A stretch of 64,000 bases of DNA, from the NCBI GenBank assembly GCA_947474705.1, contig CANJJS010000007.1, forward strand, positions 41,381-105,380, in the 5' to 3' direction. The DNA is from Acetobacteraceae bacterium (GTDB lineage Bacteria; Pseudomonadota; Alphaproteobacteria; Acetobacterales; Acetobacteraceae). The translations under genes were made by a program, and so were the position numbers. Positions within the stretch are counted from its first letter, which is position 1. Every line of letters begins with the position of its first letter. This document shows positions 1 through 64,000 of this stretch, piece after piece. The notes under the pieces are model-generated. The model saw nothing but the letters and a program-made list of their open reading frames with translations, did no database searches and was not told where the DNA came from.

Positions 1-1
1 C

Positions 2-457
2 GAAAACTACCACGCGGGCAATCTCGACGCCGTCCGCGAAATGCTGCTGGACGATGCCACCATCGCCGGAGTCGCCGACGGCGGTGCCCATGTCGGCGTC
101 ATCTGCGACGCCAGCGCCCCCACCTTCCTGCTGACCCACTGGGCGCGCGACCGCAGCCGAGGCCCCGGCCTACCGCGCGAATTCCTGGTGAAAAAACACA
201 CACACGACACCGCCGCCGCCTACGGAATGCGCGACCGCGGCACGCTGCTCCCCGGCATGAAAGCCGACGTCAGCGTCATAGATTTCGAAAATCTCGCCTT
301 ACGCCATCCCGAAGTGATTTACGATCTTCCGGCCGGCGGCCGCCGCCTGATGCAACGCGCCACCGGCTACCGCCATGTCTTCGTAAGCGGCATCGAAACG
401 CTTCGAAACGACACCCATACCGGCGAACTGCCGGGCCGCCTGATCCGAGGCCGCTGA
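2..457 (+). CDS. N-acyl-D-amino-acid deacylase / amidohydrolase family 3, C-terminal part (5' end outside window)
   Basis: The frame is open from the first bases and ends at TGA 455-457, so only about 151 C-terminal residues are present; the track's ATG at 41 is internal. The DGGAHVG segment, the HTHDTAAAYGM-like stretch and the closing pattern of 'RGTLLPGMKADVSVIDF' are typical of the D-aminoacylase branch of the amidohydrolase superfamily, where the barrel is followed by a small beta-domain carrying this 'G.L.PG..AD..v.D' signature. Such enzymes hydrolyse N-acyl-D-amino acids or related amides. The next gene is a solute-binding protein 34 bp downstream on the same strand, which suggests an uptake-plus-hydrolysis unit. 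Substrate cannot be told from this fragment. Confidence 0.8.
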   Translation, partial: ENYHAGNLDAVREMLLDDATIAGVADGGAHVGVICDASAPTFLLTHWARDRSRGPGLPREFLVKKHTHDTAAAYGMRDRGTLLPGMKADVSVIDFENLALRHPEVIYDLPAGGRRLMQRATGYRHVFVSGIETLRNDTHTGELPGRLIRGR

Positions 458-491
458 CCGCCTATCGCGCCTGAGACCCCTGGAGAAGCCA

Positions 492-2081
492 ATGAAATTT
501 CCCCGATTTTCGGCGATCGTCGCGCTGGCCGTTTCGCTGTTCGCCTCCGTGGCCACCGCGCAGCAATCCGGCGGCATCCTGCGCCTGACCCATCGCGACA
601 GCCCCGCCAGCCTCTCGATCCACGAGGAAAGCACCAATTCCGTCGTGACCCCGATGATGGCCGTTTTTAACAATCTCGTCGTTTACGACCAGCATGTTCC
701 CCAGAACAGCCTCAACTCCATCGTCCCCGACCTCGCGGAATCCTGGTCGTGGAGCCCCGATAACACACGCCTGACCTTTAAACTCCGACAGGGCGTCCGC
801 TGGCACGACGGCCAGCCCTTCACGTCGAAAGATGTCCAGTGCACCTGGAATCTTCTCATCGGAAAATCCACCGAAAAACTCCGCCTGAACATCCGCGAGA
901 GCTGGTACCGGAACCTCTCGGAAATTACGGCGTCCGGGGATTGGGAAGTGACCTTCCACCTGAAGCGCCCGCAACCCGCTTTCATCGCCTTGCTCGCGGG
1001 CGGGTATTCCCCGGTCTACCCCTGCCACGTCCCACCCAACACGATGCGCACCAAACCGATTGGCACCGGCCCCTTCAAACTAACCGAATTCAAGGCGAAC
1101 GAATCGATCCGCCTGACGAAAAACCAGGATTATTGGAAGAAAGGCCTGCCTTACCTCGACGGCATCGAATATTCCATCATCACGAACCGTTCGACCGCCA
1201 TGCTGGCCTTCGCCTCCGACAAATTCGACGTGACCTTCCCCTTCGAGATTCCGGTCAACCTTGTCGCCGACATCAAGGCGCAGGCCCCCACCGCGATCTG
1301 CGAGGTCGCGACCAGCAATGTCAGCACCAACCTCCTGGTCAACAGCACCGCCGCGCCCTTCGACAATCCAGAGATCCGGCGCGCCATGGCCCTGGTGCTG
1401 GACCGCAAGGCCTTCATCGAGATCCTGTCGCAGGGACAGTACGACATCGGCGGCGCTCTGCTGCCGCCGCCGCAAGGCGTCTGGGGTCTGCCGCCGGAGA
1501 TCCTGAAAACAATCCCCGGCTACGGGCCCGATGTGGCGAAAAGCCGCGCCGAGGCGGCCGAGATCATGCGCAAACTCGGCTACGGCCCCACCAAAACCCT
1601 GAAAGTCAAAATCTCCACCCGGAACATTCCGCTCTATCGCGACCCCGCCGTCATCTTGATCGACCAGTTGAAATCCGCGTTCATCGAAGGCGAGCTGGAG
1701 GTCGTCGACACCGCCGTCTGGTTCGCGAAAATCGCCCGTAAGGATTTCTCCATCGGCCTCAATCTGACCGGCAGCGGCCTCGACGAGCCCGACCAGCAGT
1801 TTTTCGAAAACTACCTCTGCGGCTCCCAGCGCAATTATACCAGCTATTGCAACAAGGAGGTCGACGCCTTGATCGAGCGTCAGTCGATGGAAGCCGACCA
1901 GACCAAACGGCGGGCGATCGTCTGGGAGATCGACCGCCGTTTGCAAGAGGACGTCGCGCGGCCCGTCATCTATCACGGGAGGTCCGCGACCTGCTGGCAA
2001 CCGCGGGTGAAGAACATGACCATGATGGTCAACAGCATCTTCAACGGCTGGCGGTTCGAGGATGTTTGGCTGGCGAAATAG
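492..2081 (+). CDS. ABC transporter substrate-binding protein, family 5 (SBP_bac_5)
   Basis: A 529-residue protein with a clear Sec signal peptide (short basic start, hydrophobic core, cleavage near ATA-QQ at residues 23-24). The body follows the dipeptide/oligopeptide-binding family 5 plan: an early 'VYDQHVP' region, 'LAESWSWSPDN', 'FKLRQGVRWHDGQPF' and 'NPEIRRAMALVLDR'. It should bind a peptide-like or other amphipathic solute in the periplasm and hand it to an ABC permease. The start is supported by GGAGA eight bases upstream. No permease or ATPase gene adjoins it, so it must share a transporter encoded elsewhere or act alone. It probably forms a unit with the deacylase fragment upstream. 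Confidence 0.9.
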   Translation: MKFPRFSAIVALAVSLFASVATAQQSGGILRLTHRDSPASLSIHEESTNSVVTPMMAVFNNLVVYDQHVPQNSLNSIVPDLAESWSWSPDNTRLTFKLRQGVRWHDGQPFTSKDVQCTWNLLIGKSTEKLRLNIRESWYRNLSEITASGDWEVTFHLKRPQPAFIALLAGGYSPVYPCHVPPNTMRTKPIGTGPFKLTEFKANESIRLTKNQDYWKKGLPYLDGIEYSIITNRSTAMLAFASDKFDVTFPFEIPVNLVADIKAQAPTAICEVATSNVSTNLLVNSTAAPFDNPEIRRAMALVLDRKAFIEILSQGQYDIGGALLPPPQGVWGLPPEILKTIPGYGPDVAKSRAEAAEIMRKLGYGPTKTLKVKISTRNIPLYRDPAVILIDQLKSAFIEGELEVVDTAVWFAKIARKDFSIGLNLTGSGLDEPDQQFFENYLCGSQRNYTSYCNKEVDALIERQSMEADQTKRRAIVWEIDRRLQEDVARPVIYHGRSATCWQPRVKNMTMMVNSIFNGWRFEDVWLAK

Positions 2082-2087
2082 CGCGCG

Positions 2088-3104
2088 TCAACTTCCGTCC
2101 TTCTCCCACATATTGTCCCAGAACAGGTCCTTCCAACTGTCCGGCTTGCTCTTCAGGGTCCCCGCCGCGTGCATGAAATCGGCGTATTTCTTCATGCCGC
2201 GGGGGACGGAGCTGTAGCGCATCTGTTTCGGATCGACGATCATCGCCTCGATCCAGCTAACATCGCGCTTTTGCGGCTCCCGCGCGACATAGATTTTCGC
2301 CGCCTCGCGAGGATTATCGCGAATGAAACCAAATGCTTCCTCGAACGCCGCCGCCGCCGCGTCGTAAACTTTGCGGTTCCCCTCGCGGAATCGCGCGCTG
2401 GCATACATCACCGCGACCGAAGATCCCGGATCGAGATAATCGTCGGAATTCATCACCAGATGAACTTTTCCCGATTCCATTTCCTCGACGCTGAACGGCA
2501 GGATCGCCGCATGCGTTTTGACTTCCGACGATCCGCTCAACAACATCGCCATCGCATCCGGGTTCGACATCGGCACCAGATGCGAATCCAACCGGAACCG
2601 CTGATCCCAGCCCCATTCCTTCGCCGCGGCCATCTGGATCGCGATTGCCTGCGCCGTGATTTTAATGCCGCTGAGCGCGATACGATCGTTCGGCCCGAAA
2701 TCGCGAATTGAACGGATTTTCGGATCGGTGCTCAACAGCAAGATCGGCCCGCCGGACAGCGGAGTCATCGCCCGGACCCGCTGCGCGCCGCGCGTCTTGT
2801 CCCACAAAACGAATGCGTTTCCGAAACCGCCCATCGCGAGGTCCGCGTCCCCCGCCAGCAACACATCGCTGCTGGACGGCCCGCTGGCCATGTGAACAAT
2901 GCTCGTTTTGATCTCGCCGAGCCCCGCGGCGGTGGCGTGTTTTTGGATCAATCCGCGGTCGACGGCGACGTAAACCGGCAAATACGCCAGCCCGTACGGC
3001 ATCACGATCCGCACCTGATTGCCATCGGCCCGCGCGCCCGCCGACAGGCCCAGGCCGATCGCCAACAATATGGCCATCAGCCATCGCCGTCCAATGCTTC
3101 GCAT
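2088..3104 (-). CDS. NMT1/THI5-like (nitrate/sulfonate/taurine type) periplasmic substrate-binding protein
   Basis: I shortened the track ORF to the ATG at 3104, which gives 338 residues, because GGAGGGAAG precedes that codon and the protein then begins with a good signal peptide (MRSIGRRWLMAILLAIGLGL, cleaved after ARA). The mature part fits the NMT1/TauA/SsuA-like fold, with 'YLPVYVAVDRGLIQKH' and 'DVLLAGDADLAMGGFG' where this family binds its ligand. Likely role: periplasmic capture of a small anionic or aromatic solute. It is convergent with the preceding family 5 binding protein (6 bp between stops) and divergent from the monooxygenase at 3284. No membrane component is next to it. Confidence 0.85.
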   Translation of the reverse strand: MRSIGRRWLMAILLAIGLGLSAGARADGNQVRIVMPYGLAYLPVYVAVDRGLIQKHATAAGLGEIKTSIVHMASGPSSSDVLLAGDADLAMGGFGNAFVLWDKTRGAQRVRAMTPLSGGPILLLSTDPKIRSIRDFGPNDRIALSGIKITAQAIAIQMAAAKEWGWDQRFRLDSHLVPMSNPDAMAMLLSGSSEVKTHAAILPFSVEEMESGKVHLVMNSDDYLDPGSSVAVMYASARFREGNRKVYDAAAAAFEEAFGFIRDNPREAAKIYVAREPQKRDVSWIEAMIVDPKQMRYSSVPRGMKKYADFMHAAGTLKSKPDSWKDLFWDNMWEKDGS

Positions 3105-3283
3105 GTCTCTTCCCTCCGCGTTCCCGGCGCAGTGTAACCCCCATGCGCGCGCCGCGGGAAGCCGCTGGGACCCATGCCTTGCGGGCAGGCCATTCGCGGG
3201 GTAGTTTCTCGTACCAGCCGGTAACCCGGCGACAGCAATCCGCGCCGCGCGAACCTCGCGCACCGCCAACGGGAGAAAACATC

Positions 3284-4927
3284 GTGCCAGACACAGGCGT
3301 ATTGCCGGAACGCGTCAACGCGGGCGACGTGGAAACCTACGACGCGATCGTCATTGGGGCCGGCATTTCCGGCATGTACATGCTCTACCGCCTGCGCGAA
3401 CTCGGCATGAAAACCAAGGTGTTCGAGGCCGGCACCGGAGTCGGCGGCACCTGGTACTGGAACCGCTATCCCGGCGCCCGTTTCGATTCCGAAAGCTGGA
3501 CCTACGGCTATTCCTTCTCCAAGGATCTGATGCAGGAGTGGGACTGGAAAGAACATTTCTCGCCTCAGCCCGACACGCTGGAATATCTCAACCTTGTCGC
3601 CGATAAATTCGATTTGCGTCAGGATATCCAGTTCCAGACCACCATTTCCGCCGCGCACTGGGATCAGGCCGCGAATCAGTGGACTGTCACGACGGATAAG
3701 GGCCAGAAGGCGAAGTCGCGCTTTCTGTTCACCGCCATCGGCATCCTGTCCGCCTACACACTCCCCAAAATTCCGGGCCGCGACAGCTTCAAGGGGCCCG
3801 CCTATCACCCGGCGCGCTGGCCGCACACGCCCGTCGATTTCACCGGCAAGCGCGTTGGCATCATCGGCACTGGCGCCACCGCCATCCAGGCCATCCCGGA
3901 AATCGCCAAACAAGCGAAACAACTGACCGTCTTTCAGCGCCGCCCCAACTGGGCCGCCCCTTTGCACAACGCCAAAATCTCCAAACAGGAGATGGAAGAC
4001 ATCAAATCTCGTTACGAAGAGATCTACGCCCACTGCGCCACCACCCCCGGCTGGTTCATCCATCAGGCGGACCAGCGCAAAACCCTCGAAGTCCCGCCCG
4101 CCGAACGCGAGGCTTTCTGGGAAAAACTCTACGGCGAACCCGGCTTCGGCATCTGGATGGGCAATTTCCGCGATATCCTCACCAGCGAGGAAGCCAACGC
4201 CGCCATCACCGCCTATATCGCCAAGAAAATCCGCCAGCGAGTCAACGACCCGAAAGTCGCGGATAAGCTGATCCCCAAAGATCACGGCTTCGGCACGCGC
4301 CGGGTGCCCCTGGAAAGCGGCTATTTCGAAACCTATAACCGCGACAACGTGACCTTGGTCGATACGCTCGTGGACGAACCCATCGAGTGCATCACGCCCA
4401 ACGGCATCAAAACCGCCAAACAGGAACACGAGTTCGACATCCTCATCTATGCCACCGGCTTCGACGGCGTCACCGGCGCCTTCGACCGCATGGACATCCG
4501 CGGCAAAGACGGCCTCGAACTCAAGAACGCCTGGGCTGAAACCCCCCGCACCTATCTTGGCATGCTCGCCGAGGGCTTCCCGAACATGCTCATGGTCCTG
4601 GGCCCGCACACCGCCCGCGGCAACATCCCACAGGCGATTTCCCACAGCGTCGAGTTCCAGGCGGGCATGCTGAAACACATGCTCGACAACAACCTGACAC
4701 ATGTGGAAACCCGGCCCGAACAGGTCGACGAGTGGACCGCCACCGTCATCAAAGCGGGCGAGGCACTCCTCTCCTCGAAAGTCGACTCCTGGCAAAACGG
4801 CGTCAACCGTAACGTCGAAGGCCGCACCGTCCGCCGCGTTCTCGGTTACAACGGCAACGCCGGACATTTCCGCCGCGTGACCGACGAAGTGGCCAAAGGC
4901 GGCTATAAGGAATTCTCGTTCCAGTAG
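3284..4927 (+). CDS. Baeyer-Villiger-type flavin monooxygenase (cyclohexanone/phenylacetone monooxygenase-like)
   Basis: Start set at GTG 3284, preceded by GGGAG, rather than the track start at 3143 that runs through the divergent promoter region; this gives 547 residues. The FAD-binding GAGISG lies at residues 25-30 and the NADPH-binding GTGATA near residue 190. Between them FKGPAYHPARWP (about 169-180) is an exact match to the Baeyer-Villiger fingerprint FxGxxxHxxxW[PD]. The enzyme should insert oxygen next to a carbonyl, turning ketones into esters or lactones with NADPH and O2. It heads a tight operon with an EamA exporter (31 bp gap) and a CoA-transferase (15 bp gap). It is a close paralogue of the product of 7078-8724. 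Confidence 0.92.
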   Translation: MPDTGVLPERVNAGDVETYDAIVIGAGISGMYMLYRLRELGMKTKVFEAGTGVGGTWYWNRYPGARFDSESWTYGYSFSKDLMQEWDWKEHFSPQPDTLEYLNLVADKFDLRQDIQFQTTISAAHWDQAANQWTVTTDKGQKAKSRFLFTAIGILSAYTLPKIPGRDSFKGPAYHPARWPHTPVDFTGKRVGIIGTGATAIQAIPEIAKQAKQLTVFQRRPNWAAPLHNAKISKQEMEDIKSRYEEIYAHCATTPGWFIHQADQRKTLEVPPAEREAFWEKLYGEPGFGIWMGNFRDILTSEEANAAITAYIAKKIRQRVNDPKVADKLIPKDHGFGTRRVPLESGYFETYNRDNVTLVDTLVDEPIECITPNGIKTAKQEHEFDILIYATGFDGVTGAFDRMDIRGKDGLELKNAWAETPRTYLGMLAEGFPNMLMVLGPHTARGNIPQAISHSVEFQAGMLKHMLDNNLTHVETRPEQVDEWTATVIKAGEALLSSKVDSWQNGVNRNVEGRTVRRVLGYNGNAGHFRRVTDEVAKGGYKEFSFQ

Positions 4928-4958
4928 TGTCCGACACAAGAAACGGACCGGCGGACGC

Positions 4959-5852
4959 GTGAAAACCCTCGCGCCCGCCGCCCGCCACGACCGCCTCGCG
5001 CAGGCGATCGGGCTGATGTGCATATATGTCGGCCTGATCGTCTACGTGAACGCATGCGGCAAGGTGATGGCCGAATCGTTTCATCCTTTCGAGGTCACGC
5101 TGTTCCGCCACGGCATAGCCTTCCTCTGGATGCTGATCCTGTTCGCCCCCCGCCACGGCCCGCGCATTCTGATCCCGCAACGGCCGGGCACCCAAATTTT
5201 CCGCGGCCTCTGCGGCATCGCTTCGTCGCTGTTCTATTTCACCGGCCTGATGCAAATGTCGCTCGCGACCGCCGCCGCCATCAGCTTCTCCACCCCACTT
5301 ATCGTCGCCGGCCTTTCCGGCCCCATGCTCGGCGAGAAAGTCGGCCTCCACCGTTGGCTCGCCATCGCCGCGGGCTTCGCCGGCACACTCATCATCGTCC
5401 GTCCCGGCGGCGGCATCGGGCAATGGTCCGCGCTGCTGCTGGTGGGCAGCGCCATTTGTTCCGCCATGTACCAACTGCTCACCCGCCGCCTGGCCGGGCA
5501 GGACCGCGCCGAAACGACCAACATCTGGTCGGGCATGGTCGGCACGACAGCGGTCTTGATCATGTCGCCATTTTTCTTCGAATGGCCCATCCATTGGCAC
5601 CACTGGGCGCTTTTTCTCTCCATGGGCATGATCGGCGGCAGCGCCCATTATCTCCTCACCAAAGCCTTCGAGCGCGGGCCCGCCGCGCTCCTCTCCCCGT
5701 TCAATTATCTTCAACTTCTGGGCGCCACGCTGACCGGCTACGTGCTCTACGGCAGTCTCCCGGACCGCTGGACCTGGATCGGCGCCGCGGTCATCGTCGG
5801 CGCCGGACTCTACATCGCGCGGCGGGAAAACCGCCCGCGCCCCACATCCTGA
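4959..5852 (+). CDS. EamA/DMT-family transporter
   Basis: A 297-residue integral membrane protein starting at GTG 4959, with about ten hydrophobic segments and the internal duplication expected of EamA (DUF6) transporters. Recognisable family features are 'EVTLFRHGIAFLWMLILF' in the first repeat and 'GPAALLSPFNYLQLLGATLTGYVLYG' near the end of the second. Members move metabolites across the inner membrane, usually outward, and the substrate cannot be read from sequence. It lies in the middle of the monooxygenase/CoA-transferase operon, so export or exchange of a pathway intermediate is a reasonable guess. Confidence 0.85.
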   Translation: MKTLAPAARHDRLAQAIGLMCIYVGLIVYVNACGKVMAESFHPFEVTLFRHGIAFLWMLILFAPRHGPRILIPQRPGTQIFRGLCGIASSLFYFTGLMQMSLATAAAISFSTPLIVAGLSGPMLGEKVGLHRWLAIAAGFAGTLIIVRPGGGIGQWSALLLVGSAICSAMYQLLTRRLAGQDRAETTNIWSGMVGTTAVLIMSPFFFEWPIHWHHWALFLSMGMIGGSAHYLLTKAFERGPAALLSPFNYLQLLGATLTGYVLYGSLPDRWTWIGAAVIVGAGLYIARRENRPRPTS

Positions 5853-5867
5853 CACGGAGCGGCCGAC

Positions 5868-7076
5868 ATGACCCAGGCTTTCGCCAACGTGAAAATCATC
5901 GATTTCTCGCAGGTCTTCGCGGGACCCTTCGCCACCATGCAATTGGCGTTGTTGGGTGCCGATGTCATCAAAATCGAGGAACCGGTCCTTGGCGACCAAT
6001 GCCGCGGCATCGGCGCCGACAACGACATCGGCCGCGCCGGCATGCCGCCTTTCTTCCTCGCCATGAACGCCAATAAACGTTCCATGACTCTCGACCTGAA
6101 ACACCCCGGCGCCAAGGAGGTCATTGCCCGCCTCGTGAAAGACGCCGACGTCGTCGTCCAAAACTTCCGCCCAGGAGTCATCGATCGCCTGGGCTTTGGC
6201 TACGAGGCCATGAAGGCCATCAAACCAAATCTCATCTATTGTTCCGTTTCCGGCTACGGCCAGACCGGTCCGTCCTCCGCCGCCCCCGCCTATGACGGCG
6301 CCATCCAGGCCACCTCCGGAATGATGTCCGTGACCGGATATCCCGAGAATGGACCAACGCGCGTCGGCTTCACCGTCGTCGATCTCGGCACCGCCGTCAT
6401 GGCCGCCTTCGCCATCGCCGGCGCGCTCTACCGCCGCGCCACGACGGGCGAGGGCCAGCATCTCGACGTCTCCATGCTCGACACGTCCCTGGCCCTGATG
6501 TCGCCGCTGGTTTCCACCTTTCTGAACACTGGCGTCGCGCCCGCGCTCGTCGGCAATGGCTCCGTTGTGAAACTCCCGACGACCGGATCGTTCGAAACGA
6601 AAGGCGGCGGCGGAATTCTGCTCAGCGCCATGACCGACAAACAATGGGCCGGCATTACCCGCGCCATCGAACGCCCCGATCTCCTCGCCGATTCCCGTTT
6701 CGCATCAGTCGACGGGCGCCGCGACCATTACGAGCTGATCAGACCGGAACTGATGACAGCATTCGCCACCAACACCGCCGAATATTGGGAAAAACGCCTG
6801 AACGGGGAGGGCGTGCCGGGTTCCGCTATCCGCACCATCCCGGAAGTTCTGGAACATGAACAGGTGGCGCACCGCGAAGTAATTGGGAGAATTTCGGGGG
6901 CGGCGGGGGTGGATCGCGAAATCGGCCTCGTCACATCCGGATTCTCCGCCGGCCCCGACGGTCCCGCGATCGCCTCGCCGCCACCTGGAAAAGGCGAGCA
7001 CACCGATGCCATTTTGCGAGAAGCGGGATATACCGTCGCGGAGATCGCCACTCTCCGCGACAGCGGCGCGTTATAA
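5868..7076 (+). CDS. Family III (CaiB/BaiF-type) acyl-CoA transferase
   Basis: A 402-residue protein that opens with 'VKIIDFSQVFAGPFATMQLALLGADVIKIE', the standard start of family III CoA-transferases. The segments 'NANKRSMTLDLKHPGAKEV' and 'GYGQTGPSSAAPAYDGAIQA' follow; the Asp in AYDGAIQA is at the place of the catalytic aspartate in formyl-CoA transferase. It should move CoA between an acyl-CoA and a free carboxylic acid without ATP. It is last in the monooxygenase operon, so it may activate the acid released after Baeyer-Villiger oxidation and ester cleavage. Its stop lies one base from the stop of the convergent monooxygenase gene. Confidence 0.92.
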   Translation: MTQAFANVKIIDFSQVFAGPFATMQLALLGADVIKIEEPVLGDQCRGIGADNDIGRAGMPPFFLAMNANKRSMTLDLKHPGAKEVIARLVKDADVVVQNFRPGVIDRLGFGYEAMKAIKPNLIYCSVSGYGQTGPSSAAPAYDGAIQATSGMMSVTGYPENGPTRVGFTVVDLGTAVMAAFAIAGALYRRATTGEGQHLDVSMLDTSLALMSPLVSTFLNTGVAPALVGNGSVVKLPTTGSFETKGGGGILLSAMTDKQWAGITRAIERPDLLADSRFASVDGRRDHYELIRPELMTAFATNTAEYWEKRLNGEGVPGSAIRTIPEVLEHEQVAHREVIGRISGAAGVDREIGLVTSGFSAGPDGPAIASPPPGKGEHTDAILREAGYTVAEIATLRDSGAL

Positions 7077-7077
7077 G

Positions 7078-8724
7078 CTACCGCAAAACCATCCCGCTAT
7101 ATCCACCCGCGACCACGGCGTCGCACCGCGCCCGATACTGCGGTGCGCCGCCCTGATATTGCAGGACCCGCCGGACATTCTTGCCATCGACGTTGGTGTT
7201 GATTCCCGTCAACCAGGAATCGACCTTGGTATAAAGCATGCCCGATGCGAGTTCCTCGACATGTTTCGACCAGTCCGCCTCGGCCTCTGTCGTCGGTTCG
7301 AACCGTGTCACCCCCTTCTCATGGGCGTAACGCACCAAATCCGAGATCCAGTCCACGTTCTGCTCGATACAGCGTGGAATATTGCACCGCGTGGAGGCAT
7401 TGTGCGGCCCAACGATTGTCAGAAGATTCGGAAATCCAGAGGACATCAGGCCAAGATATGTCTTTGGCCCATCCGCCCAATGCTCCGTCAATAATCGCCC
7501 GCCTGTGCCGCGAATCGCGATCCGGTCGAAGGCGCCGGTGACCGCGTCGAATCCCGTGGCATAGACGATCATGTCGAAGGCGCGCTCGCCGGCGCTGGTG
7601 CGAATGCCGGCCTCCGTGATCGTCTCGATCGGTGTTTCCCGCGTGTCGACGAGATGCACGTTGGGCAGATTGTAAACCTCGTAATACCCGGTTTCCTGCG
7701 GCACCCGCCGCGTGCCAAATCCATGACATTTTGGAATCAGCTTTTCCCCCGTCGCGGGGTCCTTCACCCGCTGCCGGATCTTCCGCGCCACGAATTCGCT
7801 GAACAGCGCGTTGGCCTTGGGATCGGTCAGCATGTCCCGGAAATTCGCCATCCAGATACTGAAACCCGGCTCGGCGTATAACTTCTCCCAGAACGCCTCG
7901 CGCTCCTCGTCGCTGACCTCGAAGGTGCCGCGGGGATCGGTGTTATGAATATAACATCCCGGCGTTTGCCGCAGCAGCTCGAACATCGCGGGATAATTGG
8001 CCTTGATCGCCGCCTGCTCCGCGTCGCCGATCTTCCGGTTATGCAACGGCGTGCACCAGTTCGGTGTCCGTTGATACACGGTCAACTCGCCCACCAAAGG
8101 CGCGATCGTCTGGATCACCTGTACGCCGGTCGCGCCGGTGCCGATCACCGCGACCTTTTTCCCGGCGAAATCGACATCCTCATGCGGCCAGCGATAGGTG
8201 TGAAACGACCGCCCCTTGAAACGATCGAGCCCAGGAAGCCGAGGCAGCGTATCCGCGGACAGTGGACCGACGGCCGTGATCAGAAACCGCGCGTTGTAAC
8301 GTTCGCCGTCGTCCAGCGTCACCGTCCAGCGCCGTGCCGTCTCGTCGAAATCGGCGGCTTTGACCCGGCTGTCGCACTGGATGTCGCGCCGCAAATCGAA
8401 CCTGTCCACGACATGGTTCAGATAACGTTGCGTTTCCGGCTGTGGCGAGAAATGCTCGCTCCAGTTCCACTCCTTCAGAAGTTCTTCCGAGAACGCGTAA
8501 CCATAGGTGTAGCTCTCGGAATCGAAGCGCGCGCCCGGGTACCGGTTCCAATACCAGGTCCCGCCCACGCCACCGCCGGTTTCGAACACCCGGACCGACA
8601 GGCCAAGCGCGCGCAGGCGGTAAAGCTGATAAATTCCCGCGATGCCCGCGCCAATCACGATTGCATCGAAGGACCGCGCGCCAGAGGTCTTGTTTCCGGC
8701 GGCGGCCGTCGCGGTATCCAACAT
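7078..8724 (-). CDS. Baeyer-Villiger-type flavin monooxygenase, second copy
   Basis: Start placed at ATG 8724 (GGGAAAG just upstream), giving 548 residues; the track's longer start is not needed. GAGIAG for FAD, the exact Baeyer-Villiger fingerprint FKGRSFHTYRWP near residue 168, and GTGATGVQ for NADPH are all present. It matches the product of 3284-4927 along its length (for example HFSPQPETQRYLN against HFSPQPDTLEYLN), so the two are paralogues, perhaps with different ketone preference. The gene is convergent with the CoA-transferase and follows a possible 55-codon ORF by 23 bp. Confidence 0.92.
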   Translation of the reverse strand: MLDTATAAAGNKTSGARSFDAIVIGAGIAGIYQLYRLRALGLSVRVFETGGGVGGTWYWNRYPGARFDSESYTYGYAFSEELLKEWNWSEHFSPQPETQRYLNHVVDRFDLRRDIQCDSRVKAADFDETARRWTVTLDDGERYNARFLITAVGPLSADTLPRLPGLDRFKGRSFHTYRWPHEDVDFAGKKVAVIGTGATGVQVIQTIAPLVGELTVYQRTPNWCTPLHNRKIGDAEQAAIKANYPAMFELLRQTPGCYIHNTDPRGTFEVSDEEREAFWEKLYAEPGFSIWMANFRDMLTDPKANALFSEFVARKIRQRVKDPATGEKLIPKCHGFGTRRVPQETGYYEVYNLPNVHLVDTRETPIETITEAGIRTSAGERAFDMIVYATGFDAVTGAFDRIAIRGTGGRLLTEHWADGPKTYLGLMSSGFPNLLTIVGPHNASTRCNIPRCIEQNVDWISDLVRYAHEKGVTRFEPTTEAEADWSKHVEELASGMLYTKVDSWLTGINTNVDGKNVRRVLQYQGGAPQYRARCDAVVAGGYSGMVLR

Positions 8725-8747
8725 ATTCAAACTTTCCCGTTCCGTTT

Positions 8748-8915
8748 TCAGGCCGGCAGCGCCGGCGCGATGTAGCCAGGTTGAACCGCCTTGATCGGCA
8801 AGGCGATATATTTCGAGTAAATGCGGCTCCGCGTCAGCCCGCCGCCCATGAACCCCAGGTCTTCTTGCGCCGTCCGCTTCCACATGTTGGACATTTCGCC
8901 GGCGGCGTCGTTCAT
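8748..8915 (-). CDS. Possible 55-residue small protein upstream of the monooxygenase
   Basis: The reading frame MNDAAGEMSNMWKRTAQEDL... starts at ATG 8915 with GAGGA eight to nine bases upstream and ends 23 bp before the monooxygenase start on the same strand. It has a balanced, non-shadow-like composition (Tyr, Met, Gly, Ile) and a hydrophobic C-terminal half. I recognise no family. It may be a co-transcribed accessory peptide or a chance ORF; conservation in front of related monooxygenase genes would decide. Confidence 0.35.
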   Translation of the reverse strand: MNDAAGEMSNMWKRTAQEDLGFMGGGLTRSRIYSKYIALPIKAVQPGYIAPALPA

Positions 8916-8985
8916 CGCGGGGGTCCTCGGGTGTCGTTCTCGCCGCGATTGAGCGTGTTTCGCCGTTCGAGGCAAGACGGGCAGG

Positions 8986-10596
8986 TCAGACGCGCCGGAT
9001 GTTCCAGGGGTACGATCCGATCCCTGGTAGCCCGCCAGCGATATCCCGGCCATATGTGGCGAAGGTCGTGTATTGTCCAAGGGGCAGAAATGGCGGATCG
9101 TCGAACAGCGTTTGCTGGATGCGATCGAAAATATGCTGTTGCGGTGCGTCGGGCGCGGTGTCGAGCCATTCCTGCGTCAATGTCTCGATTTCCGGTTTGT
9201 CGTACCATCCGGTCCATCCTTTATCGCCCATACCGCGAATGAAGAAGTTCACGCCGGGCGTCGCCGTGGATACCATCGATGCCGCCGTGTGGAACAGGCT
9301 CCAGCCGCCCTTGTCCAAGGGGCCGCGATTGGTCAGGCGCTGGATCATGGTGCCCCAGTCCATCGCCTGAAAGTCGACATTCAGGCCGAGACGCCGCATC
9401 AGGTCGCCGCTGACCTGGCCGAAAGCGGCGTGGTGATGGATATCGGTCGGTACCAGCAGGGCGATTTTTTCCCCGGCATAGCCGCTTTCCGCGATCGCGC
9501 GTTTCGCCGCGGACAGATCGGCCGGCATCGGCATCGCCTTGGTCCCCGCGATTTCCGTGACATTGGGCGCGCCGCAGGGAAAGTAGGCACGGCAGGTCCG
9601 CCAGGCGTCCGGACCGTCGGCGGCGGCGGCCTGCAGGAAATCGACCTGGCTCGCGGCGGCCAAAAGCGCCCGCCGCAATTTGACATTGTCGAAGGGCGGC
9701 TTTTTCAGATTGAAGCGCAGCACGCCCATCCATCCGAAAGGGTCTTTCGATTCGAGGCGCAGATTGCGCGCCGCCTGCACCAGCGGGCGCAAATCGGCGG
9801 GGGTCGATTCCCACCAGTCCATCTCGCCCGCCTGCATCGCCGAGACCGCCGTCCCATGATCGGGCATCGTGTGCCATTCCACCCGTTCGAAATGCGCGAT
9901 TTTTCCGCCGGCGGTGCGATCCGGTTTTTCCTGGCGCGGGGCGTAACGGTCGAATTTCCGGTAAGCCACGAACCCGCCCGGATTGAATTCGTTCGCGACG
10001 AAACGATAGGGGCCGGAACCGACCATCTCCTTCAGCGCGGTAAACGCGTCCACGTCGCCAAACCGTTCCGGCATGATCGCGCACGGTAAGGCGGAGGTGC
10101 GGCCCAGCCCTTCCAGCAATCGCGGAAACCGGCGTTTGAAGCGGAACCGGATGGTGCGGTCGTCCACCGCCTCGATCGTGTCGTTCGCCAGCATCATGGC
10201 CTGGCCGAAGGAGTCGCGTTTGGCCCAGCGTTTGACGCTGGCGGCGCAATCGCGGGCGAGCACCGGTGTGCCGTCGTGGAACCACAAATTGTCGCGCAGC
10301 CGGATGTCCCAGACCTTGAAATCCGCGTCCATCGTGTGGCCCTCGGCCATTTGCGGCGCGGGTTTCCAGTCGCTTCCCGTGCCGTACAGCGTGTCGAAGA
10401 CGTGATAAGCATGGTTGCCGGTGACCAGCGAGGCCGTCCAGATCGGGTCCAGCACGGTCAGGCCCGTGTTCGGGATGAACCGCAACACCTTGGGGTCCCG
10501 CTTCTGGGCGCGCGACGGCCTTGGCGCCGTCACAGCGGCGGCGGTGCCCGCGAGGACAATCCGTCGTGTCAGGCGTGTCGTGTCCGATGGCGGCAT
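8986..10596 (-). CDS. ABC transporter substrate-binding protein, family 5
   Basis: The 1076-codon track frame is an open-frame artefact. The real start is ATG 10596 with GGAG upstream, giving 536 residues. The N-terminus has a Tat-like RR (TRRIVLAGTAAAVTAP) before the SRAQ cleavage region. The mature protein shows the family 5 pattern 'LRFIPNTGLTVLDPIWT' and 'LRDNLWFHDGTPVLARD'. It is divergent from, and paralogous to, the binding protein at 10726; the first lines of both mature proteins are nearly alignable residue for residue. No permease or ATPase is nearby. Confidence 0.9.
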   Translation of the reverse strand: MPPSDTTRLTRRIVLAGTAAAVTAPRPSRAQKRDPKVLRFIPNTGLTVLDPIWTASLVTGNHAYHVFDTLYGTGSDWKPAPQMAEGHTMDADFKVWDIRLRDNLWFHDGTPVLARDCAASVKRWAKRDSFGQAMMLANDTIEAVDDRTIRFRFKRRFPRLLEGLGRTSALPCAIMPERFGDVDAFTALKEMVGSGPYRFVANEFNPGGFVAYRKFDRYAPRQEKPDRTAGGKIAHFERVEWHTMPDHGTAVSAMQAGEMDWWESTPADLRPLVQAARNLRLESKDPFGWMGVLRFNLKKPPFDNVKLRRALLAAASQVDFLQAAAADGPDAWRTCRAYFPCGAPNVTEIAGTKAMPMPADLSAAKRAIAESGYAGEKIALLVPTDIHHHAAFGQVSGDLMRRLGLNVDFQAMDWGTMIQRLTNRGPLDKGGWSLFHTAASMVSTATPGVNFFIRGMGDKGWTGWYDKPEIETLTQEWLDTAPDAPQQHIFDRIQQTLFDDPPFLPLGQYTTFATYGRDIAGGLPGIGSYPWNIRRV

Positions 10597-10725
10597 GTCC
10601 GTGTCTCCGGGTCGCTGGCACGGGATTTTGCCATGAAAAATGGCCGCGAGGCCAGCAGGGCATTGCATCCGGCCGCGGCAACGTCCAAATCGGCGCCGCC
10701 GACATCGCAACTGGATGGGACACCC

Positions 10726-12297
10726 ATGCGCCGCAGAGACCTGTTGACCACCGCGCCCGCCCTCGCCGCCGTTTCCTTGGCCGCCCCCGCGCTGGCGCAG
10801 GGGAAAAAACCGTTGCGGTTCATTCCGCAGGCGAACCTGACGGTGCTGGATCCGATCTGGACCACGGCGGTGGTGACCTACAACCACGCCTACATGGTCT
10901 ACGACAAGCTGTATGGCTGGGACGGCACCCAGATCCGCCCGCAGATGGCGGCGGGCCACGAGATCTCCCAGGACCAGTTGACCTGGACCTTCACCCTGCG
11001 GGACGGGCTGAAATTCCACGACAACACGCCCGTGCTGGCGCGCGACGCGGCGCAGTCGATCCGGCGCTGGGGATCGCGGGATTCCTTCGGTCAGGTGCTG
11101 ACGCGCTACACCGACGAGATCTCGGTGCTCGACGACAAACGCTTCGCCATCCGGTTGAAAAAACCCTGTCCGCAACTGCTGTTCGGGCTCGGCGCGCGGC
11201 AGAGTTTCGTCATGCCGGAACGCCTCGCCCTGAAGCCGGGGACCGAGCAGGTGACCGACCCCACGGGCTCCGGTCCGTTCCGCTTCCTGAAGGACGAATG
11301 GGTGTCGGGCGTGCGCTGCGCCTACGCCAAATTCGACGGCTACGTCCCGCGTAACGAACCGCCGGCGTTTTTCGCCGGTGGGAAAGTCGCGCATTTCGAC
11401 CGGGTCGAGTGGACGGTGCAGCCCGACGCCGCCACCGCGGCCGCGGCGCTGCAAAAGAACGAAACGGACTGGGTCGAGCAGCCGCTGATCGACCTGATCC
11501 CGATGCTGAAAAAGTCGCCGGGGGTTTACACCAAGGTGATCGATCCCGGCGGGTGGATGATGTTCATGGTGATCAATCACCTGAACCCGCCATTCGACAA
11601 TCCGAAGATCCGCCAGGCGGTCATGGTCGCCCTGGACCAGCAGGCCTTCGTCGATTCGGCGGTTGGCGACCAGCAGGAACTGTCCATCGTCCCCACCGGC
11701 CTGTTCGCGCCGACCATGCCGATGGCGAACAAAGTCGGCTTCGAGCGTTTGACGGGCAAGCGCGACATCGCGCTGGCGAAGAAGATGGTCGCGGAGTCCG
11801 GATACAAGGGCGAACCGGTGGTGATCATGTCGCCCGGCGATCAACCCGCGCTGAAACAAATGTCGGAAGTTGCGCGGGAGATGTTCGAGAGCATCGGCCT
11901 GAAGGTCGATCTCCAGTCGATGGACTGGGGCAGCGTGGTCGCCCGCCGCGCCAGCCAGAACCCGTTGGAACAGGGCGGCTGGGGCGCGTTTATCACCGTC
12001 ATGAGCCCGCTGACCGCCGCCAATCCCGGCAGCATGCTGTCCCTGCGCGGCAACGGCCGGAAGGGCTGGTTCGGCTGGCCGACGGACGAGCGGATCGAGG
12101 AATTGCGCGAGGCTTGGTTCGACGCGCCCGATCTGGCCCGGCAGAAGACGATCGCCGAGCAAATTCAGGCGCGGTATTACGAAACTGTTCCGTTTGTCGT
12201 GCTGTGCCGGATGCAACAGCCGATGGCGTTCCGGACCGATATTCAGGACGTGGTCTCCGCGTCGTTCCCGATGTTCTGGGGCGTGCGCCGGGTCTGA
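10726..12297 (+). CDS. ABC transporter substrate-binding protein, family 5, paralogue of the divergent neighbour
   Basis: Start chosen at ATG 10726, where the protein begins MRRRDLLTTAPALAAVSLAA, a Tat-like signal peptide ending at ALAQ. The track start at 10276 would overlap the divergent gene. The 523-residue product carries 'PLRFIPQANLTVLDPIWTTA' and 'LRDGLKFHDNTPVLARD', matching the product of 8986-10596. The 129-bp gap between the two starts must hold promoters for both. Such duplicated binding proteins often differ in ligand while feeding one permease. A GC-rich hairpin follows the stop codon. Confidence 0.9.
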   Translation: MRRRDLLTTAPALAAVSLAAPALAQGKKPLRFIPQANLTVLDPIWTTAVVTYNHAYMVYDKLYGWDGTQIRPQMAAGHEISQDQLTWTFTLRDGLKFHDNTPVLARDAAQSIRRWGSRDSFGQVLTRYTDEISVLDDKRFAIRLKKPCPQLLFGLGARQSFVMPERLALKPGTEQVTDPTGSGPFRFLKDEWVSGVRCAYAKFDGYVPRNEPPAFFAGGKVAHFDRVEWTVQPDAATAAAALQKNETDWVEQPLIDLIPMLKKSPGVYTKVIDPGGWMMFMVINHLNPPFDNPKIRQAVMVALDQQAFVDSAVGDQQELSIVPTGLFAPTMPMANKVGFERLTGKRDIALAKKMVAESGYKGEPVVIMSPGDQPALKQMSEVAREMFESIGLKVDLQSMDWGSVVARRASQNPLEQGGWGAFITVMSPLTAANPGSMLSLRGNGRKGWFGWPTDERIEELREAWFDAPDLARQKTIAEQIQARYYETVPFVVLCRMQQPMAFRTDIQDVVSASFPMFWGVRRV

Positions 12298-12306
12298 CAG
12301 CGGCGT

Positions 12307-12338
12307 CCGTCCGGTTCCGCGGGGGCGGAACCGGACGG
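12307..12338. terminator. GC-rich hairpin between convergent genes
   Basis: A 14-bp perfect stem (CCGTCCGGTTCCGC with its complement) around a four-base loop sits between the stop at 12297 (+) and the stop at 12346 (-). There is no clear U-tract, so it is a likely bidirectional transcription-end structure, not a textbook intrinsic terminator. Confidence 0.5.
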
Positions 12339-12345
12339 CGAACCG

Positions 12346-14214
12346 TCAGGCCGAGGCCTGCTGGAACACATAGGGTTCCAGCGTCTCCTGTGCCTTCATC
12401 CGAATTTCATGCCATTTGTTCGGTCCGCCGTAATAGGCGAGGCTGCCCGGTTCCGCGTTCCCGTCGCCATTGTAATAGGAGAGGCAATCGCGGAAGGGTT
12501 GGGTTCTGATATCCGCCTCGCGGCAATGCGCGGCATAGGCGATTTCCGAATCCTTCGCGACATCGACGATGCAATTGCCGCGCTCGCGCGTGGTTTTCAG
12601 CAGCCAGGCGACGTAATCCGTTTGCCCTTCCATCGTCCGGGTGAAGTTGAACTGCCCGCCGCCGCTCTGCGGTCCCGACATGATGAACAGGTTCGGGAAG
12701 CCGTGGCTGTGCAGTCCGAGGAAGGTCTTCACGCCCTCGTCGCCCCATTTGCCGCGCAGCGACCGCCCGTCGCGTCCGACGATCATGTTGAACGAACCCG
12801 CGCCCATCCACTGGAAACCGGTCGCGTAGATCAGCACGTCCACGGGATATTCGACGCCGTCGTGCACCACGCCGCGCTCGTCGATCCGGCTGACGCCGAC
12901 CGGCGCGGTGTCGATCAGATGCACATGCGGCAAATTGAACGACGGCAGATATTCGTCGTGGAAGGTCGGGCGCTTGCAGCCATAGGCATAGTAAGGCTTC
13001 AGCGCCGCCGCCGTTTTCGGGTCCTTCACGATCGCGTCCACGCGCGCCCGAATTTGTTCCATGATCCGGAAATTGGTGTTGAGCTGACGCTGCATCAATT
13101 CTTCCGGCGACAACTCCCGCTCGAAGGTTCTGGGCGCGCGGACATCGGCGACCTTGCCCGACAAATAATCGTCGTTGCCTTTCAAGGCAGTGCGGCCCGA
13201 GGAAATCCGCGCCAGACGTTCCCGCCGCTTCTTGGCCCAGTTCGGTTCTTGCGACCAGGCCTCGATTTCTTCCGGCGTCGTGACGCGCTGGTCGCGCACA
13301 TCGATGGTCGAGGGGGTCCGTTGAAAAACAAAAAGTTCCTTCACCACCTTGGCGATTTCCGGCACGACCTGCACCGCGCTGGCGCCCGTGCCGATAATGC
13401 CCACGCGCTTGCCCGCGAGATCCACATGGTAGTTCCAGCGCGAGGTGTGGAACGCGTCGCCCTTGAAGGTCTCCATGCCCTCGATCCGCGCCAGTTTCGG
13501 CGTCGTCAGGGAGCCGTTGGCCAGCACCACGTAGCGCGCGCGCATCTTGTCGCCGCGGTTGGTCGACACGACCCAGCGGGCGGCGGTTTCGTCCCATTCC
13601 GTCCGTTCGACCGTCGTGTGAAACAGGCAACGATCGTAGAAATCCAGCTTTTCCGCCATTAACTGGCAGTATTCCAGAATTTCGAAGCCCGACGCGAATT
13701 TCATCGTCGGGTAATAGCCCATCTCCTCCAACAGCGGGAAATAGCTGTAGGATTCGACGTCGCAGGCGATCCCGGGGTAGCGGTTCCAGTACCAGGTCCC
13801 CCCGACATCGCCGCCTTTCTCGCAGACGCGGACGTCCTTGAAGCCTTCGGCGCGCAGCTTGTACCACAGGATCAGCGCCGCGAAGCCCGCGCCGATGATG
13901 ACGATCTCGCAATCGTCGGTCAGCGCGTCGCGCTCGATCGGCGGCGCGGAATAGACGTCTTCCAGATACTTCGAAAACTCGCCTTCCATCGCCATGTAAT
14001 CGGCGGCGCCCTTCCGGGATTCCTTGAATTCGCGGTATTTCGCCTGTTCCTCGGCATTGAACACCGCGCCCGGCGGCGGCGGCGGCAGCGTGATCAGCGC
14101 CTCGTCGGCGACCGGCGAGTAACCCTTGCCGGCGATCTTTTCCGACGCCTTGGCGGCGCGCGTGTTGAACAGTTTCAGGCCGGTGGCCTCGTCGATGCGG
14201 ATGGACGGCGTCAT
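12346..14214 (-). CDS. Flavin monooxygenase of the Baeyer-Villiger group, longer subtype
   Basis: A 622-residue enzyme with an N-terminal extension of about 110 residues before the FAD motif GAGFAA. The Baeyer-Villiger fingerprint appears as FKGDAFHTSRWN near residue 248; the last position is Asn instead of Pro or Asp. GTGASAVQ for NADPH follows. The extension and the altered fingerprint put it in a different subgroup from the two shorter paralogues, resembling long forms such as 4-hydroxyacetophenone monooxygenase-like proteins. It should be an NADPH- and O2-dependent ketone or sulfide oxygenase. It runs in the same direction as the TauD-like gene upstream (76-bp gap). Confidence 0.88.
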   Translation of the reverse strand: MTPSIRIDEATGLKLFNTRAAKASEKIAGKGYSPVADEALITLPPPPPGAVFNAEEQAKYREFKESRKGAADYMAMEGEFSKYLEDVYSAPPIERDALTDDCEIVIIGAGFAALILWYKLRAEGFKDVRVCEKGGDVGGTWYWNRYPGIACDVESYSYFPLLEEMGYYPTMKFASGFEILEYCQLMAEKLDFYDRCLFHTTVERTEWDETAARWVVSTNRGDKMRARYVVLANGSLTTPKLARIEGMETFKGDAFHTSRWNYHVDLAGKRVGIIGTGASAVQVVPEIAKVVKELFVFQRTPSTIDVRDQRVTTPEEIEAWSQEPNWAKKRRERLARISSGRTALKGNDDYLSGKVADVRAPRTFERELSPEELMQRQLNTNFRIMEQIRARVDAIVKDPKTAAALKPYYAYGCKRPTFHDEYLPSFNLPHVHLIDTAPVGVSRIDERGVVHDGVEYPVDVLIYATGFQWMGAGSFNMIVGRDGRSLRGKWGDEGVKTFLGLHSHGFPNLFIMSGPQSGGGQFNFTRTMEGQTDYVAWLLKTTRERGNCIVDVAKDSEIAYAAHCREADIRTQPFRDCLSYYNGDGNAEPGSLAYYGGPNKWHEIRMKAQETLEPYVFQQASA

Positions 14215-14290
14215 GTTGGTTCGCTCTTATGGTTTGGTCGGTGCGGCCAGAATAGCCGCCGTTCCCGCCGCGCGGCAACCGCCGCCCGGA

Positions 14291-15133
14291 TCAGGCGGGG
14301 ATATCGCCCGCCAGTTGCACCCGGCGCATGATCCGATGGAACGGACCCGTATCGTTCAGCGCCGCGTGTTGCGCGCATCGATTGTCCCAGAACGCCACCG
14401 ATCCGGTTTCCCAGCGGAACCGGCAGGTGAATTCCGGCCGGTGGCTCCGTTCGTAAAGAAATTCGGCGAGGCCGTCGCTCTCCGCCTCGCTCATGCCGTC
14501 GAAACGCAACATCAATGGACGGACGATGTAAAGCGCCTTGCGGCCGGTTTCCGGATGGGTGCGCACCACCGGATGCACACCCTCGGAATGGCGGAACGTT
14601 TCGTCTTCCCGCGATTTCGTGGCGCTTTGGGCATTGCGCCGTTGCGACGCCCCGGCCACCCGCGTGTCGCTGTAAACGGCGCGCACGCCCTCCAGCGTTC
14701 GCCGCATCGCCGGCGACAGCGACTCGTACGCGAGATACTGATTGGCGAACAGCGTGTCGCCGCCGTAAGGCGGGATGTCCTCGCCATACAGCATCGACGC
14801 CATCGGCGGCGCGGCGGTGGCCGGGGTGTCGGAGTGCCAGCCCTCGCCGACGATCTTGGTGTCGCCGGGGGCGCGGCGGATGACGATGATGTCGGGGTCC
14901 CCCTCGGGCAGAAAATACGGGTGGCGGAAGAATTTTCCGAACCGTCCCGCGAAGCCCTTCAGCCGCGCGTCGTCCAGCGTCTGACCGCGGAAGAAGATCG
15001 CGCCATGCTCCAGCAACAACGCCCGGATCGCCGCGATCGTCTCGTCCGCCTGCGGGGCGGCGAGGTCGATGCCCAGCACCTCCGCGCCCATCGCGCCGGA
15101 GAGGCGGTTGACCTGAAGGTTCGGTAGCGCCAT
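14291..15133 (-). CDS. TauD/TfdA-family Fe(II)/2-oxoglutarate dioxygenase
   Basis: A 280-residue protein with the TauD/TfdA layout. 'HGAIFFRGQTLDD' comes early, the metal-binding HxD is in GWHSDTPA (His100, Asp102), and the distal region 'GSVAFWDNRCAQHAALND' followed by 'HRIMRRVQL' supplies the third metal ligand and the 2-oxoglutarate-binding arginine. Family members hydroxylate taurine, 2,4-D or other small molecules, usually causing C-S or C-O bond cleavage. It sits upstream of the long monooxygenase on the same strand and may be co-transcribed with it. It is distinct from the second TauD-like gene at 44414. Confidence 0.92.
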   Translation of the reverse strand: MALPNLQVNRLSGAMGAEVLGIDLAAPQADETIAAIRALLLEHGAIFFRGQTLDDARLKGFAGRFGKFFRHPYFLPEGDPDIIVIRRAPGDTKIVGEGWHSDTPATAAPPMASMLYGEDIPPYGGDTLFANQYLAYESLSPAMRRTLEGVRAVYSDTRVAGASQRRNAQSATKSREDETFRHSEGVHPVVRTHPETGRKALYIVRPLMLRFDGMSEAESDGLAEFLYERSHRPEFTCRFRWETGSVAFWDNRCAQHAALNDTGPFHRIMRRVQLAGDIPA

Positions 15134-15225
15134 GCCCGTGTTCCCCCGCTTGTGTGGAGAGGAGGCTGATAAGCCCGGCGCGCCGTGTCAAGCGAGATGG
15201 CGGCGGGACGATCGCGCCCAGGCGG

Positions 15226-15783
15226 TCACGGGAACGGGAGAAAACGCCGCCGCGGCACGCCATCCGCATGGCTGAATTCCGCGATGCCCGGCGGGTCATT
15301 GGTTTCGGTATAAAAATGACCGATCGGGCCGAACAACTCCCGCGTCTGCGCGGGATCGCAGGTCGGCAGAAAGGCGGACAAAACCCGCGGATCGTAAAAA
15401 CGAAACAACAAGGTCGCGCCATCGTCGGTTTTGACCCGCGTCAGCCTCCGGAAATGCGTCCGCAGCCCCTCGACCGACAGGACCGACCAGAAGAAAATCC
15501 CCCAGCTCTTGCCCCAGCCCTCCTCCCAGATCCAATCGAACAACGCGGGATTGGATCCCAGACACACCAAATACGGCGCGACATCCGCCAGCTCCTCGGC
15601 GGTGGGGCCCTGATAAAGCGAGACGATTTGCTCGCGCGCCCTGAACCTCTCCAACCCCGCGTAAATCGCGGGATCCCGCGCCGCGTCGAGGATGCAATGC
15701 AGATACGGCGCGCGCCGGGTATTCGCCGGAGTCAAACGCCAAAGATGGTCAATCGCCGCCTGGCGCGCGCCGCCGTCAGCCAT
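15226..15783 (-). CDS. DUF4123 domain protein (type VI secretion effector adaptor-like)
   Basis: Start set at ATG 15783, giving 185 residues. The order of features (LYLHCILDAARDP-like opening region, 'VSLYQGPTAEELADVAPYLV', 'GKSWGIFFWSVLSVEGLRTHFRRL' and 'LLFRFYDPRVLSAFLP') is characteristic of DUF4123. Known members are adaptors that load type VI effectors onto VgrG. It is separated by one base from the end of the upstream gene at 15785-16543, so the two are translated together. No VgrG, Hcp, PAAR or other type VI gene is in the window, so the partner must be the neighbouring unknown protein or lie elsewhere. Confidence 0.8.
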   Translation of the reverse strand: MADGGARQAAIDHLWRLTPANTRRAPYLHCILDAARDPAIYAGLERFRAREQIVSLYQGPTAEELADVAPYLVCLGSNPALFDWIWEEGWGKSWGIFFWSVLSVEGLRTHFRRLTRVKTDDGATLLFRFYDPRVLSAFLPTCDPAQTRELFGPIGHFYTETNDPPGIAEFSHADGVPRRRFLPFP

Positions 15784-15784
15784 G

Positions 15785-16543
15785 TCAGGCCGCCCGCCTC
15801 GGGCATTCCTCGCAGAACGGCACCCCCGATGCCGCCGCGTCCCGCAGCGCTTGCGCCTGCGGCGACGAGGACGGCGGCCGGGACGACGGACGAGGCGGAG
15901 GCGGCTGCCGCGCGGGTCTGGGCGGCGGAGGTGGCGGAGCGGCGGCGGCCTCCGCGCCACCCCACACCGTGGCGGTCGCGCGCCATCGCAATTGAAGCGT
16001 CCAGCCATCCGGAGCCACGGGCTTCAACAGCAGCATATGGTTCGCGAAGGCGGCGGCGAGGGCTTCGAGCGTGGCCTCCGGCGGGCCATCCGCGGGCCGC
16101 GCGCCGATGCGCGGGCCGAACGACCAGGCGGCCCGGACGGCGGCGGTGTCGGGACGAAGCAAGAGCCCGGCGGCGAACAGCGTCGCGACCCCCAGACCCG
16201 GAAACAGCACCCGATCGAACGGATCGCCCACCGCCTGGGTTTCCAAAAACGTCACATCCGGCGCGGCCGGCAAGAGCGACGCGGCGAGAATGGACCCGCC
16301 CGCGATCCCGCGCGCCGCGGCCTCCAGCAAATACGCGCGATCCGCCTCCTGAGGCGCCCTCAACTCCCGCCGCAACGCTTCCCAAAGCCCATGGAACCCC
16401 GATGCGTCCCCATGGGCGGCGCGGTGCAACACCGCGCGGGCAAACTCGCGCGAGGTCCCACGGGGTAACGGCAACAACGGCGCCGTCGCGCGCTCGACAG
16501 GTATCGAGTGGATGGTTTTGCCGCGATCGTCGATCAGGAGCAT
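15785..16543 (-). CDS. Unknown protein coupled to the DUF4123 gene
   Basis: A 252-residue protein with no family I recognise. The first 190 residues are Ala/Leu-rich and look globular and helical. Then come a low-complexity Pro/Arg/Ser stretch (about 195-230) and a terminal tail with a CEEC motif (VPFCEECPRR). The TGA stop and the ATG of the DUF4123 gene are one base apart, which suggests a two-gene operon in which this is the client or a partner of the adaptor. The antisense ORF at 15154-16545 covers the same bases but looks like a shadow (very Arg/Pro-rich). There is no signal peptide. Confidence 0.7.
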   Translation of the reverse strand: MLLIDDRGKTIHSIPVERATAPLLPLPRGTSREFARAVLHRAAHGDASGFHGLWEALRRELRAPQEADRAYLLEAAARGIAGGSILAASLLPAAPDVTFLETQAVGDPFDRVLFPGLGVATLFAAGLLLRPDTAAVRAAWSFGPRIGARPADGPPEATLEALAAAFANHMLLLKPVAPDGWTLQLRWRATATVWGGAEAAAAPPPPPPRPARQPPPPRPSSRPPSSSPQAQALRDAAASGVPFCEECPRRAA

Positions 16544-16670
16544 GAAGTTGGAATACCTGTCAGGGAATATGGTTCCGTGGAGAACGGTTCCGCGGGGAAT
16601 GGCTCTGTTCTTTCCGGCGCCGCTCCGATCATAGATCGAGGCCGGTTCGTGTCAAACATTTTACATCGCG

Positions 16671-16730
16671 CGCCTTTCGTTCGCCCCGCCTTTCGTTTCG
16701 TTCCGCCTTTCGTTCGTTCCGTCTTTCGGC
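16671..16730. repeat. Short imperfect tandem repeat in divergent promoter region
   Basis: Between the divergent genes at 16543 and 16831 the motif CCGCCTTTCGTTCGTT recurs three to four times with small changes in unit length. Just before it, at about 16569-16600, a GGTTCCG(T/C)GG unit is also repeated. The 287-bp gap holds no ORF worth calling. The repeats are slippage-prone and could be regulatory or merely low complexity. Confidence 0.5.
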
Positions 16731-16830
16731 CGCGCGCCCGCGCCGCCGATGGTCCGATCCCGGATCGGAAGGATAACGGCACGGCCGCCCCGCGTCATCC
16801 CAAATATCCCGCCACGTTAACCATCCCCTA

Positions 16831-18315
16831 ATGCCCGCCGGCTACGCTCCCCGGATGGATACGATCGACCCTCCCTACCTCGCCGGCCTCCGCCGCCTCA
16901 GCGCGGGCGAACCGGCCAAGGCGATCCCGCTCCTGCGCGCCGCGCTGGCGCGGGACCCGGACCATGCCGGCGCGCGCCGCAATCTCGTCCGCGCCCTCAG
17001 CCTCGCCGGACAGTTCGCGGCCACGATCGCGGAAACCCACGACACCTCGGCCGCGGATGCGGAGACATACTACCTCCGCGGCACGGCCTTCAACGCGCTG
17101 GGCTGCCCGGCCAAGGCGATCGCCCCCCTGACCGCCGCCGTCGCGCTCGATCCCGCCCATGCCCCCGCCTGGCTCAACCTTGGCAATGCCTTCGCCGATC
17201 TCGACGACCTCGCCACGGCGGAAGCGCATTGCCGCCGCGCGCTCGCCCTCGACCCCGGCCTGGTCGAGGCCCATGTCAGCCTGGGCGTTTTGCAAACCGA
17301 GCGGGGCCGGGCGATCGAGGGCCTCGCGACCCACGAACGGGCCGTCCAGATGTGGCCGGACCACCCCGATGCGAACTGGAGCCTCGCGATCGCCGCGTTG
17401 CGCATGGGCGATCTGCCCCGCGGCTTCCGGCTGTACGAATGGCGCAAACGCCATCCCCGTCACCGCGAGGATTTTCCCGTTCTTCCAGGCCCGGTCTGGC
17501 CCGGCCCGGTCGGGAATGGCCAGGACCCGGCGGGACGGACGATCCTGGTCCGCGCGGAACAGGGGTTCGGCGACGCGATCCAGTTCGCCCGCTATTTGCC
17601 CGAAATCCGCCGTCTGGGCGGCCGTCCGGTGCTGGCCTGCGCGCCGCCATTGATCCCGCTGTTCGACCGCGTCGAAGGGGTTCGCGTTGTTCCGGCCGCG
17701 TTGCCGCCGCCGCCGTACGACGCCTGGATCGACCAAATGAGCCTCCCACGCGTGTTCGGCACCACGCTGGACACCATTCCGGCGGCGGAGGGGTATCTCC
17801 GCGCGGCGGGCCCGGCGGTCGAGGCGCATCGCGCGGGCCTGCCGTCCGGCGTGCTCCGGGTGGGCGTCGCATGGGCCGGGAACCCGCGCCACCGGAACGA
17901 TCGCCGCCGCACCCCGCCGCCCGAGACCTTCGCGCCGCTGCTGGCGCTGCCGGGTGTGTGTTTCGTCAACCTGGTTCCGGACCGCCCGTTTCCGGGCCTC
18001 GCCATGCCCGCCCGGCCGCTGACGGACTTCGCCGAAACGGCCGCGCTGATCGCCGCGCTGGATCTGGTGGTCTCCGTCGATACCGCCGTTGCCCACCTGG
18101 CCGGCGCGCTGGGCCGCCCGGTCTGGATCGCGCTGCCGCGCGCGGCGGACTGGAGATGGTTTCTTAACAGTGACGTAACGCCCTGGTACCGATCCGCGCG
18201 GCTTTTCCGCCAGCCCGTGCCGGGCGCCTGGCCCGACGTCGCCGCCAGACTTGCCGAGGCGCTGGAAATCGGGCTGACTGATCGGAATAAAATTGGGAGA
18301 AACGACGATGGATGA
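16831..18315 (+). CDS. TPR-repeat protein with C-terminal glycosyltransferase-9-like domain
   Basis: Up to 494 residues. The N-terminal 200 residues contain tandem TPR units (for example 'AWLNLGNAFADLDDLATAEA' and 'AHVSLGVLQTERGRAIEGLA'). The second half resembles the GT9/heptosyltransferase-like domain often fused to TPRs in alphaproteobacteria, with 'VRAEQGFGDAIQFARYLP' and 'VVSVDTAVAHLAGALGRPVW'. The role is probably transfer of a sugar to a protein or surface glycan. An in-frame ATG at 16855 is an equally plausible start, as neither has a clear ribosome-binding site. Its end overlaps the MFS gene start by 8 bp, so the two form an operon. Confidence 0.8.
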   Translation: MPAGYAPRMDTIDPPYLAGLRRLSAGEPAKAIPLLRAALARDPDHAGARRNLVRALSLAGQFAATIAETHDTSAADAETYYLRGTAFNALGCPAKAIAPLTAAVALDPAHAPAWLNLGNAFADLDDLATAEAHCRRALALDPGLVEAHVSLGVLQTERGRAIEGLATHERAVQMWPDHPDANWSLAIAALRMGDLPRGFRLYEWRKRHPRHREDFPVLPGPVWPGPVGNGQDPAGRTILVRAEQGFGDAIQFARYLPEIRRLGGRPVLACAPPLIPLFDRVEGVRVVPAALPPPPYDAWIDQMSLPRVFGTTLDTIPAAEGYLRAAGPAVEAHRAGLPSGVLRVGVAWAGNPRHRNDRRRTPPPETFAPLLALPGVCFVNLVPDRPFPGLAMPARPLTDFAETAALIAALDLVVSVDTAVAHLAGALGRPVWIALPRAADWRWFLNSDVTPWYRSARLFRQPVPGAWPDVAARLAEALEIGLTDRNKIGRNDDG

Positions 18316-19612
18316 GGCCGAACTCGAACGGACCACCATGAAAAAGGCGTATTGGCGGCTGCTGCCATATTGCTTTCTTTTGTACATTCTCTGTTATATC
18401 GACCGTATCAACGTTGGCTTCGCCTCCCTCACCATGAACAAGGATTTGGGTCTCACCGCCTACATCTACGGGCTGGCGGCGGGCGCGTTCTTCTGGGGTT
18501 ACTGCCTGCTGGAAATCCCCTCCAACCTGATCCTGGAAAAAGTCGGCGCGCGGCCCTGGCTGGCCCGGATCATGGTCACCTGGGGGCTCGCCACCGCGGG
18601 CACCGCGCTGGTCGTGGGGCCCTGGAGTTTCTTCTGCATGCGCGTGCTGGTCGGCGCGGCGGAGGCGGGGTTGTTCCCGGGCTTGCTGCTGTATTTCCAT
18701 CGCTGGTTCCCGCAACGCCATCGCGGCCGGGTCACCGGCCTGTTCCTGACCGGCCTGCCGCTGGCGACCGCGATCGGCGGGCCGCTGTCGACCGCGCTGC
18801 TGCTGCTCGACGGCGCCATGGGTCTGCGCGGCTGGCAATGGATGTTCATCGGCGAAGGCGTGTTTACCGTCCTCGTCGGCTGCACCGTCTGGTTCGTGTT
18901 GACCGAACGGCCCGCCGAGGCCACCTGGCTTGCTCCGGAGCAGAAGCGTTGGCTGGAAACCGAACTGGCCAAGGAAAAGCACGAGGTGGAATCGGTGCGC
19001 GCGCATTCGATCCTGAGCGCCATGACCAATCCGCGGGTGCTGATCTTCACCGCGATCTTCGCGGGGATCGGCATGGCGGGCGTCGGACTGAATCTGTTCC
19101 TGCCGCAAATTCTCAAGAGCCTCGGCCTGACCAACACGCAGGCCGGGCTTTACACCTCGATCCCCTACATCTTCGGCACCCTGGCCATAGTCGGGTTCGG
19201 ATATGTGTCGGATCGTCTGGGCGACCGGTTCTGGGTGTTGACGGGGACCTGCCTCTGCGCGGCCGTGGGCATGGGGCTCGCGGGTCTTTTGCACAACAGC
19301 ATCTGGGTCCTCGCGGCGTTTTCGCTGGCGGTGGTTGGGTTTTACGGGATGAAATCGCCATTCTGGCCGCTCCCCTCGACGGTGCTTTCGGGGCCCGCGC
19401 TGGCGGCGGGGCTGGCCTTCATCAATTCGATTGGCAATTTCTGCGGCTACCTCGGGCCGATCGTCGTGGGTTACACCAAGGACGCGACGGGCAGCTTCGA
19501 GGCCGGCATCTATGTCCTGGCGCTCTCCTGTTTGGTGTCCACCCTGACCGCGCTGGGCTGCGCCTTGTGGATGAAAGCGCCACGGCGGGGCGCGGCGTTA
19601 GCGTTGTCTTAA
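18308..19612 (+). CDS. MFS transporter, anion:cation symporter (ACS) type
   Basis: Start chosen at ATG 18308 because GGGAG lies at the right distance; the track uses an upstream TTG. The 434-residue product has about twelve membrane segments. The opening 'ILCYIDRINVGFASLTMNKDLGL' is the signature of the ACS branch (tartrate, phthalate, glucarate and 4-hydroxyphenylacetate transporters). It likely takes up an organic acid with protons, in line with the catabolic setting. The gene overlaps the end of the TPR gene by 8 bp. Confidence 0.9.
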   Translation: MDEAELERTTMKKAYWRLLPYCFLLYILCYIDRINVGFASLTMNKDLGLTAYIYGLAAGAFFWGYCLLEIPSNLILEKVGARPWLARIMVTWGLATAGTALVVGPWSFFCMRVLVGAAEAGLFPGLLLYFHRWFPQRHRGRVTGLFLTGLPLATAIGGPLSTALLLLDGAMGLRGWQWMFIGEGVFTVLVGCTVWFVLTERPAEATWLAPEQKRWLETELAKEKHEVESVRAHSILSAMTNPRVLIFTAIFAGIGMAGVGLNLFLPQILKSLGLTNTQAGLYTSIPYIFGTLAIVGFGYVSDRLGDRFWVLTGTCLCAAVGMGLAGLLHNSIWVLAAFSLAVVGFYGMKSPFWPLPSTVLSGPALAAGLAFINSIGNFCGYLGPIVVGYTKDATGSFEAGIYVLALSCLVSTLTALGCALWMKAPRRGAALALS

Positions 19613-19634
19613 CCTTCTTTCGCCATACTGGCCC

Positions 19635-20705
19635 ATGGCGGATAACGCGGTGGGTCAGATGGCGGCTAAGGGTGACAAGAAGGGCTCCAAGGGCGGGGTC
19701 ATCGTCAAGAAATACGAGATCGTCGAGGGCGGCCACCATGGTGGCGCCTGGAAGGTCGCCTACGCCGACTTCGTGACCGCGATGATGGCGTTCTTCCTGT
19801 TGATGTGGCTGCTGAACGCCACCACGGAGGACCAGCGCAAGGGCCTCGCCGACTATTTCAGTCCCAATAATTTGCTCAGCCATGCCTCTTCCGGCGTGGG
19901 CCAGCCGTTCGGCGGCAAGGTCGCCTACGACGACGGTGCTTTGGTGTCCGATCGCGGGTCCGTCCAGGTGATCGAGGGCAAGCGTCCGCCGATCGAGGAG
20001 ACCGAGGAGGGGGAAACCCAGGTGTTCACGCGGTTGCGTAAACCGGGCGAGGACAACGTGACCGATCCCACGGAGGTGAAGCCGCCGGACGCCGCGATGA
20101 CCGACCCGACACAGACCGGGCACCTGCCGCGCGGGGCCGGCCCCTCGGCCAAGGAGGCCCGCGATCCGACCAAGGCGGAGATCGAAGCGGAAAAAGCCCG
20201 TCAGGAGAAAGCCGCGTTCGAGAAGGCGGCCGAGGAAATCCGCCAGGCCGTGAAAGCCGACCCGGCGCTCGCCGACATCGCCAAACAACTCTCGATCGAC
20301 ATGACGCCCGACGGTTTGCGCATCCAGATCATGGACGAGATCAAGCTGCCGATGTTCGCCTCGGGCTCCGCCGCGCCGAACGACCGGGCCCGCGAGTTGC
20401 TGCGCAAGGTCGTGCCCATTTTGCAAAAACTGCCGCAGGGTATTTCGATCGCGGGCCACACCGACGCCACGCCCTTCGCCGGAGGCGGCAAGACCAACTG
20501 GGAACTGTCCAGCGAGCGCGCGAACGCCACCCGCCGGCTGATGACCGATGCCGGGCTCGCGGACAACCGGATCCGGACCGTCACCGGTCACGCCGATCGC
20601 GACCCTTTGCTGCCGGCCGATCCGCTGGCGGCGGCCAACCGGCGTATCGCGATCCTGGTGATCCGCGAGAGCCCGCTCCCCAAACCGGCCTCGGTCACCC
20701 GATGA
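19635..20705 (+). CDS. motB: Flagellar stator protein MotB
   Basis: A 356-residue protein. One membrane helix near the N-terminus (AWKVAYADFVTAMMAFFLLMWLL) carries the conserved proton-binding aspartate at residue 45. A linker rich in charge and proline follows, then a C-terminal OmpA-like peptidoglycan-binding domain (GHTDATPF, 'NWELSSERANATRRLM', 'NRRIAILV'). With MotA it forms the stator that drives flagellar rotation. A six-base inverted repeat (CGCCAT/ATGGCG, 19621-19640) includes the start codon and no clear ribosome-binding site is seen, so translation may be weak or regulated. It precedes motA, the reverse of the usual order. Confidence 0.95.
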   Translation: MADNAVGQMAAKGDKKGSKGGVIVKKYEIVEGGHHGGAWKVAYADFVTAMMAFFLLMWLLNATTEDQRKGLADYFSPNNLLSHASSGVGQPFGGKVAYDDGALVSDRGSVQVIEGKRPPIEETEEGETQVFTRLRKPGEDNVTDPTEVKPPDAAMTDPTQTGHLPRGAGPSAKEARDPTKAEIEAEKARQEKAAFEKAAEEIRQAVKADPALADIAKQLSIDMTPDGLRIQIMDEIKLPMFASGSAAPNDRARELLRKVVPILQKLPQGISIAGHTDATPFAGGGKTNWELSSERANATRRLMTDAGLADNRIRTVTGHADRDPLLPADPLAAANRRIAILVIRESPLPKPASVTR

Positions 20706-20741
20706 GCCTTTTCCCATGCCTCGCGCGCGGCGGTTGGTGAC

Positions 20742-21605
20742 ATGCTGACAATCGGTGGACTCGCTTTCGTGTTTTTCTGCGTCTTCGCGAGCTATATCGT
20801 CTCGGGCGGCAGCATGGCGCCGTTGATCGAGGCGATGCCGTTCGAAATCTGGACCATTGGCGGCGCGGCGATCGGGACATTCCTGATGTCGAACTCCATG
20901 CACGACGTGAAGCACACGCTGGGCGGGTTCGGGAAAATTCTGAAAGGCGCGGTTTATCATAAATCAGACTATGTCGAATTGCTCAGTTTGATGTATTTCC
21001 TGGTGCGGCTGGCCAGCACCAAGGGGAACATGGCGTTGGAACCGCATATCGAAAAGCCCTCGGAAAGTCCCGCCTTTCAGAAATTTCCCAAAATCGTCGG
21101 CAACCACCACGCCTGCGCCCTGATCTGCGATTATTTGCGCATGGTCGGGATGAACGCCGACGATCCCAATCAGATCGAAGACGTCATGGCGCGGGAACTG
21201 AAGAAAACCCTGCACGAGGAACTGCACCCGGCCCATGCGCTGCAAACCATGGCCGACGGTCTGCCGGCTTTGGGGATTGTCGCCGCCGTGCTCGGCGTTA
21301 TCAAAACCATGTCCCATATCGACCAGCCGCCCGCCGTGCTCGGCGAAATGATCGGCGGCGCGCTGGTGGGAACCTTTCTCGGAATTCTTCTCGCCTATGG
21401 CATGTTCGCGCCCTTCGCCAGCCGCCTGAAAGGCGTCGTCGACGAGGAAGCGATGTTCATGGAAGTCATCCGCGCCGTGATCGTCACCCATCTGCACGGC
21501 AACGCCCCGCAGGTCAGTATCGAGTCCGGCCGTAAGATGGTGCCCAACGCGCACATGCCCAGCTTCGCCGAAATGGAAGAAGCCATCCAGGCGGTTCAGA
21601 TGTGA
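20742..21605 (+). CDS. motA: Flagellar motor stator protein MotA
   Basis: A 287-residue inner-membrane protein of normal MotA length, with two N-terminal helices, a cytoplasmic loop with the charged region that contacts FliG ('RELKKTLHEELHPAHALQTM'), and two C-terminal helices ('ALGIVAAVLGVIKTMSHI' and 'GALVGTFLGILLAYGMFAPF'). It forms the proton channel with MotB. It lies 36 bp downstream of motB on the same strand and is surely co-transcribed. No other flagellar gene adjoins; fliK and flgD are 30 kb away. Confidence 0.95.
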   Translation: MLTIGGLAFVFFCVFASYIVSGGSMAPLIEAMPFEIWTIGGAAIGTFLMSNSMHDVKHTLGGFGKILKGAVYHKSDYVELLSLMYFLVRLASTKGNMALEPHIEKPSESPAFQKFPKIVGNHHACALICDYLRMVGMNADDPNQIEDVMARELKKTLHEELHPAHALQTMADGLPALGIVAAVLGVIKTMSHIDQPPAVLGEMIGGALVGTFLGILLAYGMFAPFASRLKGVVDEEAMFMEVIRAVIVTHLHGNAPQVSIESGRKMVPNAHMPSFAEMEEAIQAVQM

Positions 21606-21640
21606 CCGGCCGCCCGAAAACAAGGGCCGGGGTGTTGTTC

Positions 21641-22429
21641 TCAGCCCTTGGGCTTGCGAAAGTTGGGCTTCCGCTTCTCGCGGAAGGCGATGCCGCCTTC
21701 CTTCGACTCGTCGGTCTGGTAATATAGGCTCAGCGCCTGCATCCCCATCGAGGAAATGCCGCGGATATTCTCGCTGTCGGCATTGAAGGAGCGCTTCGCG
21801 ATCGCCAGCGCGGTGGGCGAGCGTTCCATCAGTTCGGCGCACCACCGGTCCACTTCCGCGTCCAGTTCCGCGTGCGGCACCACCGCGTTGGCGAGGCCCA
21901 TCGCGAGGGCCTCGACGGCGGTGTATCTCTTGCAGAGATACCACATTTCGCGGGCTTTCTTCTCGCCCACGATCCGCGCGAGATAGGCGGTCCCAAACCC
22001 CGGATCGACCGAGCCGACTTTCGGCCCGACCTGCCCGAACTGCGCGGTGTCGGAGGCGATGGTCAGGTCGCAGATCGTCGCCAGCACATTGCCGCCACCG
22101 ATCGCGAAGCCGTTGACACGGGCTATCACCGGCTTGGGGACGTCGCGGATCAGGCTCTGCAACTCGTCGATTGGCAGGCCGATGACACCGCGCCCGTCGT
22201 AGCCGCCGTCATGCGCGCTTTGATCGCCGCCGGTGCAAAAGGCGCGATCGCCCACGCCGGTCAGCACGATGACGCCGATCGTGTCGTCCCAGCCCGCGCG
22301 CTGGAACGCGTGGATCAACTCGTCCACGGTTTTCGCGCGGAAGGCGTTGTATTTCTCGGGCCGGTTAATCGCGATGCGCGCGACGCCATCGCCGCGGGTT
22401 TCGTACAGGATGTCTTCGTATTCGGTCAT
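21641..22429 (-). CDS. badI: 2-ketocyclohexanecarboxyl-CoA hydrolase-like (BadI/MenB group of the crotonase family)
   Basis: A 262-residue crotonase-fold protein. The segments GDRAFCTGGDQSAHDG, 'RDVPKPVIARVNGFAIGGGN', 'GQVGPKVGSVDPGFGTAYLA' and 'EKKAREMWYLCKRY' are what I know from Rhodopseudomonas BadI, which hydrolytically opens the ring of 2-ketocyclohexanecarboxyl-CoA to pimeloyl-CoA. They fit BadI better than MenB, the closest relative. The C-terminal 'FREKRKPNFRK' is shared by both. The reaction would channel alicyclic or aromatic acids into beta-oxidation. It shares direction with a second crotonase gene upstream (31-bp gap). The other bad genes are not here, so the symbol is by similarity only. 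Confidence 0.7.
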   Translation of the reverse strand: MTEYEDILYETRGDGVARIAINRPEKYNAFRAKTVDELIHAFQRAGWDDTIGVIVLTGVGDRAFCTGGDQSAHDGGYDGRGVIGLPIDELQSLIRDVPKPVIARVNGFAIGGGNVLATICDLTIASDTAQFGQVGPKVGSVDPGFGTAYLARIVGEKKAREMWYLCKRYTAVEALAMGLANAVVPHAELDAEVDRWCAELMERSPTALAIAKRSFNADSENIRGISSMGMQALSLYYQTDESKEGGIAFREKRKPNFRKPKG

Positions 22430-22460
22430 CGTGTGTCCTTCCCCCGCGTGCCGGGCCGGT

Positions 22461-23468
22461 TCACGGGAACATCGCGGCGATGGCGCTCTGGTCGATATCC
22501 TCGATACGGGCGGGCGTCCATTTCGGCTGCCGGTCTTTGTCGACGACCATCGCCCGCACGCCCTCGACGAAATCTGGCCAGGCCATGGTGGTGCGGGTCA
22601 GCGCGATCTCCGCGTCCAGCGCCGTCCGCAAGGTCATGCGCGACGCCCGGCGGAAGGCTTCCAGCGTGAACGCCAGCGCGGTCGGGGAGACGTGATGAAA
22701 GGCGTCGAGAGCGGCTTTCGCCCAATCGCCCGTTTCGGCGGCGAGGCGCGCCGCGATCTCCCCGATCGTATCGGCCGAGCAACAGCGTTCGATCGCCGCC
22801 ATATGCGGTTCGAGACTGAAGGCCGGCAGCGGTTCGGCGAAGCGTCCCAGCGCGGAAACGCCGGTTTCAGCCAGCGCGGCGGACAACGCCGACAGCCGGG
22901 CGCGGGAGACGAAATGAGTCGCGAACCCCGCGTGGACCGAGTCCGCGCCGGTGGTGCGCAAGCCCGTCAGGCCGAGATAAACGCCCAACTGGCCGGGCAA
23001 CCGCGGCAGGAAGAAGGTGCCGCCGATATCCGGAAAGAAGCCGATCGCCGTTTCCGGCATGGCGAACATCGCGTGCTCCGTCGCCACGCGGTAGGCGCCA
23101 TGCACGGACACGCCGATGCCGCCACCCATGCAGATCCCGTCGATCAAGGCGACATAGGGCTTGTTGTAGCCAGCGATGAGGTAATTGAGGTCGTATTCCT
23201 CGCCGAAAAACTGCTCGACGCCCGTGCGATCGCCGGACAATTGCCCGTCGCGAAGGGCCCGAATGTCGCCGCCGGCACAGAACGCGCGATCCCCCGCGCC
23301 CTCGACCACCACGGCATGAACCAGCGGGTCCTCGCGGAAATCGATCAGGGCTTTGGTCATCGCCCGGACCATGTCCAGGGTCAGCGTGTTCAATACGCGG
23401 GGGCGATTGAGCAAGATACGGCCGACGCGGCCGTCGCGGCGGGTGATGACGGTGGCTTCGTCGGACAT
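22461..23468 (-). CDS. 3-hydroxyisobutyryl-CoA hydrolase / enoyl-CoA hydratase family protein
   Basis: Start set at ATG 23468, with AGGAGAG upstream, giving 335 residues; the track start extends into a repeat. The crotonase core has 'GDRAFCAGGDIRALRDG' and 'YVALIDGICMGGGIGVSVHG', then 'FAMPETAIGFFPDIGGTFFL'. This pattern with the C-terminal extension ('PTALAFTLEAFRR', 'FVEGVRAMVVDKDRQPKW') is typical of 3-hydroxyisobutyryl-CoA hydrolases of valine breakdown, which free 3-hydroxyisobutyrate from CoA. It is probably co-transcribed with the BadI-like gene. Related acyl-CoA hydrolase or hydratase activities cannot be excluded. Confidence 0.85.
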   Translation of the reverse strand: MSDEATVITRRDGRVGRILLNRPRVLNTLTLDMVRAMTKALIDFREDPLVHAVVVEGAGDRAFCAGGDIRALRDGQLSGDRTGVEQFFGEEYDLNYLIAGYNKPYVALIDGICMGGGIGVSVHGAYRVATEHAMFAMPETAIGFFPDIGGTFFLPRLPGQLGVYLGLTGLRTTGADSVHAGFATHFVSRARLSALSAALAETGVSALGRFAEPLPAFSLEPHMAAIERCCSADTIGEIAARLAAETGDWAKAALDAFHHVSPTALAFTLEAFRRASRMTLRTALDAEIALTRTTMAWPDFVEGVRAMVVDKDRQPKWTPARIEDIDQSAIAAMFP

Positions 23469-23539
23469 CGAGAACTCTCCTGTGGGCGGCGAGGGTTTGC
23501 CTGAATGGTGGGGCGGGATCAAGGGCGGCGCTGGGGCTC

Positions 23540-23790
23540 TGCCCGGTTGAAGACCCCAGACCCCGCGAGGGCTCCGCCCCTCGACCCCGCCAAGGGCTCG
23601 CCCTTGGAACCCCGGGGTTTGGCCAGACATGAGAAGGGGCCTACTCGGACGTTGAAACGTCCGAGTAGGCCCCTTCTCATGTCTGGCCAAAATCGATCGC
23701 GGTCCAGGGGACGTTCCCCTGGTGGGGGTCGAGGGGGCAAAGCCCCTCGTGGGGTCTGGGGCAAAGCCCCAGCGCCGCCCCCCAGACCCG
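23540..23790. repeat. Mosaic GC-rich intergenic repeat, variant 1 (with long hairpin)
   Basis: The 327-bp gap between the crotonase gene and rplI has no gene. It is built of nested GC-rich inverted repeats (GGGGCTCTGCCC, GAGGGCTCCGCCCCTC, GGGGCAAAGCCCC) around a long central hairpin. The same layout and the same central word CCTACTCGGACGTT occur near 37650-37930 and 42762-43098. This copy has diverged in the flanks. Confidence 0.7.
23618..23691. repeat. Perfect 36-bp inverted repeat with 2-base loop
   Basis: The arms run 23618-23653 and 23656-23691 and are exact complements, separated only by GA. The sequence contains GGCCAGACATGAGAAG and CCTACTCGGACGTT. As RNA it would form a very stable hairpin downstream of rplI (which ends at 23796 on the minus strand) and could end transcription of the ribosomal operon, but its length is far beyond a normal terminator. 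Confidence 0.85.
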
Positions 23791-23795
23791 CGCTT

Positions 23796-24368
23796 TCAGG
23801 GAACGTCCGGCTGGTCGCCCGCGCCGGGGTCGAACACGATGTCGGATTCGAGCGGAACGTCTTCTTCCGCCGCGCGGCCCACGGCCTCGCCGCGGATCTG
23901 GCGTTCCGCTTCTTCCGGGCTGCGGGCGGTGTTGACCGTCACGTTCAGCGAGACTTCCGGGTGCAGCACGACGCGGACCTGTGTCAGGCCCAGTGTCTTG
24001 ATCGGGTGCGGCAGGATGACCTGGCTACGGTCGATGGTCAGACCGCCTTCCGTGCAACCCTCGGAAATGTCGCGATTCGACACGGAACCGTAGAGGCTGC
24101 CCGATTCACCGGCCTGACGGATGATGACGATGGACAGGCCGGCCACGCGCTCGGCGATGCGTTCCGCTTCTTCCTTGCGCTTGAGGTTTTCGGCCTCGAG
24201 CTGCGCTTTCCGGTTATCGAAATAGGTGCGGTTTTCCTTCGTCGCGCGCAGGGCTTTTTTCTGCGGCAACAAATAATTGCGGGCGAAACCGGGCTTCACC
24301 TTGACGATGTCGCCCATTTGCCCAAGCTTTTCGACCCGCTGTAGCAGGATCAGTTCGACGGCGGCCAT
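23796..24368 (-). CDS. rplI: 50S ribosomal protein L9
   Basis: A 190-residue protein beginning [20 protein letters not shown], the N-terminal rRNA-binding domain of L9, with '[17 protein letters not shown]' and the long connecting helix after it. The C-terminal domain ends about residue 150, and a further 40-residue acidic tail follows, as in many alphaproteobacteria. L9 binds 23S rRNA at the L1-stalk base and helps keep the reading frame. It is the third gene of the rpsF-rpsR-rplI operon, 12 bp after rpsR. Confidence 0.97.
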
Positions 24369-24380
24369 GAACCTGCCTCC

Positions 24381-24656
24381 TTAAGCGACGATGTAAGGAA
24401 GCAAAGCCAGGAAGCGCGCGCGTTTGATGGCGGTCGCGAGTTCCCGTTGCTTCTTGGCCGAAACGGCGGTGATGCGGGACGGCACGATCTTGCCGCGTTC
24501 CGAGAGGAAGCGGGACAGCAGGCGCACGTCCTTATAGTCGATCTTCGGCGCGTTGTTGCCGGAGAAGGGGCAGGACTTGCGGCGGCGGTAGAACGGGCGG
24601 CGGGCGCCAACGGCGGCGCGGCGGCCGGCGGGGGAAACTTCGGCTGAATCCGACAT
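24381..24656 (-). CDS. rpsR: 30S ribosomal protein S18
   Basis: A 91-residue protein with the S18 hallmark '[18 protein letters not shown]' and '[20 protein letters not shown]'. An Arg-rich stretch ([15 protein letters not shown]) with one Cys precedes it. It binds 16S rRNA together with S6, whose gene is directly upstream (6-bp gap). The alternative frame reported at 24350-24712 is a shadow. Confidence 0.97.
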
Positions 24657-24662
24657 GATCTC

Positions 24663-25127
24663 TTACTCCTCTTCGCCGCCGCCGAAGGCGGGCGCGAATT
24701 CGTCGCGGGCACGGAATTCCTCGCGGTCGTCGTAACCGCGGCGGCGTCCGCTGTCGAAGCGTCCGGCGGGTTTGGGTCCGCGGAAGGTCCGCTCGCGCTC
24801 GTCCGATTTGCGGGACAGGATCGCGGAGGGGGCTTCGTCGATCGCCTCGATCCGGATGGTCATGAAGCGGAGAACGTCTTCGTTCAGGCCGAGCTTCCGT
24901 TCCATTTCCGTGATGAAGGCGGGTTTCGCGTCCAGGCCCAGAAGCATGTAGTGGCCTTTCCGGTTCTTCTTGATCCGGTAGGCGAGGCCGCGCAGGCCCC
25001 AGTATTCACGCTTCTTGACCTCGCCGCCATCGGCGGTCAGATCGGTGCCGATTTCGTCGGCGATCAGTTCGACCTGCGCCTGCGTGACGTCGTTCCGCGC
25101 GATGAGCACGGTTTCGTATAATGGCAT
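24663..25127 (-). CDS. rpsF: 30S ribosomal protein S6
   Basis: The real start is ATG 25127 (GGGAGACG upstream); the 666-codon track frame is an open-frame run upstream. The 154-residue protein begins MPLYETVLIARNDVTQAQVE and contains 'GLRGLAYRIKKNRKGHYMLL', typical of S6. After about residue 95 comes a charged, Arg/Glu-rich tail ending in EEE. It is first in the rpsF-rpsR-rplI operon. The leader (25128-25250) may carry the S6:S18 autoregulatory element, but I cannot confirm its fold by eye. Confidence 0.97.
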   Translation of the reverse strand: MPLYETVLIARNDVTQAQVELIADEIGTDLTADGGEVKKREYWGLRGLAYRIKKNRKGHYMLLGLDAKPAFITEMERKLGLNEDVLRFMTIRIEAIDEAPSAILSRKSDERERTFRGPKPAGRFDSGRRRGYDDREEFRARDEFAPAFGGGEEE

Positions 25128-25309
25128 ATGCGTCTCCCTTCGGCTTCTGTCAGCCCTCGGCCTTGATCGGGCCGCGCACCGGGATGGCGCGTGGGCATAG
25201 CCGGGAACGATGCCATCGCGCCCGGCAGGGAAGGCGCGGCTTGAAGCACGGTTTGGGGCGCGGTGCAATGGGTTTGTGGCGGGTGGCGCGGGTGTGGTAT
25301 GTGGATGGC

Positions 25310-25904
25310 ATGTCCGCTGCCCTCGAATTGTCCGATCCGATGTCGTTGGAGGAGTTCCTGGTTTGGGATGCTCCGGATGGGCGGTTGTGGCAATTGATCG
25401 ATGGGGAACCCACCGCGATGGCGCCGGCGGCGCCGGTGCATGGGGCCATCCAGAGCGAGGCGAACCGGCTGATCGGGAACCACCTCGCCGCGCGCGGGGG
25501 GGCCTTGCTGGGTCGCGTCCAATCCTGGTGTTTTCCTGGGCAAACGCGCCGATCGCAATTTCCGTATCCCGGACCTTGGCGTGACCTGCTCGCCGTTGGT
25601 CCGGGGCGAGCCGGCGTTGTCCGATCCGATCCTGCTGGTCGAGGTTTTGTCTCCCGGCAATCCGGCGGAAACCTGGCTCAACGTCTGGGCGTACACGACC
25701 ATTCCGAGTATGCGCGAAATTTTGGTCATTCGCACGGACGCGCCGGGGGCCTGTGTGTTGTGCCGGAACCCGGACGGTGGGTGGCCGGAGGCGGCGCCGC
25801 CGATGGCGGTGGGCGAGATCGTGCTCGAAAGCATTGGGTTCCGGTTCGGGTTGGACACGCTGTATGCGGAGACCTGGCTGGCGGAGGCGGGCGGCGGCGT
25901 TTGA
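25310..25904 (+). pseudogene. Uma2-family (PD-(D/E)XK nuclease-like) gene with a +1 frameshift in a G7 run
   Basis: The N-terminal half (MSAALELSDPMSLEEFLVWD..., frame from 25310) and the C-terminal half (NFRIPDLGVTCSPLVRG, 'ILLVEVLSPGNPAETWLNVW', 'REILVIRTDAPGA') are both clear Uma2 family sequence, but they lie in different frames. Removing one G from the run at 25496-25502 joins them as RGGPCWVASNPGVFLGKRAD, which reads as normal Uma2 protein, including the conserved Asp and the ExxxP region. So one base is inserted, by mutation, phase variation or sequencing error. Uma2 proteins are abundant nuclease-fold proteins of uncertain role in Acetobacteraceae and cyanobacteria. Confidence 0.85.
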
Positions 25905-26078
25905 TTTCGGGTTCAGGTCCCGGCGCGCGGCGTGGGTCACGGGAATCCGACGCAACAGAAATCCAAATTTTGTCAAAATCCCGACCTGAAAATGCCTGAC
26001 ACGCCACTCATATAGGCCTCGGGTCCGGTCCTGCCATGGACGATCCGTGGTCCCGCCGAAACCCTGAATGGAATCGAC

Positions 26079-26558
26079 ATGAGCAACGTTTTGGCCCCCG
26101 CGAAACGCGGTGCCGGCAGTGTCTGGGCGTTTTGCGAAACTTTGCAGGCCCGCCTTTCCCGGCCGGTTGTCACCATCCTGACCGTGGGCGTTGTTTCCAC
26201 CTCGGTCGCGGTCATGGCGACAGTGGCGATCATGGGCGCACGCAATCAGCAAGCGATTAAGCTCGGCCCCGTTCTGGAGGTCAGTGAAAAAAAGGCGCCC
26301 GAGCTGCCCGCGTGTCTCGCGCGCCTGAAGCCGTTGGCGGAAACATTGGCGGCACGCGCTCCGTACCTGGACTCCGACCCGCACCGCGAGAATATTCGTC
26401 AATGGGGCTTCAGCCATGTGAACGGCCAGCAGAACGACCGGGCCATCTCGGCGATGGAACGGGCGAACCGGGACGTGGTGGCGGATGCCGCCAAGGAACT
26501 GGCGAAATGCGCCGGGTCGTTGAGCACATCGGCGCTTCCGGCCGGCGCGGGAACCTGA
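26079..26558 (+). CDS. Unknown single-pass membrane protein
   Basis: A 159-residue protein with one strong membrane helix at about residues 29-53 (PVVTILTVGVVSTSVAVMAT...). A charged, probably extracytoplasmic C-terminal region follows, with two Cys residues (PACLARL and KCAGS) that could form a disulfide. The start lies eight bases after GAATGGAATC, a poor ribosome-binding site. I recognise no family. It stands alone between the Uma2 remnant and the beta-propeller gene. Confidence 0.65.
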   Translation: MSNVLAPAKRGAGSVWAFCETLQARLSRPVVTILTVGVVSTSVAVMATVAIMGARNQQAIKLGPVLEVSEKKAPELPACLARLKPLAETLAARAPYLDSDPHRENIRQWGFSHVNGQQNDRAISAMERANRDVVADAAKELAKCAGSLSTSALPAGAGT

Positions 26559-26655
26559 TCCGTCTGGCGGTGCGCCGGTAGAGGCGTGGCTTTCGCCGCC
26601 GGTTGATGGACGAGCCCTCCTGGTGACAGACTGATGGAAACTAGGAGGGAAACCC

Positions 26656-27612
26656 ATGACCAAAATTCTCGAGGATGGCGCCTATCGTTTCGAAGTCATT
26701 CCGGACTGGGGCGTTTTGCCGCCCGGCTGGACCTATGGCGAGGTCGCGGCGGTCGGTGTCGACAGCAAGGACAATGTCTATGTCTTCGCGCGGGGCGAGC
26801 ATCCGATGCTGGTGTTCGATCGCGAGGGGAATTTTCTGCGGTCGTGGGGCGAGGGGGTGTTTTCGCGGGCGCATGGGATTCATGTCGCGCCGGACGACAC
26901 GTTGTGGCTGACGGACGATGGGGATCATACCGTCCGGCACATGACCACGGACGGGAAGTTGCTGTTGCGGCTTGGTATCCCGGGGAAGCCGGCGCCTTAC
27001 ATGAGTGGGGAGCCGTTTCACCGGTGCACGCATACGGCGCTCTCGCCCGAGGGGGATTTGTATGTGTCCGACGGGTATGGGAACGCGGTTGTGCATAAAT
27101 ACAGCCCCGACGGGAAATTGTTGTTTTCCTGGGGCGAGCCGGGGACGAAGCCGGGGCAGTTCAATATCGTGCATCAGGTGTGTTGCGACGAGGATGGCTG
27201 GGTTTATGTCGCGGATCGCGAAAATCATCGCATTCAGGTGTTCGACGGGCGCGGGAAGTTCGAGACGCAGTGGAACAACATGCATCGTCCCTGCGGTCTT
27301 TGCATGACTCGGGGGCCGAATCCGATTGCTTATATTGGGGAGAGCGGGCCGGGGCTGGCGATCAACGCGAAGGTGCCGGGGATTGGGCCTCGGGTCAGTC
27401 TTTGGACGTTGAAGGGGGAGCATTTGGCGACGGTGGGCGATGCGACACAGGACAATCCCAGCCAGTTCATGGCGCCGCATGGGGTGGCGGTGGACTCGCG
27501 CGGGGATATTTACGTGGGTGAGGTGTCGCGGACGTCGTTGAAGAACAAGGGGACGATCGTGCCGCCGGAGCAGCATGTGCGGTGCATGCAGAAGCTGGTG
27601 CGGCTGGGGTAG
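26656..27612 (+). CDS. NHL-repeat / six-bladed beta-propeller protein (peptidylglycine amidating lyase-like)
   Basis: A 318-residue protein with GGAGGG in front of its ATG. Repeating units 'VGVDSKDNVYVFARGEHPML', 'LSPEGDLYVSDGYGNAVVHK' and 'DEDGWVYVADRENHRIQVFD' are NHL repeats, forming a six-bladed propeller like that of the peptidyl-alpha-hydroxyglycine lyase. There is no signal peptide. Family members in catabolic clusters are often lactonase- or hydrolase-like, and some only bind ligands. The function is therefore open. From here on the plus strand uses many TTG and GGG codons, unlike the C-rich genes of the first 9 kb. Confidence 0.85.
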   Translation: MTKILEDGAYRFEVIPDWGVLPPGWTYGEVAAVGVDSKDNVYVFARGEHPMLVFDREGNFLRSWGEGVFSRAHGIHVAPDDTLWLTDDGDHTVRHMTTDGKLLLRLGIPGKPAPYMSGEPFHRCTHTALSPEGDLYVSDGYGNAVVHKYSPDGKLLFSWGEPGTKPGQFNIVHQVCCDEDGWVYVADRENHRIQVFDGRGKFETQWNNMHRPCGLCMTRGPNPIAYIGESGPGLAINAKVPGIGPRVSLWTLKGEHLATVGDATQDNPSQFMAPHGVAVDSRGDIYVGEVSRTSLKNKGTIVPPEQHVRCMQKLVRLG

Positions 27613-27618
27613 GCTGTC

Positions 27619-28236
27619 TCAGGCGGCGGGCCGCGCCGGGGGCGCGGCCGCCGGCGAGATTTTGTGAAGGGCGGCGAGGGTTTTTTGGAAGTTGGCGAGG
27701 AGACCGTCGCCGCCGGCCGCGTCTGGGGACGGGTTGGCGTGGGGCGGGCGCGCGGGTTTGGCGGATGGGGGGTGTGCCTGTCCGGTTGGAGTGGGTTTGG
27801 GTTTGACGGGATCGGGGTGGGGCGGCTCGGGTTTGGCTGTTGGTTTAGGATTTTGGTCTTTGGCTGATTCGGGCTGTTCCGTGTCCTGTCCGGCCAGCGG
27901 GCGTTTTTGCTGGAGGCGGAGTTCGCGCATCGTTCCCAGCAGGGCGCGGTTCAGGGCGAGGAGTCCGGCGCGGGCGCGGTGTTTTTGTGGGGCGGTCTCG
28001 GCGTGGAAGACCTCGTGGGTGGCGTCGAGGATCAGGGCCATTTGGCCGTAAATCAGGGTTGCCAGCATGAGTTCGGCGCCGTCTCGGGGTTCAAAGCCCA
28101 GGGCGGTGTGGACCATTTGGCGGGTGCGGGCTTCGGCGTCGGGGCGGGTTTCGCCGGGGCGATCGCAGAGGGCTCGCGTGGCCTGGGCCAGGAAATTTTG
28201 GGCGAGGTCGGCTGGGAAGGGATGGCAGGCGGTCAT
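27619..28236 (-). CDS. Unknown helical protein with Pro-rich C-terminal tail
   Basis: A 205-residue protein. The first ~115 residues look all-helical ('DAEARTRQMVHTALGFEPRD', 'LNRALLGTMRELRLQQKR'). Then comes a linker of about 60 residues rich in Pro, Lys and Ala, and a short helix at the end (LLANFQKTLAALHKI). I recognise no family. It lies on the same strand as the DGR target gene and just beyond the template repeat, where a DGR accessory (Avd) gene could sit. It is longer than Avd and shows none of its pattern that I can see, so this is only a position-based thought. Confidence 0.65.
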   Translation of the reverse strand: MTACHPFPADLAQNFLAQATRALCDRPGETRPDAEARTRQMVHTALGFEPRDGAELMLATLIYGQMALILDATHEVFHAETAPQKHRARAGLLALNRALLGTMRELRLQQKRPLAGQDTEQPESAKDQNPKPTAKPEPPHPDPVKPKPTPTGQAHPPSAKPARPPHANPSPDAAGGDGLLANFQKTLAALHKISPAAAPPARPAA

Positions 28237-28313
28237 GGTGTGTTATCCTTTTATTCCCTTGATGAGGGGAATAGTCGGGATGGGTTGGCCGCGTCAAAGG
28301 GAATTTGGGGGGA

Positions 28314-28394
28314 GTCCACGGATGCACACAGATATGCCTGAGCGGAGGCACGGCTCTCACCTCCGCTCAGGCATATCTGTGTGCATCCGTGGAC
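28314..28394. repeat. Perfect 35-bp inverted repeat with 11-base loop
   Basis: Arms 28314-28348 and 28360-28394 are exact complements (they start GTCCACGGATGCACACAGAT). The loop is CACGGCTCTCA. The size matches the hairpin at 23618-23691, but the sequence belongs to another family. It lies between the unknown gene at 27619-28236 and the DGR template repeat. A cruciform or a transcript-end structure are both possible. Confidence 0.85.
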
Positions 28395-28595
28395 AAATCT
28401 TATCGCGCCGCGCCACGGCCGGAACGCGGCCCTGGGCGCGGGCGTCTGTCGCCCTTGTGAGCCAAGACAGACGCCTTCGCCAGGGGACCCGAAGGGTGTT
28501 GTTCACCCCGGCCCCGCTCATCATGGACACCTCTGGACGCAGCATCGGCACGCCCGGTTGGGCCATGACCCAACCAGCTCTGGCATTGATGCGTA

Positions 28596-28707
28596 CTGGC
28601 GAGACGGAACCCAACCCAGGAGCGGGGCGCCTCGTTGTTTCTGTTGCGGTTTCCCGCGCGGTTGTTCCGGTTGTTGTTCCAGAAACCGCCGCGAAGAACA
28701 CGATCAG
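28596..28707 (-). repeat. DGR template repeat (TR)
   Basis: A 112-bp sequence, non-coding in my reading, that is collinear without gaps with 28946-29057 at an offset of exactly 350 bp. Read on the minus strand, its central part is packed with AAC codons (a WNNNRNNR-type word), the usual look of a DGR template where adenines are the mutable bases. It differs from the variable repeat at 13 places, all adenines here on the minus strand, and all 99 other positions are identical. The 3' third of it on that strand, rich in G and C, is unchanged and would act as the initiation-of-homing region. An ORF runs through it (28400-28789) but looks accidental. Confidence 0.93.
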
Positions 28708-28856
28708 GAGGTGGCCAGGCTTCCTTACCCGGCACCGCCGGGGACGGAAGATCGTCAGGCCCGAGGGCCTTTGTTCGCAGACGGACCATGGCGCCGATGC
28801 CGCCGCGTCGCGCAAGGATATTCGTAAAGATACGATTTCGTTATGAGAGAGAGCTG

Positions 28857-28886
28857 AAAAAAATCGAACGGGGGCTTCGCCCCCGT
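28857..28886 (-). terminator. Intrinsic terminator / hairpin downstream of the DGR target gene
   Basis: On the minus strand ACGGGGGC-GAA-GCCCCCGT is a perfect 8-bp stem with a 3-base loop, followed within a few bases by a run of seven T. It sits about 50 bp after the stop at 28936 and about 60 bp beyond the variable repeat. Hairpins at this place are also known to promote homing in DGRs, so it may have two roles. Confidence 0.8.
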
Positions 28887-28935
28887 GCCCCAGGAAGAAA
28901 GATTTCAAGAAGCAAAGAAGCAAAGATTCAAGAGA

Positions 28936-30435
28936 TCAAAGGGTCCTGGCGAGACGGAACCCAACCCAGGAGCGGGGCGCCTCGAGGTTTCTGCCGCGGT
29001 CCCCCGCGCGGTAGTCCCGGCCGTCGAACCAGAAACCGCCGCGAAGAACACGATCAGAATCGCCCTCTATCCAGGCTGTGCCGTCCCTGGGGGCCTTTGC
29101 GAGATCGAAGTGGTAGGTGTCCGCCACCCATTCCAGGACATTGCCCAGCATGTCCTGGAGGCCCCAGGGATTGGGCTTGTAAGCATCGACCTCGGTCATA
29201 CCGGGGATCCGGAAATTGCCCTTTTCGTGATCGATTTCCACCTCGTCGCCCCACCAGCGCGCCGTCGTTGTGCCCGCGCGGCAGGCATATTCCCACTCCG
29301 CCTCGCTGGGCAGGCGGTAGGTCTCGCCAGTACGTTCCGACAGCCAGGCGATGTAGGCCATGGCGTCGGCGAACCCGACGTTGGTGGCGGGGTGGCGGGG
29401 GAAGGTGGAAACGTCCGGCTTTTTCCAAGGGTGGTTCTTGTCCTGAACGAAGGTCTCGTATTCGGCGACGGTGACCGGGGTCCGGCCCAGAAGGAAGGGG
29501 CGGCGGATCGCGACCTCGCGTTGCGGTTGGGCGTCTGTGTCCAATCCCTCGGTTTCGAAGCGTTTGGATTCTTCCAGCGGGATGCCCATCAGGAAGCGTC
29601 CGCGGGGGATCAGAACCATGTCGGGGGCGTCGGCCTCGCTGGCGCCGATCAGGCCGCCCAAGGCGCGGACGATCCGGACGAGGCGGGAGAGGGGAGCGGT
29701 GAGGTTCAGCGTGTCTTTGACGAGTTCGACCGTCAGCCGCTCGAACCACGCGAGAACGTTGGCGCGGAAGCGGTCGGAGACGTCGCGCACGGCTTCGATG
29801 GTGTTCACCAAAGCGGACAGGTCGAGGCTGGTGTTGTCCACGGTGAGAAACCAGCGGGAGGCGTCGATCTCGAACGTCATTTCCTTGAGGTAGAAGGTGA
29901 CGAGGCGGCCCTGCTGAACGAAATGCGGGGCGGTGTCCTGTTCGTCGCGGAGTTTGACGACGGCGGCCTGGAAGGCGTCCAGGCGGTCGATGGCATCGGC
30001 GACGGCGGCACGCTCGACGGTGGCGCGGTGGGTGCCCAGGGGGGCGATGCCGTTATAGGCACGGTGGGCAGCGCGGATGGTGCGGTCGAGGCGGTCTTTC
30101 AGGCCGAAGATCGCCTGGCGGCGTTGTTCGGTGTGGTAGTCGGGTTCGTCGGGGTCTTCGGGTTCCGGTGGTGGTTCCAGGGTATTGACGGCGCGGGCCA
30201 CCAGGTAGGCGGCATGGACGACGCGGTGGTGATGCACGGGCCGGTGGACGGCGAGCATGGCGTCCGTCAGGGCCAGGGCTTTTTCGATGTCGGCGTCGAG
30301 GGTCTCGCGCGGGCTGTTGCCTTGGTCGCGGCGGATGCGGTCGACGCGGAGCGCGAGCTGGGTGAGTTCGTGGGTCAGCGCCTCAGCGGGGGTGGGCGCG
30401 CGTGGGGGGGAGTCTGGGGTGAGGGTGGTGCTCAT
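28936..30435 (-). CDS. FGE-sulfatase / C-type-lectin-fold DGR target protein with hypervariable C-terminus
   Basis: A 499-residue protein. Residues 1-260 look all-helical and match no family I know. From about 265 it is an FGE-sulfatase domain ('DMVLIPRGRFLMG', 'PVTVAEYETFVQD', LPSEAEWEYACRAGT, 'GLQDMLGNVLEWVADTY'), ending in the typical 'DRVLRGGFW...APRSWVGFRLAR'. The last ~38 residues (460-497) are the DGR variable repeat, at the usual ligand-binding surface of this fold. The catalytic Cys pair of true formylglycine-generating enzymes is not visible, so it most likely binds ligands. Its ATG overlaps the TGA of the TIR gene upstream (ATGA), implying coupled translation and a joint function. 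Confidence 0.92.
   Translation of the reverse strand: MSTTLTPDSPPRAPTPAEALTHELTQLALRVDRIRRDQGNSPRETLDADIEKALALTDAMLAVHRPVHHHRVVHAAYLVARAVNTLEPPPEPEDPDEPDYHTEQRRQAIFGLKDRLDRTIRAAHRAYNGIAPLGTHRATVERAAVADAIDRLDAFQAAVVKLRDEQDTAPHFVQQGRLVTFYLKEMTFEIDASRWFLTVDNTSLDLSALVNTIEAVRDVSDRFRANVLAWFERLTVELVKDTLNLTAPLSRLVRIVRALGGLIGASEADAPDMVLIPRGRFLMGIPLEESKRFETEGLDTDAQPQREVAIRRPFLLGRTPVTVAEYETFVQDKNHPWKKPDVSTFPRHPATNVGFADAMAYIAWLSERTGETYRLPSEAEWEYACRAGTTTARWWGDEVEIDHEKGNFRIPGMTEVDAYKPNPWGLQDMLGNVLEWVADTYHFDLAKAPRDGTAWIEGDSDRVLRGGFWFDGRDYRAGDRGRNLEAPRSWVGFRLARTL
28946..29057 (-). repeat. DGR variable repeat (VR)
   Basis: This lies inside the 3' end of the FGE-fold gene and aligns with 28596-28707 without gaps. 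The 13 differences fall at 28985-29028. On the coding strand they are A to G eight times, A to T four times and A to C once. They change seven or eight template Asn codons to Phe, Asp, Gly, Tyr and Leu, and one change is silent (GGA to GGG). Only adenines of the template are affected, which is the signature of DGR mutagenesis. Confidence 0.94.
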
Positions 30436-30920
30436 GGGGTCGCGCCCGCGGACAAGATGGCTTTTTGGGCCTGGAAGGTTTTGTGGATTTCTTGCTGGAT
30501 CGCGTGATGGCCGTGGTTGCGCGGGGACCAGGTGTTCAGCGGTTTTGGGCGCCTGTTGGCGTCAAGGGGGATGATGTGCAGGCCGTCGCCGATGTCTTTC
30601 GAGAACTCCTCCCACATGCATTTATTCAATAGCACGGGCACCAGTTTGAAGTGCTTCGCTGCCGCGCCGCGCGCCTTGATCGCGGGGACTTCCGTTTCCA
30701 TGATGTAGCCGGGGAGGAAAAACGAGGCGCTGAGCGCCAGAACCGCGATATCCGCGGCGGCGATTTTTTCCTTAATCTCGGTATCGAAGTTGTCGCCCGC
30801 GAGGAGTTGCTGGTCGGTCCATATTTCGCCACCCAGCCGTTCCACGGACTGCTCCATGAGGCGCAAGACCATTGCGAACGGCTTCGCGTCGTCGTGGGCG
30901 TAGGAGACGAAAACCTTCAT
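30432..30920 (-). CDS. TIR-domain protein
   Basis: Start set at ATG 30920, giving 162 residues. MKVFVSYAHDDAKPF is the first TIR strand and box 1. 'IWTDQQLLAGDNFDTEIKEK' and 'IAVLALSASFFLPGYIMETE' follow; the Glu in the latter occupies the position of the catalytic glutamate of NAD-hydrolysing TIR domains. The domain fills the whole protein, with no fused sensor. The gene ends in an ATGA overlap with the DGR target gene, so the two are made together. Expected role: an NADase or signalling effector that answers a ligand sensed by its partner. The track ORF to 31385 is an over-extension into a repeat. Confidence 0.88.
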   Translation of the reverse strand: MKVFVSYAHDDAKPFAMVLRLMEQSVERLGGEIWTDQQLLAGDNFDTEIKEKIAAADIAVLALSASFFLPGYIMETEVPAIKARGAAAKHFKLVPVLLNKCMWEEFSKDIGDGLHIIPLDANRRPKPLNTWSPRNHGHHAIQQEIHKTFQAQKAILSAGATP

Positions 30921-31117
30921 GCGGCGAAGCGGAGACGTGCCCGCGGCTTTGGGCGCGCGCCGCGAGGGGCAGCGGATGTGGACCAGTAACGACGGTGCGG
31001 AAGCGGGACCATGCATCGTGCCTTTCACCTCGGAAGGTAATTGGTTCTGGGGTGGGGGGCAAACAAGGGGGTGGGACGAATGGGTATGGCCGGTGCCGCG
31101 GGAGGGGACGCGAAAGT

Positions 31118-31281
31118 CTTTACCACGGAGGGTCACGGAGGTTGCACGGAGCGGGCACGGAGGTTTTGGATGGGGTTGGCGGGAGGGGCTCCTTGGCGCG
31201 CGGTGTTTCGGTTTGGCGGGATGGGGCGAAGGACCTCCGTGCGCGCTCCGTGCAAGCTCCCTGGTTCTCCGTGTTAAAAAA
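31118..31281. repeat. Inverted-repeat element of the ACGGAG type
   Basis: Arms of about 48 bp (31119-31167 and 31231-31279) are complementary at roughly four in five positions and are made of repeated CACGGAG words. A spacer of about 63 bp separates them. The element fills much of the 635-bp gap (30921-31555) between the TIR gene and gltX; the rest of the gap shows no gene I can support. Words of this kind are common as dispersed intergenic repeats in many genomes. Confidence 0.65.
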
Positions 31282-31555
31282 GCGATGGTTCCGCACGCGA
31301 GGGCCTGGGGAACGGGTGTTTGGCCCAGGAGTGGCGAAAGGGGCGGTGGCGTTCCGCGACCGATGGCCTGGGCAGGCGGTGCCATGACGAGGTGGAGAGT
31401 GCGGTGCGTTGACGCGGCGGTGGCGCGGGTTTGGGGGCGTGTTCTCGCCCTTTCGTCCCCGCGTTGCCGGTCCGGGTGGAACGATCCATTTCCCCAAACC
31501 CCGCGACCAGGCTAAACCCCCGGCCTTCCGCGCCAAGCCATCAGGATCGCCCGCC

Positions 31556-32953
31556 ATGACCGTTCGCACGCGTTTCGCTCCCAGCCCGACGGGGATGCTC
31601 CATATTGGGGGCGCTCGCACGGCGTTGTTCAATTATTTGTTTTCCCGTCACCATAACGGGGCGTTTTTGTTGCGGATCGAGGACACGGATCGGGAACGTT
31701 CCACCGAGGCGGCGACGAAGACCATTTTGGAGGGACTCGATTGGCTGGGTCTGACGCGGGACGAGGCGCCGGTTTACCAGTCCTCGCGCGCGGCGCGGCA
31801 TGCCGAGGTGGCGATGGAGATGCTGGCGGCGGGGAAGGCGTATCGCTGTTATTGCACGGCGGAGGAATTGAAGGAGATGCGGGAAAAGGCGGTGGCCAAG
31901 GGGCGGTCGCCGCGGTACGATGGGCGGTGGCGGGACCGGGATCCGGCGGAGGCGCCGGCCGGGGTGAAGCCGGCGATTCGGTTGAAGGCGCCTCGGGATG
32001 GCGAGACGGTGGTGGAGGATTTGGTACAGGGGCCGGTGCGGGTCGCCAACGCCGAAATGGACGATCTTATTATTTTGCGCAGCGATGGGACGCCGACATA
32101 TTTGCACGCGGTCGTGGTGGACGATCACGACATGGCGATCACGCATGTGATCCGGGGCGACGACCATCTGACCAATACATTTCGGCAGGTTCAGATTTAT
32201 GACGCGATGGGGTGGGAGACGCCGAAATTCGCGCATATTCCGCTGATCCATGGCGCCGATGGGGCGAAATTGTCGAAGCGGCATGGGGCGCAGTCGGTCA
32301 CCGAATTCCGCGAGCAAGGGTTTTTGCCGGAGGCGGTCTGCAACTATCTCTTGCGTTTGGGATGGTCTCATGGCGATTTGGAGGTGGTGGATCGGGACGA
32401 GGCGATCGGGCTGTTCGACATTGTCGATGTGAATCGCGGTGCCTCGCGCATGGATTTTTCGAAACTGACGAATTTGAATGGGGTTTATATTCGCAAGGCG
32501 GACGACGACCGGTTGACGCGGGAGGTGTTTGAGCGGCTGGCGCATCGTCAGGATCTGTCTTTAGGTTCAATCGCGGCGGGGCGTATTCGGGCGTTGATGC
32601 CGGCGTTGAAGGAGCGTGCGAAGACCTTGATCGAGCTGGCCGACGCGGCGGCGTTTTTGGCGCGGGTGGTGCCCTTGCCGATGGAGCCGAAGGCGGCGGC
32701 GCAACTGACGGCGGAGGCGCGGTTGTTGTTGCGGGAGGTGGCTGTGGATCTTGGCGCGACGGATTTTTCGGTGCCGGCGCTGGATGCGGCGTTGCGGGCG
32801 TTCGCGGAGCGGACGGGGCGGAAGTTGGGGCAGGTGGCGCAGCCGTTGCGGGCGGCGTTGACGGGCTCGACGGTCAGCCCAGGGATCGATGCGACGTTGG
32901 GGGCTTTGGGGAAGGAGGAGGCGCTGGCGCGGATCGCGGCGGCGAGTGTTTGA
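31556..32953 (+). CDS. gltX: Glutamyl-tRNA synthetase
   Basis: Start set at ATG 31556 (AGGA upstream); the track frame begins 49 codons earlier. The 465-residue class I synthetase has the HIGH-type motif in [12 protein letters not shown], then [11 protein letters not shown], '[20 protein letters not shown]' and the KMSKS-type KLSKRHG near residue 237. It charges tRNA(Glu), and in organisms lacking glutaminyl-tRNA synthetase also tRNA(Gln). Alphaproteobacteria often carry two gltX copies, so this may be one of two. The length is normal and the gene stands alone. Confidence 0.96.
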
Positions 32954-33031
32954 GCGGGCGCGGGGACTCGCCATCGACAGGGCGTCGACCAGGGGATAGG
33001 GTTCCGGCAATCGACAACAGGAGGGTGTTCC

Positions 33032-34249
33032 ATGAGCCAGGCAAAATCGACCGAGATCAATCCGCCGAACCTTTGGCGCCTTGAAACGCCGGGCCATCAG
33101 GGCTGGCCGCGCACCGCGCGGGTGGGCGATCCCAACAAATATTACATGGTGTCCACCGACAGCCATGCGAACGAGCCGGCCGATCTGTGGTCGACCCGCA
33201 TCGACGCGAAATACAAGGAGCGCGTGCCCCGCATCATCACCGACGAGAAGGGCGTGCAGTGGCGCTATACCGAGGGGTATCGCCCCGATCGCGTCCGGGT
33301 CATGAGTTTCGAGGGCGAGGATTGGCTGCGTCAGCAGTCTGGCGCCGTGGTGGAAGAGCGTATCCGCGACAACCGTGGCGACGGTGTCGATGTGGAAATC
33401 ATTTTCCCGAACAAAGGTCTCGCCATGTGGGCGACGCCGGACCCGGTTTTCGCCAGCGCGCAATGCAAGGTGTGGAACGAGTGGGCGTGGGAACAGTATG
33501 GCGCGCATCAGGATTCGATGCTGCCTTGCGCGGCCATCGCCACGGGCGATCTGGACAGCGCGATGGCGGAGATCGAGCGGGTCGCGAAGGTTGGGTTCCG
33601 TGGGTTGACTTTGCCGTGCAAGCCGATCTGGGGCGGGCACGACGTCGATCACGTGAACTATAATCTCCCGCATTTCGATAAAATGTGGGCGTTGATTCAG
33701 GAGGCCGATCTGGCCTTCACGTTCCATGTTTCCACGGGGCGCGATCCGCGGGCCTCGCGCGGGAATGGCGGGGCGATCATCAACTATGTCACGCATTCGT
33801 TGTCGCCGACGATCGAGCCGGTGGCGAATCTTTGTGCTTCGGGTGTCTTGGAGCGATTCCCAAAACTGCGTTTCGCGACGATCGAGGCCGGTATCGGCTG
33901 GGTGGCGTGGTTGTTGGAGGCGATGGACGAGGCTTACAGAAAGCATCACATGTGGGTACGGCCGAAATTGCAGGGGCTGCCGTCCGATTATTACCGGGCG
34001 CATGCGTTCGCCTCGTTCCAGGAAGATCCTGTCGGCCTCACGCTGGCGGAACCGTTCAACCTGTCCGACAATTTCATGTGGGCGAACGATTACCCGCATC
34101 ACGAAGGCACCTGGCCGCATTCGGCCGAGGCCATCGAGCGCACCATGCCCATGCTGAACGATACGCAACGCGCGAAGGTTCTCGGCCTGAACGCGGCGCG
34201 GCTGTTCAAGCTGGAGGTGCCGAAGCATCAACAACTCGCGGCTTCCTGA
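33032..34249 (+). CDS. Amidohydrolase family 2 (metal-dependent TIM-barrel) protein
   Basis: A 405-residue protein with AGGAGG before its ATG. Features of the amidohydrolase_2/ACMSD-like family are 'YMVSTDSHANEPADLW' at the first strand, 'FTFHVSTGRD' with a metal-binding His in the middle, and 'FMWANDYPHHEGTWPHS' with the late Asp. Members hydrolyse or decarboxylate cyclic and aromatic acids. It is followed 13 bp later by a small NTF2-like gene, so they are probably one operon. The substrate is not clear. Confidence 0.88.
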   Translation: MSQAKSTEINPPNLWRLETPGHQGWPRTARVGDPNKYYMVSTDSHANEPADLWSTRIDAKYKERVPRIITDEKGVQWRYTEGYRPDRVRVMSFEGEDWLRQQSGAVVEERIRDNRGDGVDVEIIFPNKGLAMWATPDPVFASAQCKVWNEWAWEQYGAHQDSMLPCAAIATGDLDSAMAEIERVAKVGFRGLTLPCKPIWGGHDVDHVNYNLPHFDKMWALIQEADLAFTFHVSTGRDPRASRGNGGAIINYVTHSLSPTIEPVANLCASGVLERFPKLRFATIEAGIGWVAWLLEAMDEAYRKHHMWVRPKLQGLPSDYYRAHAFASFQEDPVGLTLAEPFNLSDNFMWANDYPHHEGTWPHSAEAIERTMPMLNDTQRAKVLGLNAARLFKLEVPKHQQLAAS

Positions 34250-34262
34250 AAGGACGAAGATA

Positions 34263-34637
34263 ATGGCTGGTAATGGGGAAACGGTGATCGCGCTCGACGC
34301 GAAGCGGATGGCGGCATCGGCGGCGAAGGATATCGCGACGCTGAAAGAGCTGATCGCCGACGATTTGATTTACGTGCACTCGACGGCGCGCATGGATACG
34401 AAGGCGACGTTGATTGGGGCGATGGAGTCGGGTTCGACGGTTTACACGGGGATGACGCCGTCTTCGGTGGTGGCGCAGGATTTCGGCGACACGGTGGTGT
34501 TGACGGGGGTTTGCGCGATTTCCGTGCTGGCGTCGGGCAATCCGCGCTCGTTCAGCGTGCGGTTCGTCGATGTGTGGAACAAGCGGGCCTCGGGCTGGCA
34601 GATGGTGACCTGGCAGTCGACGTTGTTGCCGGTTTAA
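34263..34637 (+). CDS. NTF2-like / SnoaL-type small protein (DUF4440-like)
   Basis: A 124-residue protein with the NTF2-like alpha+beta cone: an N-terminal helix pair (AKRMAASAAKDIATLKELIA) followed by 'DDLIYVHSTARMDTKATLIG' and a sheet ending in 'WQMVTWQSTLLPV'. The DLIYVHS segment is typical of DUF4440. Such proteins are small enzymes, isomerases or hydratases, or ligand binders. It is coupled to the amidohydrolase upstream. A strong hairpin follows the gene. Confidence 0.8.
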   Translation: MAGNGETVIALDAKRMAASAAKDIATLKELIADDLIYVHSTARMDTKATLIGAMESGSTVYTGMTPSSVVAQDFGDTVVLTGVCAISVLASGNPRSFSVRFVDVWNKRASGWQMVTWQSTLLPV

Positions 34638-34644
34638 TCGCGTA

Positions 34645-34670
34645 TGGCGGCGCCGGGTACGGCGCCGCCA
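34645..34670 (+). terminator. Hairpin after the amidohydrolase/NTF2-like operon
   Basis: TGGCGGCGCCG pairs perfectly with its complement around the loop GGTA, 11 bp in all, starting 8 bases after the stop codon. The following bases are AAAATCC, so there is no U-tract on the plus strand. It may end transcription with help from Rho or simply protect the 3' end. Confidence 0.5.
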
Positions 34671-34712
34671 AAATCCTGGCGCCCGTCCCTCTGCACGGGG
34701 TAAGTTACGGCC

Positions 34713-35183
34713 ATGCCGGACACGCTTTACGATCAAGATATCCTGCTCTGGTCCGAACAACAGGCCAGCCTTCTCCGCCGCGTCGCGAACGGGGAACGGG
34801 TGAACGGTGTCGACTGGCCGAACATCGCCGAGGAAATCGAGGACGTGGGGAGTAGCATTCTCAACGCCGTGCGGGGACTGCTGCGCCAGGCGATGGTCCA
34901 TTTGCTCAAGGCCCATCTGTTTCCGAACGACATGGCGCGCGGCCATTGGTTGATCGAAGCCGATACATTTCTCGCGAGCGCGGGAGACCGGTTCACGCCC
35001 TCCATGCGTCAGCGCATCGACCTCGATACAATATGGCGGCGCGTACGCGCTACCGCGGCCAGTGAGGCCAATACCGCGCTCGCCGCGCTTCCGGAGCGAT
35101 GCCCCTGGCCGCTCGACGATCTTCTTGGTAGCTCCCCAAGAGACCTCCTCTCGACCCTGGCCAAACCGGAGGGAAAGCCGTAA
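34713..35183 (+). CDS. DUF29 family protein
   Basis: A 156-residue helical protein with the DUF29 signature: 'LYDQDILLWSEQQASLLRR' at the start, 'VDWPNIAEEIEDVG', 'LLRQAMVHLLKAHLF', then a Pro-Trp pair (CPWPLDDLL) at the end. The function of DUF29 is not known; the genes are often present in many copies in cyanobacteria and Acetobacteraceae, much like Uma2. It stands between the amidohydrolase operon and the thiolase gene and has its own start context (no strong ribosome-binding site). Confidence 0.88.
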   Translation: MPDTLYDQDILLWSEQQASLLRRVANGERVNGVDWPNIAEEIEDVGSSILNAVRGLLRQAMVHLLKAHLFPNDMARGHWLIEADTFLASAGDRFTPSMRQRIDLDTIWRRVRATAASEANTALAALPERCPWPLDDLLGSSPRDLLSTLAKPEGKP

Positions 35184-35215
35184 TATCGTCCGGTAGGACC
35201 AAGGGACGGAAACGC

Positions 35216-36400
35216 ATGGCCGAAAGAACCCTCCGCGGCAAAACCGCGATCGCCGGTATCGGCGAAACCATTTACTATAAGCACGGACAATCGCCCGACA
35301 GCGAGTTCAAGCTCGCGCTTCAGGCGATCGTGAAAGCCTGCGAGGACGCCGGGATCAGCCCGCATGAGGTCGATGGTTTCGCCTCATACGGTAACGACCG
35401 TTCCGACGGGCCGCGTTTGGCGGCGGCGTTGGGCGTCAAAGAGCTAAAATTTTCTAATATGTTCTGGGGCGGCGGCGGCGGCGGCGTGTGCGGCGCGGTT
35501 GGCAATGCCTCGGCGGCGGTGGCGACGGGCATGGCGGATTGCGTCATCGCGTTCCGGTCGCTGGCGCAGGGGCAGTACGCGCGTTACGGGCGCAGCGGCG
35601 CGGCGGCGGCTGTCATGGGCGACGACGCGTTTCTGTTTCCCTATGGCGTCATGTCGCCGGCGCAGCGTTTCGCCATGAAGATCACGCGCTTCATGCACGA
35701 TCACGGGATCAAGCAGGAAGCCCTGCGCGGCATCGCCATGGCCTGCTATCACCACGCGCAGAAGAACCCGAACGCGGTCATGCGCGGGCGCGAACTGGAC
35801 GAGGCGAAATACGACGCCTCGCGCTGGATCATCGAGCCGTTCCATCACCTCTACGATTGCTGCCAGGAGAACGACGGCGCGGCGGCGGTGGTCGTGGTGC
35901 CGGCGGAGCGCGCCAAGGACATGAAGAACAAGGCGGCGTACGTGATGGCGTGCGGGCAGGGCGGCGATCATCGCTCGGCCGCGCCGGTGCATAACATGCC
36001 GAATTATCCCAGCTCGCATTTTGGCAAGCTGGCGCCGCGGATGTACGAGATGGCGAAGATGAAGCCGTCCGACATGGGCATCGTCCAGTGCTACGAGAAT
36101 TTCACCGGTGGCGTGCTGATGAGTCTCATCGAGCATGGCATGGTGAAACCGGAAGAAGCCAACGAAGTCCTGGTCAAGTCGAACCTGATCGTCGAGGGCG
36201 GGAAAATGCCGCTCAACACCAGCGGCGGCAATCTGGCGGAGTGCTACATGCACGGCCTCGAACTGGTCATCGAGGCGACGCGCCAAATTCGCGGCACGGC
36301 CATCAACCAGGTGAAAAACAACGACGCGGCGATCATCATGGGCGGGCCGATGGTGACGCCCGTCAGTTCCCTTATTCTGGGTTCGGAGGCGACACTATGA
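35216..36400 (+). CDS. Thiolase-like protein (SCP2-thiolase / Ltp-type lipid-transfer aldolase group)
   Basis: A 394-residue thiolase-fold protein. 'KTAIAGIGETIYYKHGQSPD' opens it, 'CCQENDGAAAVVVVP' is the typical late-domain segment, and 'NTSGGNLAECYMHGLELVIE' has the His of the thiolase C-terminal motif. The usual nucleophilic Cys region reads 'GGGGGVCGAVGNASAAV', with one Cys. The next gene, overlapping by an ATGA, is a Zn-ribbon/OB-fold protein. That pairing is known from Ltp2-ChsH2, a retro-aldolase in steroid side-chain breakdown, so this may be an aldolase on a CoA thioester and not a beta-ketothiolase. Confidence 0.88.
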   Translation: MAERTLRGKTAIAGIGETIYYKHGQSPDSEFKLALQAIVKACEDAGISPHEVDGFASYGNDRSDGPRLAAALGVKELKFSNMFWGGGGGGVCGAVGNASAAVATGMADCVIAFRSLAQGQYARYGRSGAAAAVMGDDAFLFPYGVMSPAQRFAMKITRFMHDHGIKQEALRGIAMACYHHAQKNPNAVMRGRELDEAKYDASRWIIEPFHHLYDCCQENDGAAAVVVVPAERAKDMKNKAAYVMACGQGGDHRSAAPVHNMPNYPSSHFGKLAPRMYEMAKMKPSDMGIVQCYENFTGGVLMSLIEHGMVKPEEANEVLVKSNLIVEGGKMPLNTSGGNLAECYMHGLELVIEATRQIRGTAINQVKNNDAAIIMGGPMVTPVSSLILGSEATL

Positions 36401-36837
36401 GCGGCTTTTACCTTCCGAACGGGCTGCCCACGCCCTCTTCCGGTCCCGACGGCCTGTCCCAGCCATACTGGGACGGCACACGGGAGAAAAAACTCCGCAT
36501 CCAGAAATGCAATGGCTGCGGGTCCTGGCAATGGGGGCCGGAATGGATCTGCCACCGCTGCCATTCCTTCGATCTGAGCTGGCAGGAGATCCAGGGCAAG
36601 GGGCGGATTTATTCGTACCAGCGTCCGCACCATCCCGTGCACACGGCGTTGAACGGTCACGGGCCCTATATCGCCGTGCTGGTGGAACTGCCGGATTACG
36701 GCAACATCCGCATGGTCGGGAACCTGTTGGGCGATCCTTTGCAGACCGTGACCATCGGCGCGGCGGTGGAGGCGGTGTTCGAACCGCACGACGACGCCAA
36801 ACCGCCCTATACGCTGGTGCAGTGGAAGACGGTCTGA
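36397..36837 (+). CDS. Zn-ribbon/OB-fold protein (DUF35, ChsH2-like), partner of the thiolase
   Basis: Start at ATG 36397, overlapping the TGA of the thiolase gene (ATGA), giving 146 residues. The zinc ribbon CNGCGSWQWGPEWICHRC (CxxC-x10-CxxC) is at residues 36-53. The OB-fold follows ('GRIYSYQRPHHPVHTALNGH', 'YIAVLVELPDYGNIRMVGNL'). DUF35 proteins bind acyl-CoA and complete the active site of a thiolase-like partner. The tight coupling supports a complex of the two products. Confidence 0.9.
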   Translation: MSGFYLPNGLPTPSSGPDGLSQPYWDGTREKKLRIQKCNGCGSWQWGPEWICHRCHSFDLSWQEIQGKGRIYSYQRPHHPVHTALNGHGPYIAVLVELPDYGNIRMVGNLLGDPLQTVTIGAAVEAVFEPHDDAKPPYTLVQWKTV

Positions 36838-36844
36838 CCGCCGG

Positions 36845-37570
36845 TCAGAACGTTTTCGGCACGAACATGTAACCCACGCCGCGCACTGTCCGGATGATTT
36901 CCGGGTGCGCGGTGTCCGGTTCGATCTTCCGGCGCAACCGGGCGACCCGCAGATCGATGGCGCGGTCGAACGCCTCCGCCTCCCGATGGCTGGTCGCTTC
37001 CAGCAGCCAGTCGCGCGACAGCGGACGGTTCGGGTTCTCGGCGAACATTTTCAACAGTGTGAATTCTCCGGGTGCGAGCCGTTCCTCGCGGCCGGCGGCG
37101 TCCGTGCCGTCCGCGCCCAGAAGGGTCCGCCGCGCCATGTCCAGGACCCACTGTCCCATCGCGACCTGGGAGCGGGACAACGGACTGGCCGCGGCGCTTT
37201 CCGTCCGGCGCAACACGCTTCTTATGCGTGCCAGCAACTCTCTGGGTTCGAAGGGCTTGGAGACGAAATCGTCGGCCCCGGCTTCCAGTCCCGCGACCCG
37301 GTCGGCGGTTTCGCAGATCGCGGAGACCATGATCGCGCCGGCGCCGGGACAGGTCTCCCGGAGGTAGCGGAGCAGGCTGAAGCCGTCCTCTCCGGGAAGC
37401 CTGATATCGAGCAGGACAAGGGAAGGCACGGCGCGCTGAACCTCGCGACGGAGCGCGGCGCCGTCGCCGACGCCCACGGCCTTCATGCCGTGGCGCTGGA
37501 GGTATTGCACGATCGCCTGGCGCTGGGCGACCTCGTCTTCGACCACGACGATCTGGCTGGACCCTGACAT
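36845..37570 (-). CDS. OmpR/PhoB-family response regulator
   Basis: A 241-residue protein. The receiver domain has the acidic pair in VVVEDE, the phospho-acceptor Asp in 'LVLLDIRLPGEDGFSLLRYL', and the Lys in DDFVSKPFEPRELLAR. The C-terminal winged helix shows 'EERLAPGEFTLLKMFAENPN' and 'DLRVARLRRKIEPDTAHPEI', then 'IRTVRGVGYMF'. It is a DNA-binding transcription regulator. No histidine kinase gene adjoins, so its sensor is elsewhere (orphan regulator). It is convergent with the OB-fold gene, 7 bp apart. Confidence 0.93.
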   Translation of the reverse strand: MSGSSQIVVVEDEVAQRQAIVQYLQRHGMKAVGVGDGAALRREVQRAVPSLVLLDIRLPGEDGFSLLRYLRETCPGAGAIMVSAICETADRVAGLEAGADDFVSKPFEPRELLARIRSVLRRTESAAASPLSRSQVAMGQWVLDMARRTLLGADGTDAAGREERLAPGEFTLLKMFAENPNRPLSRDWLLEATSHREAEAFDRAIDLRVARLRRKIEPDTAHPEIIRTVRGVGYMFVPKTF

Positions 37571-37649
37571 TCCCGTTTTTGCCCCTCGGGTTGCCTTTTG
37601 TTAGGCCGCGAGGGCCCGCGAAAGCAAGGGGCCTTGCATACGGGTGTCG

Positions 37650-37930
37650 GAGGCGCCGGGGCTTTGCCCCGGACCCCATGGGGGGCGCTGCCCCCTCAAC
37701 CCCCGCCAAGGCAGGGCCTTGGATGCCGTCTGTTTGGGGGAGAGGAAGCAGGGGGGCCTACTCGGATGTCGACACGCGATGGATGGCCCCCCTGCTTCCT
37801 CTTCCCCAATGAAATGGGTCCAGGCTTGCCCCTGCGAAGGCGGGGGGCCCCCGCCCTGGTGGGGTTCGAAGGGGCAAAGCCCCTCGCGGGGTTTGGGGCG
37901 GAGCCCCGGCGCTTCCACCCCTCCGCCCAA
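37650..37930. repeat. Mosaic GC-rich intergenic repeat, variant 2 (inverted copy of the 42762-43098 core)
   Basis: Reversed, the core of 42762-43098 runs along this stretch with few changes: GGCAGGGCCTTGGATGCCGT, then GGGGGAGA(G/T)GAAG, then AAATGGGTCCAGGCTTGCCC are shared in order. The centre has CCTACTCGGATGTC, close to CCTACTCGGACGTT of the other two copies. The outer terminal repeats of the 42.8-kb copy are not visible here. The rest of the 817-bp gap is described separately. Confidence 0.8.
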
Positions 37931-37959
37931 TCGCCCGCGCGAGGCAAGCCGCGGGTGTG

Positions 37960-38000
37960 GCACGAAATGCTATCTTCGATTGTATTGGTTCATTTCGTGC
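37960..38000. promoter_or_regulatory. 10-bp inverted repeat GCACGAAATG in AT-rich gap
   Basis: GCACGAAATG (37960-37969) is answered exactly by CATTTCGTGC (37991-38000) with a 21-base spacer that is AT-rich for this genome. It stands between a repeat element and the sigma-factor gene. Possible operator or hairpin; no regulator can be named. Confidence 0.4.
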
Positions 38001-38165
38001 TACTTATGGTTAAGTTTTGTTCGAGCGCCGATGAAAGGCCAGGCGTGGCGCGGTGGAGCGGGGTTGTCTCCGCGTCCGGTCGTCCATTTTCATGCGACGC
38101 GCGCATGTTTCCGGATTTCCGGTACTTGCTCTCGATCTGAACAATTCGGTAAATCGGCGTCATAA

Positions 38166-38232
38166 GATACAAACGATACAAATTCGCCATACATTTGATA
38201 CGAAGGTTCAGACACCTTAACAAGGTGTTAAG
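38166..38232. promoter_or_regulatory. AT-rich segment with GATACAAA repeats and a dyad, upstream of the sigma-factor gene
   Basis: Three copies of GATAC(A/G)AA (about 38166-38203) are followed by the overlapping dyads CACCTT-AAC-AAGGTG and CTTAACA-AGG-TGTTAAG (38213-38232). The stretch 38120-38330 has much lower GC than everything around it. With the gene start at 38388, this is the likely control region of the sigma factor. No -35/-10 pair is certain. Confidence 0.4.
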
Positions 38233-38387
38233 AACGCCGTCAAAAATGTGAGCGAGTATCGGCCAAGTGGAGAAAATCCCATGTCTAGATAACGCCTCAA
38301 ATAAGACGCGAATCTTAGACGAAAAAGAGGCTGTGTCTGGATGTTGGGGAACATTGCCAGGCGGGGTCCGGGTATTGGGGAATTTGG

Positions 38388-39392
38388 ATGAGTCTCACGT
38401 TAAGCGAGGCCCGCCGGACGAAGCGGGCCGGAGTCAGGGCTGAGGCCTTGGACGAAGCGACGGAGCGCGAGCTGTTGGCGCGGGTTCGCAGGGGCCCGGT
38501 CACGGACGAGGGGCGCGCCGCGATGCGTGTGCTTTGGATGAGCCATGCGGGCCTGGTCGGTGCCGCGGCGGCGAGGTTTCGGCAGTCCGGGCTCGACCGG
38601 GACGACCTGATCGCCGCCGGGCATTTGGGCTTGCACACCGCCATTGCCCGGTTCGACGCCAGCCGGTTTGACTCGCGGCTCGCGGCTTATGCCTCGGTTT
38701 GGATCCGCTGGCACATTCAGGATTACATTCGGAAGAACGCCGGTCCGGTGCGGTTGCCGGAGTCGAAAGCGCACCGGCAGCTCGCGCAATGCGGGGTTCG
38801 TTTGATGGCGGAGGCGCGCCGTGCCTGCGAGCGGGAGGGTGTGGAGGCCACGGACAGCGAGTTGCATGCCCGCGTCGGCCGCCGGATCGGGCTTCCGGCG
38901 GAGGAGGTCGCGACCGGGCTGCGTTTGATTCAGAGCGGGCGCGCCAGTTTGGCGGTGGAAGATGGCGATGGGGAGACGCGGGAGATCGCGGTGCCCGATC
39001 CCGCCGCGCCGTCCGCCGACGATATGAATGAGCGTATCGATCACGAGCGGTTGCGGGCGCGGTTGCGGGTTCTCGCGAACGACGTGTTAGGCGAGCGGGA
39101 GCGGGTGGTTTTTCTGTCGCGGTGCATGGCGGACAACGACGACGTGCCCTCGCTGGAGGGGTTCGCCGGTATGTTCGGTGTATCGATCGCGCGCGTGCAT
39201 CAGATCGAGGCCAGCGCGCGGCGCAAGATTTCGGCGGCTTTGGCGAAGCACGGGTACCCCGACGATGCCTCGGGCGCGGCGGTGGCGCCGTTTCCGCAGA
39301 TCAGGGCCGGCCGGGCGCCGTCCGCGCGGCGGGGGGCGGATATGCGCGAAGAGCGGCGGGTAAAGCTGGCATCCTTCGCGATGGCGGAATAA
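38388..39392 (+). CDS. RNA polymerase sigma factor, sigma-70 family, RpoH-like
   Basis: A 334-residue protein with region 2 ('DRDDLIAAGHLGLHTAIARF', then 'AAYASVWIRWHIQDYIRKN', the region 2.3-2.4 that reads the -10 element). A middle part follows that resembles sigma-32, and then region 4 ('LSRCMADNDDVPSLEGFAGM', 'GVSIARVHQIEASARRKISA'). A basic 50-residue tail follows. The layout fits the RpoH group of alphaproteobacteria, which often have several copies. It may be an alternative stress or envelope sigma factor. It is followed by an Hpt gene on the same strand. Confidence 0.85.
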   Translation: MSLTLSEARRTKRAGVRAEALDEATERELLARVRRGPVTDEGRAAMRVLWMSHAGLVGAAAARFRQSGLDRDDLIAAGHLGLHTAIARFDASRFDSRLAAYASVWIRWHIQDYIRKNAGPVRLPESKAHRQLAQCGVRLMAEARRACEREGVEATDSELHARVGRRIGLPAEEVATGLRLIQSGRASLAVEDGDGETREIAVPDPAAPSADDMNERIDHERLRARLRVLANDVLGERERVVFLSRCMADNDDVPSLEGFAGMFGVSIARVHQIEASARRKISAALAKHGYPDDASGAAVAPFPQIRAGRAPSARRGADMREERRVKLASFAMAE

Positions 39393-39457
39393 AAGGCGCC
39401 TCCGTCCATTTGGCCGGGTGGCGCCGCCTTCTGGGCCGGCGATTGCGGGAAGTCGAG

Positions 39458-39856
39458 ATGCCGTTTCATGCTCCGCCGTTGGTGCCGTTCCGGCCAAACA
39501 TCCGTGCCGCTTCGGAAGAGGCGCCGGTCGATCGTTCGGTGCTGGGCGAGTGGCTGGCGGGCGACAATGCCCGGATCGATTCGATGTTGGCGGAGTTTCG
39601 CGACAGTATTATCGCCGAGCATGCGAATTTGCGGGCCGCGTTAAGCGAGGGCGACATCGCCGAATGTGGGATGGCGGTGCATCGCATTCGGGGGGCGGCG
39701 TTATCGATGGGCGCGAAACCCTTGGCGCGGGCGGCTGCGGCGATGGATGTCGCGGCGCGGGCCAAGGACATCGCGGGATGCCGTGCCGGGATCGATGCGT
39801 TGGAGTGGCAGTTAGGCCAGATGCTGGCGAATGTGCCGCGGCGGTCCGTCCGGTGA
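39458..39856 (+). CDS. Hpt-domain phosphotransfer protein
   Basis: I use ATG 39458, giving 132 residues. The segment 'AVHRIRGAALSMGAKPLARA' matches the Hpt motif HxxKGxxxxxG...L (here HRIRGA), with His at about residue 72 as phospho-acceptor in a helical bundle. Free Hpt proteins pass phosphate between hybrid kinases and response regulators. It is 65 bp downstream of the sigma factor gene and 2 kb from an orphan OmpR-type regulator, a possible but untested partner. Confidence 0.78.
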   Translation: MPFHAPPLVPFRPNIRAASEEAPVDRSVLGEWLAGDNARIDSMLAEFRDSIIAEHANLRAALSEGDIAECGMAVHRIRGAALSMGAKPLARAAAAMDVAARAKDIAGCRAGIDALEWQLGQMLANVPRRSVR

Positions 39857-39923
39857 GAGCCGCCGGCCGGGGTGCGCGCGGTCGGGCGGCCGCGCGTTAG
39901 ATGCCGGTCTGTTGGGGCGCGGC

Positions 39924-40436
39924 GTGAATCCGTTTCGGACGATACGGACGGGCCGGCTGGTGTTGACGCCTGTCAGTGGCGCCGATTTGCCCGATTTGCG
40001 CGCGATCAAGGCCGATCCGCGGGTGTTCGCCATCATGTTGGGGGGTGTTCGGAACGCGGCGGAAACGGCGGAGGATCTGGCGCGCGATGTCGGGACCTGG
40101 GGGGCTCGGGGGTATGGCATCTGGGCCATTCGGGAGCGTGGGGATGGGCGTTTCGTCGGGGTGACCGGGTTGGAGCCGCGGGCGGATGGGCGTGGCGTGG
40201 CGTTGCGGTTCGCGTTGTGGCCGGAAGCCCAGGGGCGGGGGCTGGCGCGGGAGGGGGCGGGGGCGGCGTTGCGTTTTGGGCACGATCGGGCGGGTTTGAC
40301 GCGGATCGTGGCGGTGGCGCGGGAGACGAACTTCGCCTCGCGGACGGTGTTGGGGTCGATCGGGATGGTTCCGGTGGAGTTTTTCGTCCGCGACGGGCAG
40401 CGGATGGTGTTGTTCGAGAGTGTGCGTCAGGGCTGA
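39924..40436 (+). CDS. GNAT-family N-acetyltransferase (RimJ/RimL-like)
   Basis: I start at GTG 39924 (VNPFRTIRTGRLVLTPV), where the family begins, giving 170 residues; the ribosome-binding site is weak. 'RTGRLVLTPVSGADLPDLRA' and 'GYGIWAIRERGDGRFVGVTG' lead to the acetyl-CoA loop 'PEAQGRGLAREGAGAALRFG' and 'VARETNFASRTVLGSIGM', all typical of RimL-like GNAT enzymes that acetylate N-termini or small amines. It stands alone after the Hpt gene. Confidence 0.82.
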   Translation: MNPFRTIRTGRLVLTPVSGADLPDLRAIKADPRVFAIMLGGVRNAAETAEDLARDVGTWGARGYGIWAIRERGDGRFVGVTGLEPRADGRGVALRFALWPEAQGRGLAREGAGAALRFGHDRAGLTRIVAVARETNFASRTVLGSIGMVPVEFFVRDGQRMVLFESVRQG

Positions 40437-40555
40437 GGGGGCGGGGGTCGGAGGGACGATTGGTCCGTTGCCGTGCCGTTTCCGGTAACCCGGTCAAGCC
40501 GGGTTGTGATGGTATTTGGTTGGGGTCGCGGCGGTATGTCGCTGGCGCGGATCGT

Positions 40556-42727
40556 TCAGTTCGCGTTTGTGGGGAGTGGCGCGCGGGGTTGGTCGTGCGT
40601 GCCGATGCGGATCGTGGGGGCGTCGGCGCGGGGCTCCTCCACCACGCCGACCATGGCCGCGGCGATCCCCGCGGCGCGCAGCGCGGCCAGACAGGCGTCC
40701 GCTCGTGCCATGGGCAGGCTCGCGAGCAGCCCGCCGGAGGTTTGAGGGTCGAGCAGGATCCGTTCGCGGGGTTCGGTGCTGAGATTGGGGGCCGCGCGCC
40801 AGTTGTCCGGCGCGAGCGTGCTTTCCACCCCTTGGGCGGCCAGTTCCAGGGCGCCGGGCAGCACCGGCACTGACTCGCGCCAGATCGTCGCGGCGGTGCC
40901 GGAGGCCCGGCAGATTTCCGCCAGATGTCCGGCCAATCCGAAGCCCGTGACATCCGTGCAGGCCACCGTGTCATGGGCGCGCAGGATTTGGGCGGCGGGT
41001 CCGTTACTTCGCCGCATTGAGTCAATCGCCGCCGCCAGCCAGCGCGCCCGCGCCAGTCCGCGCATATGGCCCGCCAGCACGATCCCGGTTCCCAGCGGTT
41101 TGGTTAAGATCAACCGGTCGCCCGGACGCGCGCCGGCTTTGCGGGTCAGCCCGGTTTCTTCGGCGAGGCCGGAGACCGCGAAGCCGAGCGCGGCTTCGGT
41201 GCCTTCGCCGCTGTGTCCGCCGATAAGCGCGCAGCCTTCCTCGCGAAACACGTCCGTCGCCCCGCGCAGCATGTCCGACAGACCGGCGCGCATTTTCGCG
41301 CCGGGTCCGTAGGGGATGGAGGCGACGGCCAGCGCGGTCCAGGGTTGGGCGCCCATGGCGTGCAGGTCCGACAGCGCGTGCGCCGCCGCGATCTGGCCGA
41401 ACACATAGGGGTCGTCGAGGAAGGCGCGGAAATGGTCGACCGATTGGACCAGGAGTTTGCCGGGCGGCACGCGCAGCACGGCGGCGTCGTCGGGCGCGTC
41501 CAGGCCGATCAGCAGGCCCGGCGCGGCGGCGGCGGGCAGGTTGGCGAGGGCGCCCGCCAGGACCTCGGCGCCGACTTTCGCGCCGCAGCCGCCGCAGCGC
41601 ATCGGGCCGTCCGGCGGGGTTGGCATCCGCATTTCGGTGTACATGCGCATCCAGCGCCGGTCGATCCAGTCTTTCCAGCGCCAGACGGCGGTTCCCGACA
41701 CGGAGAGGCCGTTGCGCCAGGCGATGGCGCGGCCCGTGCCAAGGCCCAGGATGACGAGGGCCTCGCGCTGTGGGCGCCAGGGTTTCAGGGGGCGGTGGCG
41801 GGCGGCGCGGCGGAGGTTTTCCGCCAGATGCGCGCCCGCGCGCACGGCCCAGACGCCGGCTTTGGGGCGGAGGAAGCCTTGCACCGCGGCGCAGTCGCCG
41901 GCGGCGAAGATCGCCGGGTCGTTCAGGCTGCGCAGGGTGGCGTCGACCTGGACGCAGCCTTTGGCGTCGCAGGCGAGCCCGGAGTCGGCGAGGAAGCCCG
42001 GTGCCTCGACGCCGGTCGCGCGCAGGCAGGCGGCGGCGTCGAGAAAACTGCCGTCGGAGAGCGCGAGGCGGCCGTCCGCGAACACGCCGGCCATCGCGCC
42101 GCGGACGATTTCGACGCCGGCGTCGACCATCGCGGCGACGGCGATGCGGCGTGCCTTTTCCGGTGCCTCGATCAGCGGTTCGGCGCTGCCGGAGACCAGC
42201 GCGATCCGGTAACGGCCGCGGTAGCGGTGCGCCAAGGCCAGGGCCAGTTCGACGCCGGCCGGGCCGCCGCCGGCGACGGCGATGCGGGCGTGGTCGTCGA
42301 GGCCGGCCTCGATTTGGGCGAGGCGGGTCAGGAAGCGGCCGATCGGTTTCACCGCGATGCCGCCATCGGCGGGCACGGCGGGTTCGCCGCCGGTGTTGAT
42401 CGAGAGGATGTCGAAGGGGATATCCGGGCGGCCGGGCACGGTGACGGCGCGGTCGAGGCGTTGGATCGCGGTGGCCTCGCCAAGGATCAGGCGGGCGCCG
42501 GCGGCGGCGGCCAGCGGAGCGAGGTCGATGCGGGCCTGGCGGGGTTCGTAGTCGCCGCGAATGACGCCGGGCAGCATGCCGGAATATGGGGTCTCGGGCT
42601 CGCGGCCGATCAGGGTGAGGCGGACGCCGGGCTCGGGCCGAAGCGCGAAACGGCGCAATACCTCCACATGCGCATGACCCGCGCCCAAGAGAACGATGTC
42701 CACTTCGATGGGGCCGGTTGCGCGCAT
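40556..42727 (-). CDS. selD: Selenide, water dikinase fused to an N-terminal NADH-dehydrogenase-like FAD domain
   Basis: A 723-residue fusion. Residues 1-345 are a pyridine-nucleotide-disulfide (NDH-2-like) flavoprotein: GAGHAHVEV for FAD, AGGGPAGVELA for NAD(P)H, 'AIFAAGDCAAVQGF' near its end. From about 375 comes SelD, with RCGGCGAKVG at the catalytic Cys and glycine-rich start, 'SVDHFRAFLDDPYVFGQIAA', 'LSDLHAMGAQP' and 'CTDVTGFGLAGHLAEI'. SelD makes selenophosphate from selenide and ATP for selenocysteine or selenouridine. The fused oxidoreductase probably supplies reduced selenium. No selA, selB, selU or tRNA-Sec is seen nearby. Confidence 0.93.
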   Translation of the reverse strand: MRATGPIEVDIVLLGAGHAHVEVLRRFALRPEPGVRLTLIGREPETPYSGMLPGVIRGDYEPRQARIDLAPLAAAAGARLILGEATAIQRLDRAVTVPGRPDIPFDILSINTGGEPAVPADGGIAVKPIGRFLTRLAQIEAGLDDHARIAVAGGGPAGVELALALAHRYRGRYRIALVSGSAEPLIEAPEKARRIAVAAMVDAGVEIVRGAMAGVFADGRLALSDGSFLDAAACLRATGVEAPGFLADSGLACDAKGCVQVDATLRSLNDPAIFAAGDCAAVQGFLRPKAGVWAVRAGAHLAENLRRAARHRPLKPWRPQREALVILGLGTGRAIAWRNGLSVSGTAVWRWKDWIDRRWMRMYTEMRMPTPPDGPMRCGGCGAKVGAEVLAGALANLPAAAAPGLLIGLDAPDDAAVLRVPPGKLLVQSVDHFRAFLDDPYVFGQIAAAHALSDLHAMGAQPWTALAVASIPYGPGAKMRAGLSDMLRGATDVFREEGCALIGGHSGEGTEAALGFAVSGLAEETGLTRKAGARPGDRLILTKPLGTGIVLAGHMRGLARARWLAAAIDSMRRSNGPAAQILRAHDTVACTDVTGFGLAGHLAEICRASGTAATIWRESVPVLPGALELAAQGVESTLAPDNWRAAPNLSTEPRERILLDPQTSGGLLASLPMARADACLAALRAAGIAAAMVGVVEEPRADAPTIRIGTHDQPRAPLPTNAN

Positions 42728-42761
42728 GCCCCCAGACTAGCGCAAGCCGCGGCGATTCGCG

Positions 42762-43098
42762 CGGAGATGTGGGGGGCTTAAGGGAATCGGTGGAGCGGTG
42801 CGAACCTTGGGGCTCCGCCCCAAACCCCGCGGGGGCTTTGCCCCTCGACCCCACCAGGGCGGGGGCCCCCCGCCTTCGCAGGGGCAAGCCTGGACCCATT
42901 TAATTGGGGGAGATGAAGAAGGGGGCCTACTCGGACGTTGCAACCGCCTCGCATGGCCCCCTTCTTCATCTCCCCCAAAGAGACGGCATCCAAGGCCCTG
43001 CCTTGGCGGGGTCGAGGGGCAGCGCCCCCGTGGGGTCCGGGGCAGCGCCCCGGGGTTTCCACCGCTCCGCCGATTCCCTTAAGCCCCCCACATCTCCG
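42762..43098. mobile_element. MITE-like non-coding element with 39-bp terminal inverted repeats
   Basis: The ends 42762-42800 and 43060-43098 are inverted copies over 39 bp with one mismatch (they begin CGGAGATGTGGGGGGCTTAA). Inside are GC-rich inverted repeats (GGGGCTTTGCCCC, GGGGGCCCCCCGCC) and a central block, GATGAAGAAGGGGGCCTACT, whose left and right arms pair. There is no ORF of interest. The core recurs inverted at 37650-37930 and in part at 23540-23790. A non-autonomous mobile element is the simplest explanation. Confidence 0.75.
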
Positions 43099-43173
43099 TT
43101 GGGGGTTGTCAGGCCTTGGCGGCTCGGCGAGGTTTGTGGGGATGGGTTTCATTGGATGGGAGTGTGTGGGCAC

Positions 43174-44370
43174 ATGAGCTGGGATGCGGCGTATCGGGGG
43201 GTGAAGGTTGTCGATTTGACCGGGGGGGTCGCGGGGCCGTCCTGTGCGATGATGTTCGCGCAGCATGGCGCGGATGTGATCAAGGTCGAGACGCCGCATG
43301 CCGGTGGGGACTGGTCGCGGATTTTGGGCCGGACCTATCAGGATCACTCGGCGTTTTCGGTTTATGGCACGTTGGGCAAGCGCAGTGTCGCGGTGGATTT
43401 GAAGACGCCGGAGGGCAAGGAGATTCTCTGGCGGCTGACCGAGGGCGCGGATATTTTCATGGAGGGGTTTCGTCCGGGTACGATGAAACGTTTCGGCTTC
43501 GATTACGAGGCGGTGCGTGCCCGGGTGCCGGCGATTTTATATTACTCGATTTCGGGGTTTGGGCAGACGGGGCCTTTGGCGGCGCGTCCGGCGATGGATC
43601 CGGTGTTGCAGGCCTTCATTGGCATCGTGAACGAGAATCGGGGCGACCACGACCACCATCCGCACCGGTTCGCGATCTCGGCGATCGATATGTACACGGG
43701 TTTGCTGGGGTTTCAGGCGTTGTCGGCGTCGCTGTTCGTCCAGGCGCGGCAGAAGGAGAAGCAGGGCCGGTATTTGCAGGCGAGTTTGATGCAGGGTGGC
43801 GCGACCTTGTCGGTGATCCGGCTGATCGCGCAATATTTGGAGCGTGGTTCGGCGGCGCGGACGTCGATGCCGAACGGGGTGTTCGATACCGCCGATGGGC
43901 AGTTGAATGTGACGATGGTGCGCCCGACCGATTGGCCGCCGTTTTGCGATGTCATCGAGCGGGCGGATTTGCTGGACGATCCGCGGTTTTCGACTCACGC
44001 GGCGCGGGGGGCGAATCTGGACGGGTTGTATGGGGTCGTGCGTCCGGTGTTCAAGGCGAAGACGACGGAATGGCTGGCGAAGCGCTTCACCGAGCGCAAC
44101 ATCATGAATTATAAGGTCAACAGTTACGAGGAATTCCTGCGCGAGGAGCAGGTGGCCGCGACGGGGATTATTTCGTGGCTGGAGCAGCCGGGGTTCGCGG
44201 AGAAGGTGCCTATGCCGAACATTCCGGGTTTGCCGGATTTCGAAAGTGGGACGAAGCGCGCGCATGCGCCTCGGTTAGGGGAGCACACGCGGGAGGTTTT
44301 GCTGGAGCACGGGTACGACGAGGGGCAGATTTCCGCGTTGGCGGCGAAGAAGATCGTCGCGATACCGTGA
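43174..44370 (+). CDS. Family III (CaiB/BaiF-type) acyl-CoA transferase, second gene
   Basis: I take ATG 43174 (GGGAG upstream), giving 398 residues; the track frame starts inside the repeat. 'VKVVDLTGGVAGPSCAMMFA', 'YGTLGKRSVAVDLKTPEGKE' and 'SISGFGQTGPLAARPAMDPV' match the family, with the Asp of AMDPV at the catalytic position. It should move CoA between organic acids. It differs from the enzyme at 5868 in the region around residues 150-200 (HDHHPHRF), so it likely takes another substrate. It is convergent with a TauD-like gene, with a terminator between. Confidence 0.92.
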   Translation: MSWDAAYRGVKVVDLTGGVAGPSCAMMFAQHGADVIKVETPHAGGDWSRILGRTYQDHSAFSVYGTLGKRSVAVDLKTPEGKEILWRLTEGADIFMEGFRPGTMKRFGFDYEAVRARVPAILYYSISGFGQTGPLAARPAMDPVLQAFIGIVNENRGDHDHHPHRFAISAIDMYTGLLGFQALSASLFVQARQKEKQGRYLQASLMQGGATLSVIRLIAQYLERGSAARTSMPNGVFDTADGQLNVTMVRPTDWPPFCDVIERADLLDDPRFSTHAARGANLDGLYGVVRPVFKAKTTEWLAKRFTERNIMNYKVNSYEEFLREEQVAATGIISWLEQPGFAEKVPMPNIPGLPDFESGTKRAHAPRLGEHTREVLLEHGYDEGQISALAAKKIVAIP

Positions 44371-44378
44371 GGCATTGG

Positions 44379-44404
44379 CGCGCGGCCCGGGTTCGGGCCG
44401 CGCG
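44379..44404. terminator. Strong hairpin between convergent genes
   Basis: CGCGCGGCCCG and its complement form an 11-bp perfect stem with loop GGTT, 9 bp after the CoA-transferase stop. TGCGTTGTTT follows on the plus strand, giving a partial U-tract. It also lies just past the stop of the minus-strand gene at 44414 and probably serves both. Confidence 0.6.
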
Positions 44405-44413
44405 TGCGTTGTT

Positions 44414-45268
44414 TCAGAAGGGGCGATCTCCGGAAATCTGGGTGCGGTGCATGACGCGCCGCGCGGTGCCGTCGAATTCGTCGCGGCGGTGGAGCGCGGC
44501 GCGGTTGTCCCACAGGACCAGGTCGCCCAGCGTCCATTGTTGGGTCCAGCAATGTTCGGGCTGGGTTGCGTGGTGCCAGAGTGTGTCGAGCAGGGCCTCG
44601 CTGTCCGCGAGGTCGAGGCCGGGGATGTAGGCGTTGCGGCGGCGGCCGAGAAACAGGCAAAGGCGGCCGGTCGCGGGGTGGGTGCGGACGATCGGGTGGA
44701 GGGCGCCGGGGGTTTTTCTGGGGTCGGTCACGTCCTCGAAGCCGACGCGGAGTTGTCCGACGCTGTTCAGGCTGCTGTCGTGGACGCAGTTCAGCGCGCG
44801 GACGCGGGTCTGGATGTCGTCGGGGAGGGTTTCGTAGGCGGTGTACATGTTGGCGAAGCTGGTGTCGCCGCCTTCGGGGGGGATTTCCAGGGCGTAGAGG
44901 GCGCTGGCCATGGGCGGGATGGGATTATAGCTCATGTCGCTGTGCCATTTGGCTTCGTAGTTGCCGAGTCCGCCGATGGATTTGCCGTTCTCGACGACGT
45001 TTGAGATGATGTTGACGAAGCCGGACGCCGCGGCGGGGGAGCGTCCCTCCACCTGCGCGTGGCGGGGGTTGCCGTCGAGGGCGCCGAAGTTCCGGCTGAA
45101 GGCCATGAGGTGTTCGTCGGTCAGGTTTTGGCCCCGGAAGCGGAGGACCAGGTGGGTCATCCAGGCGCGGTGGATGGCGCCGAAATCCTCGGATGACAGG
45201 GGTTTCGACAGATCGGCGCCAATGATGTCGGCGCCGAGCGCGGCGCCGGAGGGCTGGACTTCGATCAT
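44414..45268 (-). CDS. TauD/TfdA-family Fe(II)/2-oxoglutarate dioxygenase, second gene
   Basis: Start at ATG 45268, with GGAGGAA eight bases upstream, giving 284 residues. 'MIEVQPSGAALGADIIGADL' is the usual TauD opening. The metal site is in KWHSDMSYNP (HxD), and 'WTLGDLVLWDNRAALHRRDE' plus VMHRTQISGD supply the distal His and the 2-oxoglutarate-binding Arg. It belongs to the same family as the gene at 14291 but only resembles it at motifs. Its gene is divergent from the LLM oxidoreductase (88 bp between starts), which points to shared control in a sulfonate- or ether-type degradation route. Confidence 0.92.
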   Translation of the reverse strand: MIEVQPSGAALGADIIGADLSKPLSSEDFGAIHRAWMTHLVLRFRGQNLTDEHLMAFSRNFGALDGNPRHAQVEGRSPAAASGFVNIISNVVENGKSIGGLGNYEAKWHSDMSYNPIPPMASALYALEIPPEGGDTSFANMYTAYETLPDDIQTRVRALNCVHDSSLNSVGQLRVGFEDVTDPRKTPGALHPIVRTHPATGRLCLFLGRRRNAYIPGLDLADSEALLDTLWHHATQPEHCWTQQWTLGDLVLWDNRAALHRRDEFDGTARRVMHRTQISGDRPF

Positions 45269-45356
45269 GCGCGGGTTCCTCCGATTTGCGGGGGGAGCTT
45301 GCCTGGAATGGGCGCGCGTGGCCAGAGTTGGGCGTGGACCTGAAGGGGAGTGTGGC

Positions 45357-46670
45357 ATGAGCCGCCGGTTGCGCGTCAATCTGTTCATTCACGGGCGTGG
45401 GCATCACGAGGCGGCGTGGCGGCATCCCCAGGGCTCGCCATACGCGCTGACCGATGTTCGTTACTATGTGGAACTGGCCCAGAAGGCGGAGGCCGGATGT
45501 TTCGACAGTGTGTTTCTGGCGGATCAGTTGGCGGCGGGGGACGATATTTCCCGGGCGCCTCGGACGTGGCTGGAGCCGGTGACGACGCTTTCGGCGCTGG
45601 CGGTGGCGACAAGCCGGATCGGGCTGATTGGGACCTGTTCGAGCACCTATACCGAGCCGTTCAATCTGGCGCGGCAGTTCGCCTCTTTGGATCACATTTC
45701 GAATGGGCGGGTGGGCTGGAACATCGTCACGAGCTGGCTGGTGGCGGCGGCGGCGAATTTCGGCGGGCAGGGGCAGTTGTCGCACGCGGAACGTTACGAG
45801 CGCGCGGAAGAATATATGCGGGTCGTGAACGGGTTGTGGGACAGTTGGGACGACGATGCCGCGATCGACGACCGGGAGTCCGGCCGGTATGCGCGGGAGG
45901 GGGCGATCCGGCCGATCGCGCACAAAGGACCGTTTTATCAGGTGATGGGGCCGATGAATTTGCCTCGGGGACCGCAGGGGCGGCCAGTGTTCGTGCAGGC
46001 GGGGTCTTCGGAGACGGGGCGGCGGTTCGCGGCGCGGCACGCGGAGGCGGTGTTCACGGCGCAGATGGAAAAGGCGACGGCGAAGGAATTTTATGGGGAT
46101 TTGAAGCGGCTCGCGGTGGGGGAGGGGCGGGCGGCGGATCAGATTCTGATTCTGCCGGGGATTAGTCCGGTGATTGGCGGGACGGAGGCGGAGGCGCTGC
46201 GGATATCGCGCGAACTGAACGATCTGTCGGATCCGGAGGTGGGGCGGAAGCGGTTGTCGGGGCGGTTCGGCGGGTTCGATTTTTCGCATTTGCCGTTGGA
46301 TACGCCGTTGTCGCCGGAGGATTTTCCCGATCCGGAGACGGTGGAGGCGGCGCGCAGCCGCACCGAGGTGATCGTGGGTCTGGTGCGGCGGGAGAAGCCG
46401 ACTCTGCGGCAGTTGTTGGGATATTTGGCGGGCGCGCGCGGGCATTATGTCACGGCGGGGACGCCGGAGCAGATCGCGGATTTGATGGCGGACTGGTTCG
46501 AGGACGGGGCCGCGGACGGGTTCAATCTGATGCCGCCGGTGTTGCCGTGGATGTTGGATGTGTTCGTGGCGGAGGTGGTGCCGTTGTTACGGAAACGTGG
46601 GATTTTCCGGACGGAGTACGAGGCGGAGACGTTGCGGGGGCATTATGGGTTGAAGCGGCCGGGGGTTTAG
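45357..46670 (+). CDS. LLM-class flavin-dependent oxidoreductase, NtaA/SnaA/SoxA group
   Basis: I use ATG 45357 (GGGGAG upstream), giving 437 residues. 'LFIHGRGHHEAAWRHPQG' and 'VYYVELAQKAEAG'-like text at the start, 'EPFNLARQFASLDHISNGRV' and 'GWNIVTSWL' are typical of the nitrilotriacetate monooxygenase component A branch of luciferase-like enzymes. They use reduced FMN from a separate reductase to oxidise amines, sulfonates, sulfides or dibenzothiophene sulfone. No reductase gene is adjacent. The divergent TauD-like neighbour fits a role in organosulfur or amine use. Confidence 0.92.
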   Translation: MSRRLRVNLFIHGRGHHEAAWRHPQGSPYALTDVRYYVELAQKAEAGCFDSVFLADQLAAGDDISRAPRTWLEPVTTLSALAVATSRIGLIGTCSSTYTEPFNLARQFASLDHISNGRVGWNIVTSWLVAAAANFGGQGQLSHAERYERAEEYMRVVNGLWDSWDDDAAIDDRESGRYAREGAIRPIAHKGPFYQVMGPMNLPRGPQGRPVFVQAGSSETGRRFAARHAEAVFTAQMEKATAKEFYGDLKRLAVGEGRAADQILILPGISPVIGGTEAEALRISRELNDLSDPEVGRKRLSGRFGGFDFSHLPLDTPLSPEDFPDPETVEAARSRTEVIVGLVRREKPTLRQLLGYLAGARGHYVTAGTPEQIADLMADWFEDGAADGFNLMPPVLPWMLDVFVAEVVPLLRKRGIFRTEYEAETLRGHYGLKRPGV

Positions 46671-46676
46671 GGCGGG

Positions 46677-46771
46677 TTTCGTCATCGCCGGCGGAGGCCG
46701 GCGATCCACGCTTTTCGCGACGTCGGGGACCCGAAGGCGTGGGTGGTCCGCCTTCGCGGACCATGACGAGG
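46677..46771. repeat. REP/BIME-like double hairpin
   Basis: Two perfect 8-bp hairpins, TCGCCGGC-GGAG-GCCGGCGA (46685-46704) and TGGTCCGC-CTTC-GCGGACCA (46744-46763), face each other. Their flanks are also inverted (CGTCAT...CCACGC against GCGTGG...ATGACG). This is the usual layout of paired extragenic palindromes and sits just after the stop of the LLM gene. Confidence 0.7.
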
Positions 46772-46795
46772 GATCCGCGCCACGACGGGATACGG

Positions 46796-46813
46796 CCCCC
46801 GGCGCGCCGGGGG
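46796..46813. terminator. 18-bp perfect palindrome downstream of the dehydratase gene
   Basis: CCCCCGGCGCGCCGGGGG is a perfect palindrome about 63 bp beyond the stop of the minus-strand dehydratase gene. It would make a very stable RNA stem; no U-tract is near, so a terminator role is only likely. Confidence 0.35.
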
Positions 46814-46876
46814 GACTGTTTACGTGCGGCATTCGATCCCGGCTCCGCCGGTGGGGCGGGGCCGGGGGCAGGCGGG

Positions 46877-48670
46877 TCAGTGGTTGTTGCGGCTTTCGCC
46901 TCTTGTTTCGATGACGTTCAGGTAGAGGGTCGCGGGTTCCAGGCATGCGCCGGTGCTCATTTGGCCGACCATGGAGCGGTAGATTTCTTCCCATGGCGTC
47001 ATGTTCGTCAGTTTCGGCGGGGTATAGGCGGCGCGGCGGGTTTCCATTTCGCCGGGGTTCAGCACCACATCGACTTTTCGCGTGTTGAGGTCGATGCGGA
47101 TTTTGTCTCCGGTTTTTAACAGTGCCAGTCCGCCGCCGACGGCGGCTTCGGGGGAGATATTGAGGATGGAGGGGGAGCCGGAGGTGCCGGACTGGCGGCC
47201 GTCGCCCATGGTGGGCAGGGTCATGACGCCTTTTTTCATCAGGGCGGCGGGGGGCTGCATGTTCACGACCTCGGCGCTGCCGGGGTAGCCGACGGGGCCG
47301 CAGTTGCGGATGATGAGGACGGATTGTTCCTCTATGTTCAAAGATGGGTCTTCGATGCGGTTGTGGTAGTCTTCGGGGCCTTCGAAGACGATGGCGCGGC
47401 CTTCGAAGACGTTGGGGCGGTCTGGGTTGGACAAGAAGCGTGCCCGAAAATCCTTGTCGATGACGGAGATTTTCATCACCGCGCTGTCGAAGATATTGCC
47501 GGACATGACGACGTAGCCGGCGGCGGGGAGCATGGGCTCGGCGTAGGAACGGATGACTTCGCGGTCGCCGTCTTGTGTTCCGGCCAGGTTTTCGGCGATG
47601 GTTTTGCCGGTGACGGTCATGGCGGCACCGTTGAGTTTGCCGGCCTGGAGAAGTTCTTTCATCACGGCGGGGACGCCGCCGGCGCGGTGGAATTTTTCTC
47701 CGAGGAAGCGGCCGGCGGGTTGCACATCGCATAACAAGGGCACGTCGGGGCCGAGGCGTTGCCAGTCGTCGAGGGAGTGATCGACGCCCATGTGGCGGGC
47801 GATGGCGACCATGTGTATCGGGCAGTTGGAGGAGGCGCCCAGGGCGGCGGCGGCGACGACGGCGTTCTCGAAGGCGGCTTTTGTCATGATATCGGATGGG
47901 CGGAGGTTTTCTTTTACCATTCCGACGATGCGTTTGCCGGTTTCGAAGGCCATCCAGCCGCGTTCTCGATACGGGGCTGGAATGGCGGAGCAGCCGGGGA
48001 GGGACATGCCCAGGGCCTCGGCGAGTCCGTTCATTGAGGAGGCGGTGCCCATGGTGTTGCAATGGCCGACGGAGGGCGCGGACGAAGATACCATCTTCAT
48101 GAATTCGTCGTAGTCGATTTTGCCCTCGGCGAAGAGTTTGCGGCCTTCCCAGACGATCGTTCCGGAGCCGGACAGGCGTCCTTGCCACCAGCCGTCGAGC
48201 ATGGGGCCGCCGGAGAGCACGATGGCCGGGATGTTCACGGTGGCCGCGCCCATCAGGCAGGCGGGGGTGGTTTTGTCGCAGCCGGTGGTCAGCACGACGC
48301 CGTCGAGCGGGTAGCCGTGCAGGACTTCCACGAGGCTGAGATAGGCGAGGTTGCGGTCGAGTGCCGCGGTAGGGCGTTTGCCGGTTTCCTGTATCGGATG
48401 GATGGGGAATTCGAGTGGGACGCCGCCGGCGTCTCGGATGCCGTCGCGGACGCGGGAGGCGAGTTCGATGTGGTGGCGGTTGCAGGGGGAGAGGTCGGAG
48501 CCGGTCTGGGCGATGCCGATGATGGGTTTGCCGCCGCGCAGTTCGTCCGGCGTGATGCCGTAGTTCATGTATCTTTCCAGATACAGGGCGGTGAGGGCGG
48601 GGTCGGCCGGGTTGTCGAACCAGCGGCGGGAGCGGAGGCGTTTGTCGCCGGTGTTGTCGTGCGCGGTCAT
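46877..48670 (-). CDS. IlvD/Edd-family dehydratase (probably sugar-acid dehydratase)
   Basis: Start at ATG 48670, preceded by AGGAGG, giving 597 residues. Fe-S ligands are in TTGCDKTTPACLMG and GHCNTMGTASSMN, with 'AQTGSDLSPCNRHHIELASR' before them. The domain ends with 'GDGRQSGTSGSPSILNISPE'. The family covers dihydroxy-acid dehydratase, phosphogluconate dehydratase and the arabinonate/xylonate dehydratases. 'SDLSPCNRHH' and 'RSRRWFDNPADPALTALYLE' are of the sugar-acid type, so I favour an aldonate dehydratase over IlvD of branched-chain synthesis. It stands alone. Confidence 0.88.
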   Translation of the reverse strand: MTAHDNTGDKRLRSRRWFDNPADPALTALYLERYMNYGITPDELRGGKPIIGIAQTGSDLSPCNRHHIELASRVRDGIRDAGGVPLEFPIHPIQETGKRPTAALDRNLAYLSLVEVLHGYPLDGVVLTTGCDKTTPACLMGAATVNIPAIVLSGGPMLDGWWQGRLSGSGTIVWEGRKLFAEGKIDYDEFMKMVSSSAPSVGHCNTMGTASSMNGLAEALGMSLPGCSAIPAPYRERGWMAFETGKRIVGMVKENLRPSDIMTKAAFENAVVAAAALGASSNCPIHMVAIARHMGVDHSLDDWQRLGPDVPLLCDVQPAGRFLGEKFHRAGGVPAVMKELLQAGKLNGAAMTVTGKTIAENLAGTQDGDREVIRSYAEPMLPAAGYVVMSGNIFDSAVMKISVIDKDFRARFLSNPDRPNVFEGRAIVFEGPEDYHNRIEDPSLNIEEQSVLIIRNCGPVGYPGSAEVVNMQPPAALMKKGVMTLPTMGDGRQSGTSGSPSILNISPEAAVGGGLALLKTGDKIRIDLNTRKVDVVLNPGEMETRRAAYTPPKLTNMTPWEEIYRSMVGQMSTGACLEPATLYLNVIETRGESRNNH

Positions 48671-48842
48671 GGGCCGGTCCTCCTTGGTGGTGTCGGGCGG
48701 GAATGTGCGGGGGCGCGGGGGGCGGTGCAAGGCGGGGTGGGCCGCGCCAGTGGGAGCGGCCAGTGGGGGGAGCGGTTTACGCGTGTGTCCCGCCGAACCG
48801 GGCTGGATTGACGAACCTCCGGGCACGGTTCACGCAGACCGC

Positions 48843-50699
48843 ATGCTGACTCGCATCGAAAACCTGCTCGACCCCACCGGGGGCACGCCCAGTCCGCCGC
48901 CGAATGCGGGGCTTGTCCGCTTTCACTGGCATTTCATCCGTCAGGCGCCGTGGGTCGCGGTGGCGTTGTTCGCGATTGGCGGATTGCTGGCGATTCTCGA
49001 TACGGCGATCCCGACCTCGATTGGGCGGGTTGTGGGCTTGGTCACCACGCATACGCCGGAGGCGTTGTTGCGGGACCGGTGGGTCGATTTGCTTGTCATG
49101 GCGGCGATCGTCGGGGTCGCGCGTCCGACGACGATGCTGATTCATAATGTTCTGGTCAATCAGATCGTCAATCCGAGCTTTACAAATCTCGTCCGTTGGC
49201 AAAATCACTGGCATGTTGTCCGGCAGAGTTGGACGTTTTTTCAGAACGATTTCGCGGGGCGCATCGCCAACCGGGTGATGCAGACGGGTCCGTCGATGCG
49301 CGAGTCGCTTGTCATGGCATTCGACGCGGCCTGGTATATTCTGGTTTACGCCACCTCCGCGCTGATCTTGCTGGGTTCGCTGGATTGGCGGCTGACGTTG
49401 CCGATCTCGGTCTGGTTTGTTTTTTACCTTTCAATGCTCAGGTATTTCGTGCCCAGACTGCGCGAGCGGTCGCGGGCCATGTCGGAGAAACGATCGACGC
49501 TGATTGGGCGGATTGTCGATAGTTACACCAACATCCTCACCGTAAAATTGTTCGCCCGCGCGCGGGACGAGGACGCGTTTGTCCGCGAATCGATCGACGA
49601 GCACACCGCGGCGTCGCGGGCGCAGTCGCGGATGACGACGGCCTATACGATGGTTCTCGGGTTCATGAACGCGTCGTTGATCGTGGCGACCTCGACGATC
49701 GCGATTTGGCAGTGGTCTTTGGGCCATATTGGCGTGGCCGCGGTCGCCACCGCCATTCCGATGTCCTGGCAATTGACCAATATCGCGGGTTGGGTCGCGC
49801 GCAGTGTCACCGGCATCTTCGAAAATATCGGCACGGTGCAGGATGGCATGCGTTCGATCGATGTTCCCCGGCTGATGCCGGATCCGCCGGGCGCCAGGGA
49901 TCTTGAAATTCGCGGTGGCGAGATTCGTTTCGAGAATCTTCATTTCGACTATGGGCGTCAGTCCCGGCCTGGCGGGGTGTTGCGTGGGATCGACCTGGTC
50001 ATCGCGCCGGGCGAGCGGGTTGGGCTCGTCGGTCCGTCGGGCGCGGGCAAGTCGACTTTGGTCAATTTGTTGTTGCATTTTTACGACCCGGGTCAGGGGC
50101 GTATTCTGATCGACGGTCAGGACATCGCGGGGGTGACGCAGGAATCCCTCCGCACCCAGATCGCGATGGTAACCCAGGACACGTCGTTACTGCACCGCTC
50201 CATCGCGGAAAACATCCGGTATGGCCGTCCCGATGCCACGCCCGAGATGATCGAAGCGGCCGCTCGCCAGGCCGAGGCGCATGGTTTCATCGAAACCCTG
50301 GAGGACTGGCACGAGCGCACGGCCTACGACGCCCATGTCGGCGAGCGCGGGGTGAAACTTTCCGGTGGGCAGCGCCAGCGCGTCGCCTTGGCGCGTGTTA
50401 TTCTTAAAAATGCGCCCATTCTGGTTTTGGACGAGGCGACTTCCGCGCTGGATTCAGAGGTTGAGGCCGCCATTCAGAGCCAGCTCGACGGATTGATGGA
50501 TGGGCGCACCGTGATCGCCATCGCGCATCGTTTGTCGACGATTTCGCGGATGGACCGGTTGATCGTGCTCGACGAGGGGCGGATCGTCGAGGCCGGGTCG
50601 CATGCCGAGCTGCTGGCGATGGACGGTGTTTACGCGCGTCTGTGGAACCGCCAGTCCGGCGGCTTCGATCCGTTTCTGGCGGAAGCCGGCGCGAAGTGA
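48843..50699 (+). CDS. ABC transporter, fused permease and ATPase (multidrug/lipid exporter type)
   Basis: I take ATG 48843, giving 618 residues. About six membrane helices fill residues 30-330. The ATPase domain has Walker A GPSGAGKST (about 397), signature LSGGQRQRVALAR (about 504) and Walker B ILVLDEATSALD (about 529), with AHRLSTI after it. It should be a homodimeric exporter of the MsbA/multidrug class. The end overlaps the MFS gene by GTGA, so two transporters are made together. Confidence 0.92.
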   Translation: MLTRIENLLDPTGGTPSPPPNAGLVRFHWHFIRQAPWVAVALFAIGGLLAILDTAIPTSIGRVVGLVTTHTPEALLRDRWVDLLVMAAIVGVARPTTMLIHNVLVNQIVNPSFTNLVRWQNHWHVVRQSWTFFQNDFAGRIANRVMQTGPSMRESLVMAFDAAWYILVYATSALILLGSLDWRLTLPISVWFVFYLSMLRYFVPRLRERSRAMSEKRSTLIGRIVDSYTNILTVKLFARARDEDAFVRESIDEHTAASRAQSRMTTAYTMVLGFMNASLIVATSTIAIWQWSLGHIGVAAVATAIPMSWQLTNIAGWVARSVTGIFENIGTVQDGMRSIDVPRLMPDPPGARDLEIRGGEIRFENLHFDYGRQSRPGGVLRGIDLVIAPGERVGLVGPSGAGKSTLVNLLLHFYDPGQGRILIDGQDIAGVTQESLRTQIAMVTQDTSLLHRSIAENIRYGRPDATPEMIEAAARQAEAHGFIETLEDWHERTAYDAHVGERGVKLSGGQRQRVALARVILKNAPILVLDEATSALDSEVEAAIQSQLDGLMDGRTVIAIAHRLSTISRMDRLIVLDEGRIVEAGSHAELLAMDGVYARLWNRQSGGFDPFLAEAGAK

Positions 50700-51889
50700 C
50701 CGTCCCGCCGGTGAGAATGCCGGTGTGGCCGCTGCTGGCGACGCTGGCCGTGCAGACCTTGGCCACCATGTCGCTGTATTCGCTGCCGACGCTGGCGCCG
50801 GAAGTCGCGCGAGACCTGCGCGTCAACGGCAACCTCGTCGGCGGTTTCGTCGCGACCGCGTATGGCGTCGGCATTGCCTCGGCGTTGCTGTCGCCAGGTC
50901 TGATCCGGCGGTACGGCGGTGTCAGGGCGACACAGGCGGTGCTGCTGGCGGCGATTGGCATGCTCGCGATCGCCGCCGCGAGTTTCGGCGTTTGGACCAT
51001 GGCGCTGGGCGCGGCGGTTCTGGGTACCGCGTACGGCGCCGCCGCCCCGGCCAGCACGCATCTGCTGGTGCCGCACACGCCGAAGCCGATTTTCAACATG
51101 GTGATGTCGTTGCGTCAGATCGGCGTGCCGTTGGGCGGGGTGTTCGCCGCCCTGATCCTGCCCTGGCTGGTGCCGGTTCTGGGGTGGCGCGGCGCTTTGG
51201 CGGTGCAAATGGTGCCGATCGCGTTGCTGATCGCGGCGATGGAAATGCCTCGTAAGGCCTGGGATGCCGATCGCGATCCGCGGGTTCGTCCCTGGGGGCG
51301 CACCTGGCTGCAACCTTTCGCGTTGTTGCGGGACCGCCGTATTCTGCGGCTGTCCGCCGGGACGTTTGTCTATTCTGGGCTGTCGTTGTGTTTCGTGTCG
51401 TTCATGACGGTGCATTTGACCTCGGCCGTCGGGCTCGACCTGATCCGGGCGGGGCAGTTGCTGGCGGTCTATCAGATCGCCGGGTCGGTCAGCCGTCCCA
51501 TCTGGGGCTGGATCGCGGATCGGTTTCTCTCGCCCATGCGGCTTTTGGCGGTTCAGGGTCTGGGCATGGCGGTTGCCGCCGTTCTCTGCGGCCGGTTCGG
51601 TCCGGACTGGTCCGGTGCCGGGCTGTTCGCGGCGGTCCTGTTGGCCGGGGTCACGGCCGGCGGCTACACCGGGCTCGCTTATGCCGAATACGCCACGCTC
51701 GGCGGTGCCCGCCGGACCGAGGCCACGGGTCTCGGCACCGCCATCTTGTTCGCCGGTGTGCTGCTGATTCCGCCGCTGTTCGGTGCCTCCGTCACGCTGC
51801 TGGGCGGTTACGAGGCCACCTGGCGCGCCATGGCGGTGCTGGCGTTGGGCGGTGGCGTGCTGCTGGGGTGGCCGCGGGCGAGGGACTGA
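50696..51889 (+). CDS. MFS transporter (CynX/NimT-like or drug efflux group)
   Basis: I take GTG 50696, which overlaps the TGA of the ABC gene (GTGA) and has GGAAG upstream, giving 397 residues; ATG at about 50717 is an alternative. About twelve membrane helices are seen. 'TLAPEVARDLRVNGNLVGGF' and 'GVGIASALLSPGLIRRYGG' (loop 2-3) are MFS features. The substrate is unknown. It is coupled to an ABC exporter, an unusual pairing that suggests efflux of related compounds. Confidence 0.87.
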   Translation: MTVPPVRMPVWPLLATLAVQTLATMSLYSLPTLAPEVARDLRVNGNLVGGFVATAYGVGIASALLSPGLIRRYGGVRATQAVLLAAIGMLAIAAASFGVWTMALGAAVLGTAYGAAAPASTHLLVPHTPKPIFNMVMSLRQIGVPLGGVFAALILPWLVPVLGWRGALAVQMVPIALLIAAMEMPRKAWDADRDPRVRPWGRTWLQPFALLRDRRILRLSAGTFVYSGLSLCFVSFMTVHLTSAVGLDLIRAGQLLAVYQIAGSVSRPIWGWIADRFLSPMRLLAVQGLGMAVAAVLCGRFGPDWSGAGLFAAVLLAGVTAGGYTGLAYAEYATLGGARRTEATGLGTAILFAGVLLIPPLFGASVTLLGGYEATWRAMAVLALGGGVLLGWPRARD

Positions 51890-52090
51890 CGCGCGGCTGT
51901 TTCCGCCGGGCAGGTTTTGCCTGGATGGCCCGGCCGCGACGGTTTCCCCGGCCCGGACCAGCCCGCGGCCGCGCGGGCCCAGGGGCGGCGCCGTCTTGTC
52001 CGGCCGCGCGAGACCCGTTCTCGTTCCGCCGCGCGCGGTAAACCGGCTTTTTTCCCGGTTTGCCCGCGGTCATGGGCGCTCCTGCCTCTT

Positions 52091-52105
52091 TGGCACGGCG
52101 TTTGC
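52091..52105 (+). promoter_or_regulatory. Sigma-54 promoter of fliK-flgD
   Basis: TTGGCACGGCGTTTGCG contains TGGCAC-N5-TTGC with exactly ten bases between the -24 GG (52092-52093) and the -12 GC (52104-52105). This is a near-perfect sigma-54 site. The transcript would begin near 52117, before the GTG at 52142. Class III-type flagellar genes in alphaproteobacteria are commonly driven by sigma-54, which fits the genes that follow. Confidence 0.8.
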
Positions 52106-52141
52106 GTGGAGGAGGCCGTCAACGCCTCGAGGCAATCCGCC

Positions 52142-54160
52142 GTGTCCGGCCAGGTCCAATCGCAGTCCCTGTTCTCGCTCTCCGGTCAGCCCGGACGTCC
52201 CGCCGCCGGGGCGCCCGACGCCGCGGCCGCAAGCGCCTTTTCCGGCGTGCTCGCCGGGCTGTTACCCGCCGCTGGGGACGCGGTGGCGGACATGGGACAG
52301 GCCGCGCCCGTGCCAGAGATCTCCTTGGCGCGGCTTTTCGGCGCCCCTCTCCCCATGCCGCCTGGGCCGGCGGCACCCGTTTCCGGGTCCGGTCCGCCGT
52401 CCTTTGTCCGGGGAATGCGGGTTGCCGCTTTTTCGCAAACGATCCCGGCAGAGAGCCCACCGGAGATCCCGCCGCCCGATGGCGCGACTCCCGCGTTCCC
52501 GCCGGGATCGTCACCGCTCCCCCCTTTGACCGCTGCCCCCGCGGCGTCAGCACCCGATCCGGCGGCCCCCCAAACGATGCCGGCGGCTTCCTTGGTGGCT
52601 CAGCCTTCGGGTTACGCCCGCACCGGCGGCGCGCCGCCGGGCGACGCGTCGTCGAGATTGAGCGGCGCCGTTTCGAGCGGTGCCCCGCGGGGTGTTTCCC
52701 CATTGAGCAGAGTCTCTTCGGACGGTCCTCCCGCGGGCGCGCCGAAACTGGAAGCGCCAAACCCCAACGTGGACGTTCCAGACCAGCCCGTGCCGGCCCC
52801 CCCGGCGCCCGGTCAGCCCGCCGCCGAAATGCCGGACCCGCAACTGGATGCCGCCGATCGTGGGGCCCGCGCCCGTCCCGCGCGCGACAATTCGCGTCCC
52901 CGGGAAGAGGAAGCCACCGAAACCCGTCCATCGCCGCCGGATCGTCCCGGCGAGGCGCCCGGTTTGGCGGCCGATCCACGTCCAGACCCCGCGCCGCCCG
53001 TGCCGGAAGCCGGACCGCCGTCGGGCATACAAGCCGATGCCCTCGGGCTGTCGCCCGGCGGTCTTAATCCGACCGGGCTCAACGCGACCGGTGTCACCCT
53101 GTCGGGCGCCGACGGCCTCGGAAAGACCGGGGGGGACCCCGTCCAGACCGCCAGCCCCGCGGCGGCAAAGCCGCGTTCGGGCGCGGCACGAGACCTCGCG
53201 GGCGGGGTGGGCCCAGGGGACAATCCGGACAATTCGGACAATCCGGACGATCTGTCCCCCGCCGCCGCTGTTCCGGTCCTGACCATGACGGTCCCGGACC
53301 CCGCTCCCCCACCGCCGCTCGCCTCTCCGGCCGCCACCGTCGCGGGGGAGGGAGGGGCATCCCGCCCCGCCGGTCCCGCCGCGGCGCGTCTTTCGCCGAT
53401 CCCGCACCGGCCCGGTCCCGGTCCCGGTCCCGGTTCCGGTCTGGGTTCCGCGCCCGGACCTGGACCCGGACCCGGCGCCGCCGGGGAACCGGACCGCGCC
53501 GGCGCCCCCTTCAGCGGTTTTTCAGTTTCCGGCATGGCGGACATGGCGCCGCCGCCGGACAGCCTCCCGCCCGCCGCTGGTCATGCCGCGCCTGTCCCGG
53601 AGCTCGCCGCCGCGCCGCCGCGGGCCGAGCCTCCACCCGCCGCCGCCCCTCCCGCCGCGTCTCCCCTTGGGCGCCCCCCGCCCCCCGCCGAACAGATCGG
53701 CGCCGCGCTGGTCGCCACCGCGACGGCGCCGGGCGGCACCCAGACCGTTACCGTCCAGCTTCACCCCGAAGACCTTGGCGAGGTTCGCATCCGGATCGAC
53801 CGCGCCATCGGAGGTTTCGCCCATGTCGCCATTTCCGCCGCCCGGCCCGAGACCCTGCGCCTGTTGCGCGAGGACGAGCCTGGATTGCGCCGCGTTCTCG
53901 ACGACGCCGGCCTGCCGCCGGAGGGCCGGACGGTGAGTTTCGACGTCCCGCCGCCGCAACCTGTGGCCCCGCACGCCCGTTTCGATGTTTTGTCCACGGG
54001 GTCCGGCGGTGCGGGCCAGGGCGGCCAGCACATGGCGGGTGGCGGCCGGAATGGCGACACCGCCTCCGGCCGCGGCCAGGACCCGGCTCAGGACCCGGTG
54101 GCGGATCGCGATTCGCCGCGAGGGCGGTGGGCGCGGGCCGGTCTCGACATCGTTGCCTGA
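52142..54160 (+). CDS. fliK: Flagellar hook-length control protein FliK
   Basis: I place the start at GTG 52142 since it has GAGG upstream and lies downstream of the sigma-54 promoter; the track start at 51917 lies before it. The product is about 672 residues. The first ~510 are low-complexity (Pro, Ala, Gly, Ser, Asp), as in FliK rulers, with short repeats such as PGPGPGSG and NPDNSDNPD. The C-terminal Flg_hook domain is clear: 'TQTVTVQLHPEDLGEVRIRI' and 'AHVAISAARPETLRLLREDE'. FliK measures the hook and switches export specificity. flgD follows 15 bp later in the same operon. Confidence 0.88.
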   Translation: MSGQVQSQSLFSLSGQPGRPAAGAPDAAAASAFSGVLAGLLPAAGDAVADMGQAAPVPEISLARLFGAPLPMPPGPAAPVSGSGPPSFVRGMRVAAFSQTIPAESPPEIPPPDGATPAFPPGSSPLPPLTAAPAASAPDPAAPQTMPAASLVAQPSGYARTGGAPPGDASSRLSGAVSSGAPRGVSPLSRVSSDGPPAGAPKLEAPNPNVDVPDQPVPAPPAPGQPAAEMPDPQLDAADRGARARPARDNSRPREEEATETRPSPPDRPGEAPGLAADPRPDPAPPVPEAGPPSGIQADALGLSPGGLNPTGLNATGVTLSGADGLGKTGGDPVQTASPAAAKPRSGAARDLAGGVGPGDNPDNSDNPDDLSPAAAVPVLTMTVPDPAPPPPLASPAATVAGEGGASRPAGPAAARLSPIPHRPGPGPGPGSGLGSAPGPGPGPGAAGEPDRAGAPFSGFSVSGMADMAPPPDSLPPAAGHAAPVPELAAAPPRAEPPPAAAPPAASPLGRPPPPAEQIGAALVATATAPGGTQTVTVQLHPEDLGEVRIRIDRAIGGFAHVAISAARPETLRLLREDEPGLRRVLDDAGLPPEGRTVSFDVPPPQPVAPHARFDVLSTGSGGAGQGGQHMAGGGRNGDTASGRGQDPAQDPVADRDSPRGRWARAGLDIVA

Positions 54161-54175
54161 TCGAGGAGAAACAGC

Positions 54176-54874
54176 ATGGCTTCCATCGCGGCGCCCGCGT
54201 CCATCGCCCAGACAGTCCAGTCCGGCAAGGTTTCCGCTCCGGGTGCGTCCCTGGGCGTGTCCCCGGCGCCGGGCGCGCTGGGCAAGCTCAGCTCCAATTT
54301 CGGGGATTTTCTGCATTTGCTGATGGTGCAACTGAAGAACCAGGATCCCACGGCGCCGATGGACGCCAATCAGTTCACCTCCGAACTGGTGCAATTCTCC
54401 AGCGTCGAACAGCAGATCGCGACCAATACGAGTCTCACCCAACTGATCCAGTTGACGCAGACGGCGGATGTCACCCAGTCGTCGTCCGTCGTCGGCAAGC
54501 AGGTCACGGTGCAGGCCCCCCAGGTCGCGCTGCAAAAGGGGAGCGCGAAGCTGGGCTTCACGGCGCCGGCCGGGCAAAATGTGTCGGTGTCCGTGCTGGA
54601 CGCGAGCGGCAAGACGTTGCGGCAGGTGGCGATCAAGGCCCAGACGGGCGACAATACCTGGACCTGGGATGGCAAGAGCGACACCGGCCAGACCGTGCCG
54701 GACGGTGCCTATACCGTCGCGGTGACCGGCGGACCGGCGGGCAGCCCGGCGCAGGCGCTGCCGTTCACCGTCACGGGCACCGCGACCGGGGTTCAGGTCG
54801 CCAACAACACGGTCAATTTGCAAATCGGCGGGTTGATCGTGCCGTTCAGCGCGATCCGCTCCGTTGGCGATTGA
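54176..54874 (+). CDS. flgD: Flagellar hook assembly (capping) protein FlgD
   Basis: A 232-residue protein with GAGGAG before its ATG. 'FGDFLHLLMVQLKNQDPTAP' and 'MDANQFTSELVQFSSVEQQI' are the conserved FlgD N-terminus. The C-terminal half is the FlgD Tudor-like/Ig-like domain ('VSVSVLDASGKTLRQVAIKA', 'TWTWDGKSDTGQTVPDGAYT'). It caps the growing hook. It follows fliK in the same operon; no terminator hairpin separates them. Confidence 0.95.
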   Translation: MASIAAPASIAQTVQSGKVSAPGASLGVSPAPGALGKLSSNFGDFLHLLMVQLKNQDPTAPMDANQFTSELVQFSSVEQQIATNTSLTQLIQLTQTADVTQSSSVVGKQVTVQAPQVALQKGSAKLGFTAPAGQNVSVSVLDASGKTLRQVAIKAQTGDNTWTWDGKSDTGQTVPDGAYTVAVTGGPAGSPAQALPFTVTGTATGVQVANNTVNLQIGGLIVPFSAIRSVGD

Positions 54875-54986
54875 GACCGGCCCGCGTCAATCCGCCCGAT
54901 CCTACCGAAAGGTTTACGTCCGCGTTCACGCTTCGCCAGGTATTTGCCGCTAACCCCGGGTCCCACGACACGACACGGGACCACAG

Positions 54987-55028
54987 ATGCCGGAGCGCCC
55001 GCCTGGCCGCCAAAACGGCGGCGCCTGA
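54987..55028 (+). other. Possible 13-codon upstream ORF abutting the helicase start
   Basis: ATG 54987 opens a 13-codon frame (MPERPPGRQNGGA) whose TGA ends at the base before the helicase ATG (TGAATG). A GCCGCC/GGCGGC stem lies inside it. The helicase has no other visible ribosome-binding site, so translation through this leader might set its expression. This could also be chance. Confidence 0.25.
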
Positions 55029-58000
55029 ATGGAGATCGCGCCGGGATCGCGCATCCGCGCGCGAGGGTTGACCTGGGAGGTCCTGGAAACCCTTCGCGCG
55101 GGTTCGTGCGAGAAGCTCTCCTTGCGTTGCGCCACGGGCGATCTGGCCGGGCTCGAATGGGAGATGTTCGTTCCGCCTGAGACCGTCGAACCCGACGCGC
55201 CGGTGTTCGATTTTCGCCGTCCCGCGCCGTTACCTCTTTGGCGCCTGTCGCAGCGGGCGCATGTGTTGGGCGCCTGCGTTGGCGGCGAACCCATTGCCAC
55301 GGCCGAGCCGGGACGTTTGCGGATCGAACCGTTTCAACGGGTGGCTTTGGCGCGCGCGCTGGATTTGCCGCGTCCGCGCCTGCTGCTGGCGGACGGTGTG
55401 GGTCTTGGCAAAACCGTGCAGGCCGGGCTGATCGCCGCCGATCTGATCGCCCGGCGGCGCGCGCACCGTATTCTGATCGTCTGCCCGTCAGGGCCGCTGG
55501 CGCGGCAATGGGACCAGGAGACACGGCTGCGCTTCGGCCTGAAATTCGTCTCCGCCGCTTCCGCCGCCGAACTCGCCGACCTGCGCCGCGACCGGGAACG
55601 TGGCGCGAACCCGTTCGACGCGGTGCCGCTGTGTCTGACGACCTGGGATTTCGCCAAACAGGACCATGTGCTCGACGATATCGAGCTTTCCGCCTGGGAT
55701 CTGGCGATTCTCGACGAGGCGCATCACGCCTTTGGCCCGGCCGGTGGCGGCGAGACCACGCGCCGGCGGCGGCTGGCGGAGGTGCTGGCGCGGCGGTCGG
55801 ATGGGTTGTTGCTGCTGACCGCCACGCCGCATGACGGCCACGACGCGCATTTCGCCTCGCTGATCGCCTTGCTGGACCCGTCTTTGACCGATGGCGCCGG
55901 CGGGTTGATCGGGCGCGAGTACCGCCGCCATGTGGTGCGCCGCCTGAAATCCCATATTCGCGATCCCCGCACCGGCGCGCCTTTGTTCCGGCGGCGGACG
56001 ATTCAGCCGGTGAAAGTCGACACCAAGGGGCCCGAGCATGCGCCCGCGCGCGCCTTTCATCGCGCCTTGACCGCTTTCGTCGTGCCCCGCCTGCGCGCGC
56101 CGCGCGGACCCGGCGGCGGCGATGCCATCGCCTTCGTCAGCCTGTTGAAACGTTCCGTTTCCACCGTCGCCGCCTGCGCCGCCACGTTGCGCGTCGTGGC
56201 CGGGCGCCTGGCGCTGGGCGAAACCGGCGTGGCGGACCCGAAGGCGGCCCAGACCGAGCGGGCCCGTGCCTTGCGCCGCTGGCGCCGCCACGCGGCTCGT
56301 TTCGGCGCGCTCGACATGTTCGAAGATGCCGCCCGGCACGAGGCCGAGGCCGAGACCATGGCCGCCGCGCTGCGCCGGGAATCGGCGGCCGGGCTCGACG
56401 AATTGCTCGTGTTGAGCGCGGCGGCGGCGGCCGCCGATCCGAAACTTGGCGCTCTGGTCCAGGAGGTCCGTCTGATCCGCGCGGAATGGCCGCGTGCGAA
56501 TATATTGGTTTATACCGAATACACCGACAGCCAGGCCGCGGCCGTCGACACGTTGCGGGTCGAAGCGGGGCTGGCCGGGGAGATCCTGACGATCGGCGGC
56601 GAGGACAGCACCGAAATCCGCTCCGCCGCCGCCGAGCGTTTCGCCACGGAAGACGGGCTTATTCTCGTCGGCACCGACGCGCTGGCGGAAGGGCTCAATT
56701 TGCAACGGCGTTGCTTTCATTTGATCCACCTGGATTTGCCGTACAACCCCAACCGGCTGGAACAGCGTAACGGGCGCATCGACCGTTACGGCCAGACCAG
56801 AGATCCCGATATCCGGTATCTGTATTTGCCCGGAACGTTCGAGGAGCGGCTGCTGCTCCATCTGATCGCGAAATACGAAAAATCCCGGGCCGCGCTGGAT
56901 GTCATGCCGGACACGCTGGGCGTGGCCGCCGCCGGGGACGCCGAACCCAGGGGATCGCTGACCCGGGGACTGTCGGAGGACCCCGCCGATCTGTTTCCGC
57001 CAGACCGCGACGCGATCCGGCCGTTGCGCGGCGACCGGGACAATCCGGGGGGGGACGATCCGGGGGGCGCCGCCGTTCTCGCCTTGATCCGCGACATCGA
57101 CCGCGCCTTCGAAGGTTTCGAGCGCATGGCCGTCGCGCATGGTTGGTTCGATGGGGGGCGAGTCGATAGGACGCCCGCGACACCGCCGCCGTTCTCCGAA
57201 ACGGCGGATATGTGCCTCGCCGATTTCGTCGCCGCCGTGGCCGCGGCGGAAACCGGCGCGCCGGTGGCGGAAGGCGAGACATTGCGTCTCCCGCCGCGCT
57301 GGATGGAAGGTCTGGAGGGTTTGCCGGGCCTCGATCCCGCCGGGAATATCGCGCGGTTCACGCGCGATCCGGAGACGTTCCGCGACCGCGACGGACAGCC
57401 CGTCGCGTTTCTGGGCCGCGCCCATCCGCTGGTGCTCCGCGCGTTGCGCGAAGCCGGCCGGACGCCGGCCTGTGTGGCCCATGCGCGCGCCGGGCGGGCG
57501 GGTTTGCTGTCCACCTTTCTGCTGGAAATCCACGCCGGGCAACGGCTGTTGCTGCGCCGCCCGGTGGCCATTCTGTCCGGGCCCGGCGCGCCGCCCGTCG
57601 AAACCGATCTCCGCGCCTGGTTGGGCGAGGGTGTTTTGTCGCCCTTGGCGCCGGGCTCCGTGCCCGAAATTCCAGAGATATGGATCGCCGGGGCGCGCGG
57701 TGCGATGGACGGGATCTCGGTCAGGGCGCGCGACGCCGTGGCGCAAAGCCTCGCATTGCGAAAACCCCTGGCCCGGGCCCGCTGGTCGCGGTGGGCCGAC
57801 GCCGAGGCCGCGCGTGTTTGCGGCGCTTACGTGCCGCCGGTGCCCGACCTGTTCGGCGCCCCGCCGCCCGGCCCGGCCTGGCGGCACGAGGCCGATGCCG
57901 AACAGCGGCTGATCCTGTTCGCCACCAGCCCGGACAGCCCCCCCGGCAAACGCCGCGAGGCCAACGCCGCGCTGGCCATTTTTCGCGCGGCATGGGCCGG

Positions 58001-58073
58001 GCAGGGCGCCCCGCCCATCGCGACCCATCGTCCGATCGGGCTTTTGGTCCTGGTGGCCGATGCCGGGCGATGA
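55029..58073 (+). CDS. SNF2/SF2-type helicase of a putative defence module (DrmD/HepA-like)
   Basis: A 1014-residue protein. SF2 motifs are in order: Walker A GVGLGKT (123-129), 'ILIVCPSGPLARQWDQE', DEAH in ILDEAHHAF (229-232), LLTATPHDG, then 'ILVYTEYTDSQAAAVDTLRV', 'LVGTDALAEGLNLQRR' and QRNGRIDRYGQ (about 578). This is the RapA/HepA-like SNF2 branch. The last ~400 residues match nothing I know. The gene overlaps the next one, an adenine methyltransferase, by 14 bp. Helicases of this type pair with such methylases in DISARM class 1 (DrmD-DrmMI) and in some BREX-like systems. Confidence 0.88.
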   Translation: MEIAPGSRIRARGLTWEVLETLRAGSCEKLSLRCATGDLAGLEWEMFVPPETVEPDAPVFDFRRPAPLPLWRLSQRAHVLGACVGGEPIATAEPGRLRIEPFQRVALARALDLPRPRLLLADGVGLGKTVQAGLIAADLIARRRAHRILIVCPSGPLARQWDQETRLRFGLKFVSAASAAELADLRRDRERGANPFDAVPLCLTTWDFAKQDHVLDDIELSAWDLAILDEAHHAFGPAGGGETTRRRRLAEVLARRSDGLLLLTATPHDGHDAHFASLIALLDPSLTDGAGGLIGREYRRHVVRRLKSHIRDPRTGAPLFRRRTIQPVKVDTKGPEHAPARAFHRALTAFVVPRLRAPRGPGGGDAIAFVSLLKRSVSTVAACAATLRVVAGRLALGETGVADPKAAQTERARALRRWRRHAARFGALDMFEDAARHEAEAETMAAALRRESAAGLDELLVLSAAAAAADPKLGALVQEVRLIRAEWPRANILVYTEYTDSQAAAVDTLRVEAGLAGEILTIGGEDSTEIRSAAAERFATEDGLILVGTDALAEGLNLQRRCFHLIHLDLPYNPNRLEQRNGRIDRYGQTRDPDIRYLYLPGTFEERLLLHLIAKYEKSRAALDVMPDTLGVAAAGDAEPRGSLTRGLSEDPADLFPPDRDAIRPLRGDRDNPGGDDPGGAAVLALIRDIDRAFEGFERMAVAHGWFDGGRVDRTPATPPPFSETADMCLADFVAAVAAAETGAPVAEGETLRLPPRWMEGLEGLPGLDPAGNIARFTRDPETFRDRDGQPVAFLGRAHPLVLRALREAGRTPACVAHARAGRAGLLSTFLLEIHAGQRLLLRRPVAILSGPGAPPVETDLRAWLGEGVLSPLAPGSVPEIPEIWIAGARGAMDGISVRARDAVAQSLALRKPLARARWSRWADAEAARVCGAYVPPVPDLFGAPPPGPAWRHEADAEQRLILFATSPDSPPGKRREANAALAIFRAAWAGQGAPPIATHRPIGLLVLVADAGR

Positions 58074-61000
58074 CCTCGCGCTGTCGGGGACGTTGTTTTC
58101 CCCGGTCTTCGTGGCGCGGGAACTGCCGGTGCTGCTGGCGCGCTCGCGGCCAAGGGGGGGAACAGGGGATGGGACTGGGGACGGCTGGGCGCGGGTGAAA
58201 GCGGGGCTTCTGGCCCTGGCCGGCACAGTCGGACCAACCCGGGTTCTGCGCCATGCGGTCGCGCCGCTGGCCGATGCCTTGGGATTTCAGCCGCCGCGCC
58301 GGTCCGCGCCGGTCGAAACCCGCGACGGCGCGGAAGACGGCGGTTACCTGCTCGCCGCGCCCGAGGGGCCCGGTCTTCGCGTCTGGCCGGTCGAGGCCGG
58401 ACGGCCGCTCGACAGCGGCGCGAAACGCGGCGCCAGCCCGGTCCGCGCCGCGTTCCGGGTGCTGCGCGTGTGTGGCGAGACGATGGGCCTGGTGCTGAAC
58501 GGCCACGAATTGCGTCTGCTGCTGCACGATCCCAATGGCGGCGAGGGGCAGGCGATCGCGGCGCTGGCGGGGCGGTCCGGCTGGGCCGCGCATGCGAGCC
58601 CGCCGCCGTCTTTTGTCACGCTTTCCGCGCTCGCCTCGCCCGCGGGGATCGTCGCCGCCGCCGGGATTTTCGAGGCGGCGCATGCCCACCAGGCCGCCGC
58701 GGCCAAATCGTTGCGGGCCCAGACCCGCGCCGCGATCGCGGATTTCGCCGGCCAGGTCCTGGACCATCCAGCCAACCGCGGCCAGAATCCCGATCCGGGC
58801 CTGATCTGGCGTCAGGCACTGACGATCGTTTACCGATTGTTGTTCGTTCTGAAAATGGAAAGCGCCACCGGGCCGGGACAGGGTTTCGGCTTCGCCAACG
58901 CCGCCGCCTGGCGCCGCGATTTGTCGCCGGGCCGCGCGCTGGCGCCACTGGTCCGCCGCCTCCTCGATCTGGAGCACGACACCGGGCGGATGCTGGAACA
59001 GGGGTTGCGCCTGCTGTTCGGCGTGCTGCGCGATGGGCTCTCGCACGCGGATTTTTCCATTGCGCCTTTGGGCGGCGGGCTGTTCGATCCCGCCGCGACC
59101 GCCTGCCTCGACGGCCTGGTCTGGGGCGAGCGGGCGGTGGCGTTGTTGTTGGACCGGCTGCTTTGGACCGCGCCCGGCGCCGGGGAACGGGATCGCGTGC
59201 ATTACGGTTTCCTCGATGTCGAGGAACTCGGCCATGTCTACGAATCCCTGCTCGACCTGGAACCGGCGGGCGAGGGGCCGTTTCAGCTCCGCGCCGGTTC
59301 GCGCCGCCGGACCGGCGGGTCTTATTACACGCCGCGCGCCTTTGTCGGGTTTTTGGTCAGGGAAACCTTGTCGCCGTTGACGGCGCGCGCGGTGGACGCC
59401 GCCGATCCCGCCGCCATCCTGCGCGTCAAAGTCTTCGATCCCGCGATGGGTAGCGGTCATTTCCTGGTGGAATCCTGCCGTTTCCTGGCGGCGGCGCTGT
59501 ACGAGGCCTGCCAGCGTTGCGACGCGATCGCCACGCCAGAGGCGCGCGCGCGGGTCGATGCCTTGCCGGATCCGGACCGGCGTCTCGCGGCGTATTTGCC
59601 GGCGCGCTGCCATGGCGGGGCGGCGCCCGGACCGGCGCGGGAACGGGCTTTGGCGATCTGCCGCAGACTGGTCGCGGTGCATTGCCTGTACGGTGTGGAT
59701 CGCGATCCGATGGCGGTGGAGCTTGCGAAACTCTCGATCTGGCTGGAATCCTTCGCCGAGGGCCTGCCGCTGACCTTCCTGGATCATCGCCTGTTACAGG
59801 GCGATTCGATCGCGGCGCCGTTTTTTGACCAAATGTGTCGGCTTCCCGTTGGCGGCGGCGAACTGGATCCCTTGTTGGCCGGCGAGGTCGTGGCTCGCCT
59901 CGATGCCGCGCGGGCCGCGGTCGCGGCGGAAATCCGGACATTGGACGGCGATATCGGCGCCAGCCTCGCCGAAATCGCGGCGAAGGAAGCGGCGCGGGCG
60001 CGGCTGGACGCGGCGTTGGCGCCGCTGCGCGCTTTGGCGCGGGCCTGGTCGGGCGCGGTGGCCACCGGCGCCCGGGAGGCCAACGACGCCTGGCTCGGCC
60101 TGGCCCATGCCGTCGCCGAGACCGGCGCGCCGCCGGACCGTCCGCATGCGCATCAGGCGCGGCTGCTGGCCAAGGGCGCGGATGCGCTGCCGCTCGATCT
60201 GATATTTCCGGACGTTTTCGCGCATGGCGGTTTCGACGCGGTGCTCGGCAATCCGCCCTGGGATGTCGTGCATTATCAGACGCGGGAGTTTCTCGCCCCT
60301 TTCGATCCGGCGATTCTGGCCGCGCCGACGAAGCGGGAGCGCGATGCCATCGAGCGGCGGTTGCTGGAAGATCCCGCCATCGCCGCCGAATTCGGCCAGT
60401 ACCGGGCCGGGTTCGCGGAACGCAAACGTCTGTGCGACCGGCTGTTTCCCCGCGCCGGTCCGACGGGCTCGATCGATCTGTTTCAGATTTTCGCGCAGCG
60501 CATGATGGATTGCATGGGGCCCGAGGGGGCGCTGGGTTTCGTCGTGCCGTCCTCGCTGCTGGCCAACGAGGGCACCGCGGGGCTGCGGACGGAAATGCTG
60601 ACTCGGACGCGGCTCGAAACCTGTTTCACCTTCGAGAACCGCCGCAAATTGTTCGATATTCACGCCAGTCTGAAGTTTTCCGCGATCGTCGCGCGGCGGC
60701 CCGGTCCGACCGGGACGTTTCGCTGCGCGTTCTATCTCGACGGGCTCGCCGCGCTGCGCGAACCGGATCGGATCATGTCGTACGACCGCGCTTTTCTGAC
60801 GGCGTCGGGCGGGGAACACGCTTCGTTCCTGGAACTGCGCGGCGCCGAGGATTTGCGGATCGCACGGGATTTGTTCGTGGATCGCCCCGACATGAAAAGC
60901 TGGATGGCGGCGCGCGGCATCGTGTTCGGCCGGGAGGCGCATATGACAGACGACGCCTGGCGCTTTTCGCCCGCCGGGACCCTGGATGCGCTGCCTCTGC

Positions 61001-61680
61001 ATGAAGGCAAGACATTCCATCAATACACCGACCGCTGGAAAGCGCCGCCGCGCTACGCGATCCGCCGCGACGGGCTCGACGGCAAACCCGCCTGGCTGCG
61101 GGCGGCCAGGCATTATCGGCTGGTGTTTCGAGAGATCGCCCGTTCGACCGACGAGCGCTCGACGATCGCCGCGATTCTGCCGCCCGACCATTTGTGCGGT
61201 CATAAGGCGACCTGCGAGAAAACGCCTTGGGCGCGGCCCGATGCCGCGGCGCTGGCGCTGTGCGCGATTTTCAATTCGTTTGTTTTCGATTGGTGCGTCC
61301 GGCAAAAAATCGCCGCCAGCCTCAGCCTGTTCATGCTGAACGCCTGTCCGGCGCCGTCGTTGAGCGAGGCGGCTTTGGCGTTTCTGGCGCGTGGCGCCGC
61401 GCGGTTGTCGTTTCGTCCGGGGGCGTACGATTCGTTATGGCAGGAGCAACTGGGTTCCCATGCGCCGGGACCGCCGGACGATCCCGCGGGGTTGCGGGCC
61501 GCGCTGGATGCCGCGGTGGCGCATGGTTACGGTCTGACGCGCGCGGGCTATGCCCATGTGCTCTCAGGATTTTCGCACAAATCCAACGCCGGGGCGCCGG
61601 CGTTGTGTCTGGCGGCGTTCGAGGAATACGAGGAGAGGGGCGAGGCCGGATTTTTCGAGGCATACGATATTCGGGAATAA
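58060..61680 (+). CDS. Large N6-adenine DNA methyltransferase (Eco57I/PglX/DrmMI-like)
   Basis: A 1206-residue protein. The SAM-binding motif I is in KVFDPAMGSGHFLVE (about 460), after 'GGSYYTPRAFVGFLVRETL', and the catalytic motif IV is NPPW (LGNPPWDV, about 731). 'YGVDRDPMAVELAKLSIWLE' lies between. The N-terminal ~430 residues have helical regions, and the C-terminal part ('SLSLFMLNACPAP') looks like a target-recognition domain. I see no plain nuclease motif. It overlaps the helicase gene, so they form one operon. It should modify a DNA site and act in phage defence or R-M. Confidence 0.9.
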   Translation: MPGDDLALSGTLFSPVFVARELPVLLARSRPRGGTGDGTGDGWARVKAGLLALAGTVGPTRVLRHAVAPLADALGFQPPRRSAPVETRDGAEDGGYLLAAPEGPGLRVWPVEAGRPLDSGAKRGASPVRAAFRVLRVCGETMGLVLNGHELRLLLHDPNGGEGQAIAALAGRSGWAAHASPPPSFVTLSALASPAGIVAAAGIFEAAHAHQAAAAKSLRAQTRAAIADFAGQVLDHPANRGQNPDPGLIWRQALTIVYRLLFVLKMESATGPGQGFGFANAAAWRRDLSPGRALAPLVRRLLDLEHDTGRMLEQGLRLLFGVLRDGLSHADFSIAPLGGGLFDPAATACLDGLVWGERAVALLLDRLLWTAPGAGERDRVHYGFLDVEELGHVYESLLDLEPAGEGPFQLRAGSRRRTGGSYYTPRAFVGFLVRETLSPLTARAVDAADPAAILRVKVFDPAMGSGHFLVESCRFLAAALYEACQRCDAIATPEARARVDALPDPDRRLAAYLPARCHGGAAPGPARERALAICRRLVAVHCLYGVDRDPMAVELAKLSIWLESFAEGLPLTFLDHRLLQGDSIAAPFFDQMCRLPVGGGELDPLLAGEVVARLDAARAAVAAEIRTLDGDIGASLAEIAAKEAARARLDAALAPLRALARAWSGAVATGAREANDAWLGLAHAVAETGAPPDRPHAHQARLLAKGADALPLDLIFPDVFAHGGFDAVLGNPPWDVVHYQTREFLAPFDPAILAAPTKRERDAIERRLLEDPAIAAEFGQYRAGFAERKRLCDRLFPRAGPTGSIDLFQIFAQRMMDCMGPEGALGFVVPSSLLANEGTAGLRTEMLTRTRLETCFTFENRRKLFDIHASLKFSAIVARRPGPTGTFRCAFYLDGLAALREPDRIMSYDRAFLTASGGEHASFLELRGAEDLRIARDLFVDRPDMKSWMAARGIVFGREAHMTDDAWRFSPAGTLDALPLHEGKTFHQYTDRWKAPPRYAIRRDGLDGKPAWLRAARHYRLVFREIARSTDERSTIAAILPPDHLCGHKATCEKTPWARPDAAALALCAIFNSFVFDWCVRQKIAASLSLFMLNACPAPSLSEAALAFLARGAARLSFRPGAYDSLWQEQLGSHAPGPPDDPAGLRAALDAAVAHGYGLTRAGYAHVLSGFSHKSNAGAPALCLAAFEEYEERGEAGFFEAYDIRE

Positions 61681-61715
61681 TGACTGCCGCGCGGTGGCCA
61701 CGCGGGCCGGCGTCG

Positions 61716-63314
61716 TCACCCCACGATCGACAGCGCCACCGCCTCGCCGACCTTGATCCCGTCCACGCCGGCCGACAGGATTCCGCCCGCGTAGCCCGCG
61801 CCTTCGCCCGCCGGAAACAAGCCCATTGTGTTCAGGCTTTGAAAATCCGGACCGCGGGAAATCCGCAACGGCGAGGATGTGCGTGTTTCCACGCCCGTCA
61901 TGACCGCGTCCGGCATCGCGAAACCGGCGATACGGCGGTCGAACACCGGCAGCGCCTCGCGGATGGCCTCGATGGCATAGTCCGGCAGGCAGGCGGCGAG
62001 GTCCGTCATGTGCACGCCTGGCTTGTAGGACGGTGTCACCGATCCGATCGCCGTCGAGGCCCGGCCGCCGAGAAAATCCTCCACGCGCTGTCCCGGTGCC
62101 ACGTAATCGCCGCCGCCGGCGGCGAAGGCCAGCGCTTCCCAGTGACGTTGAAAATCCATCCCCGCCATCGCGCCACCTGGGTAATCCTCGGGCGAGATGC
62201 CCACGACGAGGCCGGCGTTGGCGTTGAATTCCGCGCGGGAATACTGGCTCATGCCGTTGGTCACGACCCGGCCGGGTTCGGACGTCGCGGCGACCACGCG
62301 TCCCCCTGGGCACATGCAAAAACTGTAGACGGAGCGGCCATTTTTCGCGTGGTGGACCAGTTTGTAATCGGCCGCGCCGAGCAGCGGATGGCCCGCGAAG
62401 CGGCCGAAGCGGGCCTTGTCGATGAGTGCCTGGGGGTGTTCGATTCGCACGCCGATGGAAAACGGTTTCGGTGTCATCGCGACGCCGCGCGCGTGCAGCA
62501 TGGCGAAGGTTTCGCGCGCGCTGTGGCCGATGGCCAGCACCACGCGATCGGTGGCGATGGTTTCCCCGGTTTCCAGTTCCACCGCGCGCACGCGGCGCGT
62601 CCCGCCGGGGTTTTCCGAAATATCGATATTCGAGACTTTTGACTCGAACCGGTATTCGCCGCCCAGGGCCTCGATTTTGGCGCGGATTGCTTCGACGATG
62701 GTGACCAGGCGGAAGGTGCCGATATGCGGTTTCGCGGACCACAGAATTTCTTCCGGCCCGCCGGCCGCGACGAACTCGGTCAGGACTTTGCGGCCAAGGT
62801 CGCGGGCTTCCTTGATGCCGCTGTAGAGTTTGCCGTCGGAAAACGTGCCCGCGCCGCCTTCGCCGAATTGCGCGTTGCTTTCGGGTGTCAGGACGCCCCG
62901 GCGCCACAACGCCCATGTGTCCTTGGTGCGCTCGCGGACGATCTTGCCGCGCTCGAGGATGAGGGGACGGAAGCCCATTTCCGCCAGCACCAGCGCCGCG
63001 AACAGCCCGCAGGGGCCGCCGCCGATCACCACGGGGCGCGAGGCGAGGTTCGCGGGCGCCCGCGCCGGGCTCCGGTACGTGGTATCCGGGATCGGCCCGA
63101 TATGCCGGTCGCCTGGCGGGACCGCCTCCGGCACCGTCGCGTCGATGGAATAGATGAGTTGGATCGCGTCCCGGCGCCGCGCGTCGTAGCCGCGGCGCGC
63201 GACCGACCAGGTCAGCTCCGCCGCCTCGTCCAGCCCCAGACGGGCGCGAATCGCGTCTTCCAGCGCCGCCGCGTCGTGATCCAGCGGCAGGCGCAGTTCG
63301 GTCAGGCGCGGCAT
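61716..63314 (-). CDS. FAD-dependent dehydrogenase of the COG2509 group
   Basis: Start at ATG 63314, giving 532 residues; the track start is inside the amidase gene. After an N-terminal ~90-residue domain ('RLPLDHDAAALEDAIRARLG') comes the FAD site VIGGGPCGLFAALVLAE. Then 'PESNAQFGEGGAGTFSDGKL' and 'EGAGYAGGILSAGVDGIKVG' mark the COG2509 group of uncharacterised FAD dehydrogenases. They are widespread and of unknown substrate. The ATG overlaps the TGA of the amidase gene by one base (TGATG), so they are in one operon. Confidence 0.88.
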   Translation of the reverse strand: MPRLTELRLPLDHDAAALEDAIRARLGLDEAAELTWSVARRGYDARRRDAIQLIYSIDATVPEAVPPGDRHIGPIPDTTYRSPARAPANLASRPVVIGGGPCGLFAALVLAEMGFRPLILERGKIVRERTKDTWALWRRGVLTPESNAQFGEGGAGTFSDGKLYSGIKEARDLGRKVLTEFVAAGGPEEILWSAKPHIGTFRLVTIVEAIRAKIEALGGEYRFESKVSNIDISENPGGTRRVRAVELETGETIATDRVVLAIGHSARETFAMLHARGVAMTPKPFSIGVRIEHPQALIDKARFGRFAGHPLLGAADYKLVHHAKNGRSVYSFCMCPGGRVVAATSEPGRVVTNGMSQYSRAEFNANAGLVVGISPEDYPGGAMAGMDFQRHWEALAFAAGGGDYVAPGQRVEDFLGGRASTAIGSVTPSYKPGVHMTDLAACLPDYAIEAIREALPVFDRRIAGFAMPDAVMTGVETRTSSPLRISRGPDFQSLNTMGLFPAGEGAGYAGGILSAGVDGIKVGEAVALSIVG

Positions 63315-64000
63315 CAGCCGGTGGGAGTCATGACGAAGATCTGGCTCGGTTCCTCGTAAAAATCCCGCTTGCGGTTCAACCGTCCCAGCATGGCGTCGAT
63401 ATAAGGCGCGGTGGCGCAAAGCTGTTCGAAGTGGCGTTCGTTCAGGGTCAGGCCGGCGCGGCGGCAGATGCCGGCGATGCGATCGCGTTCCGCCTGGCCG
63501 ATTTCGGCTTTCGCCGGGGGCGGGACCGGAGGCAGGGCCGTGGAGAACACCGCGTTCGGGTCCAGCACCGGCCGCCTTTTGCCCCATCCCGTTGCGTCCT
63601 CGTACGCCTTCGCCGCGCGCAGCACGTCCGCCTCGCCGAAGGGGCGGCCGACGATCTGCATCGACAGCGGCATGCCTTCCGGCGAGAAGCCGATGCACTG
63701 CGCCACGGCCGGGCCGCCCAGCACGTTGAACGGGGTGGTCAGGGAGGCGCGCTGCCAGAAAGCGATCGTCTGGTGCCCGTCCAGCCGCGGCGCCGGGCCG
63801 GGCGCCAGGGTCACCAGAAAATCGAATTTTTCGTAGATGGGCGCCATTTCCGCGATCATCGCCCGCCGTTCCCGCGATGCCTGCACGTAATCGGCGCCGG
63901 AGAACAGCAGCGCGCCCAGCGACCGGCCGAGAAAATCCTCGCCGAAATCGGCCAGCCTTGTGCGCAGCACGGGCTCGTGCACCGCGTAGAGTTCGCTTTC
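63314..64000 (-). CDS. Amidase-signature family protein, C-terminal part (5' end outside window)
   Basis: The frame is open to the right edge, so only the last 228 residues are seen; the track start at 63982 is not a true start. 'DFLVTLAPGPAPRLDG', 'LTTPFNVLGGPAVAQCIGFS' and 'GMPLSMQIVGRPFGEADVLR' are the typical end of amidase-signature enzymes (GatA-like fold). The catalytic Ser-Ser-Lys part lies outside the window. It should hydrolyse an amide. Its stop overlaps the start of the FAD-dependent dehydrogenase gene. Confidence 0.9.
   Translation of the reverse strand, partial: ESELYAVHEPVLRTRLADFGEDFLGRSLGALLFSGADYVQASRERRAMIAEMAPIYEKFDFLVTLAPGPAPRLDGHQTIAFWQRASLTTPFNVLGGPAVAQCIGFSPEGMPLSMQIVGRPFGEADVLRAAKAYEDATGWGKRRPVLDPNAVFSTALPPVPPPAKAEIGQAERDRIAGICRRAGLTLNERHFEQLCATAPYIDAMLGRLNRKRDFYEEPSQIFVMTPTG

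What the first reader, a model, noticed from the sequence alone, without database searches (positions are those of the whole stretch)
28596..29057. Diversity-generating retroelement: a template/variable repeat pair with adenine-only differences
28596-28707 and 28946-29057 are collinear over 112 bp with no gap and an offset of 350. There are 13 mismatches. On the coding (minus) strand each one is an adenine in the first copy, changed to G (8), T (4) or C (1) in the second; all other positions match. The first copy has runs of AAC codons, the second encodes Phe, Asp, Gly, Tyr and Leu there. This one-sided pattern is what DGR mutagenic homing leaves and is not expected from ordinary duplication and drift.
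Basis: partly seen in the sequence, partly recalled or inferred. Interest (0 to 1): 0.96.

Follow-up and report, generated by a model that had tools for sequence, protein, structure and literature searches.

The report
Hitchhiking self-mutating gene without its enzyme
A bacterial sensor gene here is rewritten from a private template, yet the locus has lost the enzyme that does the rewriting and appears to borrow it from a second copy of the system elsewhere in the genome; the same enzyme-less arrangement is found in five related species.

Summary
It is a genuine DGR template/variable repeat pair. The VR is the 3' end of an FGE/C-type-lectin gene that overlaps an upstream TIR gene. But the locus is not a complete DGR: it has no reverse transcriptase (RT) or Avd. 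The DNA between VR and TR is a full DGR's post-VR sequence joined to the last ~60 bp of an RT gene, so Avd and nearly all of RT were deleted. The only DGR RT found in this genome belongs to a second, formerly complete DGR (contigs C15/C157) and is split by a multi-copy insertion sequence. Four other species of the genus carry the same RT-less TIR-VR-TR unit. The five form one clade (support 100/100) with one shared junction, yet each species' VR tracks its own TR and not the TR of the full DGR in its genome. The TR RNA keeps covarying hairpins shared with full DGRs. Best reading: a non-autonomous 'satellite DGR' driven in trans, probably silent in this assembly. The trans step is inferred, not shown.

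The parts
28596..28707 (-). Template repeat (TR), 112 bp, 24 A on the coding strand
   Evidence: 13 of 13 TR/VR mismatches are TR adenines
28946..29057 (-). Variable repeat (VR), 3' end of the FGE-sulfatase/C-type-lectin gene
28936..30435 (-). Variable protein gene, 499 aa: unassigned N-terminal part plus C-terminal FGE-sulfatase/CLec domain (aa 270-497)
   Evidence: PF03781 E=4e-47; PvdO 5hha E=5e-31 and Treponema TvpA 2y3c E=3e-11
30432..30920 (-). TIR-domain gene, 162 aa, overlapping the start of the variable protein gene by 4 bp
   Evidence: TIR_2 hit on the longer ORF; ThsB-like TIR E=4e-12
28868..28886 (-). GC-rich hairpin (GGGGGC-GAA-GCCCCC) about 60 bp after VR, followed by a T run; candidate target-site hairpin and/or terminator
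   Evidence: hairpins at the equivalent place after the VRs of the other loci
28803..28935 (-). Post-VR DNA homologous to post-VR DNA of the full DGR on contig C15; ends near the deletion junction
28708..28770 (-). Remnant of the RT gene's 3' end, i.e. the 5' part of the TR RNA: covarying hairpin 28757-28770, second hairpin 28728-28742, box GGAAGCCTGGCC next to TR
28513..28612 (-). TR 3' end plus spacer element of the TR RNA: box ATGCCAGAGC, covarying hairpin 28556-28575, box ending CATGATGA
   Evidence: (covariance model E=6e-23)
28314..28394 (.). 35-nt perfect inverted repeat (MITE-like) downstream of the TR; not thought to be part of the mechanism

Best explanation
A non-autonomous ('satellite') diversity-generating retroelement. 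It consists of a TIR gene, a variable FGE/CLec gene and a private TR. An ancestral full DGR (VR-Avd-RT-TR) lost Avd and almost all of RT in one deletion, before at least five species of the genus separated. It kept every cis element: TR RNA with its 5' and 3' structured parts, the TR 3' end (IMH*-like), VR, and the hairpin after VR. Its TR RNA is bound by RT and Avd made by the full DGR elsewhere in the genome, copied with adenine errors, and the cDNA replaces only its own VR. Shown: the TR/VR pattern, absence of RT/Avd at the locus, one clade and one junction for the RT-less loci, TR-specific copying in each species, the shared covarying TR RNA, and a full DGR in the same genome in four of the five species. 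Inferred: the trans supply of RT/Avd, and that the TIR-CLec pair is a defence sensor/effector. In this assembly the RT is split by an insertion sequence, so the satellite is probably idle here now.
For: A/non-A mismatches in five RT-less pairs: window 13/0, G156 12/1, G200 11/0, G219 13/0, G205 10/6. Each VR has 0-1 non-A mismatches to its own TR (G205 has 6) but 9 or more, mostly 15-25, to any other TR, including the full DGR's TR in the same genome. Satellite clade support is 100/100 on the TR RNA and 98/97 on the FGE domain with the VR left out. One junction is shared by all five, 67 or 70 nt from post-VR box to RT-remnant box. Two TR RNA hairpins covary across satellite and full DGRs: scores 0.681 vs 0.239 shuffled and 0.439 vs 0.088 shuffled. 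The full DGR with RT and Avd sits at a separate locus in G156, and a full DGR with intact RT in G200 and G219; it is IS-split in G000. The genus RT acts in trans in G156: two remote VRs match the full DGR's TR with 9 A/1 non-A and 14 A/2 non-A differences. G205, where no such RT is found, shows the decayed pair.
Against: No direct evidence that RT acts on satellite TR RNA. In this assembly the RT is interrupted. A satellite clade that kept its own RT until recently and lost it several times is not strictly excluded, although the shared junction makes it unlikely. The absence of RT in G205 could reflect its 80% completeness. The species tree was not built, so horizontal transfer of the satellite between species is possible.
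Confidence: 0.78

Rival explanations
1. Fossil: the satellite lineage had its own RT until recently and lost it separately in each species; the TR/VR pattern is a leftover and nothing acts in trans.
For: The RT in this genome is broken and G205's pair is already decaying, so loss of activity does happen.
Against: All five loci share one junction with nearly the same spacing and form one clade. In G156, G200 and G219 the pairs have 0-1 non-A differences although the satellite TRs differ from each other at many non-A sites, so copying went on after the split. The TR RNA hairpins are conserved by compensatory change in the satellites.
Confidence: 0.15
2. Misassembly: RT and Avd really lie between VR and TR but were dropped.
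For: DGR repeats and insertion sequences do break assemblies; the other DGR of this genome is split over C15/C157, and G219's satellite spans two contigs.
Against: The same RT-less junction is contiguous within one contig in G000, G156, G200 and G205, from separate assemblies, and the joined sequence is a homologous unit.
Confidence: 0.02
3. The satellite is served by another, unrelated RT or by a plasmid/phage-borne RT missing from the assembly.
For: G205 has distant RT-like ORFs (32% and 28% identity). This genome has no intact DGR RT among its contigs.
Against: The satellite TR RNA shares its structured elements with the full DGR of the same genus, and every genome with a complete RT of this clade also has the satellite (4 of 4, counting the IS-split one; 1 of 29 without; Fisher p=1.2e-4, phylogeny not corrected).
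Confidence: 0.04
4. Ordinary duplication followed by drift or selection.
For: The two copies are close together.
Against: 13 of 13 changes at A (p=7e-11) and the same pattern in homologous pairs of other species.
Confidence: 0.005

Closest known systems
Canonical DGRs (Bordetella phage BPP-1; bacterial VR-Avd-RT-TR cassettes with FGE/CLec targets)
   Same: TR/VR pair, adenine-specific change, CLec target, hairpin after VR, structured spacer RNA after TR
   Different: No RT and no Avd at the locus; only the last ~60 bp of an RT gene remain, as part of the TR RNA
Remote or dispersed VRs served in trans by one TR and RT (Treponema denticola PMC4891356; cyanobacteria PMC7517822)
   Same: Target diversified away from the RT
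   Different: Those targets use the TR of the full DGR; here the locus has its own TR, which the full DGR's TR cannot replace (22 non-A differences in 107 aligned bases for the window VR)
Degenerate DGR loci of Thiohalocapsa PB-PSB1 (PMC10907252)
   Same: Conflict-type targets including TIR and CLec; RT genes lost or interrupted by mobile elements; trans activity proposed
   Different: There the VRs of the RT-less loci DGR 4 and 5 match DGR 2's TR and the loci are recent within one genome; here an RT-less locus with a private TR is shared by five species and traces to one ancestral deletion
Partial DGRs reported by DGRscan and MetaCSST (PMC4159848, PMC6642488)
   Same: TR/VR pairs without an RT listed
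   Different: Reported as partial predictions (for DGRscan explicitly because contigs are fragmented), not as an inherited element

Membership tests
Diversity-generating retroelement | TR/VR near-repeat with adenine-specific differences | tested here: met
   13/13, p=7e-11
Diversity-generating retroelement | VR at the 3' end of a CLec/Ig-fold target gene, changes at codon positions 1 and 2 | tested here: met
   FGE/CLec family, 12 of 13 changes at positions 1 or 2
Diversity-generating retroelement | DGR-type RT encoded at the locus | tested here: not met
   no RT in the locus; only the last ~60 bp of one
Diversity-generating retroelement | Avd-type accessory protein at the locus | tested here: not met
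   no Avd between VR and TR; Avd is present in the full DGR (G156 homologue NF033474 E=1.4e-32)
Diversity-generating retroelement | Structured TR RNA recognised by RT-Avd | tested here: inconclusive
   covarying hairpins shared with full DGRs; binding itself not tested
Diversity-generating retroelement | Active mutagenic homing | not testable with these tools
   Needs population sequencing or a homing assay
Satellite (non-autonomous) element dependent on a helper | Helper with compatible machinery in the same genome | tested here: met
   G156, G200 and G219 intact; G000 split by an IS; not found in G205 (80% complete)
Satellite (non-autonomous) element dependent on a helper | Single origin and inheritance in the non-autonomous state | tested here: met
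   one clade, one junction; vertical descent versus transfer not separated
Satellite (non-autonomous) element dependent on a helper | Dependence on the helper shown by its removal | not testable with these tools
   G205 (no helper found, decayed pair) agrees but is a single, incomplete genome

The most novel reading that the evidence does not exclude
A lineage of inherited non-autonomous DGRs exists: elements that keep a private template, a variable sensor and a TIR partner but discarded RT and Avd once, long ago, and have since been diversified across several species by a helper DGR in trans, as satellites use helper machinery. RT-anchored DGR surveys miss this class by design.
Probability: 0.72. 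Interest if true: 0.72.

Novelty: new variant of a known kind. Interest (0 to 1): 0.66.

Why it matters
DGR surveys usually start from the RT gene, so RT-less units with their own template are overlooked and the number of hypervariable genes per genome is underestimated. A clean satellite/helper pair, with two templates in one cell that do not cross over, makes it directly testable what RT-Avd recognises in the TR RNA and what keeps each cDNA on its own target. It also gives a route by which immune-like TIR-CLec sensors gain hypermutation without carrying the enzyme. G205 and the IS-split helper here offer natural before/after-loss comparisons.

Tried and rejected
Pfam RVT_1 search of the genome found only the C-terminal half of one RT and missed the N-terminal half at the end of C15; that half turned up only through the TR1 DNA search, so an absence from that search alone is weak. 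Close named relatives in GTDB contigs gave only distant FGE domains (at most 41% identity) and no name for the organism. Rfam matched mainly the palindrome at 28314-28394, with animal microRNA models below their thresholds; rejected as chance fits to a perfect hairpin. No sigma-70-like promoter was found for the TR RNA. A conserved box of the TR RNA had no exact match in IMG/VR viral contigs. Conserved synteny of the satellite was tested and rejected: flanking window genes (gltX and others) do not accompany it in the other species. Other FGE paralogues of this genome are not further VRs of either TR. Two literature searches worded for RT-less elements returned nothing that describes them. No structure prediction was run: the FGE/CLec family assignment by sequence was already clear.

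Full report
OBSERVATION. The two intervals align as stated: 112 bp, no gap, 13 mismatches, every one an A in the 28596-28707 copy on the minus strand. With 24 A in 112 positions the chance that all 13 fall on A is 7.3e-11. Twelve of 13 lie at codon positions 1 or 2, almost all in AAC codons. Similarity ends abruptly at both sides. The second copy (VR) is the 3' end of a 499-aa ORF with a C-terminal FGE-sulfatase/C-type-lectin domain, related to PvdO and to the Treponema DGR variable protein TvpA. A 162-aa TIR gene overlaps its start by 4 bp.

NO ENZYME AT THE LOCUS. Only 238 bp separate VR and TR, and no RT or Avd lies nearby. The window is C7:41381-105380 of a 5.48-Mb, 205-contig assembly. 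Searches with the TR regions led to a full DGR split over two contigs. At the end of C15: FGE gene with VR1, an Avd-like ORF and the N-terminal half of an RT. At the start of C157: the C-terminal half of the RT, with the DGR-type LPIGNLTSQ and YVDD motifs, then TR1. The Avd assignment rests on its G156 homologue, which matches NF033474 at E=1.4e-32. The two RT halves flank an insertion sequence: the 9-bp repeat ATGCCGGCG is present at both junctions, the ends form imperfect inverted repeats, and joining the flanks gives one open RT frame. The IS ends occur 4 and 3 times in the genome at 100% identity over the aligned length. No other RT matched the G156 DGR RT at E<=1e-6 in this genome. So the assembly appears to have no intact DGR RT.

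ORIGIN OF THE WINDOW LOCUS. DNA after VR2 is homologous to DNA after VR1, and DNA before TR2 is homologous to the last part of the RT gene plus TR1 and its downstream spacer. The locus is therefore a full DGR from which Avd and nearly all of RT have been deleted.

OTHER SPECIES. In the 33 genomes of the genus, homologous RT-less loci occur in G156:C98, G200:C90, G205:C205 and G219 (C143/C41, split in a poly-G tract). A/non-A mismatches are 12/1, 11/0, 10/6 and 13/0. A covariance model of the TR 3' element finds, in the genus, just these TRs, those of the full DGRs, one degraded TR in G210 and one weak hit in G228. G000, G156, G200 and G219 each have one RT-linked and one RT-less TR. In the wider family it adds G241, which carries a full DGR, a contig-start hit in G258 and a weak hit in G117.

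ONE ORIGIN, CONTINUED COPYING. The five RT-less loci form one clade on the TR RNA (100/100) and on the FGE domain without its VR (98/97). They share one junction, 67 or 70 nt from the post-VR box to the RT-remnant box. Yet each VR differs from its own TR by 0-1 non-A positions (6 in G205) and from every other TR, including the full DGR's TR in the same genome, by 9 or more, mostly 15-25. VR copying from the private TR thus went on in each lineage after the RT was gone from the locus. The simplest source of enzyme is the full DGR, intact in G156, G200 and G219. G205, where no such RT is found (80% complete), has a decayed pair. In G156 the full DGR also serves two remote VRs (9 A/1 non-A and 14 A/2 non-A), so its machinery reaches other loci.

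TEMPLATE RNA. Satellite and full-DGR TR RNAs share a box before TR and boxes after it. A hairpin after TR covaries: 91.7% of cells paired, 6 of 8 pairs with changes on both sides, score 0.681 against 0.239 shuffled and at most 0.149 when slid. A hairpin before TR, which in full DGRs lies inside RT codons, is 97.8% paired with score 0.439 against 0.088. This would explain why the deletion spared the last RT codons. In BPP-1 the spacer 3' of TR recruits the bRT-Avd complex (PMC12875486) and a hairpin after VR is needed for target recognition (PMC3240598); both kinds of element are kept here. Relatedness can inflate the shuffled controls, but the slid controls keep relatedness.

CONTEXT AND FUNCTION. 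All five satellites have a TIR gene directly upstream of the VR gene, while other flanking genes differ, so TIR-VR-TR behaves as a unit. DGR-diversified CLec sensors in TIR/STAND-type conflict systems are known (PMC10907252, PMC7159879). A TIR effector with a hypervariable sensor is the likely role; this is inference.

KNOWN VERSUS NEW. Trans-acting DGRs, remote VRs and degenerate loci are published. Partial predictions without an RT exist. Roux et al. state that their approach would not see targets away from the RT. I found no description of an inherited RT-less element with a private TR. The library lacks most subscription journals, so priority is not established.

LIMITS. The trans step is not shown.

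Noticed in passing
window 28314-28394: Perfect 35-nt inverted repeat with an 11-nt loop, MITE-like, about 200 bp downstream of the TR; among held loci found only at this place.
   Followed up: partly
G000 contigs C15 (end 70797) and C157 (start); L054, L055: Multi-copy insertion sequence with a 9-bp target duplication splits the only DGR RT of the genome; its ends occur 4 and 3 times at 100% identity.
   Followed up: yes
G156: L185 about 4708 (+) and L186 about 3564 (-): Two remote VRs that match the full DGR's TR with almost only adenine differences.
   Followed up: yes
L211 (G210:C223) about 4600-4950: Degraded DGR: TR with only the 3' end of an RT gene left and no adjacent VR recognised.
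   Followed up: partly
L189 (G225:C252) 379-771: N-terminal RT fragment (67% identity) with an internal stop near a contig end; no TR RNA found in that genome.
   Followed up: no
RT 3' end of full DGRs, e.g. L001 about 590-625: The covarying TR RNA hairpin overlaps RT codons, so the RT gene's end doubles as template RNA structure.
   Followed up: partly
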